Below are positions 1 through 64,000 of a DNA stretch of 64,000 nucleotides, one piece after another. The stretch is from positions 6,386,001 to 6,450,000 of the forward strand of contig OZ038454.1 of the NCBI GenBank assembly GCA_964036195.1, given 5' to 3'. The DNA comes from Sphaerolaimus hirsutus. Lineage: Eukaryota; Nematoda; Chromadorea; Monhysterida; Sphaerolaimidae. The position numbers and the translations under genes are program-made. The notes below the pieces were generated by a model, which saw only the letters and a program-made list of their open reading frames with translations, was not told where the DNA came from and did not search any database. Position 1 is the first letter of the stretch; every line of letters starts with the position of its first letter.

Positions 1-229
1 AATTATTATTATATATTTTTTCATCAGACAGTTTTGAGGGGGTACTATTCAACAGGGGGAATTATATTTATAAGTAGTGGAATCATTTTCAATGTGTATT
101 TTACATTTCTTTTGAACACAAGTGCACAATTTCACAAGTGTTAGAGATGTTTGGGATGCATTTAAAACCTGCCATACTTGAACTTCAATTTACCCAACTA
201 CTGCAATTAATGTATTCATATGCCCATAG

Positions 230-366
230 CGCAAAAACACTTTTGACGAATGGTACTCCTCTGGTGCACTGCTCAAGGAAGCAGTTACATGTCTAGTGAA
301 TGAAATTGATTTCAACGAAGCATGCAAACACTCACTGTTGGTCATAATGGCAATTTTATTTGTGAA
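230..366 (+). CDS. Gene 0 exon 18 (WYSSGALLKEAV)
   Basis: The acceptor is ATAG before 230 and the donor is AA|GTGAGT at 367. In phase 0 it reads FDEWYSSGALLKEAVTCLV and later ACKHSLL, with two cysteines. It joins the phase-0 end of the exon 17 class and the two-base start of exon 19. The following intron would be only 35 bp (367-401). No family recognised. Confidence 0.6.
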
Positions 367-3300
367 GTGAGTGGAGTTTTATTTAACATAAAATCTTGCA
401 GATGTAATGAGAAATCAGAAATTGTAGATCCCAGAAATGAGTATGCCTATGACAGGGCAGGGGTGTCTGGAGAATTGGCAGACTGGCAAATGTATCTGGT
501 GCCACTCCCAGACCCTGCAAAGTACCCTGCAAATTGTCAAATGTCATGTAAAAGGCCCTGAAAGATAGCAAACTCCGTCAACATGACATTTTACTGGTCA
601 TTTTACACAGGGACGTATCCAGGATTTTTGAACGGGGGCTGCTTGTTTACAGAGCACGGTGAATGAGGGGCTCCCCCCCCCACCTAAAATTTTACCCGTA
701 CAGTTACGGAATGGCGCCATGGCGCTGGCGCCATTTGTAGGCGCCATGCAATGGCGCAATTGGCGTTGGCGCCAGTGCCTGAAACTGCTGTAAATGTAAA
801 TACACGTACATTACACAGAGACAGGTACATCATTGGATTGGATTATGGTGCAATTTCAGGGATATGTGTCTATGGAGACTAATATGCTGAAAATATGCTT
901 TGTGTAGAGGGCAAGTAAGTATGCGCTTGCAGACTAAATTTTCACATACACCATCTAAATTTGTACTAAAAGTTGCATCTCTGGGGGTTTTCACGTCTCA
1001 CCCCGGGAAGGGGGAGGCTGCAGCCACCCCTCTGGATACGGGCTTGATTTTACATGACTTTTCAGACTCTGCATGACAATTTACATTTGACAGGGCATTT
1101 TACTGGGTGTGGGGGTACCCCCCATGGAGCACAGGGCAGAATATTGATGGATAGCTGCCCACCTAAACCAAGATGCGACCCACATGAACTGTCCAGGATG
1201 GTCCAGGATGTAATTAGATTCAATGATGGTGCAAAAGATTGTGGCAAAAGAGTGGAGTGAGTCAAATATTTATGTCCATCAGACACCAGTTTGCATAGTC
1301 ACAAGGAAAATGTCAACTCCCCGCACTCAGTGGGTCCCTAACTTTTTGGTTGGCCAACTGCCAACCTTTCAGACACAAGTTCTGGAGTGAGCCTGTTACT
1401 GCATGCCCAATTGGCACTGTCACAAGGATGCAATGGAAAGAGTACTTTACAATGCCATGTGCACTCATTTTTGCAACAAGGTAAATAGTAAGTTGTGCGT
1501 GGATCTGACCAGGGGTCTAGTAGGTGGGGGTTTGTGGGTTTTCCACAAATGTTCCAGCTAGTTACTTGTCTATCCCAGACCCTCCTCAGTTGATCTATCT
1601 ATCACAAGACAGATTAGTTTCTACTGCTGAACACCACCACAAATCACCCACAGGGGTGGGCATCTTCAGTTAATGCTGGAAAAACGCGATAGCTTGAGCT
1701 ACGGTTGAGCTATCACAATGAAAAGTTAACACAATAGAGTAGACTCCATAGGACAACTATTCTGAAGTTTGCAACTCAAACGGCCACATGTTGGGTGAGA
1801 TGTGGAACACACAGTGTTTAGTGTAATTTTGTGACTGGCCGATTTTGATTGGAATTGACCGATTTTGATGCCCTTCGAGTATGTTGGGGTTTGGGGTCGG
1901 GGCTACGACACATTTTTTTTGTTTTCTCGAATAGTCCCCAGTAACGAGATAAGGGGGTTCTATAAAAAGATGGTCGTTTTACATGGCCAATCCAGTCTAT
2001 CGAATTTGAAGGTTAATAAGTCGGCCATTTCTGGGCCGATTTGGATTGTTTAACACTTAAAATGATCGGCATAAGCTGTAGATTCCATTTTTGAAGTCGC
2101 ATTAGAAATGTCTGAATTCCATATGCTGATTTTACCCAGTATTCAAACGCGAAAAATAATTTTTTTATGGACATGCTATCATATATACTCCGGTTACTTT
2201 ACACCTTGCACGCGTGGTTCCCGCTGGAAGTGTGCCAACGATGGTTAACGCGTGCAAGATTCATAAAAAGGATGATAAAATTGATTTTTGTTATGATGTT
2301 ATTCATTAACATATTCACATCGATTACTTTTTTCATCTTTTTACAGAAATCGCATGATTAATAATAATTGGCGCGCTTCCAACACGAGACATAAATCAGT
2401 GCGAGGGCAGAGTATCATGTACGAGTTCATGTATCAAAAGAATGAGTTCATTATATCTTTCCAATCAAAGGTTAAAGCAAGTCAAACTTGTCCCTCCCAT
2501 CCACATAAATCACCACATGAAGAACCATTAGCATTCAAAAAATAACCCGTGATTTATATTTTCGAAAATCACAATAAATATAAATAACCCGTGATTTATA
2601 TATATTTATATTTTTTTCAAATTCTGAGTGATATATTTATATATATTTTTCAATTTCGAAAAAAAAATCACTGAGAAAATCACTCATACTAGATACATTG
2701 TGGTGCAAGTATTGCGCTTCATGATTAAAACATGTAATTTGTGCAAGAGAATTTTGAATTTTGCAAGAGAATTTTATCCTGAAAATCTCTCATCTGCTCA
2801 TGTAAAGCATTATTGAGTTAAAATAGTGTTTGAAGCAGGTGAATATTGTGCCTACACACACTAGTTTTCACCATACTTTTTTGAAAACTGAAATGGCCAA
2901 AAATGGTGACATGTCACCATCCAGTTTTCCACAATAGAACGCTGTAGATGTTACGTTTTCACAAATAGCGTGGATTTCAGTGGGGTTGTTTTGGCAAGTC
3001 ACTAGTTTGCTACTGTGTTTACCTAATGTGAAAACTCAAATGATGACAAATGGTGATATCACCATCACTTAGTCTTCATTAAGCCGGAATTAGAGCTTAG
3101 CGTTGATTCGACATGGAATGACGACGTAAAATGATGTCATGAAATTAATTACACGAGTGTGGATCATCTCTATCTTATAACATACTTTTCTGAAATAAAA
3201 CATAACATTGCATCAAAAATACCTGCTTGATGTCATCAAAAATGATCTACAGTAATTGAAAACTCACTTCACCACTTTTGAAAGCTGGCAACACTTGGTG

Positions 3301-6108
3301 ACATCAACCAATGTTGCCAGTTATCAAATATGGGGGACAACTGTGGAACACTGTCACCATGGTGTCACCTAAATGTCACCAAAATTTTGCCAAACATGTA
3401 AGTGAATTCGCACTAAAGTGAATTCGCACTAAACTTCCTCGGCATACCTGGCACTGCTGCAAGTACTAAGCACCTTTTAGTCAAACATCACTGCCACAAC
3501 CAGACACTATAGGTTAAGTACAACATGTTTGCAGTGCAAAATGTTTTTGAAGTTGTCATTGAGGTTGTAGGTTGAATTTTTCTGTTGTGATATTTGTGTG
3601 ATATTTTAACTTGTCAATATTGTATGAAATGAATACTGCTTGTGAAACATTAATAAATAGATTGTGGGATGTTAGAGTACATTTTTGTGCTTGCAAATGG
3701 TAAATTAAGCCTGCAATAGCCCACAATTTTGCTTGTAATTGAAATAAACCACAAGTAATTTTTTGTGATTTTTTTGAGCTTAGAGTTATTTTTTCAGTGA
3801 TTTAATTATATTTTCTGAAGGCCTTGAGTGATTTATATATATTTATATTTTTTCCAAGTTTGGGGTGATATATTTATATATATTTTCCAAACAATTGGTG
3901 ATTTTTTTGAATGCTAAGAACCATGCACATGCACGTGAATTCAAAAGTCCATATCTCAACCATTTCTATAACGATTTTCGCCAATGAATACTTAAAATGA
4001 TCAAAATAACCTGAAGATTTAATTTTCATTGTCAATTCATCAATATATTCAATCAGATTTTCCATACAATAACAAATTGCGAATTCTTGTGTGTAATTAT
4101 CATGATGCAATAATATATCGACTGAACCGTTTGGCCGTTTAGGCCGTTTGGGTTGCAAACTTCAGAATAGCTGTCCTATGGAGTCTACTCTATTGTGTTA
4201 TAATTTCATTTCTGTAGCTCAACCGTAGCTCAAGCTATCACGTTTTTCCAGCGTTAACTGAAGATGCCCACCCCTGTATATCTGTGGGGCAAATTTTGAG
4301 CAATTATTCCAATTCACATGCAAAATAATCAATTTTCATAACTTTTGTTGTTCATTTTCACATTCAAAATCACGGCTTCATGTTCATGTAATGTTCTGGC
4401 CAGAGACAGCAGGGGTGTCCCATGGCTATGTCCTTGTGTAAAGTGTCACGTGTTGTGCAAAATGTCATCCAAATGTGTGATTATCATGAAAAATGTCAAA
4501 AGTTTGTAATAAAATATTTTAATTGACACCTAGCATCACATTTGACACATTACAGGGTGCTCTGTGTGACTGCCATCTGCTGTGAATCATTAAGTATGAC
4601 GCGGAAATGCACAGTTTGTATGCTGTAGTGCCTTATTTCAAGTGCTACTGTGCTAGAAGTGAATTGAGAAGTAAAATGAGAAGTGAATTGAGAAGTAAAA
4701 AAGTAAAGAACACATGGCCTCGTTGTGAATGATCTAATACAAACATGATAAAGTACCAAGGCACAAAGTAATGATAGTGAAAATATTCATAACTTCGCTT
4801 TGCCCAACGCCATTAAACAATGTACACAATAAGTTTTCATTACCTGGCTCACCAGCAGCAATCACTCATCACAAGCCACTATAATAAACCCCTGTTTACC
4901 ACGGTAGGCCCCCATGAAACATTTTCAGAAAACAATTCATAACTTCGCTATACAGCATTGTATTTGGCCAAGTGGGGTATCCCCTTGTAGGGCAATTCAA
5001 GCCCTACAAGGGGATACCCCACTTGGCGAAATACAATGCTGTATAGCGAAGTTATGAATTGTTTTCTGAAAATGTTTCATGGGGGCCTACCGTGGTAAAC
5101 AGGGGTTTACAAACAATTTTACATTCAGACTGCGGCGAGACATCTGGGGTGAAACATTTACCCCGTTTTTGGCTGACCACCTGGCGCTGCGCTGCAGGAA
5201 GCTGGTGCCCACCACCGAGCCCGCACTCGACACGTTAGAGCCTTTTCCCACATATGCTATTTTAGGATCGGATTAAATGTCTTTTAAACACTGAAATAAT
5301 TTTTTTAACAAAAAATGGTAGCTGGGATTTTTTGGTACACTTTCACTAGGTATTTTGCAATTTTTTGCATGCAAGACCGAATTTCTAATGCAAATTATCA
5401 TTGGGGTTGTTTTCATTGGTGTACTTTTGTCGTATTTTTTATGTCAAACCTTCTATTCCTGCATGCTATCATATACTGTAAGGCAAAATGATTAACATCG
5501 CATAATCATTTTTGAATATCTCTTTAGAATCAAAAGTCATAGAACTTCTCCAAACTTCCGCCATTAAGAGCCATGCTGCATCCAGATTCAAAACTTCATA
5601 TCTCGACCTTTTCCTAGGCTGATTTTTGCCAATGAACACTAAAAAGACCAGTATGATAGCCCACACACTAGTTGACCGTGTTCTGGTGGTCTGCGTCAAC
5701 TCAGATTTGGGCTTCACGTGTTGTAGAGTGATTTCCAAATGAACACGCGGCAATGTTGACAAACAAATATTTTTGCAAAATGCATTGGAAGATTGCTGTA
5801 TGACGAGTGAAGCCGGAATCTGAGTTGACACAGACCAGTTGACACACGTGTGTCAAGTTGTCAACTAGTGTGTGTGTGTGTGCCGTTAATAATCCAGACA
5901 TCTCATTTCCATAGTCCGTTAATCACACCAATTCACTGGCAGCTGCAACGACACTGCAATCGACAGCCTGCCGCGCGCGGAACTGTACATACACAAGTTC
6001 AACAGGGAAGCGGGGGTGCCCAGTGAGCAAATGCCCGGGGTTGCAGAAACGGCAGCTAGTATTGGGGAATGTCCCGTTGTGGACGCCAGTTGTTCAGAGA
6101 CGGATTGA
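230..6108 (+). CDS. Gene 0: 3' part of an astacin/ShKT-family gene (last five exons)
   Basis: This is the end of a gene whose catalytic exons lie before the window. Exons are at 230-366, 402-498 plus 1126-1256, 1373-1480, 5129-about 5262, and 5943-6108. Each has close counterparts in gene 1 (23628-26297) and gene 2 (52451-57666), and the intron phases agree between most neighbours. The encoded region is the unassigned C-terminal extension. Two splice sites look damaged: the acceptor before 1126 reads AT instead of AG, and there is no GT after the exon ending near 5262. It may therefore be a pseudogene. Identity comes from the paralogues, not from a recognised domain here. Confidence 0.6.
402..498 (+). 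CDS. Gene 0 exon 19, first half
   Basis: The acceptor is TTGCAG before 402. It reads CNEKSEIVDPRNEYAYDRAG and ends ADWQMYL at CTG|GTGCC. The rest of the exon resumes at 1126 after a transposon-like insert. The same interruption is present in genes 1 and 2, so it predates the duplications. Confidence 0.65.
499..1125 (+). repeat. Intron-like inverted-repeat element splitting exon 19 (gene 0 copy), with a nested hAT element
   Basis: The left end GTGCCACTCCCAGACC and the right end GGGTGTGGGGGTACCCCCC are inverted relatives, with TGTAAAA/TTTTACA-type subterminal repeats. The insert starts with GT where the coding frame breaks. Its 3' end reads CCCCAT where genes 1 and 2 have CCCCAG/CCTCAG, so the presumed acceptor is lost here. 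A second element (608-1046) has landed inside it. Confidence 0.7.
608..1046. mobile_element. hAT-type MITE, CAGGGACGTATCC family
   Basis: Ends are CAGGGACGTATCCAGG and CTGGATACGGGCTTG. It is flanked by a perfect 8-bp duplication ATTTTACA (600-607 and 1047-1054). The paralogous site near 24020 is empty and has one ATTTTACA. An 8-bp duplication is typical of hAT elements. The interior is rich in GGCGCCA motifs and has no transposase. Confidence 0.85.
1126..1256 (+). CDS. Gene 0 exon 19, second half
   Basis: Continues the frame with GRILMDSCPP, CDPHELSRMVQDVIRFND and GKRVE, and ends at a good donor GA|GTGAGT (1257). Counterparts are 24097-24227 and 52910-53040. HELSR is not a zinc motif, since it lacks HExxH. 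Confidence 0.6.
1373..1480 (+). CDS. Gene 0 exon 20 (HKFWSEPVTACPIGTV)
   Basis: Acceptor TTTCAG, donor AAG|GTAAAT. It reads HKFWSEPVTACPIGTV, then MQWKEYFTMPCALIFAT. Phase 2 at its end joins the next exon as AG+A (Arg). Near-identical copies are at 24342-24451 and 53164-53271. Two cysteines; family unknown. Confidence 0.65.
1651..4276. mobile_element. 2.6-kb inverted-repeat element, CAGGGGTGGGCAT family, non-coding
   Basis: The left end CAGGGGTGGGCATCTTCAGT is matched in reverse at 4241-4276, and the matching arms extend inward (AACGCGATAGCTTGAGCTAC near 1684). The paralogous intron near 24625 lacks it. Another copy starts at 57754 and runs into the gap. No transposase-like frame is visible. 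The interior includes nested repeats around 2850-3390 built on TGGTGACAT/ATGTCACCA motifs. TA is present at the right flank only. Confidence 0.65.
4887..5107. mobile_element. 221-bp near-perfect foldback MITE
   Basis: The two halves (AACCCCTGTTTACCACGG...) are almost perfect reverse complements with a loop near 4995. TA flanks both ends (4885-4886, 5108-5109). The paralogous site near 25262 is empty. Small palindrome plus TA suggests a Tc1/mariner-type MITE. Confidence 0.8.
5129..5262 (+). CDS. Gene 0 exon 21 (LRRDIWGETFTPFLADHLAL)
   Basis: Acceptor CATTCAG; reads LRRDIWGETFTPFLADHLAL, then KLVPTTEPALDTLEPF. In gene 1 the exon can end at TT|GTAGG. Here the same place reads TTTAGG, so no GT donor is visible and the 3' limit is uncertain. 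Confidence 0.55.
5943..6108 (+). CDS. Gene 0 terminal exon 22
   Basis: Acceptor GGCAG; reads CNDTAIDSLPRAELYIHK, then MPGVAETAASIGECPVVDA, and ends in SCSETD and TGA at 6106-6108. The counterparts at 26132 and 57504 also end in stops at the same place, each followed by the next gene's signal exon. This marks it as the terminal exon. Confidence 0.65.
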
Positions 6109-6404
6109 ATGGGCGAATTTTTGCGGTTGTAGAGTTAATTTATCACTGCATTTTGCATACAGTATCTTGTCTGATATACTCATGTGTTGGTTGACTCAAC
6201 CGTATCTGGGAGCTTTTGGAAAAAAACGGTTTGGAAAAAGTTTTTTAAATATAAAACCCAGGTCATTGAACAAACGTTTTTTTCTACCCCTAGTATGGAT
6301 GCACTTTCGCACAAAAGTGTTTCTCTAAGATGTATTTAAGTGCTATCCAAGAGAAGAGTTTTTTTAAGTTGTTTTGTTGGTAGGGGGTGTAATTGCTGTA
6401 ACGC

Positions 6405-6625
6405 TGTTTGAAATATACCTTTAAATCAGTTGATATTGAAAATCATGTGAACTTGAATTGTGATTGGCTATAGTCAGTGAGACACCATATTATCCTTTCA
6501 TGGATTTATTACAATGACTCTGAGAATGTTTAAATAAACAGTATCAAGTTTTCTTTATCAGAATATCCCATTAAAACAGCTTTCAGAAAGTGCGGTTGCC
6601 ACCAGAAAAACAACACTAGAAAAAA
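6405..6625 (+). promoter_or_regulatory. Conserved upstream block of gene 1
   Basis: A block before the start codon is nearly identical ahead of all three signal exons (also 28838-29038 and 58750-58958), including AATCATGTGAACTTGAATTG and a TTTAAATA tract about 90 bases before the ATG. It probably holds the promoter and 5' UTR. Conservation could also simply reflect recent duplication. Confidence 0.4.
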
Positions 6626-6798
6626 ATGAATACATTTACATTGATATCATTTTTCATCAGCATTGTGTTTGTCAATTTTGCTGCAGAGGCAGCCTCCCGC
6701 CAGTGGCACAGGCAGAGAGTATACCAGAAGAATGTAATGAACATGTGTAGGAATAAAAAACTCCAGAGAAGCCACATGATGCAGGCAACTTGCCAAAG
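6626..6798 (+). CDS. Gene 1 exon 1: signal peptide and start of propeptide
   Basis: The start codon is followed by a hydrophobic run (TLISFFISIVFVNFAAEA, roughly residues 4-21) typical of a secretory signal peptide, then a basic segment SRQWHRQRVYQKNV with Cys. The exon ends TCQ(AG)|GTATAA, phase 2. Exons of identical length (173 nt) start genes 2 and 3. Confidence 0.8.
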
Positions 6799-6848
6799 GT
6801 ATAAAAACAGCTCCGAAAAAAATCAGCTTGTCTGCAATCTGCGTAATA

Positions 6849-7789
6849 CACTAGCGGTCAAAATAGTTGAGACTTTTCACCATAGAGAAATGGGAGGCTG
6901 GGGGTCCACCACAGTTTCGTTGCTTCCCAGTTACTTATCCCTGGCCCAATTTTGATGCTGTTCGAGTATGATGGCTTTTCAGGTCGGGGCTATGACTGAA
7001 AATTTTTGTTTGCTTGAATAATCCCCAGTCACTAGATAAGAGGCGTCTATAAAAAGGTGGTCGATAAAAAAAATCTGGCCAATCTGGGTGATCAGTTTTG
7101 AAGCTTAATAGCTTGGCCATTTCTGGGCCGATTTGGATCATTCAACTCTTACAATGATCGGGACAACCTGAACATTCCATTTTTGACGTCAGATTAGTGA
7201 TGTATGAATTCCGTATGCCGATTTCACCCAGTTTTTCAACACAAAAAAATGTTGCTGTTTTTTCCTGAACATGCTATTGTATACTCTTGATTGACAGAAA
7301 CACAATACCGAAAGAATCAGATCGATATCTCTCACCAATCGAAAGGTATAGAACTTCAAACTTCTGCCTTTCATCCGTATGAATAACTGCATGCCCAAAT
7401 CATAATACGCAAAATTCTACATCACCGATTTGACCTCAAACATGAACTCTCCAATCATTTGTGATCATTTTAAAAGTCGATTGACAAAAATCGGTCGACA
7501 AATGAACAAGTTATTGACGTGTAAATTTTGTTATTTCTGAGTGACACCCAATTTTTTTACGAAAAATTTACTTTTTTCAGACCCACAATATCTTGGGTCA
7601 GGGGAGTCGTTGAAAGATGCTACCGATTTTCACGTTACCACCGACATAAAATTACATTATATTCAAATATCAACGATTTTCGCTCAGCTGTTGAGGAGTG
7701 ACGTGCACGCGAACACAGCCAGACCTCACCTGAACAAATTTCCCTTATGAGACGGTGGTGGACAGTCTCAACTATTCTGACCGCTAGTG
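6849..7789. mobile_element. 941-bp Tc1/mariner-type MITE, CACTAGCGGTCA family
   Basis: Inverted ends are CACTAGCGGTCAAAATAGTT and its partner ending CCGCTAGTG, flanked by TA on each side (6847-6848, 7790-7791). It is absent from the same intron of genes 2 and 3 (near 29262 and 59181). No transposase frame seen. Confidence 0.75.
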
Positions 7790-7806
7790 TATAAACATTT
7801 GCGCAG

Positions 7807-8080
7807 CGCGCGGAGGAGTGGGCGGTGGGCGGCGGCATCGCTGCGGCTGTGCAGGCGGCTGGTGCTGCCGCAACGCACACGCGGAACAGCACATGCACAT
7901 GCACATGCACATGCACATGCACATGCACACAGACGACACTGCATGCAGCTGCACCCACAGCTGCGCACCACACTCAGACAACTGGCCAAGTTGGTGTTCG
8001 CCACATTTGCATCACTCTGTTACACACCACACGATTACACTGCACTTGTCAACCCCCCGTTCAATTTCTTTCAGCTACAT
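7807..8080 (+). CDS. Gene 1 exon 2: basic propeptide with His-Ala repeat
   Basis: Acceptor GCGCAG. Phase 2 from exon 1 selects the frame ARRSGRWAAASLRLCRRLVL, then seven Ala-His pairs encoded by (GCACAT)n, then HCMQLHPQLRTTLRQLAKL. The repeat is shorter in gene 3 and contains Gln variants in gene 2. The 3' end is unclear because a TCTATCTATCC-type repeat follows. Confidence 0.55.
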
Positions 8081-8084
8081 ATCT

Positions 8085-8690
8085 ATCTATCCGGAGGAGT
8101 GATTTGCTATCTATCCAAACCAATGAGGGTCAAAATCTAGGGGACCCCTGTACACCTTTTTTCAGGGACACTTGGTATCCGAGTATACATACCCCGTATT
8201 ACCTCGAAATCTGGCACGCACGCTTTTTTAAACATGGCGTAAAAAAAAGTTTTTTTTCCAACCCTTACTCCCAAATATTTTTCAGCTATCCATCCCTCCA
8301 GAGGAGCGATTTGCTAATTATCCAACCCCCCGGAGGGTCAAAATGGAGCGCCAAAGGAAAAAGTGCCATGGCGCTTTTGGCACTTGGCGCTATTGGCGCT
8401 ATTTTGTTGTGGCACCATTGGCGCCCGGCGCCACACTCATAAAAAACGCCATGGCGCTTTTGGCGCTTAGCGCTATTTTTGCCCGCCGTCAGGAAAAAAA
8501 TGCCTGGGGCTGGCGCCAAAGCAAAGAGCGCCACGGCCTTTCTGGCACTTGGCACCATTTTGCTCTGGCGCCATTGGCGCTTGATGCTGGGTTTCTAAAA
8601 AGTGCCATGGTGCTTTTGGCGACTTTTCAAACTCCCTGCGGGTATTTGGAGGAAATAAGGTATAACAAAAGTGGATTCGATCCAGCCTGT
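8085..8690. repeat. Nested repeats where propeptide exon 3 should lie
   Basis: Contains TCTATCTATCCGGAGGAG motifs near 8086 and 8287 (also near 37226), and dense GGCGC/GCGCC arrays at 8343-8625 that produce long meaningless reading frames. Genes 2 and 3 have a propeptide exon at the equivalent place. I do not find it here. Confidence 0.5.
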
Positions 8691-8698
8691 AATCGCAG

Positions 8699-8850
8699 TG
8701 CCGACGCCAACGAGTATGTCAGCGAATGCGCGGCGCTCATGACAAAACTGACTAATGCTACCATGTCACTGAAATCGTCGTTGGCGAAATGCCAAGAGCT
8801 GTATGATGGAATGGATGCTGCACACGGCACGATGGGCTCGCAGCCAAACG
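8699..8850 (+). CDS. Gene 1 exon 4: propeptide (EYVSEC)
   Basis: Acceptor TCGCAG, donor ACG|GTCGCT. Exactly 152 nt, as in gene 2 (29793-29944). Shared core EYVSEC, then SLAKCQELYDGMDAAHGTM. Phase 2 in, phase 1 out, which fits the next exon. Confidence 0.6.
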
Positions 8851-9151
8851 GTCGCTTAATTGTGTCGTTGTTTACATATTTTTTGATGGGGTCCGATGGT
8901 TTGATTCTAAATCCGGTTCCGTAAGGTGTGCGAAAAAACCTTTCAAGAAAAAGGTGTGCCATGCAGCCATCACCTATTACTACCAGGTAGAACCAAATAG
9001 AAAATTCTCACATGTCGATCCAAAATTTCTATAAATTCCACATTACAAATTTACGACCACGGGCACAGCCAATTATCTGCTAGATTACACAAGTTTTGAA
9101 CAATAAAGTCTGGTTTTAGATGTACTCAGTACTGGCTCGCACGAATTTCAG

Positions 9152-9309
9152 CCGAAAATCTGGCCGCGCTCGAATCAAGGGGAAACAGAGCACCAAGAGA
9201 GCCAAAGCCAACTGGATCTGAGCCAAGTCCCCCTCCTGAGACTGAGCAGACAACTGGGAGCGTTAAATTGAATACATGGCTGTGGCCAGATGGCATTGTG
9301 CCGTATTAT
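9152..9309 (+). CDS. Gene 1 exon 5: propeptide end and mature N-terminus (LWPDGIVPYY)
   Basis: Acceptor TTTCAG, donor TAT|GTAAAT. A Pro/Glu/Thr-rich linker (SEPSPPPETEQTTG) leads to LWPDGIVPYY, matching the Wp.giVPY start of astacin catalytic domains. Phase 0 at the end joins VIRHTGFTEKHV in the next exon. Confidence 0.75.
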
Positions 9310-9515
9310 GTAAATTTAAAATCGTTGTAAATTCACAATATGCTATTTATTCATTGACAAAGACAGTTTTTATAAATTAAAACTTTCAAAACTATTCAGA
9401 TTTTACATTATGGTACCACCCTTGACTAATCTCGAAAATTACGAAAACTGAAAATCAAACTTTGAATGCATTTGAGTTGGCCTGAAGGAGATGCAAGCCT
9501 ACTACAGTTCATAGT

Positions 9516-10475
9516 TGTTAAAACGTATTTACGTTTACTCGACAAATACGGATACTTGAGTACTGCGTAAATAAGTTTACGTTGCCTCCCGAAAAAAATA
9601 CCGGTACTCACTTACTCGACGCGAGTACAGAAAACGTATTTCAAACAGGTTTTTAATAGGCTTTTTCAAGGCATAAAGCAACCAAAGGGAGAGAAAAGGC
9701 AAAAACACATTAACTAGTGAATTTGATGGTTAAAACGTTCAAAAAGTAGTGATTTTGAGCGAAAATTGAGGGAAATTAAACAATCTAATTAACAGTACTT
9801 TAACGGAATAAAAATACAGTATTTAAGGGTTGGGAACCTTTTTCCCACTACTATCTCAAAAGGTTTGGCCTTGGCAGGGCCTCAATGGGTAATTTTGAAG
9901 TGGTATTTTGTAGTAGGTACCTCGCTGATCATTTAGCGTTTCCCCTAACACTAATTCGGTTTCTAAAATTTCTCAAAACTACCGTATTTCCTCGAAATAC
10001 CCCACTTGAATTGACCCCCCTCGAAATACCCCCGTCTGGAAAAAGGTACATCATGTATTTATATAAGGTACATGATGTATTTATTGATTTAAATTTGCAT
10101 CGCAGCGACACATGAACTCGTGTATGTGTACTTATCTACGTTGATATGTATGGAAATATCTTGTGAGGTCACATTTATCACTGTTTTGGGTACGTAAAGC
10201 CCATTCTTTACTACCACACTTAACGAAAATTTCTGGCGAAATAATAACCCCCCCCCCCTCGAAATACCTCCTGGGGGTGTTTGGAGGAAATACGGTACCC
10301 ACTTTTACGTTTTCCGGGGACAAAAGTAATTTACTCACGTTTACTCATGAGTAAAAGTAAAAAAAAAAACTTTACGTTTTATTTACGCACGTGTGAGTAA
10401 AAAATAAATACTTTATGTCTACTTTAACTTTTGAAAAAGTTCGATACTTTCAACAACTCTGCTACACAAAAACTA
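9516..10475. mobile_element. hAT-like MITE (AGTTGTTAAAACGTATTTACG family) with nested TA-flanked element
   Basis: The ends resemble CATAGTTGTTAAAACG and CAACAACTCTG of the clean member at 20306-20774. A second element (9982-10295; CCGTATTTCC...GGAAATACGG with TA on both sides) is nested in it. The outer boundaries are approximate. Confidence 0.6.
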
Positions 10476-10640
10476 CACTCTGCTACAGTTGACAAAAAAT
10501 AAAAATGACTAAAAGTGTCGATTTTGTCGAGAATATTTGCTTTTGCTATTTGGTAGTAAATTAGTATGTGAGGGCAAAATATTCCATGTACAGTGACGCT
10601 GTTGAATTCTCCATCACCAAATGGTAAATTATTTTTACAG

Positions 10641-10784
10641 GTAATCAGACACACGGGCTTCACTGAAAAGCATGTGCAACAGATAAAGCATGTGATGAGT
10701 TACATCGAACGGCTCTCATGCATCCGCTTTGAAGAGAGAGACCTCGCCAACGCCATACCACGGCATTACGTTCAAATAATAGAC
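10641..10784 (+). CDS. Gene 1 exon 6: N-terminal part of catalytic domain
   Basis: Acceptor TTTACAG, donor GAC|GTTAGT, 48 codons in phase 0. Reads HVQQIKHVMSYIERLSCIRF, corresponding to the astacin helix and TCIrF segment, whose Cys starts one of the two conserved disulfides. Ends HYVQIID, the yi.i strand. Confidence 0.75.
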
Positions 10785-11109
10785 GTTAGTCATTGGTGTA
10801 AAATGCAAAATGCAAATGTTATGCAAAATTTCATAAAAATTGGACTTTAATTGAATAAATAAACATCAATTGAATGAATAAAGTAACTTTTAGAGAGTCA
10901 GCGATCTCCCCGTCAACTGTGCCCAAGCGCACATTGTTTGTGATTTTTCATGGATATCCATTTTTCATTACATTGTCCATTGTCCCTACGGGTGCGCTGC
11001 GTGCGCGTTTTTTTATATGTTTAGTTGACATTTTCACAATTATTTAATAACCAACTGCAAATCAACTGATATTAATAAAATAACTGAAATTGACAAAATA
11101 ATTGATAGA

Positions 11110-12205
11110 TTGTGCCTGCGCACACTAGTTTTCACACAAATTTTCGTAAACTCGTAAATCAGCTTAGAACGCATTTGAGTTTTCTACAATGAGGTGGACG
11201 TCAACTACAGTTGGCGAAGATACAAAATGACACATTGTGGAGAACTCAAACACGTTCAAAGCTCATTTATGAGTTTCCGAAATGTCGTGTGAGAACTAGT
11301 GTGCGCAGGGCCAGTAATGTCAACTAAATGGTAAAGCGTGCTCTTTTGAAGCGCATCCATGAGCTTTTTTAGCACATGCTTCCATTGAGGGTGCACTGTT
11401 TCGCACATACGCCTGTTTCGCACATGGATGAAACCCGTTTCGCACAACGGCCCATTTCGCACATAACTGATGCTATGTGCGAAACGGGCCTATGTGCAAA
11501 ACAGGCGTATGTGCGAAACAGGCGTATGTGCGAAACAGGCGTATGTGCGAAACAGGCATACGTGCGAAACAGGCGATGTGCGTGTGACTGGTAATGATGG
11601 CAAACCCTCCCGAAAAAAAGTAATAAAATTTTTATGTATTTTTTTCTAAACTGACTTTTCAAATTTTCCATTTTTTTCCTAAATAGTTTTCGAATTTTCC
11701 AATTTTTTTGGGTAGTTCACATTTTTTGGGCACTTTTCAAATTTTTTCAAATAGTTTTTGAATTTTAAATGCAGTATTTGTGTAGTTCTAATGCCTAAAT
11801 GCCAGCACAATAATCTCATAAATTGCCCATCTCCGACTTTCGCGGGCGCATGTGTGTCAACTTGATTGTGCATGGTGTGGCTTCAGCCTTTGCGGCAAAC
11901 ACAAAGGCATGTGATGAAACAACACCACTTTAGTGGTAATCTGTTTGTTGCACCCAGTGCTGTGCACACCACTCCCCCTAATCGCCCGCCCGTTTTGCAC
12001 ATGGCCTGTTTTGCACATATGCCTATTTTGCACATACACCTATTTCGCACATAGGCCCATTTCGCACATAGCATCAGTTATGTGCGAAACAGGCCTTTGT
12101 GTGAAACAGGATTCATCCATGTGGGAAACGGACGTATGTGCGAAACAGGTGTATGTGCAAAACAGGCCTGGCCCGCTTCCATTCAATTGACTTGACATTA
12201 CTTCC
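11110..12205. repeat. Elements with inverted 17-bp subterminal repeats
   Basis: 11110-11310 is bounded by inverted CTGCGCACACTAGTT-type ends. 11380-11575 and 11990-12165 hold clusters of GTGCGAAACAGGCGTAT-like units in opposite orientations, either side of a unique core, with AGTAATGTCAA inverted near 11310 and 12200. Facing clusters of short units resemble transposase-binding subterminal repeats. Confidence 0.55.
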
Positions 12206-12596
12206 CCAATTTGTGCCAATTCAGTAATTTTTTTACATTGACATAAGTAACAAGTGCACGCAGGGTACTAAAAATTCAAAATGTCAACTAAAAAACGTTA
12301 CACACATTGAGTTGACATTCAGTGGATGCAAACTCCTGGTGTCAACTAGTGTGTGAGAGCACAGTGGCACGCTTGCAACGTGAGCAGGCACAAATAAGTG
12401 AGTGCAGACTGCAGAGTATCAAATCAACCGATGCAATAACTTGATCATGGACTCATCAAAATGCGGGAAAAATCACCACCCCCTTATTATTTTTGATATT
12501 ATTTTGTTTTAAATCAAGGAGCCCAAAGTATTATTTATCCACCTCCATGTGGTAAATTCTTCGTGTATTTATTAATTTGAAATACATTTTTTGCAG

Positions 12597-12734
12597 GATT
12601 TACGTGGGTCTGGGTGCTACGCAAAATACAAAAGGGGTCCAACTTTTAGCTATGTCACACTTTCATTGGAACCGGAGAGTTGCCTAGATGGTGCTAGCCT
12701 TAGTGTCAATAGATTGGGTACAAGTCATGAAGTC
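12597..12734 (+). CDS. Gene 1 exon 7: catalytic domain, GSGCYA segment
   Basis: Acceptor TTTTGCAG. Reads DLRGSGCYAKYKRGPTFSYV then LSLEPESCLDGA, matching the astacin GxGCwsyvGr..G.q.LSL..gC pattern just before the zinc helix. A stop follows at 12735. The donor is not clear, and one base is added relative to genes 2 and 3 near 12700. Confidence 0.65.
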
Positions 12735-12829
12735 TGATTTGAGCCACAATTTGAAGTGCATTTTTTGAAAAGAACCATCGGGTGCCAGTCCCAGACTCTG
12801 TAAAAGACCATAAGGCTTTTCCATGGTAT

Positions 12830-13150
12830 AGAAGAAAAAAAGAGAAAAAGTCACTATAAGCATATATAGCACACAAAAAAGCTGAAAATAGGCAATGAAA
12901 AACATGAAATAGCGATTTTGAAGGTGAAAAACTATAAAAGCGTATGAAAATTAGTGATTTTGAGTGAAAATTGGGGTAAAAGTTCTCAAAAATCGCTCCA
13001 GATAGATAGATAGCTGGCCGATTTGGAGGAGGGGGGTTAGGGGATAGTTAGTAGCCCAATATTTTGTATCCGGGATAGATAGATAGTTGGCAGATTTGGG
13101 GGGGTAACCCCCCAACCCCCACCACCCCCTTTACTAAACCCCTGGGTTGC
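12830..13150. repeat. Repeat with GATAGATAGAT tracts and G-runs
   Basis: Two blocks of GATAGATAGATAGCTGG/GTTGG beside G-rich runs, in inverse orientation to 36830-36990. It starts shortly after a GGTGCCAGTCCCAGAC end at 12774 that belongs to the intron-like element family. No coding sequence. Confidence 0.45.
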
Positions 13151-13316
13151 ATGTAACCAATTCACCAAAATGGAAAATTTCCAGTGATTGGAACATGGTG
13201 CCCTAAGCCTACTCCCCCTGTCAGTAAATACCTATTTATGCACACTGCATGGAATACTAAACTTCACGAAATTTGGCCATTTCTGCCACATTCATGGTGA
13301 AATTCTTTTTGCCCAG

Positions 13317-13422
13317 TGACACCTCTGGTAAAACTGGCAACGGGTATATTCTGCACGAACTGATGCATGCGCTCGGATTCGACCACGAGCATCAAAGGCC
13401 TAGTAGAAACAAATATCTGCAG
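13317..13422 (+). CDS. Gene 1 exon 8: zinc-binding active site
   Basis: Acceptor TTGCCCAG, donor CAG|GTTGTC. Contains HELMHALGFDHEHQRPSR, an intact astacin signature HExxHxxGFxHExxR with three zinc His and the catalytic Glu. The usual Asp after Arg-Pro is replaced by Ser. An extra GKTGNG lies upstream compared with gene 2. Confidence 0.85.
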
Positions 13423-13509
13423 GTTGTCTATTCACTATCATATCCCATCTGATTATTTGATATAGAGCATATATAATGAGAGTCAAGAACAGAGAGAAAT
13501 CAAATTTAG

Positions 13510-13621
13510 ATCCACTGGCATTATATACCAGACGATGACCTGGATCAATGGGAATGGGACACCGATATCATACAGAATACAGTTGACACTGATTATGATC
13601 TGTTCTCTGTTACGCATTATG
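13510..13621 (+). CDS. Gene 1 exon 9: Met-turn exon with Thr instead of Met
   Basis: Acceptor AATTTAG, donor ATG|GTAAGT. Reads IHWHYIPDDDLDQW, then DYDLFSVTHYG. The astacin pattern is S.MHYg. The Tyr remains but the Met of the Met-turn is Thr (ACG). Gene 2 keeps SAMHY. Confidence 0.8.
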
Positions 13622-13884
13622 GTAAGTTACATAACACAGTTAGTGTGAAATTAATTTTTGAAGTTGTGCAGTTAAAGAATGGCCAATATTTTTTTATGTC
13701 TCATCTATCGGGATTTTGTCTCGACTCGTGACGTGACCAACATAGGAAATGAAAATCAATCAATCAATGAAAATACCTATCAATTTACACTTAAATAAAA
13801 ATACTTTGCCATTTAGAAACGATAACACCAACGATTATTTTCATAAATATCGTATACATTTAAAAGAAAATCGCCAATCATCTA

Positions 13885-14575
13885 GGGTTGGAAAAAAAAC
13901 GTTTTTTTTTAACTCGATGTTTTTTTTAAAAAAACGTTGTTGTTTTTTAAAAAAACGTTGTTTTTTATAATAAAAAACGTTTTTTTTTAAAGCTCACAGA
14001 TATGACCTTGCGTCAACATATATAGGTATATCAGACAGTGGCAATACTCTGTGATGTTATATATGACCATACAATGGCTGTTGAGCCATGGGATAGCATT
14101 ATAAGTGGTGATTTGTGTCAAAAATATCCATATTTTGTGTCGATACGTTTGTATATCGCCTTATAGTAGAATGTTCGTGACTTCAGGTAAAGTTTGGCAC
14201 GGAATAGTGATGAAACAAGGTTATAAAAGGAGGTTGTTACTTTGGGAGTGAAGTTACACACTGTGGAGGTACATGGAAGCACATTACCTCAATATTTTAT
14301 ACTACACCGACATATGACAGCTTATTAACCAATGGTAGCATATATAAATGGATACTTTGATACTAAAAATGCCACAAAACCAATGAAAACAACCACCAAT
14401 GTCAATTTGTGTGTGAAATTGCGCACTTGCGCGCAAAAATTTTGCAAAATACCTAGTGCTTAGTACTAAAAATTTCGGTTGATCTTTTTTCAAAAAAAAA
14501 AACATTTCGGACATCATGTTTAAAAAAAAACGTTTTTATATAAATAAAACGTTAAAAAAACATCGGCCAACCCTA
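13885..14575. mobile_element. hAT-type MITE, TAGGGTTGGAAAAAAACG family
   Basis: Begins TAGGGTTGGAAAAAAAACG and ends CGGCCAACCCTA. It shares its interior (CAGATATGACCTTG, GTGGCAATACTCTGTGATG) with copies at 26723-27388, 33527-34188 and 43453-44166. The 33527 copy has an 8-bp duplication. Confidence 0.75.
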
Positions 14576-14919
14576 CAATCATCACACCATTTAACTGCAT
14601 GGGATTTAATTCATTTTAGGGAATGAGTTATTTTTCATCTAATTTTAAAGAAAATGCATTATTAATTTACTTAACAAATGAAGTTAAAGTGGTTACATAG
14701 GTTACATTTTTATTTACATATGAAATGATTCCTACCAATCAAATATGGGGGAGTTATTTAATGGAAATAATTGTATCCTCACTTGGATGACAGGGTCAAA
14801 TTATTTAAGCGGGGTGCATAAGCACTATATTCAAGGATATAGTGTATTTTTTCCACTAAATGGCAAAAAAACTCAACAACGTGATAATTTTCAACCTCCA
14901 GCCTCTTCGCAAATCAAAG

Positions 14920-15066
14920 TAGACAATGTGACATCAAAGCAGACTACATACCTGGCTTTTGAGTTGAATCCAATGGCAGACCTAGATGTTGGTTGGCATT
15001 GGAAGGCCAGCGTGATTAAAAATGAAATGCATGGACTGGCAACATTTTTTGGGAGAATGGAAAATG
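14920..15066 (+). CDS. Gene 1 exon 10: inserted segment (NEMHGLAT)
   Basis: Conserved with 36187-36318 (DVGWHWKASVIKNEMHGLAT against AIGWHDKVTTIRDEMHGLAT). Ordinary astacins go from the Met-turn almost directly to the GQ..gLS motif, so this exon is an insertion in the C-terminal subdomain. The start (ATCAAAG|TA) is chosen to match phase 1. Confidence 0.5.
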
Positions 15067-15629
15067 GTGTCTACTTTTCATTGCAATTGTAGAGACTGAT
15101 TCAAAAAGTGCATAAACACCGGGAGTCAATAATGGGGGCTAGGGGTGGGTATACCCAAGGAGTATACCTTTAGAAAAAAATTTAGTGTACCATATTTCTT
15201 TTAATAGAACGATACCCTTGCTTCTAATGGTAGGAATCTTTTCATCAACTTTCTTTTTACCAAGTGTCCACGTTTTGTTCCTGGAGTGGCTATAGACTTG
15301 TGGACTGACTTATAAATAAATACATACATACTTATACCTCAGTATTGGCGCCAATGCCAACGCCAATGGCGCAATGGCGTCGCCCCTATGAATGGCACCA
15401 GCGCCATAACACCGTAACATCACCATATGAGTAAAGTTTGGGGGGGGCAGCCATCCTCCGTATACATACAATCCGCACCCCCCCCCCCCCCGCATTTGGT
15501 GTGGATCAGTCGGTATAATTATACTTATTTTGGCTCTATATTACCAAATAAATGATTTTGAGAAATAAAAAATCAACGTTTTTAAAAGAAACAGGTCTAC
15601 CTATAACTGATTGTCTATTTAATCCCCTG

Positions 15630-15845
15630 GTGCCGGTTCCGCAAGTGGAAAAGTTAAGAGTTAAAACTTAAGAGTTGAGTAAAATGATAAATGATAAGTT
15701 ACGAGTAAAGTTAAAAGTTAAGAGTTGAGTAAAATCATTTGTCGTTTTACTCAACTCTTAACTTTACTCATAACTTGTCATTTGTCATTTTACTCAACTC
15801 TTAAATTTTGACTCTTAACTTTTCCACTTGCGGAACTGGCCCCTG
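15630..15845. mobile_element. 216-bp inverted-repeat MITE, GTGCC(A/G)GTTCCGCAAG family
   Basis: The left GTGCCGGTTCCGCAAGTGG and right CCACTTGCGGAACTGGC are inverted and flanked by CTG (15627-15629, 15843-15845). The interior is a near palindrome of AAGAGTTGAGTAAAAT-like units. It shares the GTGCC start and the CAG/CTG flank with the intron-like elements in exons. Confidence 0.7.
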
Positions 15846-15922
15846 ATGCCACTATCAACAATAGATTACACTAAAACACTCTTTGTGCATACCTACCAAA
15901 TGCACATGAATAGAGCTAACTA

Positions 15923-16838
15923 CATGGTCCGGCTCAAAAGTCCCCGGGCAGTGCTCGCCATTCGCGCTAGGGGTAAGCTACGGTCATAACATTTTGACAG
16001 GTTAAGATATCTGGTGTTTTGAGTTTTCACCCAAAATTTCACCCCTCTAGCTCCACCCACTGCGGAACTGTGGGGGTTACAATTTCGGTCATTTTATACT
16101 GATGTACAAATGGTGCTCTAGCTTAATGCTGCTTTAAGTTGTGATCATGAAACTTTGGCTAGTGTAAGCCACCAGTGTTAGTAATGTGCTGATAATATTC
16201 AACACTTTTATCAACATCAATGCTTTTATGGTAAAATCAATATGCAGATCAGGGTGATGTGCAAGAAACGTGGGAACTGTGATGGATGTTTTTGGTGATC
16301 ATCTGAGATCATGTTGTATTGCAGTGATTTTAATGTTCTTGTGAAATGTGCAGTAAGTGAGTTATGTGTTAAAAAGTTCTCTATGTTTCATTACTAATCT
16401 GTAGTGGACACATTACCTGTGTTCAACAGCAGTGTGCATGCAAAATGCATCCTGTATTAACCACTTTTTGAGAAGGAGAGGCAGAATGATGAATTTGGTA
16501 GTGAGAGTAGTGACAGTAATGACAATATGAACTAGGTTCATGATGTCATAGGTAATGTTGGTTAGTGCTGGCACATTGCCAACACTGGTGGCTTACACTA
16601 GCCAAAAGTTTCATGATCACAACTTAAAGCAGCATTGAGCTAGAGCACCATTTGTACATCAGTACAAAATGACCGAAATTGTAACCCCCACAGTTCCACA
16701 GTGGGTGGAGCTAGAGGGGTAAAATTTTAGGTGAATACTCAAAACACCTGATATATTGACCCGTCAAAATTTTATGGCCGTAGCTTACTCCTAGCGCAAA
16801 TGGCGGGCACTGCCCGGGGACTTTTCAGCCGGACCATG
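15923..16838. mobile_element. 916-bp foldback element, CATGGTCCGGCT family
   Basis: Arms of about 270 bp are reverse complements (CATGGTCCGGCTCAAAAGTC at left) and flanked by TA on both sides. The centre (about 16200-16570) is unique and non-coding. TA suggests a Tc1/mariner-like element. Confidence 0.75.
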
Positions 16839-17020
16839 TACATAGGTACTCACACTCTATGGATCTACACAGTGTGTCAACTGGCTTCAATGTCAATTCA
16901 AAGTTTAGTTGATGGTTTGCAGCACAATTCTTTCTTAATGCACCTGCAATTTTTTAACTGAACAAGAAAGAAGCAAAACAATTAAATACTAGAACACATG
17001 TTGAATCTGTAATATGAAAA

Positions 17021-17160
17021 ATGTTGTCTGACCATGTACAACAACAGCAGAACAAAACTACCTAATGACTATACTTGGGGCAACTTTGGTGTCGGCCAAA
17101 AGGCTGGTATGTCCAGAAGTGACATATACAAAGTGAATGTGGCATATAATTGCACAGAAG
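17021..17160 (+). CDS. Gene 1 exon 11: astacin C-terminal motif
   Basis: Reads TMYNNSRTKLPNDYTWGN, then GVGQKAGMSRSDIYKVN and AYNC. This matches the iGQr.gLS..Di.kiN.lYnC end of astacin catalytic domains, whose last Cys closes a disulfide. The donor is GAAG|GTAAAA. The acceptor is not clear. Confidence 0.75.
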
Positions 17161-17238
17161 GTAAAAGTGATGTCTTTAAACGTTTCTTCCTTTTCTGTAC
17201 ATAAACACATATTGCAACACATGTTCTATTTAACACAG

Positions 17239-17298
17239 GCAACATAAAAGAGTGGATAGATGGAATCTACAGGAGTGATGGGTCACTCGGTCAACCAG
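17239..17298 (+). CDS. Gene 1 exon 12: short linker (EWIDGIYRS)
   Basis: Acceptor AACACAG, donor CAG|GTAATG, 60 nt, phase 1 both sides. Reads NIKEWIDGIYRSDGSLGQP. The gene 2 counterpart is 36660-36719. Links the catalytic domain to ShKT. Confidence 0.65.
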
Positions 17299-17528
17299 GT
17301 AATGCCATTCAGAGTGCTACCATTGGCAAACCACAAGTACCACACACAATATCATAAATATGACTTTTTGTGGCTGTGGTGCATCGCGCCGCACTGAATT
17401 AAAAAAAATTCTGGCCGTTGACTACAAAGAATCCTGGGAGAAATGGTTGGGCTTTGGCACCTAACGGAGTGGGGTGAATGATTTGGATGGTCTTCCTCCA
17501 TTTAGATTGAGCTACCCACCGAACCAGA

Positions 17529-18290
17529 GTTGTTAAAAGAACCAAACTTCTGTCAAAGTATACGTAAACGTTAAGTATTTTTTTTTACTTTTACTCATGG
17601 GTAAACATGAGTAAACGTACTTTTGCCCATGGAAAACGTAAACGTCAGTATTTTTTAGAAATGTTGCCCGACAATTACTAATATTCATAACTTTTTGCTT
17701 ATTTAAAGCAATTTTTTCCTAAATGTGTGCTTATATACCCATTTTGGACAATTTTGCTGTATTTTTTAGCATGTTCTCTCCCTTTTTCCCTTCTGACATC
17801 AAAAAATTGATAAGTAATCAGGGCCGTATCCAGGAGGGGTGAGACCTGAAAAACACGGGAAAATGCAAGTTTTGGTACGATTTTGAAAGGTGTAATGCAA
17901 ATTTTTATGCGCGCAACCGCGCATTTGCTGCCAGACATTGGGATTATCACCATATTGCTCCCTGTAGCCGCAAATCTTTCAAAATTTACTTACCAGTGCG
18001 TTTGTACTGCATTTGTAAATATGCATATATACATACATATACAGCATTTCATGGCGCTGGCGCCAACGCCAATGGCGCCATGGCGTGGCGCCTACACATG
18101 GCGTCATGCCGTCACTCTATATGTAAAAATTTAGGTAGGGGCTGAGACCCCCCCACATTCGCTGGGTTCCGTAAACAAGCAGCCCCCGCTCAAAAATCTT
18201 GGATATGTCCCTGTAACAAATGGCTATCTGAAATACGTTTTCTGTACTCGAGTACATTCAAAAAGTATACGTAAAAGCTATGGTACATGG
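17529..18290. mobile_element. hAT-like MITE with nested CAGGGACGTATCC-family element
   Basis: The outer element has AGAGTTGTTAAAAG and ACGTAAACG/GTATACGTAAAAG motifs of the 20306 family. Nested at 17819-18213 is CAGGGCCGTATCCAGG...GGATATGTCCCTG, flanked by imperfect 8-mers TAAGTAAT and TAACAAAT. Confidence 0.55.
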
Positions 18291-18559
18291 TTCGGTAAAA
18301 AGTCCGGACTGGAGCGGTCCCGGTCACGGTCCCGACACTCCAGTCCTGTCCCGGTCCTAGTCCCAACCACCCAGACCTGGTCCCGGAATATTTTTAGTGG
18401 TCCCGGCAATAGATGAACAATTTTTTTGTTTGTGGAAACCTTTCCTATTTCGTTGTTAACGTTCACCTAATATTTGACATTCATCCGGCCACCCAGTGTC
18501 AAGTTTTTCAAAATCAAAAGTGTTGGTCTAAATTGCCACACCCTGTATCACTGCAGAGA

Positions 18560-19530
18560 AAAGGACCCTGTGTCTCTACGCACGTAAACCTGGCACGCAC
18601 ACAGACCCGGCATGCACATGGCACAGGCTATTTGCAATTTGATTTGCTTTATTTACATTTTTTACACGTTGTTGCAGCTTGACATTTAATTGAAAAACGT
18701 TGATTTGGTGAGTGGAAATTGAAATGAAATAACGGCTCTGCACCTGTACGCACAAACGCCCGTCGCGCACAAACGCCTGCCATGCACAAAATGAAAATCC
18801 GGTACGCACAAATGCCCGGTATGCACAAAACTGTAGCTGTGTGCGTGCTGCACAATGTGCGTGCCAGTCGTTTGTGCGGGCCGGTCATATGTGCAGGCGG
18901 GGCTTGTATCCTGGCTGGCTCCTAGGTTCAAACGGGATTGACTTTTCGGGATCGGGATTGGGATTGGCTTTTGAGATTTCAGGATTGGGATTGACCTTTC
19001 GGGATCAGGATCGGGATTGGCTTTTGAGATTTCGGGATCAGGATTGACCTTTCAGGATCGGGATCGGGTTGGGATTGGCATTTTTCTGGGATTGGGATTG
19101 TAAAAAATTCTCATACTGAAGGATTTTGTCTACTTAACTGCAAAAATGGGCTTAAAACACTTTTAAAACAGTTTTTCATTTGACTTTTCAATCTTTTTAC
19201 CGCTTTTGGCGCTTTTTTCAAGTAATAAAATGAAAAGTCATGTGACAAACAAATACTTTATTTCAAAATTAAGCGATCATTACGCCGGCAGTTCGCAGCT
19301 GGTAATTAAAAAAATTGCGGCCAGCGCCAAATTCCCCCAAATACCATGACGCCAGAGTTTTTTTGGAAGCATCCAGGTGCTCATGTATGGGTGTTGTTTC
19401 TGATAGTATATAAACTGGTCAGTATGAGAAGTGTCCTGGCCGCGGTACATAACACCAGCTGGGTGCGTGCTGGGTCTGTGTGTGCGTCGGGTTCATTTCA
19501 TGCGTGCCGGGCGTAAATATGTGCGTGCCG
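18560..19530. repeat. Repeats with CGCACGC and GGGATCGGGATTGG arrays
   Basis: 18580-18900 and 19455-19530 hold inverted clusters of short units around TGCGTGCCGGG/CCCGGCACGCA. 18930-19100 is a GGGATCGGGATTGG array of the family at 22447-23214. The remainder is non-coding. Confidence 0.5.
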
Positions 19531-19629
19531 GGTTTACATGCGTACCACCAGTCCTGGCCGCGAAAATCAAACCATCAACAATTTGTTCACTCAATGCCCA
19601 TAATGCATAAGTATACCAACTTTGCGCAG

Positions 19630-19827
19630 CTTCAAGCAAGCCGAAGTGCTCGGACCAGGCGAGTTGCCACGCCCAAGGCACATTGACTTGGCGGGACTGC
19701 GCGAAGCGGGCCACCATCCTGGCCATCGAGTGCCCCTACACGTGCAGAACGTGCACAGATGAGCGCTGTCGAATGCTACTGGGCTCTCGCATTTGGATCA
19801 AGTCTAGGCCATCAAAAAGAATTTTTT
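19630..19827 (+). CDS. Gene 1 exon 13: ShKT domain
   Basis: Acceptor TGCGCAG, phase 1 from exon 12. Six cysteines in KCSDQASCHAQG, WRDCAKRA and ECPYTCRTC follow the ShKT pattern C-x5-C-x10-C-x9-C-x3-C-x2-C. ShKT modules commonly follow astacin domains in cnidarian and nematode proteases and are thought to modulate or bind. The 3' end is tentative. Confidence 0.75.
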
Positions 19828-19984
19828 GTAACAAGTGGAAATGGAAATTTATTTGCACTCGCGAGAACACGGAAACAAAATTTGTGTCACTTACTGGAAA
19901 ACGGAAAACAGAAAAAAAATTTCACGGAAAATGGGAAGATGTGGGATTATGTGTAGCGGTCAGGATATCATTTGACTGCAAAAG

Positions 19985-20831
19985 ATGAATGTTACATGCG
20001 GGGCGCCAGCGCAGAGGACTGCGACTACCTACCCGCGGCACTGACTACAATAGTCCCACTTCCGGACACTCCGCCCACTCCGCCCATACTGAACGATTGC
20101 TGGTACAAAATGACTTGCCCTGACGTGCAGGAAAGGACACAATCAATATTAGACGTGAGACATGAACAAATTGGCACTTATCTCGGGAGACTGAAGTCAA
20201 TGAAGGGCCAATTTGCATTTTCCGAACTGGGAGTTTGTTCCCCGTCCCTTCTGCTCGCCTGCGCCAGTACGGATCACAGATTTGCGTGGGGAAGCTTCTT
20301 GAATGCATAGTTGTTAAAACGTATTTACTTTGTACTCGAGGAAGAGTAAATACGTTTACGTTTCCTCCGAAAACGTTCCTGTACTCGCTTTTACGTATAC
20401 TTTTTGAAAGTACGCGAGTACAGAAAACATATTTCAGATAGTCTTTTATGTCGATTTTTGAAAGCATAGAAGGAAAAAAATGAGAGAATATTGGGAATAT
20501 GCTAAGAACATTGGGAAAATAGTCGAAAATAAATATATTAGCACATAGGTATCTAGCCAAAATTTGTTTATAATATGCAAAAAATTATGAATATTTGTGA
20601 TTTTGAGTTAAAATTGAGGTGGCATTTCTCAAAAATACTCACCTTTATGTATTCCGGAGGTAAAAGTACGTTTACGTAAAAGTAAAAAAATTTCTGTACT
20701 GAAGGGGTGAGTAAAAATAAATACTTTATGTTTACGTATACTTAGAAAAAAGTTTGGTACTTTTAACAACTCTGCTTGAATGAAAGTGATCCAATAAAGG
20801 TGAAAAAGATCAATGATGCCCTGAGAATGTT
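19985..20831 (+). CDS. Gene 1 exon 14, interrupted by a transposon
   Basis: Acceptor GCAAAAG, donor TT|GTGAGT. Cys-rich unknown domain: ECYMRGASAEDCDYLPAAL, LNDCWYKMTCPDV, IGTYLGRLKSM, CSPSLLLACASTDH, then after the insert DPIKVKKINDALRML. It has no intron where gene 2 has one. The hAT element at 20306-20774 breaks the frame. Confidence 0.65.
20306..20774. mobile_element. 469-bp hAT-type MITE inside exon 14
   Basis: Ends CATAGTTGTTAAAACG and TTTTAACAACTCTG, flanked by a perfect 8-bp duplication CTTGAATG (20298-20305 and 20775-20782). The intact gene 2 exon has one copy at the same codons (about 38749), giving a clean empty site. Confidence 0.9.
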
Positions 20832-21004
20832 GTGAGTCCTTCCCAAGTAAAAGCTTAGTTCAGGTTAACCATGCAGCTGCATCCCAGTCTGAATTTTTCT
20901 ACATTCTACAAGTGTGATAAATCACGTAATGTGTTCTCCCTCCAACCAGCACATTGAAAAATGTTTCCTTTAAATTTATTTAAAAAATTTTTAAATCATC
21001 ACAG

Positions 21005-21067
21005 ATACTGCCTCAACTTATACCACGAAACATGCCGTCCGGAGACATCTGTAAAGGCGTACCCATG
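21005..21067 (+). CDS. Gene 1 exon 15 (YCLNLYHETC)
   Basis: Acceptor ATCACAG, donor ATG|GTAAGA, 63 nt. Reads YCLNLYHETCRPETSVKAYP with two cysteines. Phase 2 both sides. The gene 2 copy is split by a foldback. Confidence 0.65.
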
Positions 21068-21320
21068 GTAAGAATCGATACACAAATACCTACCGTATTT
21101 ATTTGTTCAGATTATTTTTTCATCAAGCCTTTTTGAGGGGAACTATTCAAGGGGGGTTATTCAAGTGGAGGAATTGTTATTTCGTCACAATGTTGAAGCA
21201 TGTATCACACTACTAGAGATGGTCAAACAATGTTTTTTCAATGACCTGGGAATTTTAAACGTTTTTTGGGGGATTAAAAAACTGTTTGTTTTTTATAAAG
21301 CTCACAAACACGGTTATGAG

Positions 21321-21664
21321 TAGTGATGTGAAAAGCGCCAGAACTTTGGCGTCAAGCGCCAAAAGCGCCATGGCGCTTTTTCAACCCTTAGCGCCAAGTG
21401 CCAATGGCGCCAGGGCAAAATGGCGCCAAGCACCATCAGCGGCATAGCGCTTTTGATTTGGCACTAGCGCCAAGCGCCAGCGCCAGGCATTTTGTGCCTG
21501 GCGCCAGTCAAAAATAGCGCCAAGCGCCAAAATCGCCATGGCGCTTTTCATGGGCATGGCGCCAAGCACCACAGGAAAAAAGCACAAAGTGGCAAAAGCG
21601 CAATGGTGCTTTTTGCTTTGGCGCTAGCCCCAGGCACCAGCGCCATGGCGCTTTCACATCACTA
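21321..21664. mobile_element. 344-bp hAT-like MITE packed with GGCGC motifs
   Basis: Inverted ends TAGTGATGTGAAAAGCGCC and GGCGCTTTCACATCACTA. Flanked by near-identical 8-mers GTTATGAG and GCTATGAG. The interior is mostly GGCGCTTTTGGCGCCA-like units in both orientations, probable subterminal binding repeats. Confidence 0.7.
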
Positions 21665-21842
21665 GCTATGAGTCAACATATACATCTGAAATCTGAAAAA
21701 CACATTATTGTAATTTAAAAAAATCTGTTTAGAAAATTGATTTTTTTTATCAAGGCATTTCAAAAAAAATTGATTTTTTCCAATCCTACTTGTTTCTATC
21801 AAACATGACTATTCACAACACAACAATCTGTGATTAGTGCAG

Positions 21843-22311
21843 GTTTGACAAGATGTGGATTATTCAAACCTTGGTTTATGATGAGATTCGGGATTTGTCC
21901 TTCCATGAATTTCATAGGACCTATTCCATGTGCTCAGTATCCAGGTGCCAGTTCCGCAAATTGAGACGTGAGAAGTAAAATGCAAAAGCGAAGTAAAATA
22001 GCAAAAGTGAAGTGAAAAAACAAGTAAATTGGCAAAAAAAAAGATATAAAAAATATATGAACATAAAAAGTAATTTCTCTTCGGTTTTGCAATGTAACTT
22101 CTCAATTCACTTCGCTTTTGCCATTTCACTTTGCGTTTGCCACTTTACTTTTCACTTCTCAATTTGCGGAACTGGCACCTGATATGCTCAGTGCACTGTG
22201 CATTGTCTCTCGAAATACATTGAAGCGAACAAAATATATAGATTTATGAAAAAAGCTATCAAACTGGCAGAAAACGATCTTTCGTTCGTCATTTCAATTG
22301 GAGCTATTTTC
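21843..22311 (+). CDS. Gene 1 exon 16, interrupted by a MITE
   Basis: Acceptor GTGCAG. Reads FDKMWIIQTLVYDEI, FHEFHRTYSMCSVS, then after 237 bp YAQCTVHCLSKYIEAN and FMKKAIKLAE. The gene 2 copy (42316) is continuous. The insert cannot be removed by GT-AG splicing in frame, so this exon is probably broken. Confidence 0.55.
21945..22181. mobile_element. 237-bp inverted-repeat MITE inside exon 16
   Basis: Left GTGCCAGTTCCGCAAATTG, right CAATTTGCGGAACTGGCAC followed by CTG. It lies after CAG in the coding sequence. Same family as 15630-15845 and 34460-34795. The empty site in gene 2 is CAG|ATATGC near 42418. Confidence 0.75.
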
Positions 22312-22331
22312 TAATTTGGATATATGTAAAG

Positions 22332-22426
22332 GAATTTCCCCTCTTAATGATCTACTCAGTGCCGATGGCGATCTTGGTTTGATACTCGATGTGGACAAAC
22401 ACAAGAGATTAATGGATGCAGCGGAT
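22332..22426 (+). CDS. Gene 1 exon 17 (DGDLGLILDVDKHKR)
   Basis: Acceptor GTAAAG, donor GAT|GTAAAT. Reads GISPLNDLLSADGDLGLILD then VDKHKRLMDAAD. The gene 2 counterpart is 48244-48335. The phase link to exon 16 is unresolved. Confidence 0.55.
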
Positions 22427-22446
22427 GTAAATTACTCGCTTTTACC

Positions 22447-23214
22447 TAGGGTTCAAACGGGATTGACTTTTCGGGATCGGGATTGTTTTTTTGAGATTTC
22501 GGGATCGGCATCGGCATCGGGATTGGCTTTTCAGAATGGGGATCGGGATTGGCTTTTTGAGATTTTGGGATTGGGATCGGGAATGACTTTTTGGGATCAG
22601 GATCGGGATCGGGATTGGTGTTTTTTCGAGATTTAGGATTAAAAAAATTGGTTTTCAGGTTTTTTTTCCTGACATTTCACAAAATGACCCAAACACCAAA
22701 AAACAATGGATGCCAGAAACGTTGGTTTAAATTGGCATCCAAAACAATGCTATAGATTCATTTAGGCCTGCAGCCTGGCATTGTCATTCACACCACTGTC
22801 TACCATATATTTATGCATGTGTATAAACCTTAAACTATGGTAATGGGCACTGTATCGAGAGAGACCATTTGTAGTGGTGTCCATGCCCGCGCAACAGAGA
22901 TATAGAGGAAGGTGGGGAAATGCGTGCCTGTGCGCAAAATTTTTGCAAACTGCATACAAAATGGATATTTAAAAGTGCCATTTCTGGCGCCTTTTGTGTC
23001 TGTGAATTTTTCCGGGATCGCGATCGGGATTGGGGCATTTTTCGGGATCGGGATTGGGATTTTCAAAATCTCGGGATTGGGATCGCATCGAGATAGGCTT
23101 TTTCAAATTTCGGGATCGGGATTGAGGTTTCAGGATCCGGGTCGGAATCGGGACCACAAAATCCCGAAATTTCTCAGGATTTGGGATCGGGATCGGGGTC
23201 CCGTTTGAACCCTA
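22447..23214. mobile_element. 768-bp hAT-like element, TAGGGTTCAAACGGG family
   Basis: Inverted ends TAGGGTTCAAACGGGATTG and CCCGTTTGAACCCTA, flanked by drifted 8-mers CTTTTACC and CTTTTATT. It is absent at 48350 in gene 2. The interior is GGGATCGGGATTGGG-like repeat. Confidence 0.7.
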
Positions 23215-23627
23215 CTTTTATTTGGATTTTAGTAAATTACGGGGGAAATACTGATGGCTGTCAACAAGTTTGTGAGGATAAAAACTCATTTTGATAAACT
23301 GAATAGCATGCAAACTGATCCTGAGTTTTTCGAAATGTCAATTCAAAAGTAGTGTGTGTAAACATAAAACACTCCACTCCATTGATTATTATTTTTTTCA
23401 TCAGACAGTTTTGAGGGAGGAGGGGGGGCAGACTATTCAAAGGGGGAATCGTTTAAGTAGTGAAATAATTTGACTAGGTATTTAGCCATTCTTTTGCACA
23501 CAAGTGCACAATTTCACAAGTGTTAGGAAGGGTTAGGAAGTATTTAAAACCTGCCAGATTGTAGTAGATAATTGAACATAATACAACTCAATCAACTACT
23601 GCAATTAATGTATTTATATACCCTTAG

Positions 23628-23765
23628 CGCATAAGCATTTCCGACCAATGGCAACACTCTGGTTCACTGCTCAAGGAAGCAGTTACATGTCTAGTGGACG
23701 AAATTGATTTCAACAAAGCATGCAAACACTCACTGTTGGTCAATGGCAATTTTATTCATTACCCA
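23628..23765 (+). CDS. Gene 1 exon 18, out of phase
   Basis: Acceptor CCTTAG; reads RISISDQWQHSGSLLKEAV, then DEIDFNKACKHSLLVN. Two bases are missing after CACTGTTGGTCA compared with genes 0 and 2, so neither visible donor matches the next exon. A frame lesion or an altered splice is implied. Confidence 0.5.
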
Positions 23766-23800
23766 GTGAAAAAAGTTTTATTTAACATAAAATCTTGCAG

Positions 23801-23897
23801 ATGTAATGAGAAATCAGAAATTGTAGATCCCAGAAATGAGTATGCCTATGACAGGGCAGGGGTGTCTGGAGCATTGGCAGACTGGCAAATGTATCTG
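23801..23897 (+). CDS. Gene 1 exon 19, first half
   Basis: Acceptor TTGCAG; CNEKSEIVDPRN... ending ADWQMYL at CTG|GTACCA. Continues at 24097 if the 199-bp insert is spliced. Confidence 0.65.
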
Positions 23898-24096
23898 GTA
23901 CCACTCCCAAACCCTGTAAAGTACCCTGCAAAGTGTCAAATGTCATGCAAAGTGTCAAAAGTCATGTAAAATGCTCTGAAAGATAGCAAACTTCGTCAAT
24001 GTGAAATTTTACTGTTCATTTTACATGACTTTTCAGACTCTGCATGACATTTTACATGTAACATGGCATTTTACTGGGTCTGGGAGTACCCCCCAG
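23898..24096. repeat. 199-bp intron-like inverted-repeat element in exon 19 (gene 1)
   Basis: Starts GTACCACTCCCAAACCCTGT and ends GGGTCTGGGAGTACCCCCCAG, its inverse. Removing it as a GT-AG intron joins MYL to GALGRILM in frame. Internal TGTAAAAT/ATTTTACA repeats. Confidence 0.75.
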
Positions 24097-24227
24097 GGAG
24101 CACTGGGCAGAATATTGATGGATAGCTGTCCACCTGAACCAAGATGCGACCCACATGAACTGTCAAGGATGGTACAGGATGTGATTAGATTCAATGATGA
24201 TGCAAAAGATCATGGCAAAAGAGTGGA
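24097..24227 (+). CDS. Gene 1 exon 19, second half
   Basis: GALGRILMDSCPPEPRCDP, then HELSRMVQDVIRFNDDAKD; donor GA|GTGAGT. Phase 2 joins HKFWSEP at 24342. Confidence 0.65.
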
Positions 24228-24341
24228 GTGAGTAAAATATTTATGTTCATCAGACACCAGTTTGCATAGTCACAAAAAAAATGTTAACTCCCCACACTCA
24301 GTGTGTCCCTCACTTTTTGGTTGGTCAAATGCCAACCTTAC

Positions 24342-24451
24342 AGACACAAGTTCTGGAGTGAGCCTGTTACTGCATGCCCAATTGGCACTGTCACAAACAT
24401 GCAATGGAAAGAGTACTTTACAATGCCATGTGCGCTCATTTTTGCAACAAG
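24342..24451 (+). CDS. Gene 1 exon 20
   Basis: Acceptor CTTACAG, donor AAG|GTAAAT; HKFWSEPVTACPIGTVTNM, then KEYFTMPCALIFAT. Near-identical to gene 0. Confidence 0.65.
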
Positions 24452-25280
24452 GTAAATAGTAAGTTGTGTGTGGATCTGATCAGGGGTCTAGTAGGTGGGG
24501 GTTGGTGGGTTTTCCACAAATGTTCCACCATCTAGTTACTTATTACCCCATACCCTATTCAGTTTATCTATCTATCACAAGGCAGATATTAGTTTCTACT
24601 GCTGGCTGAACACAACCACAAATCACCCAGCTATATATCTGTGGGACAAATTTTGAGCAATAATGCCAATTCTCATGCAAAATAACTAATTTTCATAACT
24701 TTATTGTTCAAATTCACATTCAAAACCACGGCTTCATGTTCATGTAATGTTCTGGCCAGAGAAAGTAGAGGGGGTCCCATGGCTATGTCCTTGTGTAAAG
24801 TGTCACGTGTTATGCAAAATGTCATCCAAATTTGTAATCATCATGAAAATTGTCAAAAGTTTGTAAAAAAATATTTTAATTGACACCTAGCATCACATTT
24901 GACACTTTAATGGGTGCGCTGTGTGACTGCCACCTGTTGTGAATCGGGGTGCATCATTTAGTATGCTAGTCACTTTTTATGACACGGAAATGCTAAGTTT
25001 CTATGCTGTAGTGCCTCATTTCAAGTGCTACTGTGCTAGAAGTGAATGAAGTAAAATGAGAAGTGAATTAAGAAGTAAAAAAGTAAAGAACACATGGCCT
25101 CGTTGTGAATGATCTAATACAAAGATGAATAAGTACAAAGGCACAAAGTAATGCTAGTGCAAATATTCATAACTTCTCTTTGCCCAATGCACAATGTACA
25201 CAATAAGTTTTCATTAGCTGGCTCACCAGCAGCAATCACTCATCACAATCCACTACAATACAAAACAATTTTACATTCAG

Positions 25281-25412
25281 ACTGCGGCGAGACATCTGGG
25301 GTGAAACGTACAGCCCGTTTTTGGCTGACCACCTGGCGCTGCGCTGCAGGAAGCTGGTGCCCGCCACCGAGCCCGCACTCGACACGTTAGAGCTTTTCCC
25401 ACATCTGCTCTT
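25281..25412 (+). CDS. Gene 1 exon 21
   Basis: Acceptor CATTCAG; LRRDIWGETYSPFLADHLAL through ALDTLELFPHLL. A possible donor TT|GTAGGA gives phase 2 and joins CNDTAIDS of the last exon. This is the only copy of the three with a GT here. Confidence 0.6.
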
Positions 25413-26131
25413 GTAGGATTTGTTTTCGTCCCACCACTGTTCTTTCAGGATGGCCTTAAATGTCTTTTTAAACACCGAAAAAAATTTTTAAACACTTTAA
25501 TGGCTGCCGAATTTTTTTGGTACGTTTCTACTAGGTATTTTGCAAATTTTTTTGCATGCAAGACTGAATTTCTAAGGCCCCTTTCACACTGCACTTGTGT
25601 GACGACAATAGATCTTACTCGTCACAGACCGTTTTGTGATGAAAAATCTACTTTTAGCAGATCTTTATGAGTGTGACGACTGGTCGGCCTCGTTATTGGC
25701 GACAACTAGGGATCATTTTTTAACCATGCTCATTGTGACGACTAGATCAAATATTTTACTTGTCGTCACACGCGCGCAATGTGACGACCACTTTTTTTAA
25801 ATAGGCCACTAGGTCTATTTTGCCAATGAACACTAAAAAAGACCAGTATGATAGCCCAAACACTAGTTGACCGTGTTCTGGTGGATTGCGTCAACTCAGA
25901 TTTGGGCTTCACGAGTTGTAGAGTGATTTCCAAATGAACACGCGGCAATGTTGGTAAACAAATATTTTTGCAAAATGCATTGGAAGATTGCTGTATGACG
26001 CGTGAAGCCGGAATCTGAGTTGACACAGACCAGTTGACACAGGTGTCAAGTTGTCAACTAGTGTGTCTGTGCCGTTAATAATCCAGACATTTCATTTCCA
26101 TAGTCAGTTAATCACGCAAATTCACTGGCAG

Positions 26132-26297
26132 CTGCAACGACACTGCAATCGACAGCCTGCCGCAAGCGGAACTGTACATACACAAGTTCAACAGGGAAGC
26201 GGGGGCCAGCAGTCGACAAATGCCCGGGGTTGCGGAAACGCGAACGAGTATCAGAGCATGTCCCGTTGTGGATGCCAGTTGTGCAGAGACAGATTGA
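26132..26297 (+). CDS. Gene 1 terminal exon 22
   Basis: Acceptor GGCAG; CNDTAIDSLPQAELYIHK, EAGASSRQMPGVAETR, CPVVDASCAETD and TGA at 26295. Same length as gene 0. Confidence 0.65.
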
Positions 26298-26408
26298 ATG
26301 GGTGGATTTTTGTGGTTGAAGAGTGAATTTATCACTGCATTTTGCATATTAAAATTCCAAGTCAGTTGCAGTGATAATCATTCCAATCTACTGTTTTATT
26401 CTTTATAA

Positions 26409-28708
26409 ACTGCGTTTGGATCAAGTCCGGCAGTCAGTTTACAAACTTACAGCTGACACCGGATGTCCCACTATGGTGGACGTATACACCTGTAGTTTGG
26501 GGGAAATATAGGCGACATTTCCCCTCTACCATATACCAAATGGGGGGCAGCAGCGACCCCCCGATGTGAGAATCGTCATATTGGCAAAAAACTTTTGCGA
26601 TTTTCGCTGTCCGCGTCACGTCCGGCACCCAGTGGATTTCGGGGGACACTGGATCCCAGTGGATCTAAATACACGGGCAAGAAACAGCGGAAATTTCGGG
26701 GGACATATGTGACACCCCTCCCTAGGGTTGGAAAAAAACGTTTTTTTAACTCGATGTTTTTAAAAAACAACAACGTTTTTTTTAAAAAGCTCCCAGATAT
26801 GACCTTGTGTCAACATATATAGGTATATCAGTATCAGACAGTGGCAATACTCTGTGATGTTATATATGACCATATAATGGCTGTGGAGCCATGGGATAGC
26901 ATCAAAAGTGGTGATTTGTGTCAAAAATATCCATTTTTTGTCGACATGTTTGTATATCGCCTTATAGTCGAATGTTCGTGACTTCAGGTGAAGTTTCGCA
27001 TAGTGGAATGGTGATCAAACACGGTTATAAAAGGAGGTTGTTACTTTGGGAGCGAAGTTACACACTGTGGAGGTACATGGAAGCACATTACCTCAATATT
27101 ATATACTACAGCAACATATGACGGCTTATAAACCCATGGTAGCACATAGAAATGGATGCTTTGATACTAAAAATGCCACAAAACCAATGAAAACAACCAC
27201 AAATGTCAATTTGTGTGTGAAATTGCGCGCTTGCGCGCAAAAATTTTGCAAAATACCTAGTGCTTAGTACTAAAAATTTTGGCCGATGTTTTTTTTAAAA
27301 ACATATAATTATTTATAAACATATATTATAAACATTTCAGATATCATGTTTTTTTTTAACGTTTAAAAAAACATTGGCCAACCCTACCCCTCCCTGTACT
27401 ATATACACTGTAGGGCGAGCGCCAGCAACCCACCAAAAGTGTCGCTTGCTGGGTATAAATTTCTTTAGATAAATGTGAATTTTCCTGCTGCCCCCAGAGG
27501 TGGATACAAAAAATTATCGTTTGATTTAATTTATGTTAGACACATAAAAAGTTGGTTTAGGATGTCCTCTAGGTGAGGGTTTAAGGTATAAAAATTGTGT
27601 AAAAGACATTACCCCAAAAATGCCCCAGTAAGGAACTATAATGGGGGTGAATGTGATGATGTCACTTATGACATCATTTTATACTGTAATGATGTCATAG
27701 GTAATGTCATTGCATTTACCCCCATTAAAATTCTTCAGTGAGGCATTTTTGGTGTAAGGTTGCTTACGCCATTTTACACCTTAACCCTCCCCTAGAGGGC
27801 ATCCTAAACCAACTTTTCAAGTGTAAAAGAAAAAATTAATTTAAGGTATCTTTTTGTATGCGACTAGAGGGGGCGGGTGTAAGGTTCCTGTTAAGTAGTG
27901 CCAAAAAATAAATTTCACCACGTGATATGGTGTGCTACAGTGCTGTTATATTGCAAAATCAGTTGTCCATTGCTCACTTTTTTGAAAAGGCAAATGGGTG
28001 CCGGAAACGATGCAGACTCCTTTAAATGGATTATGAGCAGTGAGCGATGCTTTTGGCTGACCGCAGGCACTCGCAGTATATTGTAAAGTGTGGTGGAGAT
28101 GTCAGCTGTACAAGTTCCAACGTCGCCATGCCCACGTATCTAAAGGTCCAGCACCCGAAGTGGCGGAAATCCACTGGGTGCCGGACTTGATGTGGACAGC
28201 GAAAATCGCGAAAACAAATTTGGGCAATACGGCGACCCTCACATCGGGGGGTTGCTGCTGCCCCCCAAGTGGTATATAGTAGAGGGAGGATGTCACCTAT
28301 ATTTCCCCAAACTGCACGTTTATAAGCCCCCCCCCCATAGCAGGAGATCCGGCGTCAGTGAGGCATTTGGTTCTGTAACCCGTTAAGGACCAAAGTGAAA
28401 ATAATGAGTTAAGTGCGGATCTGACGTATATATATATATTTTGAAGAAAAAAAAGTATCCATAATAATGGAAAAATAACCATATTTTCCAGCCAGAGGGT
28501 TGTAAATATGGAAAATGTAGAGACATTCATGGCTTTTTCGAAAAGTTTTCAGCAAGCATTGTCACTAAAAGCATGCTGGCTCAGGCCAATGTCAATATTT
28601 CAAATGCAATTTTGACAACATTGAAAAATGTGGAGATAACGGGTTTCAGGAACAAACTCCTCAGTTGTAAGTTTGTAAACTGACTGCCGGACTTGATGCG
28701 GACGCGGT
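26409..28708. mobile_element. 2.3-kb foldback element with nested hAT MITE
   Basis: Outer ends are inverted (TCAAGTCCGGCAGTCAGTTT near 26420, its reverse near 28680). Arms extend through the CACCCAGTGGATTTC blocks at 26626 and 28160. A TAGGGTTGG MITE (26723-27388) is nested in it. The site downstream of gene 2 (about 58216) is empty. No transposase. Confidence 0.65.
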
Positions 28709-29038
28709 TTAATTATGTATAATATTCCTGTATTCAGTACGTTGATAAAATAAAGTGTCCATCAGGTGATGTGTGAATATGTTCAAACAGCTGATGGGCT
28801 TGGAACTGAAACGGAACTAACGCCATGTTTGAATTGGACCTTTAAATCAGTTGATATTGAAAGTCATGTGAACTTCAATTGTGATTGGCTATAGTCAGTG
28901 AGACACCATATTATCCTTTCATGGATTTATTACAATGACTCTGAGAATGTTTAAATATACAGCATCAAGTTTTCTTTATCAGAATATCCCATTATAACAA
29001 CTTTCAGAAAGCAGAAAACCAACACTAGAACATAAAAA

Positions 29039-29211
29039 ATGAATACATTTACATTGATATCATTTTTCATCAGCATTGTATGTGTCAATTTTGCTGCAGA
29101 GGCAGCCTCCCGCCAGTGGCACAGGCAGAGAGTATACCTGAAGAATGTAATCAACATGTGTAGGAAAAAAAAACTCCAGAGAAGCCCCATGATGCAGGCA
29201 ACTTGCCAAAG
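29039..29211 (+). CDS. Gene 2 exon 1: signal peptide
   Basis: 173 nt, same as genes 1 and 3. Hydrophobic TLISFFISIVCVNFAAEA then basic SRQWHRQRVYLKNV. Donor AAAG|GTAGAA. Confidence 0.8.
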
Positions 29212-32200
29212 GTAGAAAAACAGCTCTGAAAAAATTCAGCTTGTCTGCAAACTGTGTAATAAAAACATTTGAGCAGCGCGCGGAGGAGTGGTCAGTGGGC
29301 GGCGGCATCGCTGCAGCTGTGCAGGCGGCTGGTGCTGCCACAACGCACAAGGGGCACAGGAAATGCACATGCACATGCACATGCACAGGCACAGGCACAT
29401 GCACACGCACACAGAGGACACTGCATGCAGCTGCATCCAAAGTTGCTCACCACGCTGAGACAACTAAGCAAGTTAGCATTTGCCATTACAACACTTTGTT
29501 ACACACACCAGAATCACAGAAAAATGAGTTGTAGAAAGCACGGTAAATACTTAGAAGGAGTGACCAATTTAACAACTAAATGTGAATTACAGGACTAAAC
29601 TGTGAGAATGCAAGAAAATCGTTGTGAAGACTACACGCAGGAGGAAAACTTCATTGTTTACTAAGAGATTAAAAGACTGTCTGCAGAAGTATCCCAACAT
29701 GAAAACATGGCTAAGACAGACCAACAAGTTAGCACCAGCTATCATGCAAAAGCAATGATACAAAACTGGATTCAATCCATGGATTATCACAGCAGCGACA
29801 CCGACAGCGAGTATGTGAGCGAATGCTCAAAGAGCATAGTCAGTAGGGGCAATGCTACAATGACACAGGAAATAGCTCATCCAATATGCGTCAAGTTATA
29901 TGCCCGATTTGACGCTAAACAAAGTGTGATGGAACGGTCAAATGGTGATGAAACATCTCAGTTTTCATTTTTTATTGTCTGATGATTTGGGACATTTCAT
30001 AATCAGACCAAGATATTTGGTTCCAACAAAAAATTAAGATTACATAGTTCTGCTTTTTACTTAAAGCGGCTAAGGAAGGATCAAAGCGGCTAAGTAAGTT
30101 GTGCATTCTTGACCATAGTCATGAGGGTTATTCCATTTTTATACAAGGAAAATGATTTGTTGTAAGTTGGACACAGATTTGAGCGACTAAAAGAGTAAAG
30201 GAATAATAAATACATATGAAAAACACAGTGGGAAGAAAATATATGTATAAGTGAATGAAATGGAACGTTATCATATTGAACAAGTCATTGTAGGTTACAA
30301 ACCATTGTCAATCAGTACACATACCAGTCAATCAGTACACATTTAGCAGTACACACACCCTGTCGTGTGTCAACTGGATTACTTCCAAGTCAATTCAGAT
30401 TTTAGTTGACGATTTGCTGAGCTATATTCAAGTGCACTCGTGCATAAATATGTGAAAAGGGAATTGATATTGGCATGTGCAATTTAACATCACTCCGCGT
30501 TCCACCAGCTAAAATCTGAATGGAAACCAGTTGGGCCAGTTGACAGTCAATGTCATATTCAACTAGTGTGTAAAGCCATTGTGACTGCACGAAAACTACC
30601 CATAGTCTCAAAAGCACACGGTTGCTTGAATTGCAGAAACGTTGTCCATGTTGGAAGCAGGGGGACCACCGGATGAGACAACACCTGGAAGTGAGCCAAC
30701 CCCCACTCCTGCGCCATGGCCAATATGGGCGCCGTGGGAGCACGGTTTTGTGCCCTATCATGTATGTAAATATAAAATCATTATTACCACACTATAATAG
30801 AGACCTCATTTTGTGTGCAAAGTATAATTTACTACAGTGCAAAGCATAGCCAATGGAAAACCCTGTTTGTCAAGACTGTCAGCTACAATCAAGATTGTCT
30901 CAGAAAATTGTACCTCTTAGTATATCCACTGCAAAGTGGGAACTACTGGTGTTTCTAAATTATGGGGGTGAGTTGAGTTTACAGGCTGCTCAATTTACAG
31001 GAGTTTACATAATAGGGGCTGAGTTGAGAGGAGTTTACAAATTAGTGGCTGAGTTTACAGTACTTTATAACTTAGGGGTTGAGTTGATGGAAGTTTCCAA
31101 TTTACAGGCTGAGTTTACTGGAGTTTATAAATTAGGGGTTGAGTTTATGGGAGTTTACAAATTAGGGGCTGAGTGTATGGGAGTTTGCATATAGGCGCTA
31201 AGTTGACATGAGTTGACAAATTAGGGGGTGAGTTGACGAATTCGGGGTGAGTTCACTAGAGTTGACAAATTAGGGGGTGAGTTGATGGGAATTAGAACAA
31301 TACCAAACATGGAATGTTATGGAATGGATTTTTGTACAGTTCCTTAAAATGGTTGGGAATGAAACTCAATAGTCAAATGTGAACAGTTTGCAATTTGGTA
31401 TGATGTTGTGCGGTGTGCATTCTGAGTGGTATAGGTTTTGTGATATCATAGTATTTTTAATGCAAGGTGACAAAGTTTGTTGTAATATTCAATTGGTTTA
31501 GTGTGTGTTTGTAAATGTTTGTGGTATAAATAGAAGAGAACCACGAAACCGACCGAACGTCGGCGAGAATCCTGCTAGTATTTTATATGCACGCTATTTC
31601 TCTTCGAGGTAATTCATGCCACGATTTTTTTAAATTTTTGAATGATTCACACTGTGTATGATCCTTAGACACACTCAGAATTGGTGATAATAATGGTATT
31701 TATTCACATCCATAGTCATGCTGATTGCAACACATGTGCATTCTTAATATTTTTATTCACAAAGATATTTAGACAGAGTTATGTGCCTGTGAGATATTTT
31801 TTAAACGTATTTTTAAAGCTTTTTAGGTATTTTTGGCAAAATACTGCATAAATGCACACACTTTGCACAATGTGTACAAAGTTGACTGATATTTACATAG
31901 GTAGTTTGTTTTCAACATGGTGATAATCATATGGCAGACATCTGACAAATTTGTTTGACATTTATCACATGACTGTTTACAGGGTGCGAGACTGGCACAT
32001 GGAAAATGTTATTAAACCTATTGAGGGAGAATTGAATTCTCCATCACCAATCAAGGACGTATCCAGGGGGGGGGGGGCGGGGGGGGGGCTGCAGCCCCCC
32101 CCCCCTTCCCGGGATGAGACCCAAAAAGTCCCTGAAAATGCATATTTACCTATATATTTTCCGATGTTTCTTAAAAATTTTGCGCGCAAGCGCGCAATTT

Positions 32201-35200
32201 CTTCCCCATGCATTGTATTTTCAACGGATCGGCCCCTGCGAACCAATATCCTCGGAAATAAACACATTTTTGCGAATTTCGCTGCATATGTATGCATTTG
32301 TATTTACATACATATAAATCGGCTCCTGGCGCTGGCGCCAACGCCAATAGCGCCATGGCGTGGCGCCTTTGTATGGCGCTATCGCCAAAACGCCTTTCCG
32401 TCCCCATATAGGGAAAAATTTAGGGGGGCTCCCGTTCGCCGGCCCCCGTAAACAAGCAGCCCCCCCCCCCGCTCAAAAATCCTGGATACGTCCCTGTCAC
32501 CAATTATAAACTACTTCACAGATACGCAGAGACACGGGTTTATCTGAAAGGCATGTGCAACAGATAAAGCATGTGATAAGTTACATCGAACGGCTCTCAT
32601 GCGTCCGCTTCGATGAAAGGTCCGCCAATTCCATACCACAGCACCACCTTCAAATCGTCCATGTTGGTCTTTGTGCCTACAGATGCTAGTTTTGTATTTA
32701 CCGTATTTGCTTGAATAATCCCCCAACCTCCGGCCGAATAATCCCCCTGTTAGACATGTGAGAAAAAATAATTCCCCCTTGAATAATCCCCCAACGGATG
32801 GACTAAAAATACGTCCGGTGTGCAGCAATGCAATGGAATGTGCCTAACAAAGCAGCGTATTTTGCAATATGGATTGATAGAAACATGCTTGAAAACTTTG
32901 ACAGAATAATAATCCCCCTCGAATAATTCCCCCCTTTGGATAATCGTGCCCATCCCAAAAAAATCTGATGAAATAATAATCCCCCAGGGAGATTTTTCAA
33001 GCAAATATGGTATCTGAATTTCCAAAAATTTGTAACTTCATGAATACATCAGCTTTGAATGTATTTGAGTTTACCAGAATGGGTCTCTTTCAAAAGTACA
33101 ACTTTACAACAGTAGTTGATGGACAACTCAAAGTCCTCCAAAGCTGATCTCTATTTTTGCAGGGGTTGCGTGGGTGCCATGTAAGGCAACAATCAGGCAA
33201 ATTTAGAAATGATACAGTCACACTTTCCATGGAAATGGCGAAATGCACAGATGGTGCCAGCCTGGTGTCAAGAGACTTAGCACAATTCATGAAGCCTGAT
33301 TTTAAGATTGTGTTGTCTTAAGATTTTAAGATTATAAGCCTTATGTTGACAAGATTGGGGTACAAAAATAAGATTTGGAGACTAGATAAAAATATTTGGA
33401 TACACACGCCACTTTACAGGGTTTTTTGCAGGGCGTGGGACTGGCCGCACCAGTTGTCTTTGCATTCAGCCAGTGAAATGCCATTGATTTTGTCTTTTTA
33501 ACAAAGTATGTGTGCAAGTGTGGAATTAGGGTTGGAAAAAAAACGTTTTTTTTTAACTCGATGTTTTTTTTAAAAAAAACAACGTTTTTTTTTAAAAGCT
33601 CCCAGATATGACCTAGTGTCAACATATATAGGTATATCAGACAGTGGCAATACTCTGTGATGTTAAATATGACCATATAATGGCTGTGGAGCCATGGGAT
33701 AGCATTATAAGTGGTGATTTGTGTCAAAAATATCCATTTTTCATCGACATATCGTTCGTATATTGCCTTATAGTCGAATGTTCGTGACTTCAGGTAAAGT
33801 TTGGCACGGAATAGTGATCAAACAAGGTTATAAAAGGAGGTTGTTACTTTGGGAGTGAAGTTACACACTGTGGAGGTACATGGAAGCACATTACCTCAAT
33901 ATTATATATTACAGCAACATATGTCGGCTTATTCACCCATGGTAGCACATAGAAATGGATGTTTTGATACTAAAAATGCAACAAAACCAATGAAAACAAC
34001 CACCAATGTCAATTTGTGTGTGAAATTGCGCGCTTGCGCGCAAAAATTTTGCAAAATACCTAGTGCTTAGTACAAAAAATTTCGGCCGATGTTTTTTTAA
34101 AAAAACAAAACATTTCGGACGTCATGTTTGTTTGTTTTAAAAAACGTTTAAAAAAAAAACGTTTAAAAAAAAACATCGGCCAACCCTATGTAGAATACTG
34201 TAAATTTCAACCAAGGCTTGGAGAGAAACCCGGTAGTGTCTCTATGTTTGCATACACATTTTCACAAATCAACAACGTGCAGCCAAATTATAGTCAGGAT
34301 GTAAATTCTTCCCATTGACACCTCCGGTATTCTGCATGAGCTAATGCATGTGCTGGGATTTCGCCATGAGCATGAAAGATTTGATAAAGACCGATATCTT
34401 GAGGTGAGCCATTCATATTTGTCATTAGGGTGCAAATGGGGTTGATTTTTCGAGACCAGGTGCCAGTTCCGCAAGTGGAGAAATGAGAAGTGAAATGGGA
34501 AGTGAGAAGTGAAATGAGAAGTGAAATTTTGACGTGAAGTTCTTTGAATAGGTTTAAACTTTCAATTCCAAAGTTCCAACGGAAGCGAAATCTCGGCACG
34601 TTTCCCACTAAATCATCATAACCTATCAGAAAGAATGATGTCTAAGACAGAATTCATCCTCTAAGACAGATTTTTCTTTTTTTACTTCGATTTTCACTTC
34701 GCTTTTCACTTCTAATTTCACTACTCATTTCACTTGTCACTTCATTTTGCTTTTCACTTCTGATTTCACTTCTCCACTTACGGAACTGGCCCCCGTATTA
34801 GGATTGGTTTTTTAAATGTGTTTTGGGATCGGGAATGGGGATGGGATGGGGTCCTGCAAATTATTGGGATTCCATCTGAACACTATTTGTTGTTCATACT
34901 CGTGCTGTAAATCCTCGAATAAGACCCTCCTCGAATAACTCTCACTGTTGGCCATGCAGGGGTTTTGAAGATTTGGACCTAGGGCTCGAACTCGACTCGA
35001 CTCGACTCAACTCGTGGCTCGAGGGTAAAACTGGGTACTGACTCAACTCGGCTGACTCGACCGGAAAAAAATCGCTCAGACTCGAGACTCGAGGTTTTTG
35101 CCCGACTCGACTCAAAATTTTGATGGAAAATTCTGATGGAAAAATAAGTCCCATGTGGTCTTATTCGCGAATAAACGGTATATGGTTCAAGTCAACAGTG

Positions 35201-38200
35201 AAAAATAAAACAGCAGTAAACACGCAGTTACATCCGCTTCGAATACCACCAACCGATTTGGTACAATGGGCTACACGTTTTAAGAAGGACAACATACTTG
35301 GAACTGATTATGATTTGTTTTCCGCTATGCATTATTGTGAGTTACCTGAAGATAGAGGTGGGTATTTTCGTTTACAGAGTTGTGCCGAATATTTGTTGTT
35401 ATTGAATATCGATTTCATTATTTCAATGCCTCCAGAAACAGGTGGACATAAAATGGCAAGAATTATCACAGCATTTTTTTCAAAGTCTTTTTTCAAAGAT
35501 TTTTTAAACAATATTTTTTATTGAAAAACAAACATCTAATCCGTTTTGTAGAACTTCAGCCAAATTTTTGTACATATGCATCAAGTGTTTTGCAATTTTT
35601 GTAAGCATGCAATTTCACATGCACATTACCAATGGTGGTTGTCTTCATTGGTTTCGAGACATTTTTAGTGTAAAAGCATTCATTTGTTCATGCTATTGTG
35701 TAATAATATGCTGTGATATGATGGTGTAAAATATATTATCCAGCTAATGTGCTTCCACATACTTCTACAGTGTGAAACATCACTGTCAATGTATTAGTCT
35801 TCTTTTATACCTTATTTAAGCACACCTTTCCATGCTGAACTTGACTTAAGTCAAGAAAAATCAACAAAAGGCAATATATGTAAGTAAGCAAAAGCAAGTC
35901 AACATAAAATGGGTATTGTTGACAGAAATCACCACTTATAATGCTCTCCCATGGCTCCACAGAGACATTCTATGTGTAGTAGTTGATTTAACTACATATC
36001 GCCACATCACACCACAAAGTACTGTCACTTGTCTGACATACCTGTATAAATATGTTCACTCATGTTTAACTGTTTATATTTGAGAGATTTTGAAGAAGAA
36101 AAAAAACAGTTTTATTTTAAAAATGGGTTCACTGAAAAAAGTGTTTTTTTTTCATCCTATTGACCTTAAACTTGTCCACACCACAGCACCAAGCATTTAC
36201 AACAGGAATGCACCCAATGTTTATGATCTAAAACCAAATGCAGACAAAGCTATTGGGTGGCATGACAAGGTCACCACGATCAGAGATGAAATGCATGGAC
36301 TCGCAACACTTTTCGATGGTGATAAACAGTAAAAATGGTTTGAAAAAATTCTTCCCAATATTTGAGCTCCATCAATTTCACTGAAAATCAGTAATCAAAA
36401 AAACTAGAAGCCCAAACAAAGGTGTAGAAAAAGTGTTGCTTGACCATGTACAACCACAACAACACAAAACTACCATATTACATTGACTGGGGTGACCTAG
36501 GTGTGGGCCAAGCGGGTGGCCTTTCCAGAACTGATATATACAAGTTAAATGAGGTATACAACTGCTCAGAAGGTAAATAATATGATTGCCTTTCATGTTC
36601 CAGTGTGGCACTTTCATGCATACATAACAAAATAATGCATGTGATATTTTAAATCACAGAAATCCTTGACCAGTGGATAGATGGAATATTCAGGAGTGGT
36701 GGGTCTATGAATCAACCAGGTAATGTCTTTTACATTGCTTCCAACTTGCAAACTACAGTACCATAAGATGTCATGAACATTTTGTGACTGCATAACGTAT
36801 GGCAACACTGGTACAAGATATCCCCCATACCAGGTTGGGGGGGGGGGAGGGGGGGGTTACCCCACCCCAAAATCCGCCAGCTATCTATCTATCCCGGGCA
36901 AAATTTTTGGCTACTATCCCCTAACCCCCCCCCCCCCAATCGTCCTGCTATCTATCTATCTGGAGCGATTTTTGAAATTTTTTCGCTCAAAATCGCTAAT
37001 TTTTGTACTTTTATAGTTTTTCGCCTCCAAAATCGCTAGTTCATGTTCATTATCCCCTATTTTGGCTATATATGTGCTTATATACTTATTTTTAGCCATT
37101 TTTCACCAACTTTTAGCGATTTGTTCCGCTTTTCTTCCTTCTATACCTCGGAAAACCCTATATATTGAACCCCCGCGAACCCCCCCCCCCAAAACCCCCC
37201 CAAATTTTTTTTCAGCTTTCTATCCCTCCGGAGGAGCGATTTGCTATCTATATGAACCCTCGCGGGGGTCCAAATCTACAAAACCGCTGCCCCACACGAT
37301 TGGTTGCAAAAATCAAGGGTACATTCAATGAGCACTAAGGGAGGCTCAGATAGGTATAGAAAGTCTTCCACCAAACCTTTTCTGTATAACGTTAAGTGTA
37401 AAGTAGAAGTAGAATCATCAAAAAAAGTCAACTGATGCCTGTTCAATGGGCCGCTCAATTGTTTTAAAGTGCCCCCTGGCTAAAAGGGTAAAATATAACT
37501 TTGTGCAGCTTCGAGCAAGCCGAAGTGTGCGGACAAAGCGAGCTGCCACGCCCAAGGCGCATTGACTTGGCGCGACTGCGCGAAGCGGGCCACCATCCTG
37601 GCCATCGAGTGCCCCTACACGTGCAGAACGTGCACAGATGAGTGCTGTCGAATGCTACTGGGCTCTCGCATTTGGATCGGGTCTGGGTATGGTACAAAAT
37701 GATATTTAAAAAAAAATGGGTCTAGGGCTAACATATATTTACACTTGGGTAAATATACCAGTCAGGTTACAGCACTATGTATTTATCTGACGTTATACCA
37801 TCAGATAATAACGAATTTGTATGGATGCAAATTCCAAGAATGTAAACCAAAAAACAGTTCGATGGCAACAAATATATTATCAATTATTTTACAATAGCTG
37901 CACGCGGTAGTTATCGCTGGCTCGCTGCCAACGTGAACAGCGCAAGCATACCGTCACGTCACCATCACTGGAGTATAGAATAAAGGACTGAAATGTCAAG
38001 TCATAAATACCCGGCCAGGTAACGAAGCCAATATTACACTGGGGGGATTGTAAACAAAGTCGACCGCAAAAGATGAGTGCTACATGCGAGACGCCAGCAC
38101 AGAGGACTGCGATTACGTACCAGCTGCACTAACTACATTAATCCCACTTCCGGACACTCCGCCCACGCCGCCCATACTGAACGATTGCTGGTACAAAATG

Positions 38201-41200
38201 ACCTGCCCCGATGTTGAAGAAACACCAGGTGCCAATCCCAGACCATGTAACGCGTAAAGTAAAGTGTCAAATGTCATGTCAAATGTAAAGTATGAGTGGA
38301 AGTGGAAGTGTAAAGTCAATTGTCATGAAAATTCATGTTAACTGTGTATCCAAATCTTTTTGTATCCTAATCATGTTTTTGCAGGCAAGTGTTATTGCAA
38401 AACATAAGATTTAGATACAAAAACATAAGGTCTGAACAAAAACATAAGGTCTGAATACAAAAAAAATAAAATTTGGATACAAGATTTACACTTACTTTAA
38501 CTTTTTCATGACAATTGACACTTTACATGACATCTTACATGACATTTGGCACTTTACTTTACACTTTACAGGGTCTGGAACTGCCCCCAGGACCTACCTT
38601 AGATCGAATACACGAAGACATTGGCAATTATCTAGGTAGACTGAAGTCAATGAATGGCCAATTTGCATTTTCTGAACTGGGGGTTTGTTCCCCGTCCCTT
38701 CTGCTCGCCTGCGCCAGTACTGACCACAGATTTTCATGGGGAAGCTTCTTGAATGAAAATGATCCAATAAAGGTGAAAAAGATCAACGATGCCCTGAGAA
38801 TGTTGTGAGTCCTTCCCAAGTAAAAGCTTAGTTCAGGTTAACCATGCAGCTGCAACCAAGTCTGAATTAAGACACCGTATTACCTCGAATTAACCACCCC
38901 CCCACTTGAATTAACCCTCCCCTCGAATTACCCCTCCCCCTCAAAATGGGCTGGGAAAATAATAACTCCCCCCCCCTCGAAATACCCCCCAAATACAGTG
39001 TAAACAGCATGTACACAACAAATACCACAATGTGTGAACTGTATTATGCAGAACACACGTTAAAACTGATGACTGAGTGACGTTAGGGAAAGGTTTATGT
39101 GTATATACACTTGTATATGCCTATAAACACTCATACGTCTCTGACAATGTTGTATTTTTCTATGTCTGAGTATGGCAAATTTCATAAAATTTCTGGCAAA
39201 ATAATATACCCCCCCCCCTAGAATTAACCCCCCCTCAAAATTTGCTGGCGAAATAATAAACCCCCATGGGGGTATTTCGGGGTAATACGGTATTTACATT
39301 CTAGAAGTGTGATAAATCACGTAATGTGTTCTCCCTCAAACCATCACATGAAAAATGTTTCCTTTCAATTAAAAATAAAATTTTCTAAATCGTCACAGAT
39401 ACTGCCTCAACTTATACCATGAAACATGCCGTCCCGAGCATAGGGGATTATCTGGGTAGCATTTTAGGGGGGGGGGGGGGTCCGCCAAAGTTTGCATGGC
39501 TATAACTCTGCAACCACTAGGCGAAATTTGACGAAAATTTAACATAATGTTTCAGGTCGGGGCGGTATTGAAAATCGAAATCAACTTTCTACGACCCCCT
39601 TGACCCGAGATAGGGTGGGTCTGAAAAAAGACACATTTTTTGATTTTTTTTCGCTGTCGCCCCAAACACGCGAATATTGAATGTCAATAACTCCGTTTTT
39701 TCACGGCCAATTTTGTTCATTTAACTTCTAAAATTAAGAAAAATCTTTGGAGATTCCATATTTGAGGTAATTTTGGTGATGTACAATTGCGGTCATATCG
39801 ATTTGATCCAATTTCTGAATGCCAAATTTTGAGCAAATTTTTGTATTTGAACATGCTATCATATACTTTAGATGACCAGAACTCATATAAAACAAAAATG
39901 AGTTCAATATCTCTTTCCAATCAAAAGTTATAGCGCATAAAACTTACCCTCCCATCCACATAAATAACTGCATGAAGAACAAAGCATGCAACTTCAAAAC
40001 TCCATATCTCGATCATTTCTCAGCCGATTTTCACCAACAACACTTAAAATGATCAGAATGACATGGAGATATCATTTTTATTCCAAGATTATTTGTGTAT
40101 TGTATAAGTTCTCCCGTACAAGAAAACAATGATAACTCTTGAATGAAATTATCATAATGAAAATTTATACAAATAAACTAATGATAAAAACGATATCCCC
40201 ATGTTATTCTGATCATTTTAAGTGTTCGTTGGTGAAAATCGGCTGAGAAATGGTCGAGATATGGAGTTTTGAAGTTGCATGCTTTGTTCTTCATGCAGTT
40301 ATTTAGGTATGTGGATGGGAGGGAAAGTTTGATGCGCTATAACTTTTGATTGGAAAGAGATATTGAACTCATTTTCGTTTGTTATGAGTTCTCATTGTCT
40401 AAAGTATATGATAGCATGTTCAAATAAAAAAATTTGCTCAAAATTTGGCATTCAGAAATTGGGTCAAATCGTATGACCGCAATTGTACATCACCAAAATG
40501 ACCTCAAAAATGGAATCTCCAAAGATTTTTCTTCATTTTAGAAGTTTAATGAATCAAATTGGCTGTGAACTAATGGAGTTATTGACATTCAAAGTTTTCG
40601 TGTTCAAGGCGACACCCGAAAAAATCGAAAAATGTGCTTTTTTCAGACCCACCCTATCTCGGGTCAGGGGGGTCGTAGAAAGTCGAATTCGATTTTCAAT
40701 ACCGCCCCGACCTGAAACATCATTATGTTAAATTTTCGTCAAATTTCGCCAAGTGGTTGCAGAGTTATAGCCATGCTAACTTTGGCGGACCCCCCCCCCC
40801 CCCTAAAATGCTACCCCGAAAATCCCCTATGGTCCCGAGTCTTCTGTAAAGGCGTACCCATGGTAAGAATCGATACACAAATACGTACCGTATTTATTCA
40901 AATAATTCCCCGGGTTATTTTTTTGGTCAGACCTTTTTGGGCCTCCACATGCTAGTTGACACGCCATCTCAGAGTAAACTCAGAGTCAACTAGTGTTCAG
41001 TTGACTTTTTCACTCACACAATTGGATTTTTTTATGTTAGCATATGCGTAAACCTCTATTTTAGGTATTTACCGTATTACCTCCAATATAAGGCATCCCT
41101 CTAATATAAGGTACCCTCTAATATAAGGTATAACTTTTGGCTATTTTGAACGCGACGAAATAAATATAAGGTACCCTCTAATATAAGGCATACCTCTAAT

Positions 41201-44200
41201 ATAAGGCACAGCTGGCTGCGTGCCAAAATGCTCAAAATCATAAAAACGGTCGCCAAACATGGCGGAAAACGATGAAAATGGTGCGGAAGGGCACTGCGAT
41301 AACTCTTCGTTGACTTCTGCCATTTTGTAGTGATACTGTACCACCTATTTCGTACATTTCAGTTTGAAACAACTGAATTGTATCGTTGTTAACTGTTGGT
41401 AAAATTTGTTTAAGATCTGGTGAAAATAATTGAAGGTACCCTCTAATATAAGGTACCCTCTAATATAAGGCATAACTTTTGGCTCGAAAAAACTGACGAA
41501 AACAATATAAGGTATACCTTATATTAGAGGTAATACGGTAGGTCATGTTGTTCACAGAAAAAGTCAACTGACAAAATGCATTCTCAGGAACGAGTTGACC
41601 CAGCTTTCTGCGGTGCTGTTTGTGTGATTTAAAGAGTTTTGTGATTGAGCATAATTAATTTGATGTTTTGACACTTAATTATCAACGATTGAGAGAAGGA
41701 AAAAAATATAATATATTTTCATGTTCAATATTAAATTTTTTTTATTTATGACATGTGTTAATGATTGTTATTTGTATAGTCATTTCATGTACTACAAATG
41801 TCTGTGACACATGTGCACAAAAAAGCATGCACATATGCTTTTTGTGTACGCAAACGCAAAAAATATGTATATATTCACTTCAGTTGACTCAACTGTTGAC
41901 GCAATAATCTGTATTGCATAACTTTTCCAGTTGACATTATCACTTTGTGTACGGATTCAACTGGAGTCAACTAAAAAATTTGTTGGCTCTGAGTTGACAT
42001 TTGACATACAAAAAATGCGATGTCAACTAGTGTGTGGAGGCCCTTTGAGGGGGGACTTTTTAAGGGATGGGATTGTTCTTTTGTCATAATTTTCAAGCAA
42101 GTATTTTTCACACTACATATACATTTTGTCTCAGCTGGTAGTGCACATAATCTGATTGTAATTTAAAAAAAATCAATTTAAAAAAAATCAATTTAAAAAA
42201 AATCAGTTTAAAAAAAAATTGATTTTTATTTAAAAAATCAAGCCGTTTGAGAAATTTTTTCCAATCCTACTCGTTTCTATCAAAAATGACCATCAACAAT
42301 GTGAGATCAGTGCAGGTTTGACAAGGTGTGGATTATTCGAACCTTGGTTTACGATGAGATTCAAGATGTGTACTTCCATGAATTTCATAGGACCTATTCC
42401 ATGTGCTCAGTATCCAGATATGCCCAGTGCACTGTGGATTGTCTCGCAAAATACATTGAAGCGAACAAAAGATATAGATTTATGAAGAAAGCTATCAAAC
42501 TGGCGGAAGACGATTTTTCGTTCGTCATTTCAATTGGAGCTATATTTTCTACTTAGGATACAGGCTATAGCTATAGGATAGCTGCGATTACAGCTTGACG
42601 GAAATTAACAACAGAAAATTTCAACGGAAAATTGGTTACATGAGAGTGGATGATGATAAAGGTCTCAAATTTTTTGTGGAAAATATATTCATCAATACCT
42701 TCATTGTAATCAAAATACAGCGTCAACGGTCACAGCTGGAATGAACTGAAAGTTTGAAAAATAATAATTTTCCGTAAAAAAATTTATTTTGCGTTATGTC
42801 TGTGAATGCAATCAGGAAAAGCAAATTTAAGATTAGTTCCCTGATGGAATTTTTTTATGGAAAATCATCATTCTTCCAAAAATTTTGACGCTGTGACCGT
42901 TGACGCTATATTTTGATTACATTAGTTAACTTTTGTGTACGGGTCGCTTCAAGACGCGAGCTCAAGCATAGCCTACACGTATTTCGTTGTTGTGATTCGA
43001 GGAATTTTGTTTACCGTATTTCCTCGGAATACCCCCCGTCGCGAAATACCCCCTCACGATGGCCACTATCAATTTATTAGTCCCCCCAAATTGAGTGTTC
43101 AGAGAACGTACATGACAAAACTGCAGTTTGTGTTTCAGGCAATGCAAAACACACGTTAAAACAATGAATTGTTACCTTATAGAACAGTGTTACATACTTG
43201 AGTCAATAGACTCTTACCCCCTTCCCAGGCCAGACAGAAAAGTTGCCGATAGGGTTGGCACTTGATTTTTTAACTGATTTTTTTAACTGATTTTTAAAAA
43301 AATCTGATTTAAAAAAATCACAGGGTGGAAACTGATTTTTATTTATAAAAATTCAAATGAAAAATTTCTGGTAGACTTGCACTAGGTATTTTGCGATTGT
43401 TTTGCATGCAAGTGCACAATTTTCAATACAGATTTCAATACAATACAGATACAGATACAATTAGGGTTGGAAAAAAAAACGTTTTTTTTTTAACTCGATG
43501 TTTTTTTACAAAAAAAAAACGTTTTTTTTATTAAAAAAACGTTTTTTTAAATAAAAAACGTTTTTTTTTTAAAGCTCCCAGATATGACCTTGTGTCAACA
43601 TATATAGGTATATCAGACAGTGGCAATACTATGTGATGTTATATATGACCATATAATGGCTGTGGAGCCATGGGATAGCATTATAAGTGGTGATTTGTGT
43701 CAAAAATATCCATTTTTCGTTGACATATCGTTCGTATATCGCCTTATAGTCGAATGTTTGTGACTTCAGGTAAAGTTTGGCACGGAATAGTGATCAAACA
43801 AGGTTATAAAAGGAGGTTGTTACTTTGGGAGTGAAGTTACACACTGTTGAGGTACATGGAAGCACATTACCTCAATAGTATATAGTACAGCAACATATGA
43901 CGGCTTATTAACCCATGGTAGCACATAGAAATGGATACTTTGATACTAAAAATGCCACAAAACCAATGAAAACCACCACCAATGTCAATTTGTGTGTGAA
44001 ATTGCGCGCTTGCGCGCAAAAATTTTGCAAAATACCTAGTGCTTAGTACTAAAAATTTCAGTCGATGTTTTTTTTATAAAAAAAACATTTCGGACGTCAT
44101 GTTGTTTTTTTTAAAAAACGTTTGTTTGTTTTTTAAACGTTTTAAAAAAAACATCGGCCAACCCTAGATACAATACAGGTATTTTCATGGGCTCTGGGGC

Positions 44201-47200
44201 ATTTTTATTGTAAAAGATTGCGTTCCTTCATGCTACTGTTGGAAAATGTGATATTATTGATGCTTCCTGGTGTGAACTATTTAATGTTCAGTGATGGCCC
44301 ACAGAGGGCAGTTGGCAGACACTCCAGACATCAATAAACTCCTAAATCCCCCACTCGAGATCCTTCATGGTGGATGACCCGGACTACATGTCTTCCCAGG
44401 AGAGGAGGATGTCTGGATGCAATTCTTCATTGCTGACTTCCAGGATGCCACACGGGCATGCGCGCTTACAGCCCAGTGCCACTATGACTGCAACCTCTGT
44501 GTTTCAAACTGCAATGGCACCCTTAGGTTCACCCTCAGTGGTAACCACCCATACCACAGTGACTGTGGCACCCACCTCACTACTCACGATACGCCAAGTG
44601 GTTTGCGCGATGGCATCTCCCGTAGTGACCCCGGTACCCCCCAACCCTGCCAGCTCTGTCCCAAAAATGAAAACTTTCAAGGTATGTGTGGTTGTGAACT
44701 CCAGACGCTGTCACCACCCACTACCCAGTAACACTGCAGAGACACCCCTTTCCCCCCACACCCCCCCTACTGGACATTCAATGGTTGCAACCCTGCAGCT
44801 GGCTCCTGCCCCCAGGGGTGGAGATGGCACTGCTGAAAGCTGCATCACCTGTGACTACAATCACCATGGTACAAATCACAGCAATGGTGGCACCCTTCTC
44901 AACACCTTCAGTGGTAGACTAACTACCACACTACCTGCAACACCCTCAGTTGCGATGGCATTAACCCAAAACCCCCAATTTACTGTGGTCCCTCACCCTC
45001 CTTCTCTCTCACATGGGCAGAGATCCCTGCTCCCTGCTAAGATCCTGGGTATGAATGTGGCACCCCCTAGTTCAAGTGTGACACCCCCTGCTACGAGTCT
45101 AGGTGCATCCCCTGATTCAAATGTGACAACCCCAGTACCATCCAATCAGACCCCAGCGGAACCACGGTTGCAAGATCCATTGCTAGAGGAGATCTACAGG
45201 TGCCTGAAACAGCTCACCCTGCGCATTGGTGGGGCTGACGCTGCCCCCTGTGGTGGTTCAGTGGTGCCTCCTGTCCCATTAGCACCACATGCAAATGTGC
45301 CACCTTCTTCCACCCCTGGTTCCATCCCCAGTGACATTTGGCAATACTGGGCATTCATGAGGCCACACATCCTTGACAAAATTCCCATTTTCTATGGCAA
45401 TACAAAGACCCTGTCTTTCCCAGAATGGTGTCGCCTGGTGCGCCAAACTGTGTGCTCTTTGCCTTATGTGTCCTTATTGCCATCTTTTTGGTCTGATATT
45501 TTCACCCTGAAGCTGGCTGGTTAGGCCCATCAAGTGTTGTCCATATTAGTCCCTGAGGACAAAATGGGTGATAGTGAATTTGTTTTGGGTGAGTTGACGC
45601 ATGTGTTCAGACCCCCATCTGAGGTGTACACCTATTTGGAGTGGGAAAATGCTGCCATGTCACACGATGAGACATTCCTTGAGTTTTACCTAAGATTGGT
45701 TTCCAAAATACCCGCTGAACTCTTGGAAGTTGTTGGGTCAAACAGATGTTCAGTAGATTGATTGGTTGCCTTAAAAGTGTGGTCACACTTCGATGAATCA
45801 CGCTTCAATTGCTATGTCATGGCCAACTTTCATTTGAAGTTTGCCCAGGGTAAGGTTCCCATGAGTCAGATGGCACACCAAATTGATGACTATTTCCGCA
45901 ATGTGAAAAAGCAGACACAGGCCGCACTGCCCTCCCACGGTCCAGTTGCGCACCCTGGCTCTATATTGTGAGACCTCCCACATAACCCCATTACACCCCA
46001 AGGTCCTGACCCTCAATTGCGAGGCAAGTTGGTCAACAAAAAGACTGCCAAGGTCCCCACCACCCTCACAACCAATCCAACAATGAAATCTACTGGTTCC
46101 AATAAGGGGAAACATGGGAAACGTTATGGCCCTGCAATAACCCCAAATGACGCACTGTTGGCACCAATGGCCAGGAAATATTATGGTCCTGGTATGAACC
46201 CAAATGTGCATTATGCTCCTGGTGTAACTCCTAACATGTCACCCCCAATGGCTCCCACAATCTCTTCACAACAGCAACAACACTGTTGCACTCCACAACA
46301 TAGTAACCAGCTCACCCCCTTCCCTGCTAACAATCCATCGAAGGCATTATATGGCTACGCACACTTGCCCATGTCGATGTATCTACCTTGCATTCCACTG
46401 GCATTCTGTGACACGCGTGTGGCTGCCGACAACTACTCCTGCAATGCTTCTAACCAGCACCGGCACTGGCACAAAATGATGTCAATGGCACTGACATTGG
46501 ACCCAAATCTACATGGATGAACTAGTGGAGGAGGGGGAGAGGAGCGGCTTTCAGTCTCAAGCTAATTTGAGAGGGGATAATGTTGGAAAGTGTGATATTA
46601 TTGATGCTTCCTGGTGTGAACTATTTAATGTTCAGTGATAGCCCACAGAGGGCAGTTGGCAGACACTCCAGACATCAATAAACTCCTAAATCCCCCACTC
46701 GAGATCCTTCACTACCGTGTAATAATGAGCCGTGATATGCTAGTGTAGTATAAAATTTCCAGCTAATGTTCTCCCACATACTTCTACAGTGCGTAGCATC
46801 ACTGTCAATGTATTAGCCTTCTCTTACAACATTATTAAAGACTATTTTTACCATGCTGAACTTCACTTGAAGTCACGAACATCCGACAAAAGGCGATATA
46901 CGTAATAAGCCAACGTAAAATTGATATTTTTGAAAGAAATCACTGCTTATAATGCTATCCCATGACTCCACAGTCATAATATGATCACAATAGACAGGAC
47001 ATAATTTTCCGGCGGGGGGGGGGGGTGGGGAAATTTTCACAAAGGGGATAATACACTAATAATCGGCCAGACGCGGCACATGGAAATAATCGCCTTGAGA
47101 CAACTAATTACTTTGATTAGAATCGCGCTTGGGACAGAGCACAATAATCGGCACGCTAATCGGCATGCTTGCGCAACATCAAAAGATCAATCTAAAAAAT

Positions 47201-50200
47201 TTGGGACATAAATGCATACATGGGGGATATATAAGAGCCGAAAAATTCAGCTCAAACCATTCGCTGACTTCATTCGACACTCGCATCATCTCCCCAGCAT
47301 GGGCAAACGAGGCGGCAAGCGTTCGCACAGCATCGCACCGAAAGGCAACGCAACTACCGACGATTCGCCCAGCTGGCAAATTGCCAGCGGCAAAGGCCAG
47401 CAGCCGCTCAAGAAAAAGCCAAAGCGTTATGTGGAAGGTTTCGAGGTAATTTGAGTTGTGTGTAGCACCGGGTTTTACAAGAGAATAAGCAAAAGTTATG
47501 TGCAAAAACGGTGCCTGTTAGTTTTAGTTTTGTTTTTTTGAAACTTATGTTACCAGAATACTTGTCAAAATTATAAATTCTCACATTTAAGCTGTTAAAC
47601 ACTTAACCTAGGGCGAGGTGCCTATCATGGAAAACAAATATACACCTTTTATCAAAACTATTTATGATAGGGCGATACGAGCTCACCAACAGCTTTTTTC
47701 ATATTAAAATACATTGTCTGACACTTAACATATGCATATTTTTCTCTATAACCGTATTTTGGGCGATTTGAAAAAAAATCTGATTTTAATTTTAAAAAAT
47801 AGATTTTTTTTTAAAATCAAGGTGTTTGAAAAAAATTGATTTTTTTCCAACCCTAGTTGCCAAGAATGGCACTTTTCTATAGCGATTTTATAGTAGGTTA
47901 TCAAAAATTTTGCGGGCAACCGCGCATTTCGCACCTCTCACAAGCTATCTTATTGTTACGTATGTCACACGTTAAAAATACCGCTTCAAATGACTAAATG
48001 CGGTGCCATTTTCATTTATGTAGGGGTATATACTTTCTCCCGTTCGCCTGGCTCTGTATACAATCCGCCCCCCCCCCCCCCCCGCTCAAAAATCCTGGCT
48101 ACACCACTGAATGGATGTATTGATAAATAAATTTTCCATGAAAAATTTGAGACCGGCATCGTCGTCATCCACTCTCATGTAACCATTTTTCTGCTGAAAT
48201 TTTCCATTGTTTTTTCTTCGTAAACCTGTAATCACAGATTAAGGAATCCCTCTCAATTATCTATGCAGCGTTGATGGTGATCTTGGTCTGATACTTGATG
48301 TGGACAAACACAAGAGATTTATGGATGCAGCACGTGTAAGTTACTCGCTTTTATCTGGATTTTATTAAATTAGGGAGAAAGTACTGATGGCGGTCAACTA
48401 GTTAAAAAACACATTTTGATAAACTCAACAGCATTGTCATGGTTATTAGAGTGTTTTATTTCGGTGTTTCGGTGTTAATGTTGTTTGCCATCTCAAAATT
48501 CCAGTAGACTAGAGTGTTTTCTCTATTCCTTTCTTTTTCACTCCATAAGTTGTTTTTAGTACTCCCTGAATCCTGCCAAGCCGCACAACCTTTTGATTTT
48601 TTTTCGATGTCAACAAAACTCACCTACTGCTAGGACCGCAATTGAGAGTAGCCGATGGGTGTACATATTATTCATTACTTGCATTTGATTTGAATAGTCC
48701 GCGCCGAGTAAACAATTGAATTGAATTGAGCATGTAAACTGATTCATGAGTTTTTTTGAAATTTCAGCTGAAAACTAGTGTGTGTTGACATAAAACCCTC
48801 CACTCCAATCATGTGTATGTTTCTGTATTTATACCATATTTCTTCTAATAGAATGGCATACCTCCAATAGAACAGCAGGTAGAAATGAGCCTGTGCCTCT
48901 GTGAATTTTTACCCGCTGTGCATGGTTACCCGGCATGCATTTTTCGCTGCCCGGTGTGCATGGCGGCCGCCCCTCCATGCACACCTAGCCCCCATGCACA
49001 CCGGGCACCACCATGCGTGCCGGGTATCTGTCATGAATCCGTGTATTCAGCTGTTTTTTGTCTATATGAATCCAGAGATGTTTTCACAGCACTGCCTTTC
49101 CCTATCACACCACTTTACCACTTGCTTGTCTCTGGTGTGCACTGCACTGGGCCCGGAGGTCCAGAAATTAAATTTAAAGGGAGTGTGTCCAAAGACAGTT
49201 TTTTTCAGAATGTGCAGTGAACCACTCGGGGATCACGCTGTCCTGTTTCCCGCGGCACGCACAGCGCTTACACTTAGCACAAGCAGTGCAGTAATTAGAG
49301 CGGTTGTTTATTGGCAAACTAAGGGAAGACAGTTAGTATCAATACTAAAGGGGGTCGGAGTTGAGTTTGAGAAGAGAGTTTATTTTTAGGGTGATGGAAG
49401 AACACTAGCAGCAGAGTCAAAGCAAAATCAATTTTTGATGTCGAATAAGTGTCTATAACAACAATTCAGCTACTTATAAGGTGAAGTTAAGTACCATGAT
49501 CAGAACAAATAAAAAGTCTAAAAAAGAACAATATCAGAAAAGGCACGTAATCACTTTTGAATCAATTTAAGCACTTAATAAAATCGTAAGGTACAATTGG
49601 TGAAAAAAGTGTACTTACTTAGATCAACTAAATGTGCGATAACAGCTAAATATCAATAAATGAAATCAAACATTAGCTTCATGTGACATGGGGCTTTATT
49701 TAAGTGGCAATAAATGTACAGAGAACAATTAAACACTTCCATAATTACCTACAACTTCCTACTTAACTAAATACAATCTAAAATACTCAACAGCGCAGTG
49801 CAATGCATATTCACATACGGGGAGCGAATAAAATAGAATCAAGTAAACATGAAGTCATGAAATATCATAGGAAGTAAAATTAGCTAATAATTAAACACTT
49901 AAGCCAAGCTTACAATTAACACGAATTAATAAATCTACTAATTGCTAAAGATTAAGCTCATGAAAATCGAAAGGCATTGGCGTGAGATCATATTTACAGA
50001 AATTGCTACATGTCACGTGAAAACTTTTTGTGGGGGCTTGTATTCAAGAGTTACGGTAGCTAGCGAAATGCTCGTGGGTGCAGGTGCTTATCACCCTCAA
50101 CACCGCAACACATTATTGTGACTATCTGTTCAGCTCGTGCCCATGAGAAAGGTTTCAGCCCGATGGCCTCGCCCTTCTGAGCATGATGGAATATTTGTGC

Positions 50201-53200
50201 TGGGGCAACGAAAAATGTATTTTTTTGGCCTGCGACTTGTCACTTGGGGCGTGATCAAAAGCTGTTTCTACCACCCACTGATACTAGATGACACTACCGA
50301 CAATCTAGTCAACATGAGGAGAAACTCGGAACAGTATATATTTTGATACGCTTCAGTGAAATTCATTGTTCCTGGCTTCCGGTCGCCACCTACCTATCAG
50401 TTGCAGTCTCCGCCTCTGCCCAAAGATAAGTTAGAGTGGAATGTGCATTTGGCCACCCAGAAAGTCACAACACTGTGCCGACAACTTCAAAGGCGTCCAC
50501 ACACCGCGCCGCGGCATTTTAGAGTGAAAATGTGAAATTCCCCTCTCACCTTGTGCCACGTGGAATGTAGTTTACATAGGGGCTAAAAATGACTTAGCTG
50601 TTCTTTAATTAAATTAGAGCACAAAAGTTAATTGGGCGTAGGGAAACGAAAATGTGCAGAGCACTACAACTGCAAAACCATGGGAAACTCGGTCTGCCAG
50701 TGTAGCGGCGTCGATCTTGCTGTGCAGTGCTCTATCAGGGTGTAGCGCAGCTCAGTGGACGGCTGCGCATTGCCGTGCAGGCCCCGTAGACTACCAAAAA
50801 TTGCCAAAATACCTGAGGGGGTTTTATTCGAGATATTAGTTAACAAAATACTTTGTAGTTTACGTTACGTGAATTGTTATTGCATTTGGTTGTCTAAAAA
50901 TTTGTGGGGTGGCATTTTCCCATCGTTAAAATGCTCTGACATATCCGTGCACAGGGAGCCGACATGCACGCCGGGTAGTGAAAATGGAGGTCGGCTGCGG
51001 AAATACATCATGTGACCAGGGCAGCCAAACACAAAAGATATTGTACACAATCCTATTGTTTGCCTTTGTGTTCGCCGCCAGCCCGCTTTGAGGTCATGGG
51101 CGGGCATACCACTGATACTGACATACACCTCTGGCAACACGCAGATTCGAACGGCGCTTGTTGGGGCGGGTGGAACTTTTAAACCCATTTTCGTGCTGTG
51201 CTATGCACGCGTTGTGGAATGCAAATGCATGCAATTCATGTGGCATATTGCCAGCGCAGAGTAATTATAAAATAAGTGTGTTCGCAGTTTGCGGTTGGCG
51301 CGTGGTGTAATGCCAGCACGGAGTGATTATAAGATAAGTGTGCCGCAGTTTGCGGCTGGCGCATGGCGTAATTGTAGGCTTATTATGCCATGCAAATCAT
51401 GGGTAGTTCTAGCACTGATATTTTGGGGTGGAATTATTGAATTTTCCAATTACACGACCAGCAAACAAAATGGTCAAATGAAAGAAACTGTAATGTACCA
51501 ATTAATTATCATTAATTGTCATTTCTTCTAATAGAACAGCACCTCCAATAGAATGGCAGGTAAAAAGTTTATTTAAAAAATAGAACAGCGATATTCTATT
51601 AGAAGAAATGCGGTACATACATTTGATTAGAACAATAAGCGACAACAATAGCAAGAAAACAATAGATAGTACAACAAATGACTATCGGCTGCGGCGGGAA
51701 ACAATAAGCCAAGTGGCAGCGCGGGGGTGGGCGCACACCTGGCGTGCATGTCAGCTCGCTGTGCATACCCGGCGCGCATGGTGGTGCCCGGTGTGCATGG
51801 GGGCCCGGTGTGCATGGAGTGGCGGCCGCCATGCACACTGGGCAGCGAAAAATGCATGCCGGGTAACCATGCACAGCGGGTAAAAATGCACAGAGAGTCT
51901 GACCCATAGAAATTACATAGTAAGAGTGCCAAAACACAAAAATATTTGACCAATTGGTGATGAGAACATCCAGGGTGTTCAGAACAATGATTCAGGGATT
52001 GTTTTCACGTGTGATTTTGTTTGAATAAATGCCCTGATCGTAAAATGTCGTTCATATCTCACGAAAACACTATGTTCAGATGAAAATTGTGTGAAAAAAG
52101 TTTGATGAAAGAAATATAATGGCACCTCGAATATAATGGCAGGCAAAAAAGTTGATGAACAAAATATAACGGCACCATTCTATTAGAAAAAAAATATTTA
52201 AAGAAATATATAGAAATATATATATTTATTATTATTTATTTTTTCATCAGACAGTTTTGAGGGGGAACAATGCAACGGGGGGAGTTATTTAAGTAGTGAA
52301 ATCATTTTCACTAGGTATTTTACATTTCTTTTGAACACAAGTGCACAATTTCACAAGTGTTAGGTGCTTGGGAAGCATTTGAAACCTGCCATAATTGAAC
52401 TTAACACAATTCACCCAACTACTGCAATTAATGTATTAATATGCCCATAGCGCATAAACACTTTTGACGAATGGTACTCCTCTGGTGCACTGCTCAAGGA
52501 AGCAGTTACATGTCTAGTGAACGAAATTGATTTCAACAAAGCATGCAAACACTCACTGTTGGTCATAATGGCAATTTTATTTGAGAAGTGAATGGAGTTT
52601 TATTTGACATAAAATCATCCAGATGTAATGAGAAATCAGAAATTGTAGATCCCAGAAATGAGTATGCTTATGACAGGGCAGGGGTGTCTGGAGCATTGGC
52701 AGACTGGCAAATGTATCTGGTACCACTCCCAGACCCTGCAGAGTACCCTGTAAAATGTAAAATGTCAAAGATGTCAACAGTCAAGTAAAATGCCCTGAAA
52801 AAATGGCAAACTTCATCAACGTGACATTTTACTGGTCATTTTACATGACTTTTCAGACTTTGCATGACATTTTACAGGGTATTCTACAGGGTGCTGGAGT
52901 GCACCTCAGGGCGCACAGGGCAGAATATTGATGGATAGCTGGCCACCTAAACCAAGATGTGACCTACATGAACTGTCCAGGATGGTCCAGGATGTAATTA
53001 GATTCAATGATGGTGCGAAAGATTGTGGCAAAAGAGTGGAGTGAGTATAATCTTTATGTCTATCAGACACCAGTTTTCATTATCACATAGGAAAATGTCA
53101 ACCCCCCCCCCCCCCACTCAGTGTGACCGTCACTTTTTGGTTGGTTAAATGCCAACCTTACAGACACAAGTTCTGGAGTGAGCCTGTAACTCGATGCCAA

Positions 53201-56200
53201 ATTGGCAATGTCACAAACATGCAATGGAAAGAGTACTTTACAATGCCATGTGCACTCATTTTTGCAACAAGGTAAATAGTAAAGTCGATTGTGCGTGGTT
53301 CTGATCAGAGGCCTAATAGGTGGGGGTTGGCGGGTTACCCCAGGCAGAGATTATTTACTACTACCCTCTGAAAACTCCCACAAAGCACCCAGCAATATAA
53401 AATATGGAGAAGATTTTAAGCAATTTTACCCAATTCACACTGAAAATCACTGATTTTCAAAACTTTATTATTTTTTTTCATTATCCATTTTAACCCCCAC
53501 AAGGGTCTAACCTCCAAATGTATTTACCCCCTGGTCTGGGAAAGTTCCAGGGGTGGGTTGTACAGAGACCACAGTGAATGGGGCGGGGGGGGGCAGTGAG
53601 CGCGCCCCATCCCCTAAAATTTCACCCCCATAATAACAGAATGGAGTCAAGGCACTGGAGCCATTTGTTTATACTCTTAAAACATACACATGAATGAGAG
53701 ATATCGTGCAGTGGGGGAATGCACACATATGCGTAAAAATTGCAAGCTACCTAAAAAATTACTATACAAATGGGCCCGGTATATCTTACACCTGGATGGG
53801 GGGTGCACCCTGTCATGTCCTTGTCTACAGTGTCAAGTGTTCTGCAAAATGGCATGCAAAATGTCAAAGGTCTGTAATAAAATGTTTTTATTGACACTTT
53901 GCATCACATTTGACACTTTGCAGAGTGTGGGACTGCCCCCTGGTATGGATGATCGGAAACAAACCAGATAAATTACAAAGGCATAAAGTAAGGGTAGTGC
54001 AAATAGATTACAGGTATTTATCCCCCCATGGACATCTTCCCCCAGGGGATGATATAGTCCTCAAGGACTATATCGCCCAACAGTCCTTGAGTTATGAGGA
54101 CTATATCAACCCATTATATATATATATATACGTAATGTAATACCTATTGTGTGCATTACATTGACGTTTTGTCTGTGTTGCATTGATGTTTTGTCTGTGT
54201 TGCATTAATGTTTTGTCTGTGGTCCATTGGCGTTTTGTCTGTTATGATTACCATAATGCAACACATGCAACACCGTTAAAAATGAAATTACCATGTGATT
54301 CTGATCATTTTAAGTGTTCAGTGGTGAAAATCAGCTGAGAAATGGCCGAGAAATTGAGTTTTGAAGTTGCATGCATTTTTCTTCATGCACTCACACAATC
54401 GATAATCGATGCCAATGGGCCTAAGAGACGCGTGCAAAATTGTGGAGCGCCACGCGTCAATAAATAATTTTAAACTGATGCAAGTGTTGTTCTTGCATCA
54501 CATTAGACAAAAGAAAAAATCACATAGCACACATTCCCATGGCCAAACAGACGCCCCAATAGAGTAATTAGAGTGGGCAGGGGGACTTTTCAATGTACTA
54601 TTTAATACTTTTTTGTATGCAGGACTACTTCCCCCCACGATATAAAAGTCAGGGTGAAGTAGTCCTCAGGCGGAAGTAGTCCTCGAGGGCTATATCAACC
54701 CAGGGGGGAAGATGTCCATGGGGGGATAGGGTACGTAACCCGTGCAAATATTCATCACTTATTTTTACCCATTAAACAATGTACACAATAAGTTTTCATT
54801 ACATAACCCACAAGCAGCAATCACTTATAACAACCAACTATAATACAAAGATATTTACATTCAGATTGCGGCGAGACATCTGGGGTGAAACATTTACCCC
54901 GTTTTTAGCTGACCACCTTGCGCTGCGCTGCAGGGAGCTGGTGCCCGCCACCGAGCCCGCACTGGACACGTTAGAGCCTTTCCCACATCTCCTATTTTAG
55001 CACAGTCAGAGATCTTTCATTAAATAATTTGAAACACAAGCATTGAAACCACTTTTAAAACAAAAATGGGAGCTGAAATTTTTTGTACATGTTTACAGTG
55101 GGGCAAGCTCCCTACGCACATATGCCCGGCCCGCACACAAGCCCGGCGCGCACACATGCCCGGCCCGCACATAATGAAACCCGGCCCGCACAAAAGCCCG
55201 GTCCGCACATAACTGGTGCTACACTCCTGGAAAAATGTATTTATCCTCCTGATCGGGAACAAAACAATTCAATGTCTCCCCTGCTAACGTGCGACCCGTG
55301 TCGGGATATAAACACCTTCCCGGTCACGTCCGGCAGCCATTTTTTGATTTTACTTCTTATTTCCTATCCCCAGTTCTACGGCGCCCATGAGGCTGAAACT
55401 TGGGGGAGATATTGGCGCAACCCCCCTCTACTTCGCATGAATTGGGGGGGTCGCGGCGACCCCTCTCAGGGTGAGTCGCCCTAAGTGCAAATTTTTTTGT
55501 GGCTTTTTTGGTGTCCCACAGCAGGTCCGGCACCCGCTGATTTCTGAGCTGTGGGAGGGGTATAAATCTAAAATTTTGGGGATGTTTTACCAACACCACT
55601 CCCCTATTATACACTATTCAATAATGTGAGATTAATGTGAGAAATTTCTCAAAAATTCGCTTATTCTCTAAAAAACACCACTCCCCAATATATGGATGAC
55701 AAAAAATGCACTTTTTGGAACTTTTTTATTAGACACTTGAAGAGCTGGTATACAATACTTAATAGGGAATGGTTTGATGTTTAAAGTTATGTAAAGAACC
55801 ATACCTCTAAAATGCCTGCATTGCAAAATTTACTTGGGGGGGATTTCAAAGTGTAAATTTTGTAAATTTTTGTTCCTGCAATGATGTCATTATGATGTCA
55901 TAAAATTCGCCCTAAGTAAATTTGCAATGCAGGCATTTTAGAGGTATGGTTCTTTACATAACTTTAAACATTAAACCCTTCCCTTTGAAGTATCGTAAAC
56001 CAGCTCTTCAAGTGTCTAATAAAAAAGTTCCAAAAAGTGAATTTTTTGTCATCCATCTATTGGGGGGTGGTGTTGTTTTAGAGAATAAGCGAATTTTTGA
56101 GAAATTTTTCACATTTATCTCACATTATTGAATAGTGTATAGTAGGGGGGTGGTGTTGGTAACACATCCCCAAAATTTTAGATTTATACCCCTCCCACAG

Positions 56201-57666
56201 CTCAGAAATCAGCGGGTGCCGGACCTGCTGTGGGACACCAAAAAAGCCACAAAAAATTTAGGGGCGACCCACCCTGAGAGGAGCCGCCGCGACCCCCCCA
56301 ATTCATGCGAAGTAGAGGGGGGTTGCGCCAATATCTCCCCCAAGTTTCAGCCTCGGGGGCGCCCTAGAACTGGGGATAGGATATAAGAAGTAAAATCAAA
56401 AAATGGCTGCCGGACGTGACCGGGAAGGTGTTTACATGGGATGAATTCTTGTAGATAAATGTGCCTTTATTCTACATGTAGATTTGTAGGTTTCTGGGTG
56501 CTTTGCTACTCGTTTGGCAGCGATCCAAAGTCAAATTTCCAGTGAAAAAAGTTTATCACTTATGCTAAAACGTTAAAACAAAGAAAAAAACATGGAAAAA
56601 CAATGAAAAAGACTGTGATGTGGTGTAAAAAAATGATGCACTGCTCAAATATTTATTTATCACTTTACCAATTTATATTCTAAATGGTATATGCAGTAGA
56701 CTTTATGCTCATAGACAGGGCATCGATACTATGATACGTAAATGTGTTATACAAATAACAGATCGATGAATCATAAAGAACTCATTCATTAAGGGACTCC
56801 GTTTCAGGTGTCCAGGGAGAGGCTGACTAATATCAGCCAGCCCTGGTTGGAGGTAGAAGAAAGGGGCGGAACCCAATCATGGGTATGGCCCCACATCTCG
56901 TTTTCTAATGATAATAATAATACTCTGCACTCACATTGATTTCGCATAATGTTCAAAACCGTCTGCTGTCGGTTGACAGACAAATATCCACCCGGCATGG
57001 TGCATATTTTTGAATCTATGAACTAAATGAAATGTTGGCACCGTGCCAGCTCACGACCATGCGCATTAAGCAAAATGTAAAAAGAGCAAGAAAAATCGCG
57101 GAAGGCCCTATGTTAATGGTTAACGACATATTGACTATATACGCACTAGAGGGGCCATACTTCTACTGTGGGGGGTTGACATAATTACCCCTCCTGTGTA
57201 TGAGTTTCACCCCCCAGTGACCCATTTTAAATGTTTGGTACACCATTGAACCAAAAAAGTCAAAGGGATAAAGACATTTTTCCAGGAGTGTATGTGCGTG
57301 CCGCAACATGTGCGTGCCGGTCGCATGTGCGCGCTGCGGCAAACACAAAAGACAGGGAACAGTGGTAATAGGAGAGAACAATGCTTAGCCCTTTGTATTC
57401 GGCCGCCACTACCATAATTTGTTTATGTGAAGCTACAAAATTTTGATAGCTCTGACGAAATAATAACCCCCCTTCATTTTCATAACTTCACACCTTCTCA
57501 CAGCTGCAACGACACTGCAATCGACAGCCTGCCGCGCGCGGAACTGTACATACACAAGTTCAACAGGGAAGCGGGGGTGCCCAGTGAGCAAATGCCCGGG
57601 GTTGCGGAAACGGCAACGAGTATTGGGGAATGTCCACTTGTGGACGCCAGTTGTGAAACAGATTAA
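29039..57666 (+). CDS. Gene 2: astacin-like metalloprotease with ShKT domain and long C-terminal extension, possibly decaying
   Basis: Best full model in the window, about 1,100 residues. Exons: 29039-29211, 29277-29542, 29607-29727, 29793-29944, 30637-30761, 32522-32662, 33163-about 33318, 34316-34403, 35228-35336, 36187-36318, about 36431-36572, 36660-36719, 37509-37691, 38073-38228 plus 38591-38804, 39399-39438 plus 40840-40862, 42316-about 42553, 48244-48335, 52451-52587, 52623-52719 plus 52910-53040, 53164-53271, 54865-about 54996, 57504-57666. Intron phases agree at most junctions. Both HELMHVLGFRHEHER and the Met-turn SAMHY are intact. Damage: no AG before exon 8, a 1.39-kb foldback in exon 15, no GT after exon 21. 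Confidence 0.65.
29277..29542 (+). CDS. Gene 2 exon 2: basic propeptide with His-Ala/Gln-Ala repeat
   Basis: Acceptor GAGCAG. The frame set by exon 1 reads ARRSGQWAAASLQLCRRLVL, an AHAHAHAQAQAHAHAH run, then LHPKLLTTLRQLSKLAFA and CRKH. The donor CACG|GTAAAT gives phase 1, matching exon 3. Confidence 0.6.
29607..29727 (+). CDS. Gene 2 exon 3: basic propeptide
   Basis: 121 nt with consistent phases (1 in, 2 out). Reads CKKIVVKTTRRRKTSLFTKR, then LKDCLQKYPNMKTWLRQTN. Donor AA|GTTAGC; the next intron is only 65 bp. Gene 3 has it at 59491; no copy found in gene 1. Confidence 0.55.
29793..29944 (+). CDS. Gene 2 exon 4: propeptide (EYVSEC)
   Basis: Acceptor ATCACAG, donor AATG|GTGATG, 152 nt as in gene 1. 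SDTDSEYVSECSKSIV, then ICVKLYARFDAKQS. Confidence 0.6.
30637..30761 (+). CDS. Gene 2 exon 5: mature N-terminus (EHGFVPYH)
   Basis: Acceptor TTGCAG, donor CAT|GTATGT. A Pro/Thr-rich linker GSEPTPTPAPWPIWAPWE leads to HGFVPYH, the astacin VPY strand. Phase 0 out. Confidence 0.7.
30955..31300. repeat. Minisatellite, about 30-bp units
   Basis: Roughly ten imperfect units of the type TTAGGGGCTGAGTTGA then GAGTTTACAAA. Gene 3 lacks the array: its sequence passes directly from GTCAGCTA to TTGTGATA near 62146. Confidence 0.75.
32052..32496. mobile_element. 445-bp hAT-type MITE, CAGGGACGTATCC family
   Basis: Ends CAAGGACGTATCCAGG and CCTGGATACGTCCCTG; perfect 8-bp duplication TCACCAAT (32044-32051, 32497-32504). 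Gene 3 has the empty site with one TCACCAAT near 62754. Interior GGCGCCA palindromes. Confidence 0.9.
32522..32662 (+). CDS. Gene 2 exon 6: catalytic domain, HVQQIKH segment
   Basis: Acceptor CTTCACAG, donor CAT|GTTGGT, 47 codons phase 0. IRRDTGLSERHVQQIKH, YIERLSCVRFDERS. Confidence 0.7.
33163..33318 (+). CDS. Gene 2 exon 7: catalytic domain before zinc helix
   Basis: Acceptor TTTTGCAG; GLRGCHVRQQSGKF, then VTLSMEMAKCTDGASL. Corresponds to the gC.s...g..q.lSl..gC part of astacins, without the usual Gly-Ser before Cys. Stop at 33319; true donor unclear. Confidence 0.55.
33527..34188. mobile_element. 662-bp hAT-type MITE, TAGGGTTGGAAAAAAAACG family
   Basis: Flanked by TGTGGAAT (33519-33526) and TGTAGAAT (34189-34196). 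Gene 3 carries a single TGTAGAAT near 63928, a clean empty site. Interior as in the copies at 13885, 26723 and 43453. Confidence 0.9.
34316..34403 (+). CDS. Gene 2 exon 8: zinc-binding active site
   Basis: HELMHVLGFRHEHERF then DKDRYLE|GTGAGC. Complete astacin signature including Arg-x-Asp. The acceptor seen in gene 1 (CCCAG|TGACACC) reads CCCAT-TGACACC here, and an upstream stop prevents read-through. Confidence 0.8.
34426..34884. mobile_element. hAT-like element with nested GTGCCAGTTCCG MITE
   Basis: Ends TAGGGTGCAAATGGGG and CCATCTGAACACTA, flanked by related 8-mers TTTGTCAT/TTTGTTGT. Nested 34460-34795 is the GTGCCAGTTCCGCAAGTGG family, with A-GAAGTGAAATGAGAAG repeats. Confidence 0.6.
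34980..35115. repeat. ACTCG-rich simple repeat
   Basis: Arrays of CTCGACTCGACTC and its inverse, starting near TAGGGCTCGAACTCGACTC; probably a small MITE like the TAGGG families. Confidence 0.5.
35228..35336 (+). CDS. Gene 2 exon 9: Met-turn exon
   Basis: Acceptor ACGCAG, donor ATT|GTGAGT. LHPLRIPPTDLVQWATRF, then DYDLFSAMHY. Canonical Met-turn with its Tyr. Phase 0 in, phase 1 out. Confidence 0.8.
36187..36318 (+). CDS. Gene 2 exon 10: inserted segment (DEMHGLAT)
   Basis: Acceptor CACCACAG; APSIYNRNAPNVYDLKPNAD, then IGWHDKVTTIRDEMHGLAT. Donor GATG|GTGATA. Conserved with gene 1; absent from ordinary astacins. Confidence 0.6.
36431..36572 (+). CDS. Gene 2 exon 11: astacin C-terminal motif
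   Basis: TMYNHNNTKLPYYIDWGDLG then VGQAGGLSRTDIYKLNEVY, NC. Matches the iGQ..gLS..Di..iN.lY.C motif. Donor GAAG|GTAAAT. Confidence 0.75.
36660..36719 (+). CDS. Gene 2 exon 12: short linker
   Basis: Acceptor ATCACAG, donor CAG|GTAATG, 60 nt; ILDQWIDGIFRSGGSMNQP. Confidence 0.65.
36830..37300. repeat. Repeat with TCTATCTATC and C/G runs
   Basis: Poly-G/C tracts, AGCTATCTATCTATCC near 36880 and 36945, and CCCTCCGGAGGAGCG near 37228. Related to 8085-8345 and 12990-13140. Non-coding. Confidence 0.5.
37509..37691 (+). CDS. Gene 2 exon 13: ShKT domain
   Basis: Acceptor TGTGCAG; KCADKASCHAQG, WRDCAKRA, ECPYTCRTC, six ShKT cysteines, then CCRMLLGSRIWIGSGY. Donor ATG|GTACAA, phase 1, matching the AT-GAG start of exon 14. 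Confidence 0.75.
38073..38228 (+). CDS. Gene 2 exon 14, first half
   Basis: Acceptor GCAAAAG; ECYMRDASTEDCDYVPAAL, LNDCWYKMTCPDVEETP, ending at CCAG|GTGCC. Gene 1 runs straight through this point. Confidence 0.7.
38229..38590. repeat. 362-bp transposon-derived intron (introner-like) in exon 14
   Basis: Starts GTGCCAATCCCAGACCATGT; ends ACAGGGTCTGGAACTGCCCCCAG. The ends are inverted repeats, with further inverted TTTACACTT-type stretches inside. CAG precedes it and CAG closes it. Excising it as a GT-AG intron gives VEETPGPTLDRIHEDIG in frame, equal in length to gene 1's VQERTQSILDVRHEQIG. Confidence 0.85.
38591..38804 (+). CDS. Gene 2 exon 14, second half
   Basis: IGNYLGRLKSMNGQFAFSEL, CSPSLLLACASTDHRFSWG, then NDPIKVKKINDALRM. 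Donor TT|GTGAGT, phase 2. Uninterrupted where gene 1 has a hAT element. Confidence 0.7.
38873..39291. mobile_element. CCGTATTACCTCGAATTAACC-type element
   Basis: Inverted ends CCGTATTACC and GGTAATACGG with C-rich CCCCTCGAATTA repeats. Gene 1 intron near 20895 lacks it. Same group as 9982-10295, 41072-41538 and 60101-60518. Confidence 0.65.
39399..40862 (+). CDS. Gene 2 exon 15, split by a foldback
   Basis: 39399-39438 plus 40840-40862 add to 63 nt, exactly the length of the gene 1 exon (YCLNLYHETC... VKAYP). Donor ATG|GTAAGA. The foldback between has no good splice borders, so this exon is probably broken. Confidence 0.6.
39439..40831. mobile_element. 1.39-kb foldback hAT-like element inside exon 15
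   Basis: Two arms of roughly 690 bp are near-perfect reverse complements (ends CATAGGGGATTATC and AATCCCCTATG). Perfect 8-bp duplication GTCCCGAG (39431-39438, 40832-40839). Gene 1 is empty. No transposase. Confidence 0.9.
40935..42043. mobile_element. 1.1-kb element, GGCCTCCACA...AGTTGACA ends, with nested TA-flanked element
   Basis: Inverted ends GGCCTCCACATGCTAGTTGA and TCAACTAGTGTGTGGAGGCC. Nested 41072-41538 (CCGTATTACC...GGTAATACGG, TA both sides) is made of TCTAATATAAGGTACC repeats. CACACTAGTTGAC ends recur near 5665, 11120 and 25860. Confidence 0.65.
42316..42553 (+). CDS. Gene 2 exon 16
   Basis: Acceptor GTGCAG; FDKVWIIRTLVYDEIQDVYF, HEFHRTYSMCSVSRYAQ, CTVDCLAKYIEANKRYRF, KKAIKLAEDDFSF. 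Three cysteines. Stop TAG at 42554; a donor before it is not clear, so the end is tentative. Confidence 0.6.
43453..44166. mobile_element. hAT-type MITE, TAGGGTTGG family
   Basis: TAGGGTTGGAAAAAAAAACG to CGGCCAACCCTA, same interior as 33527-34188. Confidence 0.8.
44237..44367 (+). repeat. 5' LTR (131 bp)
   Basis: Begins TGTTGGAAAATG, contains AATAAACTCC (possible poly-A signal) and ends GATCCTTCA. Confidence 0.85.
44367..46520 (+). pseudogene. gag-like frame with three in-frame stops
   Basis: One reading frame of about 717 codons runs between the LTRs, broken by stops at 45522-45524 (TAG), 45759-45761 (TGA) and 45969-45971 (TGA) with no frame change. The first part is Pro/Thr/Ser-rich and low complexity. 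The middle (after FYGNTKTLSFPEW) has the look of an LTR-retroelement Gag capsid region. The end is Gln/His/Pro-rich. No zinc knuckle recognised. Probably a degraded, non-autonomous Gag. Confidence 0.65.
46581..46711 (+). repeat. 3' LTR (131 bp)
   Basis: Near-identical to the 5' LTR; followed by the target duplication CTAC. Confidence 0.85.
47299..47447 (+). CDS. Small basic open frame with TATA-like promoter and splice donor, origin unknown
   Basis: MGKRGGKRSH, then KKKPKRYVEGFE, ends at GAG|GTAATT. A TATATAAGAG sequence lies about 70 bases upstream. GC content is higher than the flanks. It lies in an intron of gene 2 and could be the first exon of a nested gene or a transposon remnant. Weak evidence. 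Confidence 0.25.
48244..48335 (+). CDS. Gene 2 exon 17
   Basis: Acceptor GATTAAG, donor CGT|GTAAGT; GIPLNYLCSVDGDLGLILD, VDKHKRFMDAAR. Phase 0 out. Confidence 0.6.
48888..51905. mobile_element. About 3-kb element with inverted GTGCATGG subterminal repeats
   Basis: TTTTTACCCGCTGTGCATGG near 48907 is matched inversely near 51870. Clusters of CCCGGTGTGCATGG units flank a core with no convincing reading frame. A roughly 60-bp tandem duplication (GCAGTTTGCGGYTGGCG) lies at 51250-51375. It is surrounded by TTCTAATAGAATGGC repeats (48840, 51525-51610, 52165). Confidence 0.55.
52451..52587 (+). CDS. Gene 2 exon 18
   Basis: Acceptor CCATAG, donor AA|GTGAAT; FDEWYSSGALLKEAVTCLV, FNKACKHSLLVIMAILF. 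Followed by a 35-bp intron. Confidence 0.6.
52623..52719 (+). CDS. Gene 2 exon 19, first half
   Basis: CNEKSEIVDPRNEYAYDRAG ... ADWQMYL at CTG|GTACCA. Confidence 0.65.
52720..52909. repeat. 190-bp intron-like element in exon 19 (gene 2)
   Basis: GTACCACTCCCAGACCCTGC to GGGTGCTGGAGTGCACCTCAG. GT-AG removal joins MYL to GAQGRILM in frame. Confidence 0.75.
52910..53040 (+). CDS. Gene 2 exon 19, second half
   Basis: GAQGRILMDSWPPKPRCDL then HELSRMVQDVIRFNDGAKD; donor GA|GTGAGT. One Cys seen in genes 0 and 1 (DSCPP) is Trp here. Confidence 0.65.
53164..53271 (+). CDS. Gene 2 exon 20
   Basis: HKFWSEPVTRCQIGNVTNM, KEYFTMPCALIFAT; donor AAG|GTAAAT. Confidence 0.65.
54006..54741. mobile_element. 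736-bp foldback element with 9-bp target duplication
   Basis: Inverted ends near TATTTATCCCCCCATGGACA and CATGGGGGGATAGGGTACG; duplication GTGCAAATA (53997-54005, 54742-54750). Absent from genes 0 and 1. Contains (AT)n and four 24-bp GTTTTGTCTGTGTTGCATT units. Confidence 0.8.
54865..54996 (+). CDS. Gene 2 exon 21
   Basis: LRRDIWGETFTPFLADHLAL, ELVPATEPALDTLEPFPHLL. No GT donor at the expected place (TATTTTAGC). Confidence 0.55.
55088..57345. mobile_element. Nested repeats: CCGGCCCGCACA element interrupted by a 1.1-kb foldback
   Basis: Short units GCCCGGCCCGCACA (55115-55210) and their inverse (57297-57345) flank the block. Inside, 55307-56441 is a foldback with about 560-bp arms (AAACACCTTCCCGGTCACGT, centre near 55880). 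Frames in it are artefacts of the palindrome. 56442-57280 shows nothing else. Confidence 0.6.
57504..57666 (+). CDS. Gene 2 terminal exon 22
   Basis: Acceptor CTCACAG; CNDTAIDSLPRAELYIHK, MPGVAETATSIGECPLVDA, SCETD, TAA at 57664. Confidence 0.65.
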
Positions 57667-57976
57667 ATGGGTGGAATTTTGTGGTTGTAGTATTTATTTA
57701 TCACGGCATATTGAAATTAAAAATCAGTTGACGGTGATAAGCATTCCAATATACAGGGGTGGGCATTTTCAGTTACCGCTGGAAAAACGCGATAGCTTGA
57801 GCTACGGTTGAGCTACCACAGTGAAATTTTAACACAATAGAGTAGACTCCATTGGACACCTCTTCTGAAGTTTGCAATCCAAACGACCACATTTTGGGTG
57901 AGTTGTGGAACACACGGTTTTTAGTGTAATTTTGTGACTTGGCGTCACCCATAGGATAAATCGAGGGTGGCATTTG

Positions 57977-58176
57977 NNNNNNNNNNNNNNNNNNNNNNNN
58001 NNNNNNNNNNNNNNNNNNNNNNNNNNNNNNNNNNNNNNNNNNNNNNNNNNNNNNNNNNNNNNNNNNNNNNNNNNNNNNNNNNNNNNNNNNNNNNNNNNNN
58101 NNNNNNNNNNNNNNNNNNNNNNNNNNNNNNNNNNNNNNNNNNNNNNNNNNNNNNNNNNNNNNNNNNNNNNNNNNNN
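57977..58176. other. Assembly gap (200 N)
   Basis: Exactly 200 N, beginning inside a copy of the CAGGGGTGGGCAT element that starts at 57754. The real gap length is unknown. Confidence 1.
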
Positions 58177-58958
58177 TTGACGGTGATAATCATTCCAATA
58201 TACTGTTCAATTCTTTATAATTATGTATAATATTCCTATGTATTCGGTAAGTTGATAAATCAAAAGGCCCATCAGGTGATGTGTGAATATGTTCAAACAG
58301 CTGATGGGGTGGAACTGAATAAATAGAATTCAACAATAATATACTCTGTGGGCATGATGCTTTGCACAGAACATTACTATAATTTAATGAAAAAAGATAA
58401 GCTAAAAACTTTTCAAAATTATCCCATGGTGAAAACATTGTATTGCAATGAAAGATATTTTTTACAGTTTTATTTTTTATTCCAGTGGGACATGGTTAAT
58501 CTTGTCTGATATACTCATGTGTTGGTTGAGTCATAACCATATCTGGGACCTTTTGGAAGAAAAAATGGTTTTGAAAATGTATTTTTTAATACAAAACCCA
58601 GGTCATTGAAAAAACGTTTTTTTCTACCCCTAGTATGGATGCACTTTCGCACAAAAGTGTTTCTCTCATATGTATTTAAGTGCTGTTGAAGAGAAGAGTT
58701 ATTTACAATTGTTTTGTTAGCAGGGGTGGTGCAGCAGTAACGCCATGTTTGAAATGGACCTTTAAATCAGTTGATATTGAAAATCATGTGAACTTGAATT
58801 GTGATTGGCTATAGTCAGTGAGAAACCATATTATCTTTTCATAGATTTATTACAATAACTCTGAGAATGTTTAAATATACAGCATCAAGTTTTCTTTATC
58901 AGAATATCCCATTATAACAACTTTCAGAAAGCAGAAAACCAACACTAGAACATAAAAA

Positions 58959-59131
58959 ATGAATACATTTACATTGATATCATTTTTCATCAGCATTGTA
59001 TGTGTCAATTTTGCTGCAGAGGCAGCCTCCCGCCAGTGGCACAGGCAGCGAGTTTACCAGAAGAATGTAATCAACATGTGTAGGAATAAAAAACTCCAGA
59101 GAAGCCCCATGATGCAGGCAACTTGCCAAAG
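58959..59131 (+). CDS. Gene 3 exon 1: signal peptide
   Basis: TLISFFISIVCVNFAAEA, then SRQWHRQRVYQKNV; donor AAAG|GTAAAA; 173 nt. Confidence 0.8.
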
Positions 59132-62100
59132 GTAAAAAAAACAGCTCTGAAAAAATTCAGCTTGTTGCAAACTGTGTAATACAAACATTTGCGCAGCGCG
59201 CGGAGGAGTGGGCGGTGGGCGGCGGCATCGCTGCAGCTGTGCAGGCGGCTGGTGCTGCCACAACGCACAAGGGGCACAGCACATGCACATGCACACAGAG
59301 GACACTGCATGCAGCTGCATCCAAAGCTGCGCACCACGCTGAGACAACTAAGCAAGTTAGCATTTGCCATTACAACACTTTGTTACACACACCAGAATCA
59401 CAGCAACATGAGTTGTAGAAAGCACAGTAAATACTTGAAAGGAGTGACCAATTTAACAACTAAATGTGAATTACAGGACTAAACTGCGAGAATGCAAGAA
59501 AATCGTTGTGAAGACTACACGCAGGAGGAAAACTTCATTGTATACTAAGAGAATAAAAGACTGTCTGCAGAAGTATCCCAACATGAAAACATGGCTAAGA
59601 CAGACCAACAAGTTAGCACCAGCTATCATGCAAAAGCAATGATACAAAACTGGATTCAATCCATGGATTATCACCGCAGCGACACCGACAGCGAGTATGT
59701 CAGCGAATGCTCAAAGAGCATAGTTAGAAGGGGCAATGCTACAATGACACAGGAAATAGCTCATCCAATATGCGTCAAGTTATATGCCCGATTTGACGCT
59801 AAACAAAGTGTGATGGAACAGTCAAACGGTGATGAAACATCTCAGTTTTCAATTTTTTTTGTCTGATGATTTGGGACGTTTGATAATCAGACCAAGATAT
59901 TTGGTTCCAACAAAAAATTAAGATTACATAGTTCTGCTATTTACTTAAAGCGGCTAAGGAAGGATCAAAGGGGCTAAGTAAGTAAGTTGTGCATTCTTGA
60001 CCATAGTCATGATGGTTATTCCATTTTTATACAAGGAAAATGATTTGTTGTAAGTTGGACATAGATTTGAGAGACTAAAAGAGTAAAGGAAAAATAAATA
60101 CCGCAAATCCTCGAATAAGATCCCCCCCTCGAATAACTCCCCCCCCTTGAATAAGTCCCCCCTGATGGCGGGGTGAGGAAAAAATAACTCCCCCCCTTGA
60201 ATAACTCCCCCCTCTCAAACAATCCTCCCTATGATGAAAAGGATACAATGCAAAACTATAAAAGAATAGAAGCCTATGACAGCGACAGCAGATACATAAT
60301 GTGTATGCAGTGTATACACATTGTTATGTTGTTATTGGACGGTGAAATACCTTAATTAAACGAGTTTACATGCTGCATCCATACAATGAATCAAGTCCAC
60401 GTTTCCTGAGGAAATAATAACTCCCCCCCTCGAATAACTCCCCCCCTTGAATAACTCCCCCCTCCAAAACGTCTGACGAAAAAATAACTCCCCTGGGGTC
60501 TTATTCGAGGATTTAGGGTACATATGAAAAACACAGTGGGAAGAAAATATATGTATTGGTCTGTCGGGAAAGTTTGTGCCGTTTCAGGATCGTCGCCAAT
60601 TGGATCGTCCTGGACGATCAGTGGGCATTCAGCTGGCGTATATAAGCTGGAATTTATCCAAGCATAAATGTTTACCACAAAATTGATTACGTAATTACCA
60701 TTTCGCGGTAAACTTTTATTTTTGAATTTTACGTTGAGCGGTAATTCCAGCTTACATACACCGGCTCAAAACTCACAATCCCCGACCATCCAAGGGAAGC
60801 CGGAACGAACTTTCCCGACAGCCCAATATAAGTGAATGAAATGGAACGTTATCATATTGAACAAGTCATTGTAGGTTACAAACCATTGTCAATCAGTCCC
60901 GTTTCATTTTAGCAGTACACACACCCTGTCGTGTGTCAACTGGATTACTTCCATGTCAATTCAGATTTTAGTTGACGATTTGCTGAACTATATTCAAGTG
61001 CACTCGTGCATAAATATGTGAAAAGGGAATTAATATTGGCATGTGCAATTCAACATCACTCCGCGTTCCACCAGCTAAAATCTGAATGGAAACCAGATGG
61101 ACCAGTTGACAGTCAATGTCATATTCAACTAGTGTGTAAAGCCATTGTGACCGCACGAAAACTACCCATAGTCTCAAAAGCACAAGGTTGCTTGAATTGC
61201 AGAAACGTTGTCCATGTTGGAAGCAGGGGGACCACAGGATGAGACAACACCTGGAAGTGAGCCAACTGCCACTGCTGAGACACAAGCTGGCACTGAGCCA
61301 ACTCCCACTCCTGCGCCATGGCCAATATGGGCGCCGTGGGAGCACGGTTTTGTGCCCTATCATGTATGTAAATATAAAATCATTATTACCACTAGGGTTG
61401 GCAAGCGATTTTTTTAAATTTCGATTTAAAAAACAAAAAATCGCAGCACCCATACCGATTTTTTTTTTTTGGCTGGCTAAAAATTTTGGTACTCGAGCAC
61501 TAGGTCAAATGCAAAAATTTAGCGCGCAAGCGCGCACTTTCATGCAAACAATCCATCAGTTACTTTTTTCATTGCTTTTACAACCAATTTGGGGGGTGTA
61601 GTACGCATTTATGTGTGCTTTTAAGCGTGTAAGGTAGACTGTAAATCATTTTATGAAGTATTCATAGTTATGCTTTGTGTTGTCACATCTAACATTAATG
61701 CAATTGCATCCATGTTCACTTCCAATATGATTTATAGTTTGTTCTGAGCAAGAACATGCTATTTCTGCAAACAAAATTGCAAATGGTCGATGAAATGTGA
61801 TTCACGTCACAAATATAACAATTTAATTACTTTTACACTTAAAAGTAACTGACTTTCAAGCTTTTCCGAAGCTCTACAGTACTTATATTAGCACAGAAAG
61901 CATAAGTGTGCACTCTCTATCAATTTATATGGCTTTTATTGCCCCCAGAGGCGATTTTAGGCATAAATGTGGCTAATTTTGACCCCAGCGATTTAAATAA
62001 AAAAAATCGGGGTCGTTAAAAAAATCGATTTTTTTCCAACCCTAATTACCACATTATAATAGAGACCTCATTTTGTGTGCAAAGTATAATTTACTACAGT

Positions 62101-64000
62101 GCAAAGCATAGCCAATGGAAAACCCTGTTTGTCAAGACTGTCAGCTATTGTGATATGATAGTATTTTTAATGCAAGGTGACAAAGTTTGTTGTAATCTTC
62201 AATTGGTTTAGTGTGTGTTTGTAAATGTTTGTGGTATTAATAGAACAGAACCACAAAACCTGACCGAAGGTCGGAGAGAATCCTGCTAGTATTTTATATG
62301 CACGCTATTTCTCTTCGAGGTAATTCATGCCACGATTTTTTTTTAATTTTTGGATGATTCACACTGTGTATGCTCCTTAAACACACTCAGAATTGGTGAT
62401 AATAATTGTATTTATTCACATCCAAAATCATGCTGATTGCAACACATGTGCATTCTTAATATTTTTATTCACAAAGATATTGAGACAAAGAGTTATGTGC
62501 CTGTGAAATATTTTTTAAACGTATTTTTTAAGCTATTTAGGTATTTTTGGCAAAAAATTGCATAAATGCACACACTTTGCACAATGTGTACAAAATTGAC
62601 TGATACATAGGTAGTTTGTTTTCAACATGGTGATAATCATATGGGAGACATCTGACAAATTTGTTTGACATTTATCACATGACTGTTTACAGGGTGCGAT
62701 ACTGGCACATGGAAAATGTGATTAAACATATTGAGGGAGAATTGAATTCTCCATCACCAATGGTAAATTACTTCACAGATACGCAGAGACACGGGTTTAT
62801 CTGAAAAGCATGTGCAACAGATAAAGCATGTGATGAGTTACATCGAACGGCTCTCATGCGTCCGCTTCGATGAAAGGTCCGCCAATTCCATACCACAGCA
62901 TCACCTTCAAATCGTCCATGTTGGTCTTTGTGCCTACAGATGCTAGTTTTGTATTTACTGTATTTGCTTGAATAATCCCCCCCCCCCCGAATAATCCCCC
63001 TGTTAGACATGTGAGAAAAAATAATTCACCCTTGAATAACCCCCCCCCCCCATGGATGGACTAAAAATACGTCCGGTGTGCAGCAATGCAATGGAATGTG
63101 CCTATAGTGTGCCATCAGAGACGGACCATAATTACATGTAAATATGTTGCGTGTACACATTGTACACAATGAATTATGCTAACGCTGGCGCCGTCGAATT
63201 TTAGGCATTTGATAAAATTGTGTGCAATTTGAACAAAAATGTCATGTTATCTTGGTAACAAAGCGTATTTTGCAATATGAATTGATAGAAACATGCATGA
63301 AAACTTTGACAGAATAATAATCCCCCCTCGAATAATTCCCCCCTTGAATAATCCTGCCCATCCCAAAAAAGTCTGATGAAATAATAATCCCCCAGGGGGA
63401 TTTTTCAAGCAAATATGGTACCTGAATTTCCAAAAATTTTTAACTTCATGAATACCTCAGCTTTGAATGTATTTGAGTTTACCCGAATGGGTCTCTTTCA
63501 AAAGTACAACTTTACAACAGTAGTTGATGGACAACTCAAAGTCCTCCAAAGCTGATCTCTATTTTTGCAGGGGTTGCGTGGGTGCCATGTAAGGCAACAA
63601 ACAGGCAAATTTAGAAATGATACAGTCACACTTTCCATGGAAATGGCGAAATGCACAGATGGTGCCAGCCTGGTGTCAAGAGATTTAGCACAAGTCGTGA
63701 AGCCTGATTTTAAGATTGTGTTGTCTTAAGAGTTTATAATTATAAGCCTTATGTTGACAAGATTTGGATACAAAAATACGATTTGGAGACTAGATAAAAA
63801 TATTTGGATACACACGACACTTTACAAGGTCTTTTGCAGGGTCTGGGACTGGCCGCATCAGTTGTCTTTGCATTCAGCCAGTGAAATGCCATTGATTTTG
63901 TCTTTTTAACAAAGTATGTGTGAAAGTGTAGAATACCGTAAATTTCAACCAAGGCTTGGAGAGAAACCCGGTAGTGTCTCTATGTTTGCATACACATTTT
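58959..64000 (+). CDS. Gene 3: 5' part of an astacin/ShKT-family gene
   Basis: Exons 58959-59131, 59197-59426, 59491-59611, 59680-59828, 61203-61363, 62779-62919 and 63571-about 63726 correspond to gene 2 exons 1-7 with matching phases and no visible lesion. The zinc-site exon lies beyond the window. Introns carry three insertions missing from gene 2. Confidence 0.7.
59197..59426 (+). CDS. Gene 3 exon 2: basic propeptide, short His-Ala repeat
   Basis: ARRSGRWAAASLQLCRRLVL, AHAHAH, then HCMQLHPKLRTTLRQLSKL. Donor CACA|GTAAAT, phase 1. Confidence 0.6.
59491..59611 (+). CDS. Gene 3 exon 3
   Basis: 121 nt, acceptor TGCGAG, donor AA|GTTAGC; LKDCLQKYPNMKTWLRQTN as in gene 2. Confidence 0.55.
59680..59828 (+). 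CDS. Gene 3 exon 4
   Basis: The gene 2 acceptor (CACAG) reads CACCG here; the next AG three bases on (CCGCAG) keeps phase and removes one codon. DTDSEYVSECSKSIVRRGN. Donor ACG|GTGATG. Confidence 0.55.
60101..60518. mobile_element. 418-bp TA-flanked element, CCGCAAATCC...GGATTTAGGG
   Basis: TA on both sides; gene 2 has the single-TA empty site near 30221. Interior of TCGAATAACTCCCCCC repeats. Confidence 0.8.
60556..60826. mobile_element. 271-bp mariner-type MITE
   Basis: Inverted ends TTGGTCTGTCGGGAAAGTTT and AACTTTCCCGACAGCCCAA; TA duplication; empty in gene 2 (near 30254). Ends resemble mariner TIRs. Confidence 0.9.
61203..61363 (+). CDS. Gene 3 exon 5: linker and mature N-terminus
   Basis: Acceptor TTGCAG, donor CAT|GTATGT. 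36 bases longer than gene 2 through repeated codons (TATAETQAGTEPTPTPAP), ends EHGFVPYH. Confidence 0.7.
61393..62044. mobile_element. 652-bp hAT-type MITE, TAGGGTTGG family
   Basis: Perfect 8-bp duplication ATTACCAC (61385-61392, 62045-62052); gene 2 empty near 30783. Confidence 0.9.
62779..62919 (+). CDS. Gene 3 exon 6: catalytic domain, HVQQIKH segment
   Basis: IRRDTGLSEKHVQQIKHVM, YIERLSCVRFDERS; donor CAT|GTTGGT; 47 codons. Confidence 0.7.
63571..63726 (+). CDS. Gene 3 exon 7
   Basis: GLRGCHVRQQTGKF, VTLSMEMAKCTDGASL; almost identical to gene 2. Stop at 63727; donor unclear. Confidence 0.55.

Follow-up and report, generated by a model that had tools for sequence, protein, structure and literature searches.

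A high-copy MITE family targeting CWG in Sphaerolaimus hirsutus, probably spliced as GT-AG and, unusually, as GT-TG introns

We propose that the insert splitting a coding exon of gene 2, in a stretch of 64,000 nucleotides from the nematode Sphaerolaimus hirsutus (GenBank assembly GCA_964036195.1, contig OZ038454.1, positions 6,386,001 to 6,450,000; hereafter the window), belongs to a high-copy introner family that targets CWG. On the sequences compared here, its sense copies are probably spliced as GT-AG introns at CAG targets and, unusually, as GT-TG introns at CTG targets (probability about 0.72). A transposase would cut and duplicate CWG, so that a sense insertion reads CWG-GTGCC...GCCCC-CWG. 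In the RNA, pairing of the inverted arms would form a hairpin that joins the two ends of the insert and may thereby steer splicing. The spliceosome would cut at the GT of the element and where the duplicated target ends, restoring in the mRNA the exact sequence that preceded the insertion. CAG targets (gene 2, gene 3, OSCP1 exon 1 and an LRR gene) would thus yield ordinary GT-AG introns, GT coming from the element and AG from the target, and CTG targets (OSCP1 exon 2, AMPK-gamma, CHGN and an EndoIII/MutY-like gene) would yield GT-TG introns that are tolerated in this organism.

Positions 38229-38590 of the window are made up of a 359-bp MITE followed by CAG, one of the two copies of a 3-bp target duplication, the junctions in gene 2 reading ...GAAACAC(CAG)/GTGCCAATCCCAGACC...GGTCTGGAACTGCCCC(CAG)/GACCTACC (see table for coordinates). 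The preliminary description had reported an insert with inverted terminal repeats that starts with GT and ends with AG; its boundaries were confirmed, as were the inverted arms, which are 68 nt long and 81% complementary. The insert has the features that define a MITE: it is short, has terminal inverted repeats and a target-site duplication, and lacks coding capacity, no stop-to-stop ORF of at least 80 amino acids lying wholly within it. A donor-like GTGAGT is found at 38805, directly after the 3' part of the exon. The predicted fold of the insert RNA has an energy of -120.5 kcal/mol (z -10.0; 0 of 100 shuffled sequences fold as well), and the predicted hairpin leaves 9 and 12 bases unpaired at the two ends, which meet at its foot. 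An ACAG lies 19 nt before the end of the insert, as in many copies, and its use would add 19 nt to the message; ordinary scanning could prefer it as acceptor, and it sits within the predicted stem.

Excision of 38229-38590 gives CPDVEETPGPTLDRIHEDIGNYLGRL, where the counterpart in gene 1, in one piece, is CPDVQERTQSILDVRHEQIGTYLGRL; with the insert left in place, the frame runs eight codons more and then meets a stop within the element (CPDVEETPGANPRPCNA, stop). This length-neutral excision had been taken as a signature of an introner. The restored exon does match gene 1 and two further paralogs (L014 and L015) without gain or loss, but this says nothing on splicing, because any element taken out along with one copy of its target leaves the pre-insertion sequence.

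Table. Features of the window, insertion sites in its gene family, and copies in conserved exons of contig C1. Number ranges are positions in the window; L numbers are loci of the genome search.
Feature	Location	Strand or orientation	Target triplet and remarks
Left CAG copy of the 3-bp target duplication	38226..38228	+	Last three nucleotides of the gene 2 exon before the insert
MITE/introner copy	38229..38587	+ (sense)	Start GTGCCAATCCCAGACC, end GGTCTGGAACTGCCCC; imperfect terminal inverted repeats
Right CAG copy of the target duplication	38588..38590	+	Would supply the AG of the putative 3' splice site
Gene 2 split coding exon, 5' part	38072..38228 (start approximate)	+	DECYMRDASTEDCDY...CPDVEETPG
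Gene 2 split coding exon, 3' part	38591..38804	+	PTLDRIHEDIGNYLGRL...NDALRML
Gene 1 homologous exon	19984..20305	+	Continuous where gene 2 carries its insert; a different MITE splits it further 3'
Unit A, upstream-exon insertion	499..1126	+	CTG left, CATG right; right end CCCCCCATG; AG missing; enlarged by unrelated internal sequence
Unit B of the tandem gene, upstream-exon insertion	23898..24096	+	Exon end ...CAAATGTATCTG, insert GTACCACTCCC...GAGTACCCCCCAG, exon resumes GGAGCACTGGGCAG; GT-AG; CTG left, CAG right
Unit C, same upstream insertion	52720..52909	+	CTG left, CAG right; right end GCACCTCAG
Gene 2 and gene 3 insertion	One common site	sense	CAG
L023 and L024 insertion	One common site	sense	CTG
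L021 insertion	Own site	antisense	At CAG; GG-AG ends
L028 insertion	Own site	antisense	At CAG; GG-AG ends
OSCP1 exon 1	L067	sense	CAG; Pfam
OSCP1 exon 2	L066	sense	CTG; Pfam
CHGN	L084 (C1 about 5421100)	sense	CTG; Pfam
LRR gene (LRR_6)	L052	sense	CAG; Pfam
CBS, AMPK-gamma by PDB match	L093 (C1 about 5773600)	sense	CTG; Pfam and PDB
EndoIII/MutY-like gene	L059	sense	CTG; C1 about 3426394; PDB matches, weak

The genome-wide search for the terminal repeats that the preliminary description had proposed revealed a large family. In the assembly (348 Mb, 762 contigs), the 23-base left terminus occurs exactly 3151 times, and the reversed control does not occur; CWG precedes it in 2601 of the 3151 cases (CAG 1418, CTG 1183). 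Many near-identical dispersed copies are thus present, as in introner families, and similarity ends at or near exon edges, running from CWG to CWG in the window gene family and in six junctions of contig C1 (see below). On C1, 70 loci gave 72 copy entries, a few of which represent one copy in two overlapping loci. CWG stands on the left of 61 of these 72 entries. The search for right ends demanded the same triplet as on the left; such an end was found for 49 of the 61 and for 53 of all 72 entries, two of which repeat the flanks of another, leaving 51 distinct copies. A longer target duplication, or a CTG/CAG belonging to the terminal repeat, was hinted at by the distant copies L003, L006 and L008; it was dropped because CAG/CAG or CTG/CTG flanks predominate among the 30 C1 copies whose right end could be seen. 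Loci L003-L008 form a subfamily with termini GTGCCAATCCCAAGCCCTGTAAAGTG, several copies of which are flanked by CTG at one end and by CAG at the opposite end. The 5'-CWG-3' target duplication that characterizes NuwaI is present in the family, from which we infer mobilization by a CWG-targeting NuwaI (Harbinger-like) transposase.

The insert of gene 2 is not unique to that gene, since gene 3 (C6:6454076, just beyond the window) is interrupted at the identical position by the same insert (89% identity by genome search; a gapped alignment matches at 324 of 337 aligned positions); most simply, this insertion would predate the split of the two genes. A genome search with the gene 1 exon as protein query gave 25 matches, and 11 exons of the family were read through, with inserts removed where present (L030 and L033-L037 were left out). 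In five of the 11 (gene 1, L014, L015, L016, L017), the element is absent from the stretch that contains the sites. The other six have one copy each, at four sites that span roughly 20 codons in a variable stretch, a pattern that indicates repeated insertion. The alternative that gene 1 lost an intron and gene 2 gained none was considered and rejected: the same family interrupts paralogs at different sites. Frames are intact in L021 and L028 despite the antisense insertions. A Pfam scan of the tested exon of this gene family gave no hit.

Gene 1 had been presented as the continuous comparison. It is uninterrupted at the gene 2 site, but its exon is split further 3' by a different MITE (window 20306-20774), which has an 8-bp duplication (CTTGAATG) and ends CATAGTTGTTAAAA...TTTTAACAACTCTG and is judged hAT-like from these two features. 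L016 and L017 likewise contain similar elements within coding sequence. Gene 1 may be in decay, and some members of the family may be dying genes. L014 and L015, which are intact and uninterrupted across the exon read, are better controls. It was also observed that nucleotide identity between genes 1 and 2 is 50-67% around the insertion (about 38200-38228 and 38591-38640), against 80-100% in all remaining 30-base windows of this exon, a pattern that might arise if the insert blocked gene conversion among the tandem copies. The L023-L024 pair (dS 0.54, dN 0.11) was considered as a case of long tolerance of a CTG copy and dropped: similarity between the two elements does not exceed that of other pairs (0.89 versus 0.87-0.89 with a gap-tolerant aligner), and the two genes may have received separate insertions at one site.

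Copies in conserved coding exons were sought on C1. The 51 distinct copies gave 137 junction-spanning ORFs on both strands, 119 of which were scanned against Pfam (E<=0.01). Five of the 119 had a hit (OSCP1 twice, CHGN, LRR_6 and CBS), and all five were in the sense orientation. The C1 AMPK-gamma aligns without a gap across its junction with the human chain (E 5e-31). L085 (CAG, sense) gave a weak VWD match with an E value of 0.011, above the cut-off. L059 had 29 PDB matches (E 0.06-0.66), every one named EndoIII, MutY or a like repair enzyme and none significant alone; its excision restores, across the junction, a C-x6-C-x2-C-x5-C spacing that we take to be the mark of the EndoIII/MutY iron-sulphur loop. 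A provisional SMYD label for L055 was rejected, as it found no support in Pfam or PDB. Homology thus supports six C1 junctions in five genes, all six sense, two at CAG and four at CTG. The presence of OSCP1, CHGN and AMPK-gamma fits an animal genome. OSCP1, which has two inserts with the CTG copy at about C1:3592140, is otherwise intact and has ordinary splice sites in the part examined; three of its ordinary introns, read by eye in L066, are GT-AG (GTTGGT..CACACAG, GTGAAT..TTTCAG and GTGAGT..CATCCAG).

The expectation that copies would lie in genes, in frame and at GT-AG junctions was borne out in part: they are found in coding exons and in frame, but the GT-AG rule fits only the CAG copies, in which GT and AG are both in place. 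CTG sense copies start with GT and end with TG, and as they have no AG at that position, exact removal of the four homology-supported exonic ones can only give GT-TG. Retention of the CTG copies would break many genes. It is possible that a CTG copy is spliced to a downstream AG with a small loss of residues, and the first AG downstream of the insert is in frame in all four CTG cases (at 3, 18, 18 and 18 nt). We nevertheless consider it unlikely that the CAG copies alone are exact GT-AG introners and that all CTG copies join the GT of the element to the next AG of the exon, losing a few codons and never using TG. OSCP1 would lose a conserved MTMACK inside its Pfam Oscp1 match, AMPK-gamma would lose VVFDTQ (VVFDTS in the human chain, VIFDTQ in the paralog on contig C2), and the C-x6-C of the EndoIII-like loop would be shortened to C-x5-C. 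CAG copies, too, are followed by an in-frame AG (18 nt in L052, 15 nt in L067), which may simply reflect codon usage. The genome-wide excess of CAG over CTG copies is in the direction expected if CTG were slightly disfavoured, a point in favour of this alternative.

Splicing of both classes was also weighed against the improbable reading that the elements inserted recently, are not spliced and disrupt alleles or paralogs that are turning into pseudogenes. Exonic copies have well-matched arms (0.88-0.95 in six of seven, compared with a median of 0.77 over 48 copies) and may be young, hAT-like MITEs also lie in coding exons of the window gene family, and AMPK-gamma has an uninterrupted paralog on C2 (dS 0.96, dN 0.156 relative to the C1 gene). 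For two other genes the searches gave no such spare copy: all five OSCP1 matches fell inside C1:3591434-3593074, with no other locus, and the EndoIII-like loop had a single matching place in the genome; the otherwise intact state of OSCP1 argues in the same direction. The exon of genes 2 and 3 has been kept open while the insert is common to both, with a dS of 0.167, a dN of 0.067 and a dN/dS of 0.40 (p 0.02), values that come from one exon and that gene conversion could affect.

The orientation of the inserts bears on this reading, and on removal from DNA as well. The six homology-supported C1 junctions are all sense (one-sided p 0.016 under equal odds of the two orientations), which favours removal from RNA; when events of the window gene family are included, 8 are sense and 2 antisense, so the orientation is not absolute. 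Programmed excision at the DNA level between the two CWG copies, as for ciliate IESs, with the assembly representing the germline form, would restore frames whatever the orientation or target, including those of the antisense copies in L021 and L028; it predicts random orientation, contrary to the six C1 junctions, and a mostly somatic assembly would be expected to lack most inserts, so that we regard it as very improbable. Codon usage was tried, in two versions, as a further call of the coding strand. In the second version, stop-free best frames among 43 copies gave 11 sense and 7 antisense for CAG, and 10 sense and 2 antisense for CTG, and L052 and L059 were misassigned; both versions were rejected as support for orientation, known frames being ranked poorly. 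Finally, it is hardly credible that the gene 2 MITE landed in a pre-existing intron since lost from gene 1: several paralogs are indeed interrupted within the same short stretch, but at four sites and in both orientations, each bounded by the element's own ends with no other intron sequence flanking it, and none of the 11 exons read has a non-MITE intron where gene 2 carries its insert. In conclusion, the introner reading of the preliminary description is in part supported, by the family itself, its CWG target, the in-frame exonic copies and the selection on the exon of genes 2 and 3, but not by length neutrality, and its GT-AG rule is confined to CAG copies.

The window contains a second insertion of the family, in an upstream exon of three tandem units (A, B and C in the table), which looks like a single shared event. 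Where CTG on the left faces CAG on the right, either the acceptor CTG changed to CAG or the codon of the exon changed. Possibly, a TG acceptor has here matured into AG over time; taken alone, this case proves nothing.

U2AF1 reads the AG at the 3' splice site. Two U2AF1 loci were found in the genome, one on contig C14 and a more divergent one on C16 (C16:15183258-15191469, L109-L112); the hits on C14 are mirrored on a small contig, C720, which is perhaps the other haplotype. The exons of the C16 locus are open and have GT and AG edges by eye, and its protein matches only U2AF 23/35 kDa chains in PDB at E<=0.001. In the UHM exons, it is identical to the C14 protein at 63 of 86 positions and to an approximate human ZRSR2 sequence at 27 of 87, which identifies it, by similarity, as a U2AF1 paralog, closer to U2AF1, and not as ZRSR2. 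U2AF2 has one strong locus, and two further hits, 32-34% identical, were taken as other RRM proteins. A link between the second U2AF1 and the use of TG acceptors is only suggestive. We tentatively extend the proposal, at somewhat less than even odds, to the following: one CWG-targeting MITE family would make both GT-AG and GT-TG introns, set only by the CWG that is hit; the host spliceosome, perhaps through the divergent second U2AF1, would accept TG acceptors genome-wide; and the upstream-exon insertion would have begun with a TG acceptor and since matured to AG.

With thousands of element copies, of which the sense exonic ones should behave as introns, this genome is suited to the study of intron birth, and the origin of introns is directly testable in one family and one genome with both empty and filled paralog sites. 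The same element at CAG or at CTG is a natural experiment on the need of the spliceosome for a 3' AG, for which the duplicated U2AF1 is a candidate adaptor. If GT-TG splicing is true, gene models that assume GT-AG break at such sites in this genome.

Several components of this proposal are known from other systems: splice sites shared between element and target in introners, GT-TG introners, and TG acceptors in humans. No CWG-target family with both GT-AG and GT-TG candidates was found in the open-licence literature, as far as the portions of it consulted extend. The introners of diverse eukaryotes are non-autonomous DNA transposons, many of them with terminal inverted repeats and short target duplications; some families provide one splice site from the element and recruit the other from the duplication, leaving mRNA length mostly unchanged, and copy numbers range from 5 to more than 2,000 per genome (Gozashti et al., 2022; PMC9860276). 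The S. hirsutus copies likewise have terminal inverted repeats and a short target duplication; a putative donor GT would come from the element and the putative acceptor from the duplication, again with no change in mRNA length. They differ in that the CWG target gives both GT-AG and GT-TG candidate introns; the passages of that paper used here note GC and GA 5' ends as rare and do not mention TG 3' ends (PMC9860276). In the green alga Micromonas, introner classes IE-B and IE-D are GT-TG repeat introns with 25 and 6 members, 31 in total (PMC3879977). Unlike these, a single MITE family would here produce GT-AG and GT-TG candidates by choice of target, with 1183 CTG copies, exonic or not.

NuwaI transposons, of the PHIS (PIF/Harbinger-ISL2EU-Spy) superfamily, duplicate a CWG target and occur mainly in animals (PMC4482050); NuwaI is defined together with its transposase, whereas the copies described here are short and non-autonomous and are likened to it by their CWG target. 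In humans, TG 3' splice sites of U2-type introns are alternative sites reported in 36 genes (PMC2374985, PMC4176328); no link with transposons is apparent in the parts of these reports relied on here, whereas the TG candidates of S. hirsutus come with a MITE. Introner elements of the dinoflagellate parasite Amoebophrya have inverted repeats, direct repeats of 3-5 nt at exon edges and non-canonical ends, with hairpins proposed to join the exon boundaries (PMC7789003). Inverted repeats and short direct repeats at exon edges are likewise found here, along with candidate non-canonical ends and a predicted hairpin; the direct repeats of Amoebophrya vary, whereas one target, CWG, prevails in S. hirsutus. 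In the tunicate Fritillaria borealis, 95% of introns break the GT/AG rule, the commonest odd ends being AG/AC and AG/AT, and divergent paralogs of U2AF1 and U2AF2 read the non-canonical 3' ends (PMC13326754). In contrast to that genome, the OSCP1 introns read here are GT-AG, and only U2AF1, not U2AF2, has a second locus. The two systems resemble each other in that candidate unusual 3' ends accompany a divergent extra U2AF1, and in that a 3-bp motif, YAY in F. borealis (PMC13326754) and CWG here, often precedes the 5' end and is repeated as the last three bases of the intron.
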